A stretch of 39,079 nt of DNA. Origin: Cyanobacteria bacterium SIG32 (GTDB lineage: Bacteria > Cyanobacteriota > Vampirovibrionia > Gastranaerophilales > Gastranaerophilaceae). Location of the stretch: NCBI GenBank assembly GCA_015152455.1, contig SUTY01000006.1, positions 1 through 39,079 of the forward strand, read 5' to 3'. The notes under the pieces are model-generated. The model made no database searches. It was not told the origin of the DNA and worked only from the letters and a program-made list of their open reading frames with translations. The position numbers and the translations under genes are program-made. The stretch's first letter is position 1. The number at the start of each line of letters is the position of its first letter. Of this stretch, positions 1-39,079 are shown one piece after another.

Positions 1-752
1 ATTCAACTACTGCTGACTTTGTTGAAGAATTATCTAAACACATTAAAATTGTTAAAACTTGTTCTAGTGATAAACTTACTGATTGTTTTACATCAGAAAT
101 TTTAACTACTGCAGATCCTGTTGAAACAAGTAAGTTAAAAGCATCTAGAAATCTTTATTCAACAACAGATTATGGTACTGAAACTATTGGTGTTCAATTT
201 GCAGACGGTGTAACAGCTTTAATTGCATACAATCCAAATGCAACTCAAGATCCATTATCTAACCAAGTTGTTAGATTAACTGGTTCTAAAGATAGTGTTG
301 GGTTATCTACTGATGCTATTTCTATCCTGTATGATGTTTCAGGTGGTAAGACACCAAACCAAATGGACACAGGTAAAGACATAAGAGGGATTAATATTGC
401 GATTAAAACAGGTGCTCCTTTCAAAAATCTTGGGAAAATATCAACACCAGTAGATTGTTCAAGAACTGCCTCAACAGCATACTGTGGACCAACACCCTCA
501 CGCTATTCATCTGACTACTGGGCAGGTGCCAAGAGAGCTTGTGCAGAAGAAGGCATGCATCTACCTACCATTGAAGAACTACGTGACCTCTATGCAAGAA
601 AGGGTGAAGAAGGAATTCCTACTTCCGGCTGGTTCTGGTCTTCGTCAGAGGACGGTGCCTACGACGCGTGGGTACTCCACTTTGGCTATGGGGATGAGGG
701 CGGCTACAACAAGGACCACAGCAGCAATTACGTGTTGTGCTTAGGTAATTAA
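1..752 (+). CDS. Prepilin-like surface protein with variable lectin-like C-terminus (5' partial)
   Basis: The reading frame is open from base 3 to the TAA at 750-752; the true start lies upstream of the window. An internal ATG at 363 is not the start, because upstream codons align with the complete paralogue at 30944-31957: both contain TADFVEELSKHIKIVKTC, a TALIAYN-like block, QDPLSNQVVR and a DAISILYDV block. By that homology the missing N-terminus would be a type IV prepilin leader. The C-terminus has the ADYWAGAK-like and FWSSSE...AW signatures of DUF1566/C-type-lectin-like domains and ends YVLCLGN. The last ~100 bases are strikingly GC-rich (35 of 60 bases in 661-720 are G or C), and 17 of 30 codons in 651-740 end in C, against 2 of 30 at the start of the partial frame. 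This resembles a DGR variable region. Probably exported and surface displayed. Confidence 0.85.
   Translation, partial: STTADFVEELSKHIKIVKTCSSDKLTDCFTSEILTTADPVETSKLKASRNLYSTTDYGTETIGVQFADGVTALIAYNPNATQDPLSNQVVRLTGSKDSVGLSTDAISILYDVSGGKTPNQMDTGKDIRGINIAIKTGAPFKNLGKISTPVDCSRTASTAYCGPTPSRYSSDYWAGAKRACAEEGMHLPTIEELRDLYARKGEEGIPTSGWFWSSSEDGAYDAWVLHFGYGDEGGYNKDHSSNYVLCLGN
651..749 (+). other. Candidate DGR-type variable region at the 3' end of the prepilin-like gene
   Basis: Codons are dominated by NNC (TAC, GAC, CAC, GGC, AGC, AAC), as expected if AAC codons in an A-rich template were mutated at adenines. The segment encodes the end of a lectin-like fold and sits at the very 3' end of the gene, the usual place for a variable region. 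It ends in TGCTTAGGTAATTAA, nearly identical to the end of the gene at 38328 (TGCTTAGGTGATTAA), which could be a shared invariant 3' anchor. No reverse transcriptase or template repeat is visible in the window, so this is inference. Confidence 0.5.
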
Positions 753-775
753 AAATCACCTATTTCCCAATTTTT

Positions 776-812
776 CCTCGGCCCTTTCAAGGGGCCGAGG
801 GGAATATTCCCC
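776..812. repeat. GC-rich hairpin followed by a 14-bp perfect palindrome
   Basis: CCTCGGCCC (776-784) pairs with GGGCCGAGG (792-800) over a 7-base loop. Overlapping its end is the perfect palindrome GGGGAATATTCCCC (799-812). No T-tract follows, and a separate, better terminator lies at 840-861, so this is not simply a terminator. It starts 24 bases after the stop codon of the prepilin-like gene. In studied DGRs a GC-rich hairpin/cruciform just downstream of the variable region helps target recognition, and the placement here is compatible with that. Confidence 0.7.
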
Positions 813-839
813 ACATGTTTTGAATATAACAATAAAAAT

Positions 840-861
840 GCTCCCTTTTGGGAGCTTTTTT
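840..861. terminator. Bidirectional intrinsic terminator
   Basis: GCTCCC (840-845), loop TTTT, GGGAGC (850-855), then six T on the plus strand and an A-rich stretch (AATAAAAAT) before the stem. It can therefore end both the plus-strand prepilin-like gene and the minus-strand small gene at 883-1086. Confidence 0.85.
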
Positions 862-882
862 AAACCATATTTTCTTTATTTC

Positions 883-1086
883 TTAATTATTACTCAATAC
901 TAATCTGAATGTTGCTAAATTTTTGATTGAAAGCATTGTGTGCTTGATATGTTGTTCTTCATTGATATTGAAAATGCGGATAATTCTTTGAATTTCCTCT
1001 AAATCTTTTCTTGATTCGATTTTATAAACATTATTAATCGGATCTGAAACTACTGACATCATTGTATTTAATTCTTGTTCTTTCAT
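883..1086 (-). CDS. Small hypothetical protein (67 aa)
   Basis: I do not recognise a family. The product is charged and hydrophilic, apart from a short hydrophobic C-terminal stretch (LATFRLVL). It has no signal peptide and no cysteines. The ATG is preceded by AAAGAGGA, a good ribosome binding site 6-8 bases upstream, which supports a real gene. It converges with the prepilin-like gene on a shared bidirectional terminator at 840-861. Upstream on its strand, TGTTACAAT near 1170-1178 could serve as an extended -10. Function unknown. Confidence 0.6.
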   Translation of the reverse strand: MKEQELNTMMSVVSDPINNVYKIESRKDLEEIQRIIRIFNINEEQHIKHTMLSIKNLATFRLVLSNN

Positions 1087-1218
1087 TGATTATCCTCTTT
1101 CCAACCTGTATATTTATATAAAGAATTTCTTCCTGTGAAAATTGCCTTTTTTAAAGGTTCGATTGTAACATTTGTTTACATAAAATAAATTCCTTGTATA
1201 GTGTACATTTCCACCTAC

Positions 1219-1247
1219 TTGACGACTGTTTTTTTTAGGACTAAAAT
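1219..1247 (+). promoter_or_regulatory. Sigma-70-type promoter of the Ehr-like operon
   Basis: TTGACG (1219-1224), a 17-base spacer, TAAAAT (1242-1247). Transcription would begin near 1254, giving a leader of about 57 bases before the ATG at 1311. Confidence 0.7.
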
Positions 1248-1310
1248 TATCTTGCAAACAGAAATTTGCAGGAATTTACCCACATTTATTCAGGCAAGGG
1301 AAGAGATTTT

Positions 1311-3278
1311 ATGGAATATTTTTTTATAGGCATAGCGATTTTGTTTTTGAGTGGAATTATTTCCGACTTCTTTAAGAATAAGATATCTGTACTGTCAGGA
1401 TTAGCAATAATTTCTGCAATATTAACAATCATTCCATCTGTAAATGTTTTGTTAACAAGCGAAAGCCTTATTTATTCATACAACTTTAACCAATTATTTG
1501 GAGCAGTAAACTTTGTCATAGATCCGTTGTCTGCATTTTTTATTGTGGTAATTGCGATTATGAGTTTGGTATCACTTATTTATTCTAAAGGATATCTAAA
1601 ACCTTATATCGAAAAAGGCAAAAATATTAAAGCTCATATTGTATTTTTACCGATTTTAATGGCTTCAATGATGGCAGTTGTCACTTGTCAAAATGCGTTG
1701 ATGTTTTTGATTTGTTGGGAAATTATGTCATTGAGTTCATTTTTCTTGGTTATTTTTGAACACGAGAAAAAAGAAGTTCGACGTGCTGCGATTAAATATT
1801 TAGTATTTATGCACTTGTCAGTTCTGTTTATTATGGTTGCATTTGCACTATTATCGCTCAAATCAGGCAGCTTTGATTTTACGTCATTTATGTCTGCAAT
1901 GCATGGTGATAAACATTTTACAAATACGATTTTCTTATTATTATTTGTCGGATTTGGTATGAAAGCTGGATTTGTACCATTCCATAACTGGTTGCCTGAT
2001 GCTCACCCAGCTGCACCGAGTCATGTAAGTGCAATGATGTCAGGTATTATGATTAAAACAGGTATTTATGGGATTTTAAGATTACTTTCATTAGTTGATG
2101 TTCCATCAAAATCAATCTGTTTTGCAGTTTTGATAATTTCTGTTGTATCTGCTTTGTATGGGCTTTTATATGCTATTACGCAACATGACGTGAAAAGATT
2201 TTTGGCATATTCATCAATAGAAAACATTGGTATTATAGGTATAAGTATTTCTGTTGGTATGATTGGGTTATCATACGGAAATGATATTGTGGCACTTTTA
2301 GGTTTTGTGGGTGCTCTTTTACATATATTAAACCACTCAATATTTAAGCAGTTGTTATTCTTAGCTGCAGGTGCAGTTTATAATAAAACCCACACACGCC
2401 ATGTTGAATTATTAGGCGGATTAATAAAATCAATGCCTAAGACTGCAACAGGATTTTTAATAGGTGCAATTGCGATTTGTGGATTGCCACCTTTTAACGG
2501 TTTTGTTAGTGAATTTATAATTTATTTTGGTATGTTTAAAGCATTATCAATTCACCATTTTGTATCAGTAATTATGATTTTGTTTGCCATTTCAAGTTTG
2601 GCGCTTGTTGGTACAATGGCGGTTTTATGTTTTTCAAAAGCGTTCAGTATAATCTTTTTGGGCGCACCTAGAAGTGAACAAGCAAAAAATGTAAATTCTG
2701 ACGTTGACAATTCAATGCTTATTCCTATGGGATTTTTGGCAGTTTTGGCGCTAAGCATTGGTTTATTCCCACAATTTATGTTCAAATTTGCTCTGAATCC
2801 TGTGAGTGTATTTATCAACGTTGATTATTCTACAGTTGTTGAACCGTTGCACATTTTGCAATTGATTTCATTATTTGCACTTGGTTTTGTTGTAGTTTTG
2901 TCTTTAATGATTTTATTAAAAATGAAATTAACAAAAGGCAGAATTGAGCTACACGAAACTTGGGGTTGTGGTTATAACCAACCTAACAACCATATGCAAT
3001 ATACTGCATCATCTTATGCAAGTCCGTTTTTGTCTATGCTAAAACCTTTATTTAAAAAAGTATTTGATATAGAAAAACCAAGACGATTATTTCCAAGAAG
3101 TGCTCACTTTAGTTTGAAAGTTGAAGATATTGAAGAAGCATATATTATTAATCCAATTTTAAAATATGATGAAATGTTTTTATCAAAATTTGAATCTATG
3201 CAAAGCGGAAATATTCAATCTTATATTAAGTATGGTTTGATATTTCTTGTTGTGGTAGTTATAGGAAGTCTGTTATAG
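1311..3278 (+). CDS. Hydrogenase-4/Ehr complex membrane subunit HyfB-like (proton pump, NuoL family)
   Basis: A 655-aa integral membrane protein of the antiporter-like NuoL/HyfB family, probably coupling electron transfer to H+ or Na+ movement. Conserved features are a membrane glutamate (E137, CWEIMS), the pump lysine in GFGMKAGFVPFHNWLPDAHP (K218), the YSSIENIGI helix and HSIFKQLLFLAAG. The tail has HETWGCGYNQP, a signature of HyfB-type rather than NuoL-type subunits. The ATG at 1311 is chosen because AAGGGAAGAG lies 6-15 bases upstream; an in-frame TTG at 1266 has no such site. It is the first gene of a six-gene operon, 2 bases from the next. Function in detail depends on the unusual large subunit at 6287. 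Confidence 0.92.
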   Translation: MEYFFIGIAILFLSGIISDFFKNKISVLSGLAIISAILTIIPSVNVLLTSESLIYSYNFNQLFGAVNFVIDPLSAFFIVVIAIMSLVSLIYSKGYLKPYIEKGKNIKAHIVFLPILMASMMAVVTCQNALMFLICWEIMSLSSFFLVIFEHEKKEVRRAAIKYLVFMHLSVLFIMVAFALLSLKSGSFDFTSFMSAMHGDKHFTNTIFLLLFVGFGMKAGFVPFHNWLPDAHPAAPSHVSAMMSGIMIKTGIYGILRLLSLVDVPSKSICFAVLIISVVSALYGLLYAITQHDVKRFLAYSSIENIGIIGISISVGMIGLSYGNDIVALLGFVGALLHILNHSIFKQLLFLAAGAVYNKTHTRHVELLGGLIKSMPKTATGFLIGAIAICGLPPFNGFVSEFIIYFGMFKALSIHHFVSVIMILFAISSLALVGTMAVLCFSKAFSIIFLGAPRSEQAKNVNSDVDNSMLIPMGFLAVLALSIGLFPQFMFKFALNPVSVFINVDYSTVVEPLHILQLISLFALGFVVVLSLMILLKMKLTKGRIELHETWGCGYNQPNNHMQYTASSYASPFLSMLKPLFKKVFDIEKPRRLFPRSAHFSLKVEDIEEAYIINPILKYDEMFLSKFESMQSGNIQSYIKYGLIFLVVVVIGSLL

Positions 3279-3280
3279 GA

Positions 3281-4201
3281 ATGATTATGATTAAACTTAT
3301 AAACTTAATAATACTTTTATTTGTCCCATTTTTAATGGCAGGTGTAATCAAAAAGACAAAATCTTTTTGGGGGGGACGAAAAGGCCCATCAATTTTGCAA
3401 CCCTGGTATGATTTCGTTAAACTTGTAAAAAAAGATTTTGTAATCAGTAAAACAACTTCAGGTGTGTTTAGAATAGCACCGCTTGTGCAGATTACATCAG
3501 TTATTTTTGCAGCATTATTTATTCCATTGGCTGCAGGTTCAGCGTTGATTAATGTACAGGCAGGACTTATCATTTTTGCTTATACATTAAGTTTGGGTAA
3601 GTTCATGTCATTGATTTCAGCTATGGATACTGGAAGCAGTTTTGAAGGTATGGGAGCATCTCGTGAGGCTTGTTTTACTTCAATTGTAGAGCCTGCATTT
3701 TTTATGGTAATTGCTTCTGTTATGGCTTTAACAGGGAATTATACATTTGATAGTTTAAAAAATATTTTGGCATCTGCTGGAAGTTATGGAATTTTAATTA
3801 TAGTTTTTGCAGTTGTAGTTTTATTTTTAATGATATTGATTGAAGGTTCAAGAGTTCCTGTTGACGATCCTGCAACTCACCTTGAATTAACTATGATTCA
3901 CGAAGTTATGATTTTGGATAATTCTGGAAGTGATTTAGCTTTGTTTACTTGGGCAAACGGAATTAAAATGTTGTTAATTGCGTCATTAATTTCATATATG
4001 GTGCTTCCTCAGAATTTGTGTGTAGGTTTGTCAATCGCTTATTATTTATTGATAATGTTTGCATTATCTGTAATTATTGGCACAGTTGAGTCTTGTATGG
4101 CAAGAATAAGAATGTCGCACGTATTTGAATTTATCTTTATTATGAGTTCTTTGGCGCTTGTTGTGCTTTCGTTAGTTGTAGCAAGGATGTTTGGAGGTTA
4201 G
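3281..4201 (+). CDS. Hydrogenase-4/Ehr complex membrane anchor subunit HyfC-like (NuoH family)
   Basis: A 306-aa membrane protein of the NuoH/HycD/HyfC family that connects the peripheral arm with the ion-pumping subunits. Diagnostic stretches are GGRKGPSILQPWYDFVKL near the N-terminus and EGSRVPVDDPATHLELTMIH in the middle, carrying the acidic residues of the quinone-site-equivalent loop. The PVDDPATHLELTMIHE version is typical of group 4 hydrogenases rather than of complex I. Two starts are possible, 3281 and 3287; AGGA at 3277-3280 is better spaced for 3287 (MIKLINL). The stop is one base before the next ATG. Confidence 0.93.
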   Translation: MIMIKLINLIILLFVPFLMAGVIKKTKSFWGGRKGPSILQPWYDFVKLVKKDFVISKTTSGVFRIAPLVQITSVIFAALFIPLAAGSALINVQAGLIIFAYTLSLGKFMSLISAMDTGSSFEGMGASREACFTSIVEPAFFMVIASVMALTGNYTFDSLKNILASAGSYGILIIVFAVVVLFLMILIEGSRVPVDDPATHLELTMIHEVMILDNSGSDLALFTWANGIKMLLIASLISYMVLPQNLCVGLSIAYYLLIMFALSVIIGTVESCMARIRMSHVFEFIFIMSSLALVVLSLVVARMFGG

Positions 4202-4202
4202 G

Positions 4203-4853
4203 ATGGTAAACGGTTTTATTATACTTTTCGGACTTACAATGTTATATTTGGCTGCAACAAGTAGAATTATTGCACATATAAGAGTGTTAATTGTGCAGGG
4301 CTTCTTATTGTTCTTAATATGTATGAGTGGTTCAGAACATATGAACTGGTTAAATATTGCGTTTTTAACAATTGAAACTTTGGTTGTTAAATCAATTGTT
4401 ATTCCTGCGTTTTTGTACAGAGTTTTGAGAAAAACACATTCTAATAGGGACGTAGCGGCAAATATTCCGCACTTTTATTGCCTTGTAATTGCAAGCATTA
4501 TTTTGTTGGCAGGATTTTTATTATCAAATTATTATATTTCGTCTATAAAGTTGATTTCACCAATGTTTTTTGGAGTTTCTGCCGCAACTATTGTTATAAG
4601 TTTGTGGCTTATTACAATTAAACATAAAATTATTTCTAATGTTATTGAATTTATTACAATGGAAAACGGCATATTTTTACTTTCGCTTTCTGTTGCAAAA
4701 GAGATGCCAATGCTTGTGAATATGGGCGTATTGTTAGACGTGTTTATCGCCGTTTACATTTTGGGATTATTTGTAAATGAAATAAATAAAGAATTTAATG
4801 ACTTAGAAGTTTCGCACTTATCTGATTTGAAGGACTACGAATACAATGATTAA
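4203..4853 (+). CDS. Hydrogenase-4/Ehr complex subunit HyfE-like (NuoK family)
   Basis: A 216-aa, strongly hydrophobic protein with about six to seven membrane segments. The position between HyfC-like and HyfF-like genes, the size and the segment ENGIFLLSLSVAKEMPMLVN match HyfE, whose C-terminal part resembles NuoK. The start is ATG 4203, with GGAGG (4193-4197) five bases upstream; an in-frame TTG at 4191 overlaps that site and is unlikely. The C-terminus overlaps the next gene by 8 bases, suggesting translational coupling. Likely part of the membrane arm. Confidence 0.85.
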   Translation: MVNGFIILFGLTMLYLAATSRIIAHIRVLIVQGFLLFLICMSGSEHMNWLNIAFLTIETLVVKSIVIPAFLYRVLRKTHSNRDVAANIPHFYCLVIASIILLAGFLLSNYYISSIKLISPMFFGVSAATIVISLWLITIKHKIISNVIEFITMENGIFLLSLSVAKEMPMLVNMGVLLDVFIAVYILGLFVNEINKEFNDLEVSHLSDLKDYEYND

Positions 4854-6276
4854 TATACTTTTAATATTTCCTATAATTGCGTGTGTGTTAGTTTTGTTAG
4901 TAAAAAATAAAACTTTTGACACTTGGATTGTTAATTTATATGCTGTAATGCATTTGGTAATCAGTTCAATGTTGGCTTTAGGATATGGGAAAAATAATTT
5001 TACACCGTATTTTGAAATTGACGGAACTAATGCGTTGTTTTTACTGGTGTTGTCAGTAGTATTTTTAATGGTAACTATTTACAACAATGGTTATATTAAA
5101 ACTTTTGATTTTTCACCTAATAAAATAAGTCGTTATTCATTTATGATTTTGATATTTGTTTTATCAATGACAGGTACATTGTTGAGTACTGATTTAGGCT
5201 TGGCGTGGATTTTAATTGAGGCAACAACCTTATCAAGTGCGTATTTGATTTATTTCAACAAAACCAAACATTCAATTGAAGCGGCTTGGAAATATGTATT
5301 TATTTGTTCAATAGGTATTGCTTTAGCATTTGTTGGAATTATTTTGTTAAATATTTCAACTGGATCAGTAAACACTTTAAATTTTGCTGAATTATATAAA
5401 TTTGCACCAACATTTGATGATGGCTGGCTGAAAATAGCTTTTGTGTTTATGTTGTTTGGCTTTGGTGCAAAAATGGGTTTGGCACCCGGACATTTTTGGT
5501 TGCCTGATGCACACGCAGAAGCCCCTTCTCCAATTTCAGCATTGTTGTCAGCTGCGTTATTGAATTCCGCTTTTCTTGTAATTGTTAGAGTTTTTAAAAT
5601 TGTTGAGATTGCAGGTTGCGATGAATACCCAAGATTTATGTTGCTATTAATGGGATTTATTTCATTATTTGTAACGGCTGTTTTTGTTTATCATATTAAA
5701 AATTACAAACGTATGTTGGCTTACTCATCAATAGAAAACATGGGGATTTTGGCTATAGGAACTGCTTTAGGTGGTATTGGTTATTTTGCAGTTGTTTTAC
5801 ATCTAATCGGACACTCTTTGGCTAAGGCTTCATTTTTCTTGACTGCAGGTAATATCTTAGAATTATACGGCACTAAAAGGGTTAAATCTGTAAACGGTGT
5901 TATTAATGCTGATGGTAAAACAGGTTGGTTGTGGGTACTTTCTTGTTTAGGTATCTGTGCTTTCCCAACTTCGGTTTTATTTATAAGTGAATTTTTAATT
6001 GTAAAAGTTTTAATAACTCAACATCACTACTTGTTGTGTGGATTATTTGTTCTTTTATTAACTATAATTTTGTATGGTATTTCCAGAGTTGTTGTAAAAA
6101 CTGCTTTTGGGAATGTTAGTGAAGACAAAATTAAATCTATCGAGTCAAACAAAAAGAAAATAACAATGTGTATGTATATTCCGCAATTTATAATGTTGGC
6201 TATTGTATTTTGCTTAGGAGTTTACGTACCGTCATTTTTGAATGAAATTATATCAGCAGCGATTGTTGGATTTTAA
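4846..6276 (+). CDS. Hydrogenase-4/Ehr complex membrane subunit HyfF-like (proton pump, NuoN/NuoM family)
   Basis: A 476-aa second antiporter-like subunit. It keeps a membrane glutamate (E125 in ILIEATTLSSAYLIYF), the pump lysine K209 in GAKMGLAPGHFWLPDAHAEA, the YSSIENMGI helix and the IGHSLAKASFFLTAG helix. The ATEATT/IEATTLSS style and WLPDAHAEAPSPISALLS block are those of HyfF. Having both HyfB-like and HyfF-like pumps gives two ion channels in the complex. It overlaps the HyfE-like gene by 8 bases and is followed after 10 bases by the large subunit. Confidence 0.92.
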   Translation: MINILLIFPIIACVLVLLVKNKTFDTWIVNLYAVMHLVISSMLALGYGKNNFTPYFEIDGTNALFLLVLSVVFLMVTIYNNGYIKTFDFSPNKISRYSFMILIFVLSMTGTLLSTDLGLAWILIEATTLSSAYLIYFNKTKHSIEAAWKYVFICSIGIALAFVGIILLNISTGSVNTLNFAELYKFAPTFDDGWLKIAFVFMLFGFGAKMGLAPGHFWLPDAHAEAPSPISALLSAALLNSAFLVIVRVFKIVEIAGCDEYPRFMLLLMGFISLFVTAVFVYHIKNYKRMLAYSSIENMGILAIGTALGGIGYFAVVLHLIGHSLAKASFFLTAGNILELYGTKRVKSVNGVINADGKTGWLWVLSCLGICAFPTSVLFISEFLIVKVLITQHHYLLCGLFVLLLTIILYGISRVVVKTAFGNVSEDKIKSIESNKKKITMCMYIPQFIMLAIVFCLGVYVPSFLNEIISAAIVGF

Positions 6277-6286
6277 AGGATAAAAT

Positions 6287-7753
6287 ATGGATAAATGGAT
6301 TAAAACTAAAAATAACACAAAATTAAATTTATCAGATATTCCTGTTTTAAAAATTGAGGAATTAAGAGATGGCATAATTGAATTAAATCATAGACCAATA
6401 GGCTTTTTCGGTAAAAATTGGGGCTTTGGTTTAACAAGATTATTTGTAATTCTTGCAGATGATGAAAACGGTGATTTATATGTATCCTCTGCAATGTTTA
6501 GTGCAGAACAAAAATCTTATGAATCTTTAACTCAGATAATACCAGCGTTCCATATTTTTGAAAGAGAATTTTATGAACAGTTTGGTATTGAACCATTAAA
6601 TCATCCTTGGTTGAAACCAGTTAGGCAAAATCAAGATGAATATAAATTCTTTGAAATGCAAGGCGAAGAAGTCCACCAAGTTGCGGTTGGTCCTATTCAC
6701 GCAGGTGTAATTGAACCTGGGCATTTTAGATTCATGTGTAACGGTGAAACTGTTTATCACTTAGAAATTATGTTAGGTTATCAGCATAGAGGTGTTGAAG
6801 AATTAATGGTTAAATCTCCATCAAATCAGCTTGCTGAATCTATTTGTGGAGATAGTGTTATTGCATATAATACGGCTTATTCAAATATAATGGAAATATT
6901 AAAAGGTATTGAAATTTCAAATAAAGCTCAATTGATCAGAAAAGCAGCTTTAGAAATGGAAAGAATGGCAATCCATATAGGTGATTTAGGTGCTATTTCA
7001 GGTGATATTGCCTATTTGATGGGTGCATCCGTTTTTGGCGCTACAAGAACTTTGGTTATTAATTCAATGTTGGAATTTAGTGGTAGTCGTTTTGGTAGAG
7101 GGTTAATTACTGTCGGTGGTGTAAATTATGATTTCACTCCAGAAAAAAGAAATCATGTTTTGGAAACTTTATCAAAAGTTATCAAAGACGTTGAAAGAAT
7201 GACGAATACTATGGTTAAAAATTCTACTGTAATGTCAAGGTTAGAAAAAACTGGTACAGTAAGTGAAGAACGCGCAAAAGAAGCAGGATTAGTCGGAATG
7301 GCGGCTAAGGCCTCTGGAGTTGATTTAGATTCTCGTTTTGATTTTCCTGACAAATGGATGGAGAAATTAGAATTTACAAAACGAGGTTTTAAAGCAACAG
7401 GTGATGTTAATGCAAGATTTAAGTTGCGTTATAAGGAAATTTTGCAATCATATTCAATGATTAAAAAGATTTTTGCAAAACTTGCTGAATATGAAAATGA
7501 ACCACTTTTTGTTGATACAAATATGAATTTAGAGAAAGATGCTTTTGCTATTTCAATAGTTGAAGGATGGCGTGGTGAAGTTGTGCATATAGCATTAACT
7601 GACGATAGTGGTAATTTATCTCACTACAAAATTAAAGATCCATCATTTAATAATTGGTATGGATTAGCCTTGGCAGTCAGAAATAATGGCGTTTCTGATT
7701 TTCCATTATGTAATAAGAGTTTTGATTTGTCCTATGCAGGAAATGATTTATAA
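6287..7753 (+). CDS. Ehr-type large subunit (HyfG/NuoCD-like) lacking the NiFe cysteines
   Basis: A 488-aa fusion of an N-terminal NuoC-like domain (FHIFEREFYEQFGIEPLNHP) and a C-terminal NuoD/hydrogenase large-subunit domain (HLEIMLGYQHRGVEELM). Group 4 NiFe hydrogenases bind nickel through two CxxC pairs. Here the first motif reads C187-G-D-S190, and the second, expected as DPCxxC, reads DPS453-F-N-N456. Only one of the four ligand cysteines remains, so a NiFe centre is not expected. This matches the energy-converting-hydrogenase-related (Ehr) group, whose substrate is not established. AAAGGA precedes the ATG. A Hyf hydrogenase assignment would be wrong on active-site grounds. Confidence 0.88.
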   Translation: MDKWIKTKNNTKLNLSDIPVLKIEELRDGIIELNHRPIGFFGKNWGFGLTRLFVILADDENGDLYVSSAMFSAEQKSYESLTQIIPAFHIFEREFYEQFGIEPLNHPWLKPVRQNQDEYKFFEMQGEEVHQVAVGPIHAGVIEPGHFRFMCNGETVYHLEIMLGYQHRGVEELMVKSPSNQLAESICGDSVIAYNTAYSNIMEILKGIEISNKAQLIRKAALEMERMAIHIGDLGAISGDIAYLMGASVFGATRTLVINSMLEFSGSRFGRGLITVGGVNYDFTPEKRNHVLETLSKVIKDVERMTNTMVKNSTVMSRLEKTGTVSEERAKEAGLVGMAAKASGVDLDSRFDFPDKWMEKLEFTKRGFKATGDVNARFKLRYKEILQSYSMIKKIFAKLAEYENEPLFVDTNMNLEKDAFAISIVEGWRGEVVHIALTDDSGNLSHYKIKDPSFNNWYGLALAVRNNGVSDFPLCNKSFDLSYAGNDL

Positions 7754-7763
7754 GGAATAAATT

Positions 7764-8501
7764 ATGTTTGATACATTAAAAGCAAGATATTATCAAGGAA
7801 AACAATATATTAAAGATATTCAAAAAGCTCAGATGCGTGAAGAATTTCGAGGATTTCCTATTCTATTTGAAGGCGAAAGTTGTGATGAGAATATTTGTCC
7901 AACTGGTGCATTAAAAACAAATCCTTTGTCTATTGATATGGGCAAATGTACTTTTTGTGGGGCGTGTGAGAGAGCTTCTAAGGCTATTCAATTCACTAAT
8001 GGGTATAAATTAACATCAAGTGATAGAAACAAGCTCATAGTAACCCCTGAGGTGTCTTACGAATATTATTTAAAAACTGCAGTCGAAGCAAAAGAAGAAA
8101 TCGTAAAAACATTTGGTCATTCTTTGAAGTTTAGACAAGTTTCAGCTGCCGGTTGTAATGGTTGCGAAATGGAATTGAATGCTTGTTCTAACGTAAACTT
8201 TGATATGGGAAGATATGGAATAGACTTTGTGGCATCACCTCGACATGCTGATGGCATAGTTATTACGGGTCCAATTTCTGAAAATATGGCGTACGCTTTG
8301 GAAGATTGTTATAAATCTGTTCCAAATCCTAAATTGGTAGTTTTATGTGGTGCGTGTGCGATTTCTGGTGGTGTATTCCAAAATAGTGCCAAATTAAATA
8401 GAGAATTCTTAGAAAAATATCCGATTGATTTGTATATCCCAGGTTGTCCAGTCCACCCTCTCACGTTTATCAATGGAATTTTAAGTTACATAAGAAAATA
8501 A
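7764..8501 (+). CDS. Ehr/hydrogenase small subunit with fused ferredoxin domain (HyfH-HyfI/NuoI-NuoB-like)
   Basis: A 245-aa protein. Residues ~35-75 carry a short ferredoxin-like domain (C40, C45 followed by P, then C62xxC65xxC68), enough for one [4Fe-4S] cluster. Residues ~120-245 are NuoB/HyfI-like, with proximal-cluster cysteines C131 and C134 (AAGCNGCEMEL), C198 (CGACAISGG) and C228 (IPGCPVHP). In E. coli these are separate proteins (HyfH and HyfI). The intact proximal cluster shows that electron transfer to the large subunit is retained although the NiFe site is gone. GGAATAAATT precedes the ATG. Last gene of the operon; ferredoxin is the likely electron partner (inference). Confidence 0.88.
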   Translation: MFDTLKARYYQGKQYIKDIQKAQMREEFRGFPILFEGESCDENICPTGALKTNPLSIDMGKCTFCGACERASKAIQFTNGYKLTSSDRNKLIVTPEVSYEYYLKTAVEAKEEIVKTFGHSLKFRQVSAAGCNGCEMELNACSNVNFDMGRYGIDFVASPRHADGIVITGPISENMAYALEDCYKSVPNPKLVVLCGACAISGGVFQNSAKLNREFLEKYPIDLYIPGCPVHPLTFINGILSYIRK

Positions 8502-8551
8502 CTAGCAAAAAATATTTTTACAGGATTTCTAATATTCAAGGAGTGTTAGAA

Positions 8552-8974
8552 ATGATTAATAAAATAGGCTACAATCAACCGTCTTTTCAAGCAAAATTAT
8601 ATACACATGGTGATATCGAAAACGATTCAAATTTTGGCTTGTCAAAACAAGAAATGAAAGAATTAAGAAAACTTGCAAAATCTATAGGAACAGATGAAGA
8701 CAAAGTTATTATAAGTGCAACAAAATCAAAATTGGTTTCTGCACCAACTTCTGAATATCAAGTTTATCAAAGGGAAGCCAATATAACCGCATTGGTAGGT
8801 GATAAAATCAGAACCAGAACTTTTGAACAAACTAAAGTTTCTGCTGAATATGATGATGAAATCTATTGGAATTCACCTGATGCTGAAGAAAATAGAATTA
8901 AAGCCGAAAAAATGTTTAATTGCAATTTATTTAATATAACTAAACTTTTCCTAGGGTCATTGCAAAATAAATAA
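8552..8974 (+). CDS. Hypothetical protein with SFQAK/NFGL N-terminal motifs (140 aa)
   Basis: Family not recognised. Near the N-terminus it reads PSFQAKLYTHGD and then SNFGLSKQEMKEL, a style shared with the next gene (NNPNFGLKISK) and with the orphan protein at 33446. No signal peptide or membrane segment; the middle is polar and likely helical. The ATG at 8552 is chosen because AAGGAG (8538-8543) sits 8 bases upstream; the longer frame to 8444 would run back over the end of the preceding operon gene. It lies only 50 bases after that operon and could be co-transcribed. Confidence 0.75.
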   Translation: MINKIGYNQPSFQAKLYTHGDIENDSNFGLSKQEMKELRKLAKSIGTDEDKVIISATKSKLVSAPTSEYQVYQREANITALVGDKIRTRTFEQTKVSAEYDDEIYWNSPDAEENRIKAEKMFNCNLFNITKLFLGSLQNK

Positions 8975-9009
8975 ATTTTTATCCTATAATATTACATAAG
9001 AGGTATAAA

Positions 9010-9480
9010 ATGTTAGTACAAAGTATAAATTCAGCAAATACAAATAATCCTAATTTTGGCTTAAAAATAAGTAAACACGCTGCTGTTGCTATTATTGACG
9101 AATACAAACAACTTGGCGCATCTGATGAACAAATAGTTTATTATTTAAAAGATTTAAAAACCTCAAAACCTGACAGATTTGAATTGCAAAATGTAGCGTT
9201 TGAAAAAGAGGTAAAAAGCACTCCTAACGGTGATAAATTATTTTTAAAAACAAAAATGTGGTTATCTGACGGTAGAAAATCTGGTGAATTTACTATGCCT
9301 CGCACTTACGAGTATGAAGGGAATAAAGCTGGCAACTATACAAATGCAGAAACAAAAGCATTTTATCTGGAACATTTAACAAAAGCTGTCAACAAGGCAA
9401 CAGAAAGAATTCAACATTCTTCTTTTCAACCTTCTCCATTATTTAAGTACCGAGAAATAATTAAAAAATCTGAAGTATAG
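9010..9480 (+). CDS. Hypothetical protein with NNPNFGLK N-terminal motif (156 aa)
   Basis: Unrecognised family. The N-terminus NPNFGLKISKHAAVAIIDEY matches in style the short proteins typical of this genome. The rest is charged, with no signal peptide or membrane segment and no obvious catalytic motif. AAGAGG lies 7 bases before the ATG. Located 35 bases after the previous NFG-type gene, and probably in one transcript with it; the following aminotransferase gene starts 8 bases after the stop. Function unknown. Confidence 0.75.
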   Translation: MLVQSINSANTNNPNFGLKISKHAAVAIIDEYKQLGASDEQIVYYLKDLKTSKPDRFELQNVAFEKEVKSTPNGDKLFLKTKMWLSDGRKSGEFTMPRTYEYEGNKAGNYTNAETKAFYLEHLTKAVNKATERIQHSSFQPSPLFKYREIIKKSEV

Positions 9481-9488
9481 AACGTTTA

Positions 9489-10592
9489 ATGATGCAAATA
9501 AAACCTCTTGAAAAAGAAATTTTTGTAACCTCACCTCTGACTCCTAATTTAGAGTTATTGAATGCTGAATTAGAAAAAGTTTTACAATCTGGAGTTATTT
9601 CTAATTTTGGACAAAAACATAATGAATTAGAAAATAAGTTAAAAGATTATTTGAAAGTGCCTAATTTAGCATTGTTTAATAATGGAACGACGGCTTTGTT
9701 TTCAGCAATAAAATGTTTAGGAATCAAAGGCGAAATTATAACTACACCATTTACATTCCCAGCTGTTATAAATTCGATAATTTGTAGTGGCTTAACACCT
9801 GTTTTTTGTGATATTGATGAAAATTACAACATAAATCCAGATTTGATCGAATCTTGTATTACTTCTGAAACATCTGCAATTCTTGCAGTCCATACTTTTG
9901 GGATTCCTTGTAATTATAAACGTATAGATGAGATTGCCCAAAAATATAATCTAAAAGTGATTTATGATGCGGCTCATGCTTTTGGTGTTGAAGTTGATGA
10001 AAAACCAATTGGTTCTTTGGGTGATGTTTCTATGTTTAGTTTTCATGCAACTAAAGTGTATAACACTATAGAAGGTGGTGCGCTTGTTTGCCAAGATAAA
10101 AATTTGTATGAAAAAATTAAATTATTTAGAAATTTTGGTATAGATGGTGAAGATGTTTTATGTGCAGGGTTAAATGGCAAATTAAATGAGATACAAGCTG
10201 CTGTCGGCTTATTAAATTTACCATTGGTTGAAGATGAAATTGAAAAACGTAAGAAGTTAACAGAACTATATTGTGAAGAGTTAACAGGGATTTCAGGTAT
10301 TTCTGTTTTAAAACAAAAAAATAATGTAAAATCTAATTATCAATATTTGATAATTAGTGTGGATAAAAATATTAATCGAGATATGTTATTTGAAAGGTTA
10401 AAAGAATATAATATTTTCACAAAAAAATATTTTTATCCTTGTGCAACTGATTATAGCTATATTAATAATACAAAAGGGTTTCCAGTTGCTCAAAGTGCGT
10501 CAAAGCAAACTTTGGCATTACCTTTATATGGTAAATTAAGTCAAGATGATGTTAGAAAAATTTGTGCAATTATAAAATTCATAATAAAATAA
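9489..10592 (+). CDS. DegT/DnrJ/EryC1/StrS-family PLP-dependent sugar aminotransferase
   Basis: A 367-aa member of the DegT family, which transfers an amino group to a nucleotide-linked keto sugar. Seen: LFNNGTTALFSAI (phosphate-binding), TTPFTFPAVINSI, DAAHAFG with the pyridine-nitrogen aspartate, and SFHATKVYNTIEGGA with K189 as the PLP-binding lysine. Length is normal. The HATKVYNTIEGGA variant is common in transaminases making dTDP- or UDP-4-amino sugars for O-antigen or glycan decoration, but the exact substrate cannot be read from sequence. The start has no strong ribosome binding site; ATG at 9489 or 9492. Its glucan-synthase neighbours suggest a polysaccharide role. Confidence 0.88.
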   Translation: MMQIKPLEKEIFVTSPLTPNLELLNAELEKVLQSGVISNFGQKHNELENKLKDYLKVPNLALFNNGTTALFSAIKCLGIKGEIITTPFTFPAVINSIICSGLTPVFCDIDENYNINPDLIESCITSETSAILAVHTFGIPCNYKRIDEIAQKYNLKVIYDAAHAFGVEVDEKPIGSLGDVSMFSFHATKVYNTIEGGALVCQDKNLYEKIKLFRNFGIDGEDVLCAGLNGKLNEIQAAVGLLNLPLVEDEIEKRKKLTELYCEELTGISGISVLKQKNNVKSNYQYLIISVDKNINRDMLFERLKEYNIFTKKYFYPCATDYSYINNTKGFPVAQSASKQTLALPLYGKLSQDDVRKICAIIKFIIK

Positions 10593-10599
10593 TACTGTA

Positions 10600-13500
10600 A
10601 TGGTCAAAAAAATGTATATCAACGTTAATCCAAAAGAAGCAATAAATTATTCGTTAAAAAAAACATTAAGTGTTTTAAGTTCTTTGATTGGCAAAGATGT
10701 GATATCACAGGCTTTTGATATAAAAGTACATTATCCATCACCAGCTCAAATATATTCTGATTCTAACTGGTTAAAAAAATCTAAAATCATTGGCATAAAT
10801 CCCAGAATAATAGGAAGCTATTTTAATATAGTTAAGTATGCAATGACATTTCCTGAAGACGCAATTCATATAATGCCAATATGGGAAATGGGTTGTGATG
10901 GTGGAATCTATGCTCGTGTAAATTGGAAGTTGTCAGAACAATGGATAGATAAAGAACTTGCTGAGTTTGGTTATGAAACTCCCGAAAAACAATTAAAGTT
11001 AGTAGTTAATCTTTTACATGCTTTAGGTAAAAAAGTCGGATTTGATTGTGTTCCTCATACGGATAAGTTCTCAGAAGAAGTATTTATTGTACCTGAATGT
11101 TTTGAATGGATAAGGTTGAATGAATACAAAACTTTTCAGATGCAATTTAGTGATAGTGAAGAAATTTATCCTCAAATAAGAAAGTGTATTTTAGAATTTT
11201 TAAATAAGTTTGACTGTGCAGATGGTTCAGAATTTGAAGAGCAAAATTTTTATTCGTTAGCTTATGACGAAAGAGTTAAGATTTTATTTGGTAATACTCT
11301 TGAACAAAGAACATCAAGACGTGTGGCTTTAATGAATTATCTTAGAGAATTGGGTTTTGAGACCATACCTGTAACAGAACATTCTCCGTGTAGGCCAATA
11401 AAATTTGATTGTATAAAAAATAATGAATTTGGAAGTTATGCAGACTTTAAAATAGAAAATAAAAATTCCAGCGCTAAAATTTTTAATTCTATAACTCCAT
11501 ATCGTTGGTATAAAATTGATGAAAATGGTTATCCAGATATTAATAAGCCAATACAAGAAACATTTGAATATTTTTATGGACAAGTTGAAAAATTTCAAAA
11601 AGATTACAATTTTGATTTTTTTAGAGCAGATATGGCGCATAATCAAATATCACATTCGCATTGTAATAATGAAAAAAATGATAAATTTGATGCAGAAATG
11701 TGGAAATTATTAAAAGAAAAAATACAAATCAATACTCCTTATTTTGCGACTTTTGCAGAATCTTTTTTAGGAAATTATTATATTAGTGGTATTTCTGATA
11801 TGATAAATAAAAATTTTGATGCAATATTAGGCTTTTCAAATTTCAGATATCTAGATTCTGAGTTTGTTGAATTATTGCAGTACTATCATAATTGTTCACA
11901 ATGTTTTTCATTTGCGCCTTGTGTTGTATCTATTACAAATGACAGTGATCAAGAACATAATAATAAATTTCATCAGTCACCTATGGCTAATGAAATTAGG
12001 TATTTTGTGCAAATGTTTTTAACTCTACCCGGTTATACAGGTATGGGTTTTGAATGTCGTAATCTTTTACCTGAAGATGATTCAGAATATTCAGGTGTTT
12101 ATACGAATTACAGACCTAAAAATTACACTTGGGGTTCAAATAAAAATCTATTCAATGCAATTTCTAAAATACGAAAAATGTATTCTAAAATTGATATGAT
12201 GAATCTCAAGACATATATTTTGCCAATGCAATCAGAAAATGTTTTGGCTTGGCTTCTTTGTGATGTAAAAAATAATAAACCGAAATATTTTTGTTTAGTT
12301 AATATAGATGCAACGTGTGAGCAAAAAGATGTTTTTTATGATTCACAAATACATCATTCATTAGAAAACAAAACCTTAAAACCAATATTTTCACTGAATA
12401 AAACTAAAATGTTTATAAAATCTCAAAATGCTTATTTGGGATTTATAAAAAATGTAGATTTTGGTGAATCAATAATCTATGAAATTATAGATAAGAAATC
12501 AAAGCAGAAAACGAATAAAAATAAAAAACAAATTTTGCTTGTTTCAACTGAGTGTAATCCTTATGCAAAATCTGGAGGTTTGGCTGATTATTGTGCGGAT
12601 TTTGCAAAAAATTATAACGAGAAATATGATGCTGATGTTAGGATTATTTTGCCTTTGTATAATTCAGATAAGGCATCCTTTGAAGATTCAAATTCTTATA
12701 TAGAACTATTTGATAAATATGAAAATAATGAGCCAATAAGATTTGAAATTGAAGATACAAAAATTAAAACTCAATATACCTATGGAATTTATGAATCTTA
12801 TGCCAAATTGTATAAAATCAAAAATCCGATCAATGAAGTTCCTGTTTATTTAGTATATTCACCCATCTTTTCAAGTATAAAGAAAGAATATACTGGTGAT
12901 AATTTGGAAATTTCTGCAGCATATACGTCAGCGACTGTTGCAATGTTGAAAGAGTTAGCTAAAAAAGAAGGCTTCAATCCTTCAATTGTCCAAGTTAATG
13001 ATCACATGACTGCCAATTGTATTCTGTTAATAAAAGAATTATCTAAATTTGATGAATTTTACAGAGGAATTAAAACTGTTTATACAGTTCATAGCATATT
13101 TGATGAAAGTAAAACACCTGTTACGTTAGCGTTTTTAAAATATTTTGCTAAATCTCAAATAGAAAAACTTTGTGCAAATAAACAGATTAAAGAATTGGTT
13201 GATAAAATTAAGTTATCACCAAATTCCGAATTACTTCAAGAACTTAATTTATTATTATGCAATGAGCTTAAAAATATTGTTGATGATGAAAAATACAATT
13301 TAGTAAAACAAACTGTTTATTCGTGTGATAAGTGGATTACAGTTTCAGAGTATATGTATGATATGTTGATAAAAAATGAATATGATATATTAGGTTCTAC
13401 TTATTTTAAATACAATAAAGAAAAAGGTTGTGGTGCTTTAATCGGTATAAATAATGAAATTTATGACCCACAAAATGTTATCAAGTATCCTTTTGATTTG

Positions 13501-14244
13501 AAAAATTATCAGGATCAGAAAAAACAAAACAAATTATTTTTGCAAAATGAATTTTCAAAAGAAAATATTACAAGTGGTAATGTATCAAAAGAGTTGTTGT
13601 CCTCAAATGGAGGTGTAACAATTTTAGGCTCATTATACAAGGATGAAAACTCAGTATTAATGTTAAATGTCACAAGATCTGATAAGATCAAAGGAATTGA
13701 TGTTATTAAATCTCTTTTATTTGATATGGAAAAAGAATATCCAAATACTCAGTTGATATTAATTGGTGTTGGCTTGATTAAAGATAATGAAAGTTTTTGG
13801 CAGGCTCCGCAAATAGAAGCATTATTCAAAGCGGGCAGGTTATTGGTTATTGATTCTTTTGTTGATATAAGACAATATTTGGCAAGTGTTGATATGTTTT
13901 TGATGCCAAGTTATATGGAAACTTGTGGATTGGTTTTGATGCAGGCAATGCGATATGGTGCAATACCTGTTGCTAATAATACTGGTTGTGTATCAAAAGT
14001 TATTAAATCATTAAAAGAGGATTCGCAAAACGCAAATGGATTTAAAGTTGATAAAATATTAAATGTATTTCAAAACTTAGAAGATGATTACAAAAAAGTT
14101 TTATCAGAAGCTTTGGATGTATTTAATCAGCAGGATCAATGGAATTTGATGATTGAGAATGCAATAAGTTCTGATTGGAGTTGGAATGCTGAAACTCTAT
14201 CGGCGTATAAACAAATTTTTGATGAGGTGTTAGAGAATGAATAA
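10600..14244 (+). CDS. GH13-like alpha-amylase domain fused to GT5 glycogen/starch synthase domain (1214 aa)
   Basis: Residues ~80-560 look like an alpha-amylase-type barrel: KVGFDCVPHTDKF (region I), FDFFRADMAHN with D344 as candidate nucleophile, FATFAESF with E387 as candidate acid, and ITNDSDQEH (N447-D450) as region IV. Residues ~643-1214 form a GT5 domain: LLVSTECNPYAKSGGLADYC with the ADP-glucose-binding KSGGL (657-661), VYTVHSIF, and PSYMETCGLVLMQAMRYG. The usual EPCG is ETCG, so nucleotide binding may be altered. One chain could thus trim and extend alpha-glucan. No signal peptide, so cytoplasmic. Weak ribosome binding site; an in-frame ATG at 10612 is also possible. Overlaps the next GT5 gene by 8 bases. 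Substrate is inference. Confidence 0.85.
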   Translation: MVKKMYINVNPKEAINYSLKKTLSVLSSLIGKDVISQAFDIKVHYPSPAQIYSDSNWLKKSKIIGINPRIIGSYFNIVKYAMTFPEDAIHIMPIWEMGCDGGIYARVNWKLSEQWIDKELAEFGYETPEKQLKLVVNLLHALGKKVGFDCVPHTDKFSEEVFIVPECFEWIRLNEYKTFQMQFSDSEEIYPQIRKCILEFLNKFDCADGSEFEEQNFYSLAYDERVKILFGNTLEQRTSRRVALMNYLRELGFETIPVTEHSPCRPIKFDCIKNNEFGSYADFKIENKNSSAKIFNSITPYRWYKIDENGYPDINKPIQETFEYFYGQVEKFQKDYNFDFFRADMAHNQISHSHCNNEKNDKFDAEMWKLLKEKIQINTPYFATFAESFLGNYYISGISDMINKNFDAILGFSNFRYLDSEFVELLQYYHNCSQCFSFAPCVVSITNDSDQEHNNKFHQSPMANEIRYFVQMFLTLPGYTGMGFECRNLLPEDDSEYSGVYTNYRPKNYTWGSNKNLFNAISKIRKMYSKIDMMNLKTYILPMQSENVLAWLLCDVKNNKPKYFCLVNIDATCEQKDVFYDSQIHHSLENKTLKPIFSLNKTKMFIKSQNAYLGFIKNVDFGESIIYEIIDKKSKQKTNKNKKQILLVSTECNPYAKSGGLADYCADFAKNYNEKYDADVRIILPLYNSDKASFEDSNSYIELFDKYENNEPIRFEIEDTKIKTQYTYGIYESYAKLYKIKNPINEVPVYLVYSPIFSSIKKEYTGDNLEISAAYTSATVAMLKELAKKEGFNPSIVQVNDHMTANCILLIKELSKFDEFYRGIKTVYTVHSIFDESKTPVTLAFLKYFAKSQIEKLCANKQIKELVDKIKLSPNSELLQELNLLLCNELKNIVDDEKYNLVKQTVYSCDKWITVSEYMYDMLIKNEYDILGSTYFKYNKEKGCGALIGINNEIYDPQNVIKYPFDLKNYQDQKKQNKLFLQNEFSKENITSGNVSKELLSSNGGVTILGSLYKDENSVLMLNVTRSDKIKGIDVIKSLLFDMEKEYPNTQLILIGVGLIKDNESFWQAPQIEALFKAGRLLVIDSFVDIRQYLASVDMFLMPSYMETCGLVLMQAMRYGAIPVANNTGCVSKVIKSLKEDSQNANGFKVDKILNVFQNLEDDYKKVLSEALDVFNQQDQWNLMIENAISSDWSWNAETLSAYKQIFDEVLENE

Positions 14245-15976
14245 AAAAATATTGATTATATCTTCTGAATGTGCTCCATATCAAAAACTCGGTGGGCTTG
14301 GTGATGCAAATGCTGATTTTACAAAAGCATATAAAAATAATTTTCCAAATGACGATATATCAATAATTTTACCTTTATATGATATTGAAGCTCCGAATGA
14401 TGAGATATTTTTAAACGGATATAAATTAGAGAAAAAATTAGAATTTGAGTACAAATTTGGAATAAATATTTCTGGTGCAGTACTATATGAAGTTATTAAT
14501 CCATACAATCAAATTCCAGTAAAATATATTTATTCTCCGATATTTTCAAAAGAAAAGGAGCCTTATGCAGGTGATATTTTTAAAAATTCAATTGCCTTTT
14601 CGGCTGCAGTTTTGGAATATATAGAACAAATTAATGATATTCCAGATATTATTCAAACTACAGATTTTCCTGTTTTTATTAAAGACTCAAATAATAAAAA
14701 AATAAATGATATAAAAGTTGTCCATATAATTCATAATGCAGGTCCAGCCTATCAAAATCAGGTGTTACCTTTTTTAGCAACTATGTATTTATATGATGAA
14801 GTATATTTGAAAGAATTATTTAAAAATAAACAATTCAAAGCAATTTGTAATTCTTTTTATAAAAAATATAATAAAAAAATCTTTTATAATGTGTTAGATT
14901 CTTGTAGATTTGTTGTTGAAAATTATCGACATCTGGAAAAAGATAGTTCTAATTTTGATGGTTTAAATTTTTTAAATGGTATAACTTTGCAATATTTGCA
15001 CTCTGGACTTGAAAAAAATGGAATGTTTAATCCGATAAAGAAACACCTATCACAAGTTGATTTTTGGATAACTGATTCTCCGACTTATTATAAAGAGCTT
15101 CAAAGTAATCAAATGTATTCAGGAGAATTGTACCCAGAAATCAAAATGACTGAAAATAAAAGTTGTGCAGTTCTTGCAGGAATAGATAACGAAAGGTATA
15201 ATCCTAAAACATCAGCTGCAATAAAGTATAACTTTGATGTCGTATCATTTGAAGAAGTACGAAAACTCAATAAAGAGTATTTATTGGAAAATTTTTCACA
15301 TGAAAAAATCCAAAATCAGACTTATGATAAAAAGTTGTTTGCAAGCTCTGGGAGCAATGTTATTGGCGGACTTGAAAAAAATATGGATTCAATTCTGATA
15401 TTTATGTCAAGCCGATTGGACATTTTCCAAAAAGGAATTGACATTGCTTTTTATGCACTTCAACAGGTGTTAAAAAATACTAATACACAAATTATATTTA
15501 GCAGTCCAAATTCTCTAAAAAATGAATTTGTGAAAGGATTTGTAAAATATTTAGAAAGTAATGATGAATATAAAGGTCGTTTTGTATTCATAGATTCGTA
15601 TGTCCCTTTAGAAACATATTGCGCAGGAAGTGATTTATTTTTGATGCCAAGCCGATTTGAACCTTGTGGATTTAGCCAATTAATAGCTATGAGATTTGGA
15701 TGTATTCCTGTTGTATGTTCAACTGGTGGTCTGAATGATACAATTACAGATTATTCATTGGATAGCAAAAACGGAACAGGTTTTAAAACTCAACATAGTA
15801 TCTTTGAAATAAATTCACCTGATGAATATTTAGATACTCTTATTCGAGCTGTAGAAGTTATAAAAAATAAAGATTCAAAAAATACAATAATAAGAAATGC
15901 TATGGAATATGATAGCAGTTGGAATTCTGATAAAATTCGCCAATATGCAGATGTTTATGAAAAAATTCTAAATTAA
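14237..15976 (+). CDS. GT5 glycogen/starch synthase-like protein (579 aa)
   Basis: A GT5 family member, expected to add glucose from ADP- or UDP-glucose to an alpha-glucan. It begins ILIISSECAPYQKLGGLGDA with the KLGGL substrate loop (KTGGL in many GlgA). The C-terminal Rossmann domain has MSSRLDIFQKGIDI and SRFEPCGFSQLIAMRFG, close to the consensus EPCG motif, followed by STGGLNDTI. It is longer than typical GlgA (~480 aa) because of inserts in the N-terminal half (about residues 170-260). This copy looks catalytically more canonical than the GT5 half of the preceding gene. The 8-base overlap suggests coupled translation and perhaps a complex. I withhold the symbol glgA because two divergent copies exist. 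Confidence 0.85.
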   Translation: MNKKILIISSECAPYQKLGGLGDANADFTKAYKNNFPNDDISIILPLYDIEAPNDEIFLNGYKLEKKLEFEYKFGINISGAVLYEVINPYNQIPVKYIYSPIFSKEKEPYAGDIFKNSIAFSAAVLEYIEQINDIPDIIQTTDFPVFIKDSNNKKINDIKVVHIIHNAGPAYQNQVLPFLATMYLYDEVYLKELFKNKQFKAICNSFYKKYNKKIFYNVLDSCRFVVENYRHLEKDSSNFDGLNFLNGITLQYLHSGLEKNGMFNPIKKHLSQVDFWITDSPTYYKELQSNQMYSGELYPEIKMTENKSCAVLAGIDNERYNPKTSAAIKYNFDVVSFEEVRKLNKEYLLENFSHEKIQNQTYDKKLFASSGSNVIGGLEKNMDSILIFMSSRLDIFQKGIDIAFYALQQVLKNTNTQIIFSSPNSLKNEFVKGFVKYLESNDEYKGRFVFIDSYVPLETYCAGSDLFLMPSRFEPCGFSQLIAMRFGCIPVVCSTGGLNDTITDYSLDSKNGTGFKTQHSIFEINSPDEYLDTLIRAVEVIKNKDSKNTIIRNAMEYDSSWNSDKIRQYADVYEKILN

Positions 15977-16000
15977 ACATTAATATTTAATTATGGATAA

Positions 16001-16036
16001 ATTAAAGCGGTTTGGTTTTTACCAAACCGCTTTAAT
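16001..16036. terminator. Strong 15-bp hairpin between GT5 gene and tRNA-Ser (probable terminator)
   Basis: ATTAAAGCGGTTTGG (16001-16015) pairs perfectly with CCAAACCGCTTTAAT (16022-16036) over a 6-base loop. It lies between the converging GT5 gene and the tRNA gene and can end both transcripts, although neither side has a long uninterrupted T-tract. Confidence 0.7.
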
Positions 16037-16037
16037 T

Positions 16038-16127
16038 CGGAGTAACAGGGATTTGAACCCTGGATGCAGGTTATACCCACATAACACCTTAGCAGGGTGC
16101 CGCCTTCAGCCACTCGGCCATTACTCC
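16038..16127 (-). tRNA. tRNA-Ser (anticodon GCU)
   Basis: Read on the minus strand, the acceptor 5' half GGAGTAA pairs with TTACTCC, with discriminator G. The D-arm contains GGCCGAGTGGCTGAAGG, the anticodon loop reads CTGCTAA (anticodon GCT, reading AGC/AGU), there is a long class II variable arm as in all tRNA-Ser, and the T-arm has GGTTCAAATCC. CCA is not encoded, so it must be added by the CCA-adding enzyme. Length is 90 bases. Confidence 0.97.
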
Positions 16128-16206
16128 AAGTGCATGCATTATGCTTGCCTATTTATTGTATCATAAAAATTTTTATTTTTAAAGAGGTAAATTAATATTT
16201 TTCGTT

Positions 16207-16236
16207 TATAATGGTATTATGATTATTAACGAGAGG
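16207..16236 (+). promoter_or_regulatory. -10 element and ribosome binding site of the DUF151 gene
   Basis: TATAAT at 16207-16212 gives a start near 16219 and a short leader; GAGAGG at 16231-16236 sits 8 bases before the ATG at 16245. No clear -35 box is visible. Confidence 0.5.
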
Positions 16237-16244
16237 TTTTTATA

Positions 16245-16760
16245 ATGATTGAAATGAAAGTTATGGGTATTGCCCTTGATACAAGAACAGGTTCTCCAAT
16301 TGTTGTTCTTCATGATAAAGATAACAGAAAAGCACTTCCTATCTGGATAGGTTCAGCTGAAGCAAGTGCGATTATTAGAAAGATTGAAAATCTTACAGTT
16401 GCAAGACCTATGACTCACGATTTGATTATTGATATCATCAAAAAAACAGGATATGAGCTTGACAGAGTTGAAATCAATGATGTTGAAAAAGAAACTTATT
16501 ATGCCACTCTTTACCTAAAAAATGATGATGGCAAAGAAATTGAAATAGATTCTCGTCCTTCAGATGCTATTGCTGTTGCGATTAGAGTTGATGCACCGAT
16601 ATTTATTTCAGCAAAAGTTCTTTCTAGTGGCTCAGTTTCTACTGATAGTGCAAAAGATGAAGAAGAAGCGCAAGAATTTAAAAACTTTGTACAAAGTATT
16701 AAGCCTTCTGATTTTGCAAGATTAATGAAAGAAAATGATCAACACGAAAGCGATCAATAA
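16245..16760 (+). CDS. Bifunctional nuclease family protein (DUF151/BFN)
   Basis: A 171-aa protein with the DUF151 domain over residues ~1-125: MKVMGIALDTRTGSPIVVL, LPIWIGSAEASAI, RPMTHDLI and IDSRPSDAIAVAIR. The family is widespread in bacteria and plants; some members have DNase/RNase activity, but the physiological role is unclear. The acidic C-terminal tail (about 130-171, DEEEAQEF) is typical of versions with a UVR-like helical end. Good GAGAGG ribosome binding site. It ends one base before a converging small gene on the other strand. Confidence 0.92.
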   Translation: MIEMKVMGIALDTRTGSPIVVLHDKDNRKALPIWIGSAEASAIIRKIENLTVARPMTHDLIIDIIKKTGYELDRVEINDVEKETYYATLYLKNDDGKEIEIDSRPSDAIAVAIRVDAPIFISAKVLSSGSVSTDSAKDEEEAQEFKNFVQSIKPSDFARLMKENDQHESDQ

Positions 16761-16949
16761 TTAGCATAAAAGATCTATTTTATTTGCTAAATGGCTTTCA
16801 CAAATAGCGGTGCTTCCGACTTGTGGATGTAATTCTCGTTCTTTAACCGAAGTTACACCCTGTTGGTTGCTTTGTGCGTAACGTTGTTGATTGAGAGTAA
16901 TACAGTTTACACCGAAAGTATTGCCATATATTTTCCCAACAGTAGTCAT
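16761..16949 (-). CDS. Small hypothetical protein (62 aa)
   Basis: No family recognised. The sequence is mixed and hydrophilic with three cysteines (near 16, 50 and the final residue), no signal peptide and no membrane segment; it has an NTFGVN stretch reminiscent of the NFG-type tags elsewhere. GGGACG lies about 5-10 bases before the ATG. Its stop abuts the DUF151 stop on the other strand (16760/16761). Codon use looks natural, but a chance frame cannot be excluded. Confidence 0.45.
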   Translation of the reverse strand: MTTVGKIYGNTFGVNCITLNQQRYAQSNQQGVTSVKERELHPQVGSTAICESHLANKIDLLC

Positions 16950-17025
16950 AATACGTCCCTAATTTTTCCCTATATTACTATAAAGTTTTTTTTTGACGTA
17001 TAAATTGCTATTTTGTTAATAAATA

Positions 17026-17181
17026 TTACAATAAGAAAAAGTTTTTCTCACAGTTTAGGTTGTAAATGTTTTTGGACGGATCAAATCTTGGTACGTAAAT
17101 TCTTACATCTTCTTCTTTTTTAAATCCGCATAAGCCGATTATTTTGTCCTCATCTTTGAATAAATTTTTTAAAAATTCCAT
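17026..17181 (-). CDS. Small hypothetical protein (51 aa)
   Basis: A minus-strand frame of 51 codons running from ATG at 17181 to TAA at 17026. It starts MEFLKNLFKDEDKIIGLCGF and contains VRIYVPRFDPSKN near the middle; two cysteines (18 and 44). The ATG is preceded by AAGGTGGAG, an excellent ribosome binding site, which is the main reason to accept it. It is divergent from the DUF1858 gene and lies 76 bases upstream of another small minus-strand gene, with which it may form an operon. Function unknown. Confidence 0.6.
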   Translation of the reverse strand: MEFLKNLFKDEDKIIGLCGFKKEEDVRIYVPRFDPSKNIYNLNCEKNFFLL

Positions 17182-17202
17182 ACTCCACCTTCTTTTTTTG
17201 TG

Positions 17203-17244
17203 TATAATGTTATTAATGATAGGTTAGAAAAAGTCAAAAAGGAG
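17203..17244 (+). promoter_or_regulatory. -10 element and ribosome binding site of the DUF1858 gene
   Basis: TATAAT at 17203-17208, preceded directly by TG; AAAGGAG at 17238-17244 sits 7 bases before the ATG at 17252. A -35 box is not obvious. Confidence 0.55.
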
Positions 17245-17251
17245 AAATGTT

Positions 17252-17455
17252 ATGACAGGAAAAGTTACAAAAGAAATGAATATTATGGATATCGTTCAGT
17301 CTTATCCACAAAGTATTGAAGTATTTCAAAGATATGGTTTAGGTTGTATTGGTTGTGCAGCTGCACGTTTTGAAAACCTTGAAGCTGGTGCAAAAGTTCA
17401 CGGTTTTGACCCAGATGCTATGGTTGCAGATATTAATGCTTTAATCGAGGATTAA
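17252..17455 (+). CDS. DUF1858 domain protein, redox-disulfide type (67 aa)
   Basis: A 67-aa single-domain DUF1858 protein. It has the IMDIVQSYPQSIEVFQRYGLGC pattern (helix, then the loop) and a vicinal CIGC pair (C32/C35) that can form a redox disulfide or bind metal. Members are often found next to hybrid-cluster proteins or fused to redox enzymes. No signal peptide, so cytoplasmic. Strong AAAGGAG ribosome binding site. It is monocistronic, with a hairpin directly behind it. Precise partner unknown. Confidence 0.88.
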   Translation: MTGKVTKEMNIMDIVQSYPQSIEVFQRYGLGCIGCAAARFENLEAGAKVHGFDPDAMVADINALIED

Positions 17456-17475
17456 TTTTTAAAATTTATATTTTT

Positions 17476-17502
17476 ATGGGCGAGTACAATGTACTCGCCC
17501 AT
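17476..17502 (+). terminator. 12-bp hairpin after the DUF1858 gene (probable terminator)
   Basis: ATGGGCGAGTAC (17476-17487), loop AAT, GTACTCGCCCAT (17491-17502). GC-rich for this genome and placed right behind the gene, but it lacks a T-tract; it immediately precedes the -35 box of the next promoter. Confidence 0.55.
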
Positions 17503-17531
17503 TTGCATACTTGCTAAATTTATGCTAAAAT
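17503..17531 (+). promoter_or_regulatory. Sigma-70-type promoter of the M16-like gene
   Basis: TTGCAT (17503-17508), 17-base spacer, TAAAAT (17526-17531). The start would be near 17538, so the leader is very short, just covering the AGGAGAG ribosome binding site (17540-17546) before ATG 17551. Confidence 0.55.
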
Positions 17532-17550
17532 TCCTCTATAGGAGAGAGTT

Positions 17551-18765
17551 ATGGATAAAAAATTATTTAATCTAAAAAATGATATAGAAGTTTTGTACAA
17601 ACGTAATGCGGACACTCCTCGTGTTGCATTTTGTTTGAATTTTTCTTTAAACAATCCTGTGCCAAATCCGGGTGTTTATACCCTTATGACAAGGCTTTTG
17701 ATGCAAGGTACTAAAAATCGTACTTCAGAAGAATTATCTAATGAATTAGACCTGTATGCAATTGAAATGTCAACTGAACTAAAAATGGATTATTTAAAGT
17801 TTAAATTTGTTTGTTTGAATGAAGATTTTGACAAATCACTTGAAATTTTAGAAGATATTGTTAAAAATTCAACATTTGAGGAGTTTGAAAAAGAACGTGT
17901 AAAATTAATTGGTGAAATTGAAGCTCAATTAGATTCTCCTCGAGCAAAAGTTATTGATAACTATTACAAAAATATTTACGCAGGGCACTATTATGGCTAT
18001 ACAAATACTGTGATTTTAGAAAACTTGAAAAATATTACATTTGAAGATGTTGTAGCTGGTTATCAAAGTTTTTTAGATAACAGTAGAAAAGTCGCAGCTT
18101 TTGTCGGAGATCTTGAATTTGATAAAGTCCAGGTTACTTTGGAAGAAAAATTGGGTGGTATTCAAAAGTCAGTTGCTATTCTTCCTGAACTCAATATTCC
18201 TGTATTAAACGAAATTAAAGACGTTGAAATAATTAAACCGGATGCAAACCAAGCTCATATTATTCAAGGTTGGATGGTTGAAACATTTGATAGCGAAGAT
18301 TATCCTGTTTTAGCTTTATTGAATATAATTTTGGGCGCTTCAGGACTTTCTTCAAGATTGTTCTTGGAGTTACGAGATAAAAAAGGGCTTGCATATGTTG
18401 TCAGAAGTTCTTATGATGTTGCAAAATTATGTGCTAACTTCTCAATATACATTGCAACAGAACCTAATAACATAAAGGTTTCTTTGGACGGATTTAAAGA
18501 AGAAATAGAGAAAATAAAAACAATATTAGTATCAGAAGAAGAATTGGAAAATGCAAGAAATAATATTTTAGGTAAATGGGCATTTTCACAAGAAGATAAT
18601 AGCCGTCAGGCTTCTACTTATGCACACTATGCCGTATCAGGTTTAGGTTTCGATTTTAATGAACGAGCAAAAGAACGTATTAAGTTTGTTACACCTGAAC
18701 AAGTTATGGCTTGTGCTAATAAGTATTTCAATGACAAATATGTAGTTTCTATTATTAAACCCTAA
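17551..18765 (+). CDS. M16-family peptidase-like protein without the zinc site (404 aa)
   Basis: It has the two-domain M16B architecture. The N-terminal half contains the family landmark region around NPGVYTLMTRLLMQGT, but where active members have HxxEH this one has VYTLM, so it should not bind zinc. The C-terminal half keeps ELRDKKGLAYVVRSSYD, the substrate-contact Arg/Tyr region found in non-catalytic partner subunits. In two-subunit M16B enzymes an inactive chain pairs with an active one. A catalytic M16 protein is encoded at 23521-26319, but the link is inference. Clear AGGAGAG ribosome binding site; length normal for a single M16B chain; no signal peptide. Confidence 0.88.
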   Translation: MDKKLFNLKNDIEVLYKRNADTPRVAFCLNFSLNNPVPNPGVYTLMTRLLMQGTKNRTSEELSNELDLYAIEMSTELKMDYLKFKFVCLNEDFDKSLEILEDIVKNSTFEEFEKERVKLIGEIEAQLDSPRAKVIDNYYKNIYAGHYYGYTNTVILENLKNITFEDVVAGYQSFLDNSRKVAAFVGDLEFDKVQVTLEEKLGGIQKSVAILPELNIPVLNEIKDVEIIKPDANQAHIIQGWMVETFDSEDYPVLALLNIILGASGLSSRLFLELRDKKGLAYVVRSSYDVAKLCANFSIYIATEPNNIKVSLDGFKEEIEKIKTILVSEEELENARNNILGKWAFSQEDNSRQASTYAHYAVSGLGFDFNERAKERIKFVTPEQVMACANKYFNDKYVVSIIKP

Positions 18766-18795
18766 TTAGGGAATGATAAATTTGGTTTTTGAATG

Positions 18796-18832
18796 AATAA
18801 TAACGTTAATGAAATATATTAGCGTTATTATT
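18796..18832 (+). repeat. Inverted repeat enclosing the start codon of the OmpA-like gene
   Basis: AATAATAACG (18796-18805) pairs with CGTTATTATT (18823-18832); with a T-G wobble and TAAT/ATTA inside, the stem reaches about 15 pairs with a 7-base loop. The ATG (18809-18811) lies in the stem. A T-rich run follows, so it may also end the M16-like transcript. AT-rich, so only moderately stable. Confidence 0.6.
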
Positions 18833-19330
18833 TTTTATTTATTTTTAACTTTGCCTGTTTGTGCAAATATTTACGTTTCTGAGTCCACGCAAAAAGCTGA
18901 GATGCTTTTTCGGCAAAATGTTTCAAATCAGGACAAAATTATTTTTACGCATGTTCCAAGAGGTTTAATTATCAGTATTGATGATAAACTTTTTTTTAAT
19001 GAAAACCAGCACCAATTAAAAGGTGAATGCTTACCAATGTTGAACCAGATTGCTGATGTTTTGAACATACTTGATAATAATTTTGTTATTGAGGGGCATA
19101 CAAAAGATATAGATTCTAAAAATTCAATTTATAATCACAATTGGGAATTATCTCTAGCAAGGGCAAATAATATCTCAAAATATTTGATGCGGTGCAAAAA
19201 AGTTTCACCTGAAAAAATTTTTATAGTTGGATTTGGTGAATTTATGCCGTTTATGGGAAATGTTTCAGAAAATATCGGAATGGATAACCGAATAGATTTT
19301 GTAATTCTGGATTATCAAGCAAGTCGTTAA
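18809..19330 (+). CDS. OmpA/MotB C-terminal domain protein with signal peptide (173 aa)
   Basis: Residues 1-~19 are a signal peptide (MKYISVIIFYLFLTLPVCA). Residues ~60-170 form an OmpA-like peptidoglycan-binding domain: FVIEGHTKD, NWELSLARANNISKYLM, VSPEKIFIVGFGE and GMDNRIDFVIL. It should anchor to peptidoglycan in the periplasm. There is no beta-barrel and no lipobox. No clear ribosome binding site precedes the ATG, which is embedded in an inverted repeat. The stop overlaps the sigma-factor stop on the other strand by three bases (shared TTAA). Confidence 0.85.
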   Translation: MKYISVIIFYLFLTLPVCANIYVSESTQKAEMLFRQNVSNQDKIIFTHVPRGLIISIDDKLFFNENQHQLKGECLPMLNQIADVLNILDNNFVIEGHTKDIDSKNSIYNHNWELSLARANNISKYLMRCKKVSPEKIFIVGFGEFMPFMGNVSENIGMDNRIDFVILDYQASR

Positions 19331-20154
19331 GCTACAATTGATTGACGCATACGTGTTGAACGGTTTTCACTAAGGATATTTTTCAATTTCATAATACCTT
19401 GAGCGTGTAGTTGGCAAACACGTGATTCTGACATGCTAATAGTTTCACCTATTTCTTTAAGTGTCATGTTTTCTTGATAGTAAAGAACCATGATCATTCT
19501 TTCTCTTTCTGGTAATCTTTGCAAAGCCCTCTCCAATTCTTGTTTAACGTTTTTCTCTTCAGCTTCTTCTTGTGGATTTAATTTATTAGTGTCTTGGATA
19601 GTGTCAATGATTTCTACGCTATCTTCAGCACTGCCTTTTTTCTCGTAAAGCGAAGTAATAATTACATCTTCTGATAATAATTGATTTACTTTTTCAGGAT
19701 CCATATCAACGTGGTTAGCTATTTCTTGCGTGGTTGGCATTCTGCCAAGTTGTTGTTTTAAATATTCTTGCGCTTCTTTTAGAACTTTAATTTTTTGGCG
19801 AACGCTTCTAGGCAAAAAGTCCTGCGCACGAATTCTATCCAAAATAGCCCCACGAATTCTTATAAGGGCGTATGTTTCAAATCTGGTATTCTTCTGTGGC
19901 GAATATCTTTCAATTGCATTGATAAGCCCCTCAACCCCATATCCGGCAATATCTTCAACAGATATAGTTGTAGGCAATGTAACTTTAACACGACCGACAA
20001 CATAGCGGATTAAATAAATGTACTGAACAATAAGAGCGTCACGAGATGCTTTGTCGGTTCTATCATTAAGATATTTTTCCCACAAGGCAACAAGCTCTTC
20101 TTCAGAAAGCCTTTTGATGTTGTTATATGATGTAAAATCGAAATCTTGACTCAT
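19327..20154 (-). CDS. FliA/WhiG-type (sigma-28 family) RNA polymerase sigma factor
   Basis: About 275 aa. Region 2 includes LIVQYIYLIRYVVGRV and the promoter-melting segment GYGVEGLINAIERY...FETYALIRIRGAILDRIR, typical of FliA/SigF/SigB-like factors. Region 3 has LGRMPTTQEIANHVDM. Region 4 has LPERERMIMVLYYQENMTLKEIGETISMSESRVCQLH, the -35-binding helix-turn-helix. The start is ATG 20154, with GGGCGG about 5 bases before; a TTG at 20166 overlaps that site. Such factors control motility, stress or development. No anti-sigma factor is visible nearby, so the regulon cannot be named. Convergent with the OmpA-like gene. Confidence 0.9.
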   Translation of the reverse strand: MSQDFDFTSYNNIKRLSEEELVALWEKYLNDRTDKASRDALIVQYIYLIRYVVGRVKVTLPTTISVEDIAGYGVEGLINAIERYSPQKNTRFETYALIRIRGAILDRIRAQDFLPRSVRQKIKVLKEAQEYLKQQLGRMPTTQEIANHVDMDPEKVNQLLSEDVIITSLYEKKGSAEDSVEIIDTIQDTNKLNPQEEAEEKNVKQELERALQRLPERERMIMVLYYQENMTLKEIGETISMSESRVCQLHAQGIMKLKNILSENRSTRMRQSIVA

Positions 20155-20396
20155 TAATCCGCCCAAATATTGTTCAATATATTTCTATTCTATACAATAT
20201 CTGGATCCCTACATCAACTAAAAAGATGAATTAACCAAAATCTCATTAAAGTGATGTAGATTATTTAATAAAAAATACACTGACATAAATTATTAGAATT
20301 GATGTTTATAATCTTCAGGAATTTTTTAATTATTTAATTGAATAAGTTTTGTGCATAAAGCACCAGTAGCTACTTCTTAGCTTCTATATAAATTCG

Positions 20397-21002
20397 CTAT
20401 AATTCACTCGTTTTATAGGTGAAATACCCCTCATAGTTATAACTAGCATCCAGACCTTTCATAAACACTTCACGATTATTAATATCAGATGTTAATGCAC
20501 TCCTCAAAAGTTCTTTAATTTCTAGGCTTTTAATCGGACTACGTTCCATTGAAGATAAATAATCTTCCTTATCAACCGTACTCCAATCAACAACCATTGA
20601 AAGCTCTTTTTTAAGAATTAAATCTAACCAAATTCTAGCACTACGACCATTACCTTCTCTAAAAGGATGCGCAACATTCATTTCAACATATTTTTCAATT
20701 ATTTCGTCGAATGTAGATTGAGGCATGGCATCAATATGTTCTAATGCTGATTTTAAATACATTACAGGTGCAAATCTAAAATTACCTTTTGCAATATTTA
20801 CGGTCCTTATTTCTCCAGCAAATGAATATATTTCACCAAAAAGATATTCATGAATTTTAGCTAACGACACAAATTTTCCTACTTCGAGATCGTCTAAAAT
20901 CTTCTTTTCAAACAATTCACGAGCTTTTATTTTGCTAATTTTTTCTTCTATTTGTGCTAATTCAAATGAATTGGTAATACCTAATTTATTCTCTAAAACC
21001 AT
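20397..21002 (-). CDS. Fic-domain protein, probable AMP transferase with C-terminal inhibitory motif
   Basis: A 201-aa Fic protein. The active-site loop HPFREGNGRSAR fits HxFx(D/E)GNGRxxR completely, so it should transfer AMP (or another nucleotide moiety) from a nucleotide to a target hydroxyl. N-terminal ENKLGITNSFELAQIE and the FAGEIRTVNIAKGNFRFAP hairpin are typical of this group. Near the C-terminus S187-YNY-E191-G192 matches the (S/T)xxxE(G/N) inhibitory motif, making it a class III, self-inhibited Fic. That explains why no antitoxin gene is present. It lies 10 bases downstream of the CNNM gene, likely in one transcript. Target unknown. Confidence 0.9.
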   Translation of the reverse strand: MVLENKLGITNSFELAQIEEKISKIKARELFEKKILDDLEVGKFVSLAKIHEYLFGEIYSFAGEIRTVNIAKGNFRFAPVMYLKSALEHIDAMPQSTFDEIIEKYVEMNVAHPFREGNGRSARIWLDLILKKELSMVVDWSTVDKEDYLSSMERSPIKSLEIKELLRSALTSDINNREVFMKGLDASYNYEGYFTYKTSEL

Positions 21003-21012
21003 AATAGCCTAC

Positions 21013-22362
21013 TTATTCACTAACTTGTTCTGAAACTTGTTGTTCTTCTTGTAAAATTTCCAGTTTTGTGATTCTTGCACCATCAATTTCTTTTACAGTA
21101 AATGTCAAATTATGGCTTGAAGCTGTATCTCCAACTTCTGCAATTTTACCTAATAACTTAACAACCAGACCACCGATAGTGTCAATATCTTCGTCATCAA
21201 TAGTTTCTTCATCAAGGTTAAAGAATTCTGCCAATTCGTCTAATCTCATCATGGCATTAGCTTCGTATTTGTTAGGTTCGATTTCAACAATATCAACTTC
21301 TTCTTCATCTTCGTCAAATTCGTCTTGAACTTCGCCAAATATTTCTTCCAACACGTCTTCAAGTGTAATCAAACCTGAGGTACCACCAAATTCATCAATA
21401 ACAATTGCCATTTGACCTTTGCATTTTTTGAATTCTAAAACCAAATTATCCATTGTAATTGTTTCAGGAACTAACAAAATATCACGCTGAATTCTTGAAA
21501 TTGGGCAATCTGTATCATCAATTGAGAGTTTGTATAAATCTTTTACGTGGATTAAACCTGTGATATGGTCGATATCTTCGTCATATACTGGATATCTTGT
21601 GTATTGGTTTTCTGTTGCAACTTGATTTAATTCTTCTAATGACATGTCAAGCGGAACACAAACCATATCCGTTCTTGGTGTCATAACTTGTTTAGCAGTC
21701 AAATCTGAGAATTTGAATACATTGTGCAACATTTCTTTTTCAGTTTCATTCAACACACCACCGTTAAAACTTGCATCAACTAGCATATCAAGTTCTTCTG
21801 ATGAGTGAACAAGTGATGATTTATGTGAATGAGGTATGTTCATTAGTTTTAAGCAAAAATTACCAAATCCATTCAATAACCATATAAATGGATTAAATAC
21901 CCATGTAATTGCCTGCATAGGTTTTGCAATAACTAAGGCAGTTTTTTCTGTAAATTCTAAAGCAATTGATTTTGGGATAAGTTCGCCAACAACAACGTGT
22001 AAGAATGTAATCAACGCAAATGCTATTGATACAGAAACTGTGTGTGTTGCGATATTTTGGCTTATTCCTGGCAAGAATACAAATATTGGTTCAATTATTC
22101 TTGCTAAAGTGCTTTCGCCAACCCAACCTAAGCCGATACTTGATATTGTTACACCAAGTTGAACGGCTGCTATAAATTTATCAAGATCTTTAACCGCTTC
22201 AAGTGCAATTTTGGCATTAGAATCACCTTCTTTAACTAACTGCTCAATTCTGGTCTTTCTAACCTTAACCATTGCAAACTCTGCTGCTACAAAAAATCCA
22301 TTTGAAAATAGCAAAAAGGCTATCAAAAATAAATTAAAAACTAAATTTCCCGACTCTTCCAT
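21013..22362 (-). CDS. CNNM/CorC-family membrane protein with CBS pair (hemolysin C-like)
   Basis: A 449-aa protein. Residues ~1-190 are the DUF21/CNNM membrane domain (FFVAAEFAMVKVRKTRIEQL; QLGVTISSIGLGWVGE), residues ~205-335 a CBS pair (KQVMTPRTDMVCVP ... GTSGLITLEDVLEEIFGEVQDEFD), and residues ~345-435 a CorC/HlyC C-terminal domain. The family is linked to Mg2+ or Co2+ efflux and homeostasis; 'hemolysin' is a historical label. A run of acidic residues (EFDEDEEEVD) links the CBS and C-terminal domains. A -10-like TATAAT lies near 22395-22405 on this strand. First gene of a probable two-gene unit with fic. Confidence 0.92.
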   Translation of the reverse strand: MEESGNLVFNLFLIAFLLFSNGFFVAAEFAMVKVRKTRIEQLVKEGDSNAKIALEAVKDLDKFIAAVQLGVTISSIGLGWVGESTLARIIEPIFVFLPGISQNIATHTVSVSIAFALITFLHVVVGELIPKSIALEFTEKTALVIAKPMQAITWVFNPFIWLLNGFGNFCLKLMNIPHSHKSSLVHSSEELDMLVDASFNGGVLNETEKEMLHNVFKFSDLTAKQVMTPRTDMVCVPLDMSLEELNQVATENQYTRYPVYDEDIDHITGLIHVKDLYKLSIDDTDCPISRIQRDILLVPETITMDNLVLEFKKCKGQMAIVIDEFGGTSGLITLEDVLEEIFGEVQDEFDEDEEEVDIVEIEPNKYEANAMMRLDELAEFFNLDEETIDDEDIDTIGGLVVKLLGKIAEVGDTASSHNLTFTVKEIDGARITKLEILQEEQQVSEQVSE

Positions 22363-22425
22363 TACGTTTATTTTACCTCAATTATTGTTAGTATTAATTA
22401 TAATATTATTTGAGGAAAAATGCAA

Positions 22426-23250
22426 CTATTCTACTTCAACCTCTTTTAGCTGAGTGTATATAATTGGGGATAATCCTTCTTTAGAAATTATATCAATGAT
22501 TTTGTATTGATGAGGTGTTCCTAAAAGTGTTGGTGTACTTATATGATAAACACCATTTCTCATTTCTTCAGCATTTACATGGAAATGTCCAGACAAAACC
22601 GCTAAAACATTATTGTATTTATCTAGGATTTCAAAATATTTTTCAGGTTGGTATGTTCTATGTGTTTTAAGTTTACCAGTACCGAACTCCTTCATATCCA
22701 TTATCGGATAGTGTTGGAATATAATGACTGGACGCTTTGAATTTTTAGCAAGCTGCTTGTCTAACCATTCTCTTGTATCAGCTCTGTAATATCCCACAGA
22801 ACCAGGTATAACCTCTTTTGCTCCATCAACAATTAAGAATTTATAACCTTTTTTCTTAAAAGAATAGTTCCAACTTCTACGAAGCCACAATATATTATTT
22901 TCCCTAATTATTTCACTATATCTATCTTTTGAAAGATTTTTACTTTTAGCAACATCATGATCGCCTAACACAATATAATAAGGAACTTCTAATTTATTTA
23001 TAATTTTAACAAAATCGTCTAAGTCATCAGGATTTGGATTATTAAGGTTGTCGCCTGTAAACACGACAAAAGAAAGGTTTTTTAACCTGTTTATGTCTTT
23101 AACAGTTTCTTCCAAAACTTTTACTTTGTAAGGTTTATTTGCTTCAAAATGAACATCTGTTACTTGAACAAATTTTATGGCACTTTCAAAGGCAAAAGCA
23201 CAAGTTTGTAATAATAAAACAGATAAAAATGTTAAAATAACCTTCTTCAT
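22426..23250 (-). CDS. Secreted calcineurin-like metallophosphoesterase
   Basis: About 274 aa. Residues 1-~21 form a signal peptide (KKVILTFLSVLLLQTCAFA). The metallophosphoesterase motifs appear in order: TDVHFE (D-x-H), FTGDN (GDxx), LGDHD (GNHD-type), HYPI and SGHFHV (GHxH). It should hydrolyse phosphoesters in the periplasm using two metal ions; the substrate is unknown. The start is ATG 23250; a TTG two codons upstream is unnecessary. There is no ribosome binding site: TGCTATAAT ends only 6 bases before the ATG, so the mRNA may be leaderless. Confidence 0.9.
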   Translation of the reverse strand: MKKVILTFLSVLLLQTCAFAFESAIKFVQVTDVHFEANKPYKVKVLEETVKDINRLKNLSFVVFTGDNLNNPNPDDLDDFVKIINKLEVPYYIVLGDHDVAKSKNLSKDRYSEIIRENNILWLRRSWNYSFKKKGYKFLIVDGAKEVIPGSVGYYRADTREWLDKQLAKNSKRPVIIFQHYPIMDMKEFGTGKLKTHRTYQPEKYFEILDKYNNVLAVLSGHFHVNAEEMRNGVYHISTPTLLGTPHQYKIIDIISKEGLSPIIYTQLKEVEVE

Positions 23251-23286
23251 AATCAAATTATAGCATGAATATGATATAATAATTCT
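23251..23286. promoter_or_regulatory. Divergent extended -10 promoters for two apparently leaderless genes
   Basis: On the minus strand TGCTATAAT (TATAAT at 23262-23257) is followed by 6 bases and the ATG of the phosphoesterase. On the plus strand TGATATAAT (TATAAT at 23275-23280) is followed by 6 bases and the ATG of the S4 gene. Both transcripts would start at or next to the A of ATG, and neither gene has a ribosome binding site. Confidence 0.65.
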
Positions 23287-23532
23287 ATGAGATTAGATAA
23301 ATTTTTAAAAGTTTCACGATTAATAAAACGCAGAACAGTTGCAAATGAAGTTTCTGATATGGGTAGAGTACTGGTTAACGGAAATCAGGCAAAACCATCT
23401 AAACAACTTAAAGCCGGCGATATTATCACAATAGAATATGCAAACAGAAAAGTTGAGGCACGAGTTTTAAAAGTGCCTGAAAACAATGTTAGCGTTCAAG
23501 AATCTTCAACTTTGTATGAATTACTTGATTAA
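23287..23532 (+). CDS. S4-domain RNA-binding protein, RqcP/YabO-Hsp15 family (81 aa)
   Basis: An 81-aa protein that is almost entirely an S4 domain: MRLDKFLKVSRLIKRRTVANE, then GRVLVNGNQAKPSKQLKAGD and ITIEYANRKVEARVL. Size and sequence fit the Hsp15/YabO group. In Bacillus the YabO member (RqcP) binds the stalled 50S subunit and assists RqcH in alanine tailing during ribosome rescue. I do not assign rqcP firmly because no rqcH is in the window. No ribosome binding site; probably leaderless. Its 3' end overlaps the M16 gene on the other strand by 12 bases. Confidence 0.85.
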   Translation: MRLDKFLKVSRLIKRRTVANEVSDMGRVLVNGNQAKPSKQLKAGDIITIEYANRKVEARVLKVPENNVSVQESSTLYELLD

Positions 23533-26319
23533 TGTTTTGAAGTATTCTTCGTTAGCTTTAAGTGTATTTTCAGTTGCAAGGATCGAATATGTAGGTTTTC
23601 CTGCAAATACGTAGTTTGCAGCGTTATAAATATCATCAACTGTTATTTCATCAACAACTTTCAATAATTCATTATCAGTTAATGGGCCATAAAATCCTTG
23701 CATACCGTCTGAAATTGAGGCATTTTTGTCTTCACTTGTTTCATTCATGCTTAGGATAACATTTTTATAGTACAATTTTGCTTCCTCAAGTTCAGCTTCG
23801 GAAACTTTTTCTGTTGTTATTCTTTGAATATGTTTGTTGAAACCGTCGATAGATTTTTGTACATTATCATAGCTTATTTCGTTTGTATCTTTATTTTCTG
23901 TTGTTGTTCCAATATTTAACTTAATCATACCCATGTTGCCTATTGAATGACTAACGGAACCAACACTGTATGCAAGTTGTTGTTTTTCTCTAAGATCATT
24001 GAACAATCTTGATGATGTATTGCCACCTAAAATATTATTCATTAATTTGATAGCAACTCTGTCTTTAATGTTTCCATTAACCTTATAGGTATATGCTTGT
24101 ACAATGCTTGCTTGATTTTTTGTATCTGTATCAGTTAAAACTTTGGTTTCTGTTATTGGTCTATATAGGTCTTCCAGATATGGTGTGTTTTTTTGTACAG
24201 TTGGGAATTTCCCTACTTCATTGAATACAACATTTTTTAATTCAGGTTGTCTGTCAAATGGTGCAGAAACTGCAATATGCCCTTGAGGAGATGTCATAAT
24301 ATAATTGTATAAATTTTTAACATCATCCAGCGTAACAGATTTAAGAGCTTCTATAATTTCTTCTTTTGTATTACCAATTGGATGATTTGGGAACAATTCT
24401 TTGTTTAATTTATCACCTGCTGATTTTTCTTGAACTTCTAGTTTTGTTAGAAGTTTGTTTTTTGCATATTCAAAATTTTCTGGTGTAAAGTTTGGATTTT
24501 GCAAAATTTCTTGTGTTGTTTGAAGCGCTTTTTGCATATCATTAGCTGCAAATCTGCCGTGTACCGCCACAAAACCATTAGAAGCTGCAGTTATATCTAA
24601 TGCTATACCGTCTTTGCTTAATTCAGTTTCTAATTCTAAATCTGTTTTATCTTTAGTCCCTTCTTCAATCATAATTTGTAAAAGTCTTGGGGTTGCTGGA
24701 TTAATATTATTCATTCGGTTTGGAACATCAAATATTATATCAAAAGCGCCCAAATCTGTTTTGGAATTATTCAACACAACATCAAAGTTATTATGCAAAG
24801 TATAACGAGAAAGGTTATCTGGATTTATAGCTTGTTTTTGCATGTTTCCAGTAAATGAAATGTTGTTATCGGCCTTTGATTTATCTGGGTGCATAACAGT
24901 AATAGCAGTTTTATTCAAGTCTAAAAATTGTTTTGCTGCGTTCACTAAATCATCTTTAGTCATTGAATTGACAATATTTTCAAAATCTGTAATTGTATCT
25001 ATATTCCCATCAAGTAAAGCACTGCCAATAGCACTATTAATTCCGAATGAACTTTCAAATCGGTTTGCACGTGCATTTAGCATTGATTTTTTAATTATTT
25101 GCATTTCTTCATCTGTTGGCGGATTTGTTATTACAGAATGTATTTGATTAAACATCTCTTGCAGAACTTTTTCACAATTTTTCTCATTTGTTTCCACCTC
25201 AAAAACTATTGCTGTAGGATCAGTTGGCCTGCTACCAATTTTTTCTGTAAAAATATGCGCACGAGTATCATATTGTTTTAAACCTTGGCTTATTCTTCCA
25301 GTTGTAGAAGTTGTTAGTAACTCAAACAATGCTCCAGCGTAAACTCCTGATTTTGTATCATTATTTTGTGGTCCAACAAATCCCATTGAAATCTGTGTTG
25401 CTTTGGTTTTGTCTGTTGTAATATCCTGGCGAACAGTTTTTTCAAGAGGTTTTAAGTCCTCAAATTTTCTCGGATGAGTGTTTTTGTTTGTATTATTGAA
25501 GTATTTGGAAATTAATTTCATTGTTTCATCAGGGTTAACGTCACCTGTGATAACTGTTACCATGTTTGCAGGGTAATAGTTGTTGTTATAATAATCAACA
25601 ACATCTTCTCTTGTTATATTGTTAATATTATTTGTTGTACCAGCAATTAAATCAGGTGATGTGCTTTGAATGTTGAATAAGTTTTTGAGAGTTCTATTAA
25701 ATCCAATCATATCGGCATAACCTTGATACATATTAATCTCTGAATTCACTATGCCTTTTTCTTTTTCCAACATTTCTATGGCAAATTTTGGTGACGTAAT
25801 CATAGACGCATGTAATCTGATTTTATTTTCTAAATCATCTTGTTTTAAAAGATTTGAACTAATAAAATAATCCGTAACGGCAAAACTTGTTGAAGCATTA
25901 GTTTCTGCACCCATTTTATTAACTGTGCCAAAAAATTCTCCAGCCTCAAGTCCGTCAGAACCATTGAATAAATTATGCTCAATATAGTGACTAATACCAC
26001 GAACATTATCTGGTTCGTTCATTGCACCAGTTCCAACGTACGTTTTAACCAAAGTTACCCCCTCTTGAGGAACAATTACAACACGTTGACCGTTTGCAAG
26101 TTTGTAGCAATGTCCTTTAAAACCATACGGCAAATTTATATCTTCTGTTTTTTGATATCCAATTGGAGTTTTTACATTATAAGTTGGGGTTACATTAGGC
26201 AGTTTTTCAATCTGCTGAACCTCTGTTTGTGCTGTAAATGCAGGTATTTGTTCTTGATTTTGTTTTTGTTTATCAATTTTTTTGTATTCTGTATTTACAA
26301 TATTATTAATTTTTTGCAT
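23521..26319 (-). CDS. M16-family zinc metallopeptidase, two-repeat long form (932 aa)
   Basis: Two tandem M16 modules. The first carries the inverted zinc motif H111-YI-E114-H115 and the distal acidic residue in KEKGIVNSEINMYQ, so it should be catalytic; the second (from about residue 500) lacks the motif and keeps LREKQQLAYSVGSVSH, the partner-domain Arg/Tyr region. It should degrade peptides in a closed chamber. The first ~45 residues are polar and Gln-rich, with no signal peptide (contains PAFTAQT), and the linker has ISFTGNMQKQ. AGGAG precedes the ATG by 7 bases. The S4 gene converges with a 12-base overlap. Length is close to pitrilysin (~960 aa). Confidence 0.92.
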   Translation of the reverse strand: MQKINNIVNTEYKKIDKQKQNQEQIPAFTAQTEVQQIEKLPNVTPTYNVKTPIGYQKTEDINLPYGFKGHCYKLANGQRVVIVPQEGVTLVKTYVGTGAMNEPDNVRGISHYIEHNLFNGSDGLEAGEFFGTVNKMGAETNASTSFAVTDYFISSNLLKQDDLENKIRLHASMITSPKFAIEMLEKEKGIVNSEINMYQGYADMIGFNRTLKNLFNIQSTSPDLIAGTTNNINNITREDVVDYYNNNYYPANMVTVITGDVNPDETMKLISKYFNNTNKNTHPRKFEDLKPLEKTVRQDITTDKTKATQISMGFVGPQNNDTKSGVYAGALFELLTTSTTGRISQGLKQYDTRAHIFTEKIGSRPTDPTAIVFEVETNEKNCEKVLQEMFNQIHSVITNPPTDEEMQIIKKSMLNARANRFESSFGINSAIGSALLDGNIDTITDFENIVNSMTKDDLVNAAKQFLDLNKTAITVMHPDKSKADNNISFTGNMQKQAINPDNLSRYTLHNNFDVVLNNSKTDLGAFDIIFDVPNRMNNINPATPRLLQIMIEEGTKDKTDLELETELSKDGIALDITAASNGFVAVHGRFAANDMQKALQTTQEILQNPNFTPENFEYAKNKLLTKLEVQEKSAGDKLNKELFPNHPIGNTKEEIIEALKSVTLDDVKNLYNYIMTSPQGHIAVSAPFDRQPELKNVVFNEVGKFPTVQKNTPYLEDLYRPITETKVLTDTDTKNQASIVQAYTYKVNGNIKDRVAIKLMNNILGGNTSSRLFNDLREKQQLAYSVGSVSHSIGNMGMIKLNIGTTTENKDTNEISYDNVQKSIDGFNKHIQRITTEKVSEAELEEAKLYYKNVILSMNETSEDKNASISDGMQGFYGPLTDNELLKVVDEITVDDIYNAANYVFAGKPTYSILATENTLKANEEYFKTLIK

Positions 26320-26397
26320 AGCAACTCCTCATGAAATTTTCATATGTTATTATAAAAACCACATTTTTGAAAAAATTGCCACTTTGTAAAATTTAAT

Positions 26398-27678
26398 TTA
26401 CTTAAATATTGTTTGTTCTCTATCTGGACCTACTGAAACAATAGAAATAGGAGTTTCTAAAATTTCTTCAAGTCTTTCTAGATATTTACGACAATTTTCA
26501 GGTAATTTGTTGTATTCACGAATCCCTGTAACATCTTGTTTCCAGCCATTGTGTGTTTCATATACAGGTTCTAAATATTTGTGCATATAAACGTCAGTTG
26601 GATAATCATTATAAATTTTACCGTCACGAGTGTCTTTGTATGCAGTACAAACTTTAATTTCATCAAAAGTATCAAATACGTCGATTTTAGTTAATGCAAC
26701 TGAAGTTAAGCCACCAACTAAGCAAGCGTATTTCATAGTAACTGCATCAAACCAGCCACAACGTCTAGGACGTCCTGTTGTAACGCCAAATTCATGACCA
26801 ATTTTTTGAATAGATTCACCGATTTCATCTGTTAATTCTGAAACAAATGGACCTTCACCAACACGAGTTACGTATGCTTTTGCAACACCAATAACTTCAT
26901 CAACCATTTTAGGGCCATAACCTGAACCTGTACAAGCGCCACCGCCAACTGGATTTGAGCTTGTTACAAATGGATATGTACCAAAATCAACGTCTAACAT
27001 AACACCTTGAGCGCCTTCAAATAGAATAGTTTTACCAGCTCTTTTGGCATCTCTTAGCATTTCTTGCCAATCAAAACAAACGAATGGTCTGAATATTTCA
27101 GCATATTTTTCACAAAGTGCTAAAACTTCTTCTTTGGTGTATGTTTTTAAGTTGTATAATTCTTTAAGTTGTTTATTTTTAATCGGCAAAATTACGTCTA
27201 ATTTTTCAGACAAGGCTTCTGGAGAATATAAATCCATAATTTTCAAGCCAATTCTTTGCATTTTATCTGTATATGTAGGTCCGATACCTTTTTTAGTGGT
27301 ACCGATTTTACCTTTTGTTGCAGTTGATTCAGAATAACCGTCAACTTCAGTATGCCATGGCATTGTAATTGAAGCGAGTGGGCTGACTTTTAATCCTGAT
27401 AAATCGATATTTTCAGCTTTTAAACCGTCAATTTCAGCTTGGAATGATTCTGGCAAAATAACTGTGCCGTTGCCAATTAAGCAAGTTTTGCCTTTGTATA
27501 AAATACCTGATGGTATTAAGTGGAATTTGAAAGTTTTACCGTGTGCAACAACAGTGTGACCTGCGTTACAACCACCTTGATATCTGATGATTAAATCAGC
27601 ATTTTCAGCTAATAAATCAGTAAGTTTTGCTTTACCTTCATCTCCCCATTGAGCACCAACTACAACTCTATTTGTCAT
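26398..27678 (-). CDS. purA: Adenylosuccinate synthetase
   Basis: PurA joins IMP and aspartate using GTP to make adenylosuccinate, the first committed step to AMP. 426 aa, normal length. Seen: GAQWGDEGKAK (phosphate loop, normally GDEGKGK, so glycine-to-alanine here), YQGGCNAGHTVV, TTKKGIGPTYTDK, FEGAQGVMLDVDFGTYPFVTSS and TGRPRRCGWFD. The start is ATG 27678, with AAGGA 8 bases upstream; a GTG two codons earlier is too near that site. A strong terminator separates it from the upstream ETF operon, so it is transcribed from its own promoter or by readthrough. Confidence 0.96.
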   Translation of the reverse strand: MTNRVVVGAQWGDEGKAKLTDLLAENADLIIRYQGGCNAGHTVVAHGKTFKFHLIPSGILYKGKTCLIGNGTVILPESFQAEIDGLKAENIDLSGLKVSPLASITMPWHTEVDGYSESTATKGKIGTTKKGIGPTYTDKMQRIGLKIMDLYSPEALSEKLDVILPIKNKQLKELYNLKTYTKEEVLALCEKYAEIFRPFVCFDWQEMLRDAKRAGKTILFEGAQGVMLDVDFGTYPFVTSSNPVGGGACTGSGYGPKMVDEVIGVAKAYVTRVGEGPFVSELTDEIGESIQKIGHEFGVTTGRPRRCGWFDAVTMKYACLVGGLTSVALTKIDVFDTFDEIKVCTAYKDTRDGKIYNDYPTDVYMHKYLEPVYETHNGWKQDVTGIREYNKLPENCRKYLERLEEILETPISIVSVGPDREQTIFK

Positions 27679-27701
27679 ATCCACAATCCTTTCATCACAA
27701 A

Positions 27702-27733
27702 AAAATAATAAGGTCTTTCGACCTTATTATTTT
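27702..27733 (-). terminator. Intrinsic terminator between the ETF operon and purA
   Basis: AAAATAATAAGGTC (27702-27715), loop TTTC, GACCTTATTATTTT (27720-27733). On the minus strand the stem runs into a T-rich tail (TTATTATTTTTTTG), so it ends the redox operon before purA. Confidence 0.85.
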
Positions 27734-27751
27734 ATCATAAACATAAATTTA

Positions 27752-28010
27752 TTATGCGTAAATTTCTTTTAAAATTGCATCTGCGACATTTTCATCTCGT
27801 TGTGCGCTCATTTTTTTGTATGCTTAATTCAAGCATTTTATCTGATGTTGCAGCTTTTTTATAATTTCTGACAGCTTCGTTAATTGGCTGGGTATATGAT
27901 TTTTCAGGAACATAAGTTTCCTCGCCAAACAATAATCTTCTATCAACAACAGCATCAAATAAACCATTCCAAGCATTGGCTAAACAATCAACTTTACAGG
28001 AAAGCACCAT
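27752..28010 (-). pseudogene. Small gene after etfA with apparent frameshift at an A7 run
   Basis: From ATG 28010 the frame gives a 72-aa protein ending KNERTTR at 27792. An A7 run (minus strand, at 27811-27817) sits just before that end. Dropping one A continues the frame as SIQKMSAQRDENVADAILKEIYA to TAA at 27752, about 85 aa in total, which reads much more like a natural C-terminus. The cause may be a sequencing error, a real frameshift, or transcriptional slippage on poly-A. N-terminus VLSCKVDCLANAWNGLFDAVV; family not recognised. No ribosome binding site is visible before the ATG. It lies 24 bases after etfA and is the last gene of the operon. Confidence 0.55.
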
Positions 28011-28034
28011 AGTTATATTAATTAATTTACAAAA

Positions 28035-29027
28035 CTATTTTTTAAGTAGCTTGATTAATTCAGGAATAACTTCAAATACATCTGCTACAATACCAGTGTC
28101 AGAAACGTCAAAAATTGGTGCGTCAGGATCATTATTAATAGCGATTATGTGGTCTGAATTTGTAATTCCACAAGTATGTTGAATAGCACCTGAAATCCCA
28201 CAAGCAATATAAAGTTTAGGAGAAACGGTTTTACCAGTTTGGCCGACTTGTATTGAATGATGAGCCAAGCCCATATCAACAGCACCACGGCTTGCGCCAA
28301 CTGTACCACCTAAGGCTTCGGCGAGTTCTTTTAATAATTTAAAGCCGTCTTCATTTTTCATACCTTTGCCACCGGCAACTATTATTTCTGCAGAATCAAG
28401 CTCGTTTTTAATATCTTCAATTCCCTGAACAAATTCAACAAGTTTTACATTGTTGGTAAAATCTTCATCTTTAATCAGTTTATAAACAAAATCGGTATTT
28501 CTGTAATTATTTTCGGTTGCAGGTTTTAAAACTTTTGGTCTTACTGTTGCCATTTGTGGTGTTGTTTTGCACAAAATTGTGGCCATCAACTGTCCACCAA
28601 AAGTCGGACGAGTTGCAGCAAGTTGCCCTTTATCATTTATATCAAGCTCAATACAATCTGCAGTCAACCCTGTACCTAAAGATGATGAAATTCTTGGCGC
28701 CAAATCTCTACCTTGATTTGTAGCTCCGATTAAGAAAATTTCAGGAGCAACGTCTTTTATCAAATTAACAATTAAATTTGTATAAGTTTCTGTTGAATAA
28801 TTTTCAAATCTCTCATCTTCATATACAAAAACTTGATCAATACCACTATTTGTAAAACCTTCTTTTAAATTCTGAATAATGCCTGGTTTTGTCATTATAA
28901 CTGCCATTACAGAAGCACCATCAAGTTTATAAGACAATTCATTAGCTTTATTTGCTAGTTCAAAAAACACAGTATGAACATAATCTTGGCGTGTCATTTC
29001 AGCGTATAAAAGTATTCCTCTAGCCAT
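28035..29027 (-). CDS. etfA: Electron transfer flavoprotein alpha subunit
   Basis: A 330-aa EtfA/FixB. The N-terminal half is the ETF alpha/beta domain (LIGATNQGRDLAPRISSSL, then GTGLTADCIELDI). The C-terminal FAD domain is well conserved: GASRGAVDMG, QVGQTGKTVSPKLYIACGIS and GAIQHTCGI. It binds FAD and moves electrons with EtfB between dehydrogenases and other carriers. It overlaps etfB by 8 bases. Nearby NfnA-like and four-cysteine proteins suggest an anaerobic, perhaps bifurcating, redox unit rather than a respiratory beta-oxidation chain; that reading is inference, as no acyl-CoA dehydrogenase is in the window. Confidence 0.95.
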   Translation of the reverse strand: MARGILLYAEMTRQDYVHTVFFELANKANELSYKLDGASVMAVIMTKPGIIQNLKEGFTNSGIDQVFVYEDERFENYSTETYTNLIVNLIKDVAPEIFLIGATNQGRDLAPRISSSLGTGLTADCIELDINDKGQLAATRPTFGGQLMATILCKTTPQMATVRPKVLKPATENNYRNTDFVYKLIKDEDFTNNVKLVEFVQGIEDIKNELDSAEIIVAGGKGMKNEDGFKLLKELAEALGGTVGASRGAVDMGLAHHSIQVGQTGKTVSPKLYIACGISGAIQHTCGITNSDHIIAINNDPDAPIFDVSDTGIVADVFEVIPELIKLLKK

Positions 29028-29814
29028 TATGCACCCCGATTTCTTTTAGTTTATTTAAAATAATTTCTGCGCCTTTGCCATTTTCAAGACAATCAAACTT
29101 TTCACAAGAGTGTTTAATTTCAGGTCTGAAAGCCTTTGAAACATAGGTTGGAGAACCTTTGATACCAACATCTTCAGGTTGTATTTCCAAATCCTGCAAA
29201 GATAAGGTTTTAATTTCAGCCTCCTGAGCTTTAATAATTCCATTAATAAGAGGTCTTGACGGTTCAAATTCTGATTTCAATACACACATCAAAGCAGGTG
29301 TTTGAACTTTTACCGTTTCAATACCGTCATCAAGCACTCTGGTTGCCGTTATTACGCCTTTTTTAATTTCAGTAATATCTTTTACGTAAGTAACTTGTGG
29401 AATATTTAACAAACTTGCAATGCAAGGGCCTGTTTGAGCGGTATCGCCATCTATTGCAAATTGACCACAAAGAATTAAGTCAAAATCAGGTAAGGCTTTT
29501 TGAATTGCTGATGAAATTGTTTTTCCTGTAGCAAAAGTGTCCGCACCAGCAAATTTTTTATCGCTGATTAATACCCCTTCATCAACGCCAAGTGCAATTA
29601 TTTCTCTAAGCATATTTGATGCCTGTTGAGGTCCCATTGTAAAAGCGGTTATTTCTGCTTTGTATTTATCTTTTAATTTCAATGCCAATTCTGTCGCATA
29701 AACGTCATAAGGGTTGATAATACTTTCAACACCTTCTCTTTGCATTGTGTTATTTTCTGTCCATTTGATATCAGATGTATCAGGAACTTGTTTTACGCAT
29801 AAAGCTATCTTCAT
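29020..29814 (-). CDS. etfB: Electron transfer flavoprotein beta subunit
   Basis: A 264-aa EtfB/FixA, partner of EtfA. N-terminus MKIALCVKQVPDT, then PYDVYATELALKLKDKY and GQFAIDGDTAQTGPCIAS, the nucleotide-binding loop of ETF beta subunits. Length is typical. The ATG overlaps the stop of the upstream 59-aa gene (TAATG), so translation is probably coupled, and the 3' end overlaps etfA. Whether it binds AMP or a second FAD (the bifurcating type) cannot be settled by eye. Confidence 0.95.
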   Translation of the reverse strand: MKIALCVKQVPDTSDIKWTENNTMQREGVESIINPYDVYATELALKLKDKYKAEITAFTMGPQQASNMLREIIALGVDEGVLISDKKFAGADTFATGKTISSAIQKALPDFDLILCGQFAIDGDTAQTGPCIASLLNIPQVTYVKDITEIKKGVITATRVLDDGIETVKVQTPALMCVLKSEFEPSRPLINGIIKAQEAEIKTLSLQDLEIQPEDVGIKGSPTYVSKAFRPEIKHSCEKFDCLENGKGAEIILNKLKEIGVHNG

Positions 29815-29993
29815 TAGTTTGGTTTCTTCTTATTATTTGCTTCCATAAGGGCATTATAACCCATTATATACATTGAACATTTTTTTACATTAGCCATATA
29901 CCATGCACACCTTTCTTGAGTGCAAACCATATCAATACCGTTTGTACCGATACTTAATAGTGGGCAATATGGAATATCGTTTTTTGTTGCCAT
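29814..29993 (-). CDS. Small four-cysteine protein in the ETF operon (59 aa)
   Basis: A minus-strand frame of 59 codons from ATG 29993 to TAA 29814. Cysteines 10, 24, 29 and 39 (spacing C-x13-C-x4-C-x9-C; segments IPYCPLLSIG, VCTQERCAWY, KKCSMY) suggest a metal or Fe-S site. GGAGA lies about 10 bases before the ATG, the gene starts 3 bases after the NfnA-like stop, and its stop overlaps the etfB start (TAATG). This tight packing makes it a real operon member. I know no named family; a small electron carrier or metal-binding assembly factor is a guess. Confidence 0.8.
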   Translation of the reverse strand: MATKNDIPYCPLLSIGTNGIDMVCTQERCAWYMANVKKCSMYIMGYNALMEANNKKKPN

Positions 29994-29996
29994 AAT

Positions 29997-30836
29997 TTAT
30001 TTCTCCGCTTGTTTTAATAAATTACAATTTTCAGAACGTTTGCGTTCCTGGTCTTTATAGATACGAGTTCTGTTTATAACTTCGTCAAAATCTATTTCGT
30101 GAGCATTAAAATCAGGTCCGTCAACGCAAGCAAATTTAGTTTCCCCACCAACAGTAACTCTGCATGCTCCACACATGCCAGTTCCGTCAACCATAATTGG
30201 GTTCATGCTTGCTTCTGTGTAAATTCCTGTGCCACGAGTCATTTCTGCAACAGCTCTCATCATTGGCATAGGACCAACTGCAATTGCATAATCAATTTTT
30301 TCCTGGTTCATTAAGCCTTCCAAAACACCAGTCACAAAGCCTTTTTCGCCCATAGTGCCGTCATCTGTTGTAATAAATAATTCGGTACAAGCATCTTTCA
30401 TTTTATCAGCCCAGAAAATAAGGTCTTTGTTTCTTGCACCCATAATCATATAAACTTTGTTACCAGCGTCTTTGAATGCTTTTGCTATCAAATAACAAGG
30501 CGCAGCACCATAACCACCAGCTAAACAAACAACGGTACCGTATTTTTTGATGTGTGTTGGTTGCCCTAAAGGTCCAACAATATCAACAAGCTCTTCACCA
30601 ACATTTAATGCTGCAAGTTTTTTTGTTGAATAGCCAACTGCCATAAATACTAATGTTAATTCACCTTTTTCTTTATCAACATCAGCAATGGTTAAAGGTA
30701 CTCTTTCGCCGTTTTCTTCGGCTCTAAATATGATAAATTGTCCAGCCTTTGCATTTCTAACAACGTAAGGTGCATCAATTTTAATTTCAAATTGATTTGG
30801 ACAGATTTCTTTTTTATCTAAAATTTTGTATCCCAT
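29997..30836 (-). CDS. NfnA/SudB-like ferredoxin:NADP oxidoreductase FAD/NAD subunit
   Basis: A 279-aa protein. FAD domain: GQFIIFRAEENGERVPLTIAD. NAD(P)-binding domain: LAGGYGAAPCYLIAKAF, then MIMGARNKDLIFW. C-terminal [2Fe-2S] segment: DGTGMCGACRVTVGG and FACVDGPDF. This matches the small subunit of NfnAB (NADH-dependent reduced ferredoxin:NADP+ oxidoreductase) and sulfide dehydrogenase SudB. The usual large partner NfnB (GltD-like) does not follow; instead come a four-cysteine protein and etfBA. It is the first gene of the operon, with GAGAGGGA just before the ATG. Exact reaction uncertain. Confidence 0.9.
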   Translation of the reverse strand: MGYKILDKKEICPNQFEIKIDAPYVVRNAKAGQFIIFRAEENGERVPLTIADVDKEKGELTLVFMAVGYSTKKLAALNVGEELVDIVGPLGQPTHIKKYGTVVCLAGGYGAAPCYLIAKAFKDAGNKVYMIMGARNKDLIFWADKMKDACTELFITTDDGTMGEKGFVTGVLEGLMNQEKIDYAIAVGPMPMMRAVAEMTRGTGIYTEASMNPIMVDGTGMCGACRVTVGGETKFACVDGPDFNAHEIDFDEVINRTRIYKDQERKRSENCNLLKQAEK

Positions 30837-30856
30837 AATTCCCTCTCTCTGTAAAA

Positions 30857-30865
30857 ATTATAGCA
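30857..30865 (-). promoter_or_regulatory. Extended -10 promoter of the NfnA-like/etf operon
   Basis: TGCTATAAT on the minus strand (TATAAT at 30862-30857), about 20 bases before the ATG at 30836, with GAGAGGGA between. No good -35 box at 17 bases, consistent with an extended -10 promoter. Confidence 0.6.
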
Positions 30866-30878
30866 CAAAAACATTAAT

Positions 30879-30908
30879 ACAACAAAGAGGGTTAAACCCC
30901 TCCTGTTG
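30879..30908 (-). terminator. Hairpin downstream of the complete prepilin-like gene (probable terminator)
   Basis: Outer arms ACAACA/TGTTGT and inner arms GAGGG/CCCTC form a two-part stem about 40 bases after the prepilin-like stop. The tail on the minus strand is only moderately T-rich (ATTAATGTTTTTG). It separates that gene from the redox operon. Confidence 0.5.
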
Positions 30909-30943
30909 TTTTATGTAATTTATTTTTCTAAGTAACAAATAAC

Positions 30944-31957
30944 TTAATTATCTACACAAATTATGTTGTATTGGTCATACTTATAATAAGTACTTACCGC
31001 TCCTCGCCCAAAAGCTATACCCCAAGCCACCTTAGCACTGTATTCTGATGCAGTCCAATACCAGTTTGAAGCTGGCACACCAAAAGTTGTACGGTTATTG
31101 TAAATACCACAAAGAGTATTTGCTGCAGCATCAGCAGGACAATCTCCATAGCTTGTACGTCCAGCACTTGGTAAACTCATTCCTATATCAGCACATTTTT
31201 TCTTAGCACCTGCCCAATAATCTGTTGCATTAGCTGAAGATGTTGCACAATATTTATAATCCTTTCCAGTTGTATCTGAACAATCAACTGGCTTATAATT
31301 TAAACCCATATTTGCAATACAAAGACCATTTGAACAAACTGTAGGTACAATATTTAGTTCTACATTCAAACCTTTGATATCTTTACCTGTACCATATTCA
31401 TTTGGAGATTTTAAACCATTTACATCATACAGAATTGATATCGCATCTGTACTGACAGCAACACTATCACGATTACCAGTTATTCGCACAACCTGGTTAG
31501 ATAATGGATCTTGAATAACATTTTTATTGTATGCAATTAATGCACTGGTACCATCACCAAACATTACCCCCATAGTTTCAGTATCATAATCTCCATCAAA
31601 ATAAAGATTTTTTGCAGTCTTTAAATCTGAAGTCTTTACAGGATCTGCCCCTGTCGCTATTTCAGCAATAAAACAATCCGTTAAATTATTCTTATCACAA
31701 GTTTTAACAATTTTAATATGTTTAGACAATTCTTCAACAAAATCAGCCGTTGAATTATAACCAGCTAAAGAGGACGTGCTATTCATCATAGCCAAAGCCT
31801 CACCAAGCCTTCTATTAAAAACAGATGAGGCAGTGTTCCAAGATTTTTGGTTATAGTCTGCCATCAATGTTGGAATAGTCATTGTAGCAACTACACCAAT
31901 AATCGCTAAAGTTATCAATACTTCTGCCAGAGTAAATGCATGTTTATTTGTTTTCAT
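30944..31957 (-). CDS. Type IV prepilin-like protein with DUF1566-type C-terminus (337 aa, complete)
   Basis: The N-terminus MKTNKHA/FTLAEVLITLAIIGVVA is a prepilin leader: cleavage expected before F8, E at mature position 5, then one hydrophobic helix. The middle (TADFVEELSKHIKIVKTC; TSALIAYN; QDPLSNQVVRITGN; DAISILYDV) aligns with the partial paralogue at the window start. The C-terminus has DYWAGAKKKC and WYWTASE...AWGIAF, the DUF1566/lectin-like pattern. Unlike the two partial paralogues, its last 100 bases are not GC-rich (22 of 60 in 30961-31020). It has its own TTGACT/TATAAT promoter overlapped by repeats shared with the divergent HTH gene. Likely a pilus-tip or surface-displayed minor pilin. 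Confidence 0.9.
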   Translation of the reverse strand: MKTNKHAFTLAEVLITLAIIGVVATMTIPTLMADYNQKSWNTASSVFNRRLGEALAMMNSTSSLAGYNSTADFVEELSKHIKIVKTCDKNNLTDCFIAEIATGADPVKTSDLKTAKNLYFDGDYDTETMGVMFGDGTSALIAYNKNVIQDPLSNQVVRITGNRDSVAVSTDAISILYDVNGLKSPNEYGTGKDIKGLNVELNIVPTVCSNGLCIANMGLNYKPVDCSDTTGKDYKYCATSSANATDYWAGAKKKCADIGMSLPSAGRTSYGDCPADAAANTLCGIYNNRTTFGVPASNWYWTASEYSAKVAWGIAFGRGAVSTYYKYDQYNIICVDN

Positions 31958-32008
31958 AACCCCCTGTAACCTCTCTTGTTAACAATATTAGTACTAACTT
32001 TGTTAACC

Positions 32009-32037
32009 ATTATAAAACATGTTGGTATTAAAGTCAA
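32009..32037 (-). promoter_or_regulatory. Sigma-70-type promoter of the prepilin-like gene
   Basis: On the minus strand TTGACT (32037-32032), a 17-base spacer, TATAAT (32014-32009). The start would be near 32002, giving a ~45-base leader containing TTAACAA-type repeats. Confidence 0.75.
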
Positions 32038-32059
32038 GGTATTAACAAAGAGGTATTAA
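32024..32059. repeat. Three GGTATTAA direct repeats at exact 14-bp spacing (candidate operator)
   Basis: GGTATTAA at 32024-32031, 32038-32045 and 32052-32059. They lie in the spacer of, and just upstream of, the -35 box of the prepilin-like promoter, and run into the ATG of the HTH gene. Related GTTAACAA-type palindromes occur at 31976-31985 (TTGTTAACAA) and 31999-32008. They look like binding sites for the adjacent HTH protein (inference). Confidence 0.65.
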
Positions 32060-32271
32060 TGGATATAAATCAAAAAATTGCAGAACGAATTAAACAGCTT
32101 AGAAAAGAAAAAAATCTTACTGCTGAAAAACTTGCGTGGTATTCAGAATTGTCTAAAAGTTGCGTTACATATGCCGAAAAAGCACAACGTGACATCAAAA
32201 TGTCCACAATTGAAAGCATCTGCAAAGGTTTTGGTATAACAATTGCTGACTTTTTCTCATCCTTTAAATAA
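32059..32271 (+). CDS. Small XRE/Cro-CI-type HTH regulator (70 aa)
   Basis: A 70-aa protein that is one helix-turn-helix domain: RIKQLRKEKNLTAEKLAWYS (helices 1-2), ELSKSCVTYAEKAQRD (recognition helix region, with a cysteine) and STIESICKGFGITIADFF, the normal XRE ending. It should bind DNA as a dimer. It is divergent from the prepilin-like gene, and three 14-bp-spaced repeats overlap both the pilin promoter and its own start, suggesting control of the pilin gene and of itself. AAAGAGG serves as ribosome binding site. It ends one base before the converging kinase gene. Confidence 0.92.
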   Translation: MDINQKIAERIKQLRKEKNLTAEKLAWYSELSKSCVTYAEKAQRDIKMSTIESICKGFGITIADFFSSFK

Positions 32272-32272
32272 T

Positions 32273-33322
32273 CTATCCTTCAATAACATCATAGTGATAT
32301 TGAGGGTTTTGATTTAGCTTTTCTTCTATTTGGTCAAAAGTTAATAAACCTTGAGTTGCACCAAATTGTGAAACAACTCCTGCTGAGTTAACTGATGCGT
32401 ACATTAATGATTTACCAATATTGCGTTCTGTTCTTTGTAAAGCTGCACAAAAAGTTGATGCAAAAGCATCTCCAGCACCTAGAGTAGATACAACAGGTCC
32501 ATCAAAAATTGGGCAGTGATAGAAGTTTTTACCATCATATGCATATGCACCATTTCCTCCATCAGTAATAACTATAACCTGATAATCAGATACTCGTATT
32601 TTCTTGAATATTTCAACTAAATCAGGGTGAATTAAATGTTCTGAAAATTTTACATCTCTCGTATCTGGGCGTATTTGTACCCCTGTAGCCATTATAGCTT
32701 CTTCTTTATTCATAACAACAATTTGAGCAGTTGAAATAATTTTTTTCAAGAAGTTAAATCCTTTTTTGATGCTTGTAGAACCAGCATTAAAGCATACAAA
32801 CGTATTGTTTTCTTTTGCAAAGTTTACAATATCATCTAAAACTCTATTGCTTTCTCCATTTAGTGGAGCAACATATAAAAGTTTTGCGTTTTTAATCGCT
32901 TCAAAATTGATTTCTTTTTCTCTGATAAGAGCATTAGCTCCACGGTGTGCTAAAACCGTTCTATCACCCTCAAAACTTGTTAAAATAATTGAAAAGCCTG
33001 TACTCACTTTTGGGTTTTGGATTATATTTGATAAATCAACTTTTCGATCTTCAAAAGATTTTAAAATCCCTTTTGAATAAATATCATCACCAATTTTAAA
33101 AATAGCACTTGTACTAAAACCAAGGTTTGCAAAGTTTACGGCAGTATTAACTCCGCCACCTCCAACTTGAGAATCAAAATCAGATATTTCTAATTTTGAA
33201 CCATAAGGATAACTCATAAATTCAGTACAACAATCTTTTTTTCTGACTGATACAATGTTTGCATCCTCGCATTCAACAAAAACATCCATTGTTGCACTAC
33301 CAATAGTTATAACATCAAACAT
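32273..33322 (-). CDS. PfkB/ribokinase-family carbohydrate kinase
   Basis: 349 aa. Family signatures: QVGGGGVNTAVNFANLG (first PfkB signature, sugar binding) near residues 50-70 and STLGAGDAFASTF (second signature, with catalytic aspartate in GAGD) near 280-295; ITDGGNGAYAY contributes to ATP binding. It phosphorylates a sugar or nucleoside with ATP; ribose, fructose or adenosine-type substrates are all possible and the sequence alone does not decide. A GGAGG ribosome binding site lies 9-13 bases before the ATG. Length is slightly longer than ribokinase (~310) because of an insert near residues 215-240. Confidence 0.92.
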   Translation of the reverse strand: MFDVITIGSATMDVFVECEDANIVSVRKKDCCTEFMSYPYGSKLEISDFDSQVGGGGVNTAVNFANLGFSTSAIFKIGDDIYSKGILKSFEDRKVDLSNIIQNPKVSTGFSIILTSFEGDRTVLAHRGANALIREKEINFEAIKNAKLLYVAPLNGESNRVLDDIVNFAKENNTFVCFNAGSTSIKKGFNFLKKIISTAQIVVMNKEEAIMATGVQIRPDTRDVKFSEHLIHPDLVEIFKKIRVSDYQVIVITDGGNGAYAYDGKNFYHCPIFDGPVVSTLGAGDAFASTFCAALQRTERNIGKSLMYASVNSAGVVSQFGATQGLLTFDQIEEKLNQNPQYHYDVIEG

Positions 33323-33445
33323 AATTTCAAACCTCCGTTTGTATATATAATACCATAAAATATTGATTTTGTTACATTTTATTAACCTTGTAGCAAAAAA
33401 TAAAATGTTTGATTTTAATAACTCTTGAAAGGATTTTTAGAGAAT

Positions 33446-35986
33446 ATGCAAGTAAGTTTTAACGTTATAAATTTTACCCCAAAACATAAAAGACAAGATA
33501 ATACTACATCCCCATTAGTTGCGAGAGATACTCAATTAAAAGAGTATTCTCCTGTAGCATATCAAGATTTTAATGTATCTTTTGGCGAAAGATTATTCAG
33601 AACCCCTCAAAACTTCTACGAACAAGATTTCAACGAAAAAAATATGCCAAAAACACTTCATGAATACATTTATGAAGGAGTAGATACCAATTTTAAACGT
33701 ACTATTCCTCCAGCACAAGCAATGAAAGAAGCATTTGGGAAAATAAATTTTGCAAAAGATTTGGATACAGTTAAACTAATGTTTCCAGATGAACCTTTAT
33801 TTGCAAACCTTTCATCAACTCCTAATAAAAAATCTCGTGAAGGTTTGTTAGGTATGATTAATCTTCTTAAAGATGATCCAGAATACAAAGCAAACAACAG
33901 AACTTTATTCAAAAACGGTCAAGATGATTTAGGAATGTATATCTTGAAGAAAATTTATCTTGAAGGTAAAACTCTAAAAGAAATTAATAAAGATTTTGCT
34001 CGTGATGTAAGTGTACATTACAAAAGCTACGACATTAGACCACAAGATTACGCAGCATTTGGCATAAGATTCCCTGAAAAACCTTTCTGGAAATCTTTTA
34101 TTGCAACTCGTGAAGATTTCCCTTATGTCTATATCCCTAGAACTACAGCAGAAAGAGTGCAAACTGGTGACAGATCTCATTCAGCTTCTGCCGTTGAATC
34201 TGCACCACTAAAGAAAAAACGTCAGCCTTTAAGTTTCGTAGAACGCAAAAGATTATCCGAAGCTATGGTCAACTGGCACGCTAATATGACTGATGCTGAA
34301 CGCAATGCTTGGCTTGAAAAAATGAAAGTCGGCAGAGAAGCCTCTGTGTTCCACAATTATTTTGGTGAGATAGTAACTATTGCTCAAGATAAAGTTGATC
34401 ACGCAGGCAAAATGGCTGCATTCTTTGAAAAAGTTTATGGCGATCCTGAATACATGCAAAGTTCAGCGCCTAAAAAAGATAAAGATTTGGCTCTAAGTCG
34501 CTTCTGGAAAGCACATCAACAACATAGAATAAATTACTCAAAAGCTATGAGTGAAGTTATTGCCGATTTTGATAAAGCATACGGTGAAGATGGTGATTCT
34601 CCTGAATTTAGAGATTTATTAACTCTTGCTGAATCGATTACAGCTAAAAACGAAGAAAACAGAAAACTTCGTGCCGAAGCTAGAGCAGAAGCTGCACGAC
34701 AAGCTGAAGAAGCAAGAAAAATGGAAGAATTATCTCGCCAGGCTGAAGCTATTTTACAGGCTGAAGAAAAGGCTAAAGCTGCTGCAGAACAAGCAAAACC
34801 ATTGACTTATGATGAAATGCTGGAAAGTGAATCTGCTAAAAAAGGTGCAAAAATTTATAAATTTACATTATCAGATGGAACACCTGTTTCAATTGTTGCG
34901 AACTTCCCAGAAATGATGAACAACAAATTAGATAGAGAATTGATGTATATGCCAACATCATTCAAATCTAAATATAAAAAATTCTTTATGGAACACCAAA
35001 GTGTAACTGATAAATACTTATTATCTTTATTTTATGCAGATAAAATGGGTGATTTTACTGTAAGTGAATATAAAGGTGACACTCCTCAAGAAGCAGATGA
35101 TGATTTAAAAGCAAAAATGAATGAAGATCTGAAAGATGAATTTATGACTCATGAGGAAGTAGAAGAATTAGGTAAAAATATTCACAGAGAATTTGACATG
35201 AAGAATAAATCTTTAGTACGTTCTGCGGATCAAGCGTTAATTGAATTGATTTTTGCAACTCCTTTACCTGATCAAAAGACTTTTAGGGAATTAGCTGCTA
35301 TTAGATTTGCAGATTTAAAATCAGAAGGTTTAATTCCTGAATCATTTGATATTGATGACAACGAAGAAATATTAACTATGCTGGAAAAAAGAATATCAGA
35401 CGATCTAGAAGGATATCATGGTATTAATACAGCATGTCTGGATACTTCATCTATGGGTGTAGCATTAGATTTGCTTCTAGGTGGCGAACCTCTAACAAAA
35501 GAGCAACAAAGATTTTTGGATTCAAGAGCTTCTTTTTATAGAACTCCATTGACAACAACTGAATCAAGAAAAATCACATTTAATGTTGTAAATGAATTAT
35601 TAAAACTTGACTTGGGTTCTATCATTGGAAGAAATGAAGAATCTATCGGACATATTTATGATGCAGCAATGGCAACAGTCAGAAAATATCCTGAAGTCAG
35701 AAGTATTTTAACATCATTGTTACAAAGACATTATATTACAAGTGAAAATTCTGATATGAGATGTTTCTTGGACAAAAATGTCGATAAAAAAGTTAAAGAT
35801 GCAAGATTATATAAACTTGTTATTGATATAATTCACAACGATCCTGACTTCTTTAAACTTGTTGTTTGTATGGATGCTGATATTTTGAATAAATATATTA
35901 AACCATATGATCCAACACTATATGAATCAATGATGCAGTTTAGAATTTTTGGAGCGAATGCTTTAAAAGACGTTTATAAAAAATAA
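33446..35986 (+). CDS. Large lineage-type hypothetical protein with coiled coil (846 aa)
   Basis: No family recognised. The N-terminus MQVSFNVINFTPKHKRQ and, further on, FNVSFGERLFRTPQ belong to the same FxF/SFG style as the short genes at 8552 and 9010. Residues ~410-470 form a charged Ala/Glu/Arg coiled coil (RKLRAEARAEAARQAEEA and onward). The rest is polar and largely helical. No signal peptide, no membrane segment and only a few cysteines, so probably cytoplasmic. ATG 33446 is preferred (AAGGA at 33429-33433 and AGAG nearby); a TTG at 33425 overlaps that region. Monocistronic. A structural, scaffold or effector role is possible, but nothing in the sequence shows it. Confidence 0.85.
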   Translation: MQVSFNVINFTPKHKRQDNTTSPLVARDTQLKEYSPVAYQDFNVSFGERLFRTPQNFYEQDFNEKNMPKTLHEYIYEGVDTNFKRTIPPAQAMKEAFGKINFAKDLDTVKLMFPDEPLFANLSSTPNKKSREGLLGMINLLKDDPEYKANNRTLFKNGQDDLGMYILKKIYLEGKTLKEINKDFARDVSVHYKSYDIRPQDYAAFGIRFPEKPFWKSFIATREDFPYVYIPRTTAERVQTGDRSHSASAVESAPLKKKRQPLSFVERKRLSEAMVNWHANMTDAERNAWLEKMKVGREASVFHNYFGEIVTIAQDKVDHAGKMAAFFEKVYGDPEYMQSSAPKKDKDLALSRFWKAHQQHRINYSKAMSEVIADFDKAYGEDGDSPEFRDLLTLAESITAKNEENRKLRAEARAEAARQAEEARKMEELSRQAEAILQAEEKAKAAAEQAKPLTYDEMLESESAKKGAKIYKFTLSDGTPVSIVANFPEMMNNKLDRELMYMPTSFKSKYKKFFMEHQSVTDKYLLSLFYADKMGDFTVSEYKGDTPQEADDDLKAKMNEDLKDEFMTHEEVEELGKNIHREFDMKNKSLVRSADQALIELIFATPLPDQKTFRELAAIRFADLKSEGLIPESFDIDDNEEILTMLEKRISDDLEGYHGINTACLDTSSMGVALDLLLGGEPLTKEQQRFLDSRASFYRTPLTTTESRKITFNVVNELLKLDLGSIIGRNEESIGHIYDAAMATVRKYPEVRSILTSLLQRHYITSENSDMRCFLDKNVDKKVKDARLYKLVIDIIHNDPDFFKLVVCMDADILNKYIKPYDPTLYESMMQFRIFGANALKDVYKK

Positions 35987-36005
35987 TCGACACCTTATAT
36001 ATAAA

Positions 36006-36031
36006 AAGAACCTGCCAAATGGCAGGTTCTT
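36006..36031. terminator. Bidirectional terminator between the orphan gene and pnp
   Basis: AAGAACCTGCC (36006-36016), loop AAAT, GGCAGGTTCTT (36021-36031). On the minus strand the stem is followed by TTTTATATAT, a good tail for ending pnp; on the plus strand the tail is weaker. Confidence 0.8.
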
Positions 36032-36052
36032 AAGTGTTATAATTTAAGCACA

Positions 36053-38194
36053 TTAATTAAATTGTGCTTTTTCTTCGTCGGTTACACCTTTGATTGTTAG
36101 GTTAACTCTGCCTTTTTCGTCAATTTTTATGATTTTAACGATAGCTTCATCACCGATATTCAAGTGTGGTTCGATAGTTTCAATTCTTTCGTTGCAAACT
36201 TGAGAAATATGAACCATACCGTCTTTACCACCGCCTAATTCAACGAAAGCACCGATAGGAATAATTCTTACAACTTTACCTTTCAAAATCATACCAACTT
36301 CTGGTTTGAAAGTAAGTTCTTTAATCATTCTTTTAGCGATTTCTGCACCTTCTTGATCGTTAGATGTGATAGTTACAACACCTGAATCTTGGATATCGAT
36401 TTCAGCACCTGAAGCATCAATGATAGCTCTGATTTGTTTTCCGCCAGGTCCGATAACTGTTCCGATATCTTCTGTTGGAATTGTCATTGTTGTAATGCTT
36501 GGTGCAAATGGTGACATTGGTCCAGGTTCAGTGATTGCTTTTCTCATTTCGCCTAAGATATGTAGTCTGCCTTCTTTAGCCTGAGCTAATGCACGACGTA
36601 ATGTATCGTTAGCAATACCTTTTGCTTTCATATCCATTTGTAAAGCTGTGATACCGTCATCATTACCTGTAACTTTGAAGTCCATATCACCCAAGAAGTC
36701 TTCAATACCTTGTATGTCTGTTAATACAACAGGTTCTTTGCCTTCTTCAGTAATCATACCCATTGCAACACCACCGATCATACATTTAACAGGTACACCT
36801 GCGTTCATCAATGCCATTGAAGAACCGCAAGTTGATGCCATTGATGTAGAACCGTTAGATTCCAATACATCTGAAGTTACACGGATTGTATAACCGAATT
36901 CTTCTTGAGATGGAAGTGCAGGAACGTTAGCTCTTTCAGCCAAGTTACCGTGACCAACTTCACGTCTGCCAGGGCCTCTAAGAGGTTTAACTTCACCAAC
37001 TGAGAATCCTGGGAAGATGTATTTGTGCATATAAGTTTTTGCAGTTTCAGGATCAACACCGTCAAGTTCTTGTTTCATCGCAGGACCTGCAAGTGTTGCA
37101 ACTGATAATACTTGAGTTTGACCTCTTGTAAATACAGCTGAACCGTGTGCTCTAGGAATAACACCCACTTCGCACCAGATAGGACGAACATCATGAGGTT
37201 TTCTTCCATCAGCACGAACGCCTTCGTCAAGAATCATTGTACGCATAATTTTCTTTTCTGCGTTTTTGAATTCTTCTGCAACAAAGTCGATACCTGTTTC
37301 TTCAATAATTTGTTTAATATAGTGATCTTCAGGTAACGCATCAATTTTTTCTTTAACAAGTTTTTTAGCTTCTTCAAGTTTTTCTTGACGATAAGTTCTG
37401 TCAAAGTTGTGATATGCGTCGAAAATCATATCGTGAGCAGTTTCGTGAATGATATTTTTAAGTTCAGTTGTATCGTAAGGGTTTACGAATTCTTCTCTTT
37501 CAATACCACATTGTTTTGCAAATTCAACTTGAGCTTCGCATTGTTTAGCGATTTCAACTTGAGCAAATTCAACTGCGTTCATAATATCGTCTTCTGTAAC
37601 GAATTTGCAACCAGCTTCAACCATAATAACGCTATCGTGTGTACCAGCAACAACGATATCCAAGTCTGATTTGTCAGCTTGTTGGTGAGTTGGGTTAGCG
37701 ATTAAGTTGCCGTTTTCGTCTTTAGAAACTCTAACCGCACCGATAGGACCTTCAAAAGGTGCGCCTGTCAACATTAATGCAGTTGAAGCACCTAACATTG
37801 CCAAAGTATCAGGCTGATTTTGTTGGTCGTAGCTGAATAACTGAGCTACGATTTGTATATCATTTCTGTATCCTTTAGGGAAAAGAGGTCTGATAGGTCT
37901 GTCGATTAAACGAGAAATCAAAATAGCTTTGTCACTAGCTTTTCCTTCTGAACGGTTGTAACCGCCAGGGATACGTCCAATTGAAGACATTCTTTCTTCA
38001 TAATCAATCAACAATGGGAAAAAGTCGATACCCACACGTGGTTCTTTAGAAACAACACAGTGAACGAATAACATTGTGTCGCCACATCTTACTGTAACAG
38101 AACCATTAGTTGATTGTGCATACTTTCCAGTTTCAATAGTAACGGTTTTGCCACCGATTTCTATTTGGAAACTTTTTGTTTCTGGAATAGTCAT
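36053..38194 (-). CDS. pnp: Polyribonucleotide nucleotidyltransferase (PNPase)
   Basis: PNPase degrades RNA 3' to 5' with phosphate and is part of RNA-decay complexes. 713 aa, normal length. Domains: first RNase PH-like (IGRIPGGYNRSEGKASD; SRLIDRPIRPLFP), helical linker, second RNase PH-like (GVIPRAHGSAVFTRGQTQ; active-site acidic cluster in DFLGDMDFKVTGNDDG), KH domain with GPGGK (IGPGGKQIRAIID) and C-terminal S1 domain (GAFVELGGGKDGMVHISQV). Ribosome binding site AGGAAGGA about 9 bases before the ATG. A ~60-base leader contains a small hairpin (38210-38223); PNPase autoregulates through its leader in E. coli, but this stem is much shorter. Confidence 0.97.
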   Translation of the reverse strand: MTIPETKSFQIEIGGKTVTIETGKYAQSTNGSVTVRCGDTMLFVHCVVSKEPRVGIDFFPLLIDYEERMSSIGRIPGGYNRSEGKASDKAILISRLIDRPIRPLFPKGYRNDIQIVAQLFSYDQQNQPDTLAMLGASTALMLTGAPFEGPIGAVRVSKDENGNLIANPTHQQADKSDLDIVVAGTHDSVIMVEAGCKFVTEDDIMNAVEFAQVEIAKQCEAQVEFAKQCGIEREEFVNPYDTTELKNIIHETAHDMIFDAYHNFDRTYRQEKLEEAKKLVKEKIDALPEDHYIKQIIEETGIDFVAEEFKNAEKKIMRTMILDEGVRADGRKPHDVRPIWCEVGVIPRAHGSAVFTRGQTQVLSVATLAGPAMKQELDGVDPETAKTYMHKYIFPGFSVGEVKPLRGPGRREVGHGNLAERANVPALPSQEEFGYTIRVTSDVLESNGSTSMASTCGSSMALMNAGVPVKCMIGGVAMGMITEEGKEPVVLTDIQGIEDFLGDMDFKVTGNDDGITALQMDMKAKGIANDTLRRALAQAKEGRLHILGEMRKAITEPGPMSPFAPSITTMTIPTEDIGTVIGPGGKQIRAIIDASGAEIDIQDSGVVTITSNDQEGAEIAKRMIKELTFKPEVGMILKGKVVRIIPIGAFVELGGGKDGMVHISQVCNERIETIEPHLNIGDEAIVKIIKIDEKGRVNLTIKGVTDEEKAQFN

Positions 38195-38254
38195 AATTTT
38201 TTCCTTCCTGACGCTCTTGCGTCTATTTGTTATACACTTCTAATGTTCGTTTAA

Positions 38255-38263
38255 ATTATAACA
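38255..38263 (-). promoter_or_regulatory. Extended -10 promoter of pnp
   Basis: TGTTATAAT on the minus strand (TATAAT at 38260-38255), about 60 bases before the ATG at 38194. The leader includes GACGC-loop-GCGTC (38223-38210). Confidence 0.55.
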
Positions 38264-38266
38264 CAA

Positions 38267-38298
38267 AATAAAAAAAGAGGCTATTAAATAGCCTCTTT
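38267..38298 (-). terminator. Intrinsic terminator of the third prepilin-like gene
   Basis: AAAGAGGCTA (38274-38283), loop TTAAA, TAGCCTCTTT (38289-38298). On the minus strand the stem is followed by a T-rich run (TTTT to 38267). It stands just upstream of the pnp promoter. Confidence 0.85.
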
Positions 38299-38327
38299 AT
38301 AATATGAATTTTTATAGATATATATAA

Positions 38328-39079
38328 TTAATCACCTAAGCAAACCGCCCACAGACTGCTGTAGCTGCGGTTGCCGTCGTACCATTCCGTACCGCCGGAG
38401 TAGAAGTAGCGGGCGTATGCGGCGTACTTATAAGAAGAATCCTCCTCGCCTGACAAAACCAAGAACGAAGGGCTAGGAAAGCCTAGAGAAGATCCTTTAG
38501 TTGGGTTGAATGCGATAGTATTACCATCATAGATTGAGCCGTTGCTGGTTTTTTCTCCAACAATGTCAGTGTCATATAAATAATTTGCTATTGTAGCTAA
38601 ATCTGACATCTGTGCCATTTTAGATGTACCACCACATGTTTCTGCTGCTTTTGCAAAGTAGTCGTCGCCTGGCCAGCAGTAGTCAAGTCCATATTTTTGC
38701 ATGTATGCTTGGTCTTCTGCGTCTGTTGATGTATATTTACTATGCTTGCAAGCGTTCCATGTGTGTGCTGAATTAGCTTGGAACGGCATACCAAAACATG
38801 TACCGTCTATTTCAAACGCACAAGATGAACCACCTACTTTGGTTACGTTTCCATTAGCACGTAGGTCTTTACCACTCGTATTAGGTGTTTTGTATCCTGT
38901 TGTATCATATAGAATAGCCAAACAATCTCCACCTGTAATTGTATTTGAATAAGGATCTTGAGAACATTTTGGATTATATGCAATTAGTGCAGTAGTACCA
39001 TTAGCAAATTGTGTACCAATAATTTCTGTACCCCATTCATCTTGTCCAAAGTGTTTAGCTTTTTTAACTTTTGTCATGT
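38328..39079 (-). CDS. Prepilin-like surface protein with variable lectin-like C-terminus (5' partial)
   Basis: The frame is open to the window edge; the ATG at 39077 is internal, since the flanking residues align with the other two paralogues (IIGTQFANGTTALIAYNPK against TIGVQFADGVTALIAYNPN at the window start). Further matches are QDPYSN and LYDTTGYKTPNTSGKD. It has a longer, cysteine-rich middle (CAFEIDGTCFGMPF; ACKHSKYTS; DYCWPGDDYFAKAAETC) that replaces the shorter DYWAGAK region of the others. The C-terminus is GC-rich (38 of 60 bases in 38341-38400) with 18 of 30 codons ending in C in 38349-38438, and ends AVCLGD. The N-terminal prepilin leader is expected beyond the window. Followed by a good terminator. 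Confidence 0.85.
   Translation of the reverse strand, partial: MTKVKKAKHFGQDEWGTEIIGTQFANGTTALIAYNPKCSQDPYSNTITGGDCLAILYDTTGYKTPNTSGKDLRANGNVTKVGGSSCAFEIDGTCFGMPFQANSAHTWNACKHSKYTSTDAEDQAYMQKYGLDYCWPGDDYFAKAAETCGGTSKMAQMSDLATIANYLYDTDIVGEKTSNGSIYDGNTIAFNPTKGSSLGFPSPSFLVLSGEEDSSYKYAAYARYFYSGGTEWYDGNRSYSSLWAVCLGD
38331..38438 (-). other. Candidate DGR-type variable region at the 3' end of the third prepilin-like gene
   Basis: TAC, GCC, CGC, TTC, TCC, GGC, GAC, AAC and AGC dominate in a genome that otherwise prefers A/T-ending codons. The tail TGCTTAGGTGATTAA matches the first prepilin-like gene (TGCTTAGGTAATTAA). Both carry AAC-derived-looking codons at aligned places near NxxxSS. Reverse transcriptase and template repeat are not in the window. 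Confidence 0.5.

Follow-up and report, generated by a model that had tools for sequence, protein, structure and literature searches.

The 3'-terminal tail of the first gene in the window, by which we mean the whole 39,079-nt stretch of DNA analysed here (contig C29 of a draft genome of 1.71 Mb in ninety-eight contigs, 90 per cent complete), is very probably the variable region (VR) of a trans-acting diversity-generating retroelement (DGR) whose targets, as read from sequence, form a dispersed type IV prepilin-like family. Its pattern and its homology show the gene to be a DGR-type target, with a tail of the VR type; a complete DGR for such prepilin-like targets was recognizable in relatives only. 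The relevant features of the window are these:

3-752, plus strand: target gene, prepilin-like with a C-terminal Lcl_C (DUF1566-type, C-type-lectin-like) domain; open frame of 249 aa whose 5' end lies beyond the contig edge
651-731, plus strand: hypervariable core of the VR; conserved flanks, variable columns at the adenines of relatives' templates, codon-position bias reversed
732-749, plus strand: invariant 3' end of the VR, GTGTTGTGCTTAGGTAAT; IMH-equivalent position, with a presumed role
776-800, plus strand: strong inverted repeat just 3' of the VR; 12-nt arms, 1-nt spacer
30944-31957, minus strand: prepilin-family paralogue, a stable relative; N_methyl (PF07963) above cut-off, tail without an NNC block
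38274-38298, minus strand: inverted repeat 3' of the second VR, with a run of T after it on this strand; 12-nt perfect arms
38328-39077, minus strand: second predicted target gene, a prepilin-family paralogue of another subfamily; frame of 249 aa with its 5' end beyond the contig edge, matched by the prepilin query (E 1.7e-14)
38352-38441, minus strand: hypervariable core of VR family 2, in the tail of the second target gene

Elsewhere in the window, the genes at 1266-8501 form a run that, from their translations, resembles the operon of a membrane-bound group 4 [NiFe] hydrogenase (formate-hydrogenlyase-like).

Variable tails in a prepilin-like gene family

The initial annotation had singled out the tail for its composition, and a recount reproduced its figures exactly: 35 of the 60 bases in 661-720 are G or C, and 17 of the 30 codons in 651-740 end in C, against two of thirty at the start of the frame. 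Any thirty-codon stretch of this frame ending before base 630 holds at most eight such codons, and 35 or more G+C is reached by 0.27 per cent of the 60-mers in the window (mean 19.3). The block is not a chance fluctuation, because an NNC-codon block with other residues recurs at the 3' ends of at least nine paralogues.

A search of the draft genome with the window protein returned fifty-four matching places, nine of them paralogues that are 74-82 per cent identical over most of its length. The family bears out the description of the protein as prepilin-like: paralogues with an intact 5' end show AFTLAEVLITLAIIG, and the prepilin-type segment in them reads AFTLAEVLITLAIIGVVAAMTIPTL. N_methyl scores above cut-off in the C25 paralogue, as it does in the stable relative in the window, and below it in C36. 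Homologues of prepilin peptidase (PF01478) and of the assembly ATPase (PF00437) are also present above cut-off. The class III signal or N-methylation motif was found in paralogues, and for the window gene only by way of a possible overlap. The truncation of that gene is due to the contig edge alone, and contig C71 overlaps the first 127 bases of the window exactly and contributes a prepilin N-terminus. C71 is thus a candidate for the upstream part of the gene, not a proven partner, because 127 bases resembles an assembler k-mer and contig C33 seems to begin at the same node.

At the other end of the protein, Lcl_C matched the C-terminal eighty residues weakly (E 4e-6, under the curated cut-off). 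The protein model is weak overall (mean pLDDT 54), and we used the C-terminal eighty residues alone, where pLDDT is 73-87; their best structural match was the C-terminal domain of Lcl (8q4e, Foldseek E 1.7e-4). This match supports a C-type-lectin-like fold for the tail.

Aligned tails of the paralogues share near-invariant words, TGGTCTTCGTCAGAG before the core and GTGTTGTGCKTAGG after it, while the core differs residue by residue with its third bases largely fixed. Upstream, core, and downstream identities are 96, 68, and 96 per cent between C36 and C66, and 87, 73, and 100 per cent between the window gene (C29) and C36. Among seven paralogues, pairwise differences per codon at positions 1, 2, and 3 were 0.11, 0.11, and 0.24 upstream, as against 0.44, 0.49, and 0.18 in the core. 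Such a reversal of codon positions is expected of mutagenesis of AAY codons and not of ordinary divergence. The window gene has a hypervariable 3'-terminal segment between conserved flanks with its changes at codon positions 1 and 2, and a stretch homologous to template repeats extends over about 636-749, around the core. GTGTTGTGCKTAGGT occurs with zero mismatches at nine sites in the genome, every one a 3' end of a gene of the prepilin-like family, and was absent genome-wide outside these nine gene ends with up to two mismatches allowed.

The variable columns also coincide with the adenines of templates found in related genomes. Among the seven paralogues they fall at 39 of 49 adenines and 24 of 70 other bases of the template from genome G003 (P = 8e-7), and in the family 2 core, compared across five paralogues (the second window gene and four others), at 34 of 49 template adenines against 15 of 85 other bases (P = 2.7e-9), both P values being calculated as if columns were independent and with relatives' templates rather than one from the genome itself. 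Enrichment at adenines in the first window family was similar with the templates of G014 and G032. The more divergent members C49, C33, and C25 show more differences at other bases.

The initial annotation had missed both the window's second variable tail and how large the gene family is. Family 1 has about ten members in this genome, and family 2 with its relatives has seven or eight, the most divergent members being less certain. Two genes in the window and about fifteen elsewhere, or about seventeen in all, are likely targets. Pfam gave no match on the second target gene, 38328-39077. The paralogue at 30944-31957 does not, as far as its sequence goes, appear to be a DGR target.

The inverted repeat at 776-800 is common to C29, C36, and C66 (about -21 to -25 kcal/mol). 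In the Bordetella phage BPP-1 a cruciform or hairpin lies downstream of the VR (PMC3240598), and the repeats at 776-800 and 38274-38298 may be cruciforms of this kind or plain terminators. An inverted repeat, AAAATGGTAAACCATTTT, was seen within about ten bases past the stop codon at L032, L035, L037, and L039 and also on C17 and C69, following targets from two subfamilies.

Reverse transcriptases, Avd and the template

The initial annotation had found neither a reverse transcriptase (RT) nor a template in the window and had proposed a remote system. That view holds, with an RT on contig C80 and a fragment of a bAvd gene on C5. The genome encodes two RTs, on C80 and C9. IGNLTSQ in place of QGxxSP marks the RTs of DGRs. 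The C80 RT (L001:1321-2439) has IGNLTSQ and YVDD motifs, as in the RTs of complete cassettes; IGNLTSQ is invariant in eight aligned RTs, several of which adjoin a template and Avd. Its identity to the RTs of relatives is 50-59 per cent, and several of those RTs belong to full cassettes. Models of defence RTs matched the RTs as generic RTs only, and we rejected a defence identity. The bAvd fragment (C5:12-212) is truncated by the contig end and scored 37.4 bits (E 3.8e-9), just below the 40-bit cut-off. A DGR-type RT and an Avd accessory are thus both represented in the genome, which agrees, together with the flanks, the bias towards codon positions 1 and 2, and the placing of variable sites at relatives' template adenines, with the original call of a DGR variable region.

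The C80 RT lies near the contig end, with a lytic transglycosylase gene on one side and a toxin-antitoxin-like pair on the other, and neither Avd nor a template was found beside it. RT loci L143 and L144, from named genomes, are 61-65 per cent identical to it. The RT relatives also point to the lineage, as one of the two closest bears the name Candidatus Gastranaerophilales. In the available sequence, no template adjoined the RT in its closest relatives, G015, L143, and L144. Because it and these relatives are without an adjacent template, the C80 RT may have lost its template or may serve something else. The RTs of C80, L144, L143, and G015:C22 form a group without adjacent Avd or template in available sequence and may belong to unlinked DGRs; in G015 the RT is divided between two frames. 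A palindromic MITE-like repeat, CCACCCACCCCCAGCCCCTCCCTAG..., lies at the end of C80 (L001:3150-3281), directly after the C5 Avd fragment (L088:215-345), and again further along C5.

The search for a template in the draft genome, which the annotation had called for along with that for an RT, did not find a homologue of the window tail outside the target genes: the tail, the adenine-restored consensus, and the invariant 3' motif all matched gene tails only. A short, weak match was seen at C45:22611 (E 0.001, 38 bases). C66:3145 was rejected as a chance match, and C45:20747 and C45:20773 as the remnant of a target gene. This remnant (L013:1422-1661, on C45) joins a prepilin-gene leader to a variable-tail-like end and looks like a target gene in decay. 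When viral contigs were scanned twice for patterns, six matches came up, five of them within a single unrelated phage protein rich in glycine and the sixth in a short chance frame, and a template-like pattern gave none.

As the search yielded no template for these tails, the unit that diversifies them must lie at a distance or in a gap of the assembly. A template could be hidden from a draft that is 90 per cent complete, since templates resemble VRs and would break the assembly graph, which seems to have happened at the prepilin genes. By analogy with a cassette on contig C8 of G014, described below, this template might sit immediately beyond the end of C5.

Complete cassettes in relatives

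We predicted a template blind, by writing A at the variable sites of the tails in this genome, and searched it against sixteen genomes of the genus. Only two matches lay outside the genome itself, at G003:C118:862-973 (E 1e-15) and G014:C19:22895-23007 (E 1e-13). Each is an AAC-rich, adenine-rich repeat with an Avd gene on one side and a DGR-type RT on the other. Templates are thus present in G003 and G014, and a further one in G032. Compared with twenty VRs, a lower bound on their number, the template on C19 of G014 was changed at 365 of 836 adenines and 82 of 1595 other bases. The prepilin segment is in frame with eighteen of these twenty VRs; the remaining two have frames truncated at contig starts. 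A prepilin-family gene also lies 3' of the RT on this contig. For the second template of G014, on C8, at least six similar VRs were found, and for that of G032 four. On G014:C8 the RT is 59 per cent identical to the C80 RT and converges with Avd, upstream of which lies the template.

From these cassettes a mechanism can be proposed. RNA from the template repeat would be copied by the error-prone DGR RT with its Avd partner, template adenines would be miscopied in the cDNA, and the cDNA would then replace the 3' end of a target gene, altering exposed residues of the Lcl/C-type-lectin-like domain. In the window's own genome, the C80 RT and the C5 Avd would serve VRs of the window type, with the missing template in an assembly gap. 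The target proteins would be exported and assembled by pilus machinery, and their tips may bind changing surface ligands, in adhesion or in the recognition of phages or partners.

The strongest competitor to this account holds that the tails are fossil VRs, ancestral DGR targets that lost their template and whose tails are now frozen. It departs from our reading on present activity only, so that the confidence given to each overlaps, and we consider it unlikely. The template is absent from the assembly, the C80 RT is orphaned, and Treponema denticola is known to have leftover targets without an RT or a template (PMC4891356). Yet C36 and C66 differ at one-third of their core bases with flanks that are 96 per cent identical, and diversification therefore continued after or during a recent duplication. 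All frames are moreover open, the RT and the Avd fragment persist, and contig breaks at repeats can hide a template.

Processes without a retroelement, either recombination or gene conversion among paralogues or diversifying selection, could draw on a large paralogous family with shared flanks. They predict neither variable sites at the template adenines of other genomes nor a fixed third-position C, and relatives of the window genes adjoin DGR cassettes with adenine-limited differences; we regard them as very improbable. More doubtful again is a role for the prophage-like DGR on C9 (L002, about 1129-2900, minus strand), an intact-looking element in the same genome with an RT, a template, and a VR in a neighbouring phage-like gene. 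Its template and VR differ at 12 of 18 adenines and 0 of 99 other bases, but the template (GGCTTCGCTCGTTTTGG...) does not visibly resemble 636-749, was not found by searches with the window tail, and has its own VR in that phage-like gene, which makes diversification of the window gene by it scarcely credible. High G+C and C-ending codons in an AT-rich genome might also suggest a local island of foreign DNA or of unusual codon usage with no diversification at all. The comparison of paralogues already refutes this, the block differing residue by residue while its neighbours are conserved, and we give it next to no weight.

Known systems and the reach of DGRs

The trans-acting DGR that we favour resembles the BPP-1 system (Mtd, Avd, Brt; PMC3240598) in its adenine-limited differences, its bAvd-type gene, a 3'-terminal VR in a lectin-like fold, and, at the window VRs, a downstream inverted repeat. 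BPP-1 has one tail-fibre gene beside its RT, whereas here the targets are chromosomal, prepilin-like, and spread over many contigs; the window hairpins also do not show the GRNA loop of BPP-1 and are maybe terminators. The DGR of T. denticola shares the arrangement of one RT and template with several paralogous targets genome-wide, but those number two to seven, many of them predicted lipoproteins (PMC4891356), compared with at least twenty, mostly prepilin-like, for one template in G014. In cyanobacterial DGRs (PMC7517822, a paper that makes no mention of Melainabacteria) there are also remote CLec paralogues with template homology near their 3' ends, though these remote variable proteins are mostly predicted to be cytosolic, whereas the family here has prepilin N-termini.

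In gut bacteria, DGRs are reported to diversify pilus-associated tip proteins of Bacteroides, the type V tip pilins (Macadangdang et al. 2024, as cited in PMC12632263); type V pili are of the lipoprotein kind, unrelated to the type IV prepilins seen here. Legionella Lcl (PDB 8q4e; PF07603), whose C-terminal domain best matched the modelled tail domain, is a collagen-like adhesin, and we saw no sign of its being a DGR target. One survey (PMC6642488) refers to putative pilin structures with a link to DUF1566 and describes highly repetitive templates, with few A-to-N changes in its leading example. DGRs, remote targets, DUF1566/Lcl_C targets, and pilus-tip targets of another pilus type are therefore already known. 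Searches of the literature, with few subscription journals covered, returned nothing on DGRs together with prepilin, Melainabacteria, or Gastranaerophil, and within this partial coverage we came across no earlier account of type IV prepilin-like targets forming a large, dispersed family in this lineage.

Surveys of DGRs on metagenome contigs miss remote targets by their own account (PMC8144416). Because one template serves at least twenty remote genes in a relative and about seventeen targets are likely here, cassette-based searches would badly underestimate the reach of DGRs in this lineage. On balance we lean towards a broader picture for this gut-associated, Gastranaerophilales-like lineage, in which trans-acting DGRs diversify in parallel dozens of dispersed prepilin-like tip proteins, with several template families and stable paralogues, giving a pilus-tip repertoire much larger than that of single-target DGRs. 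Should the proteins prove to be pilus tips, the surface filaments of these uncultured gut bacteria would vary in binding through a retroelement-driven system.
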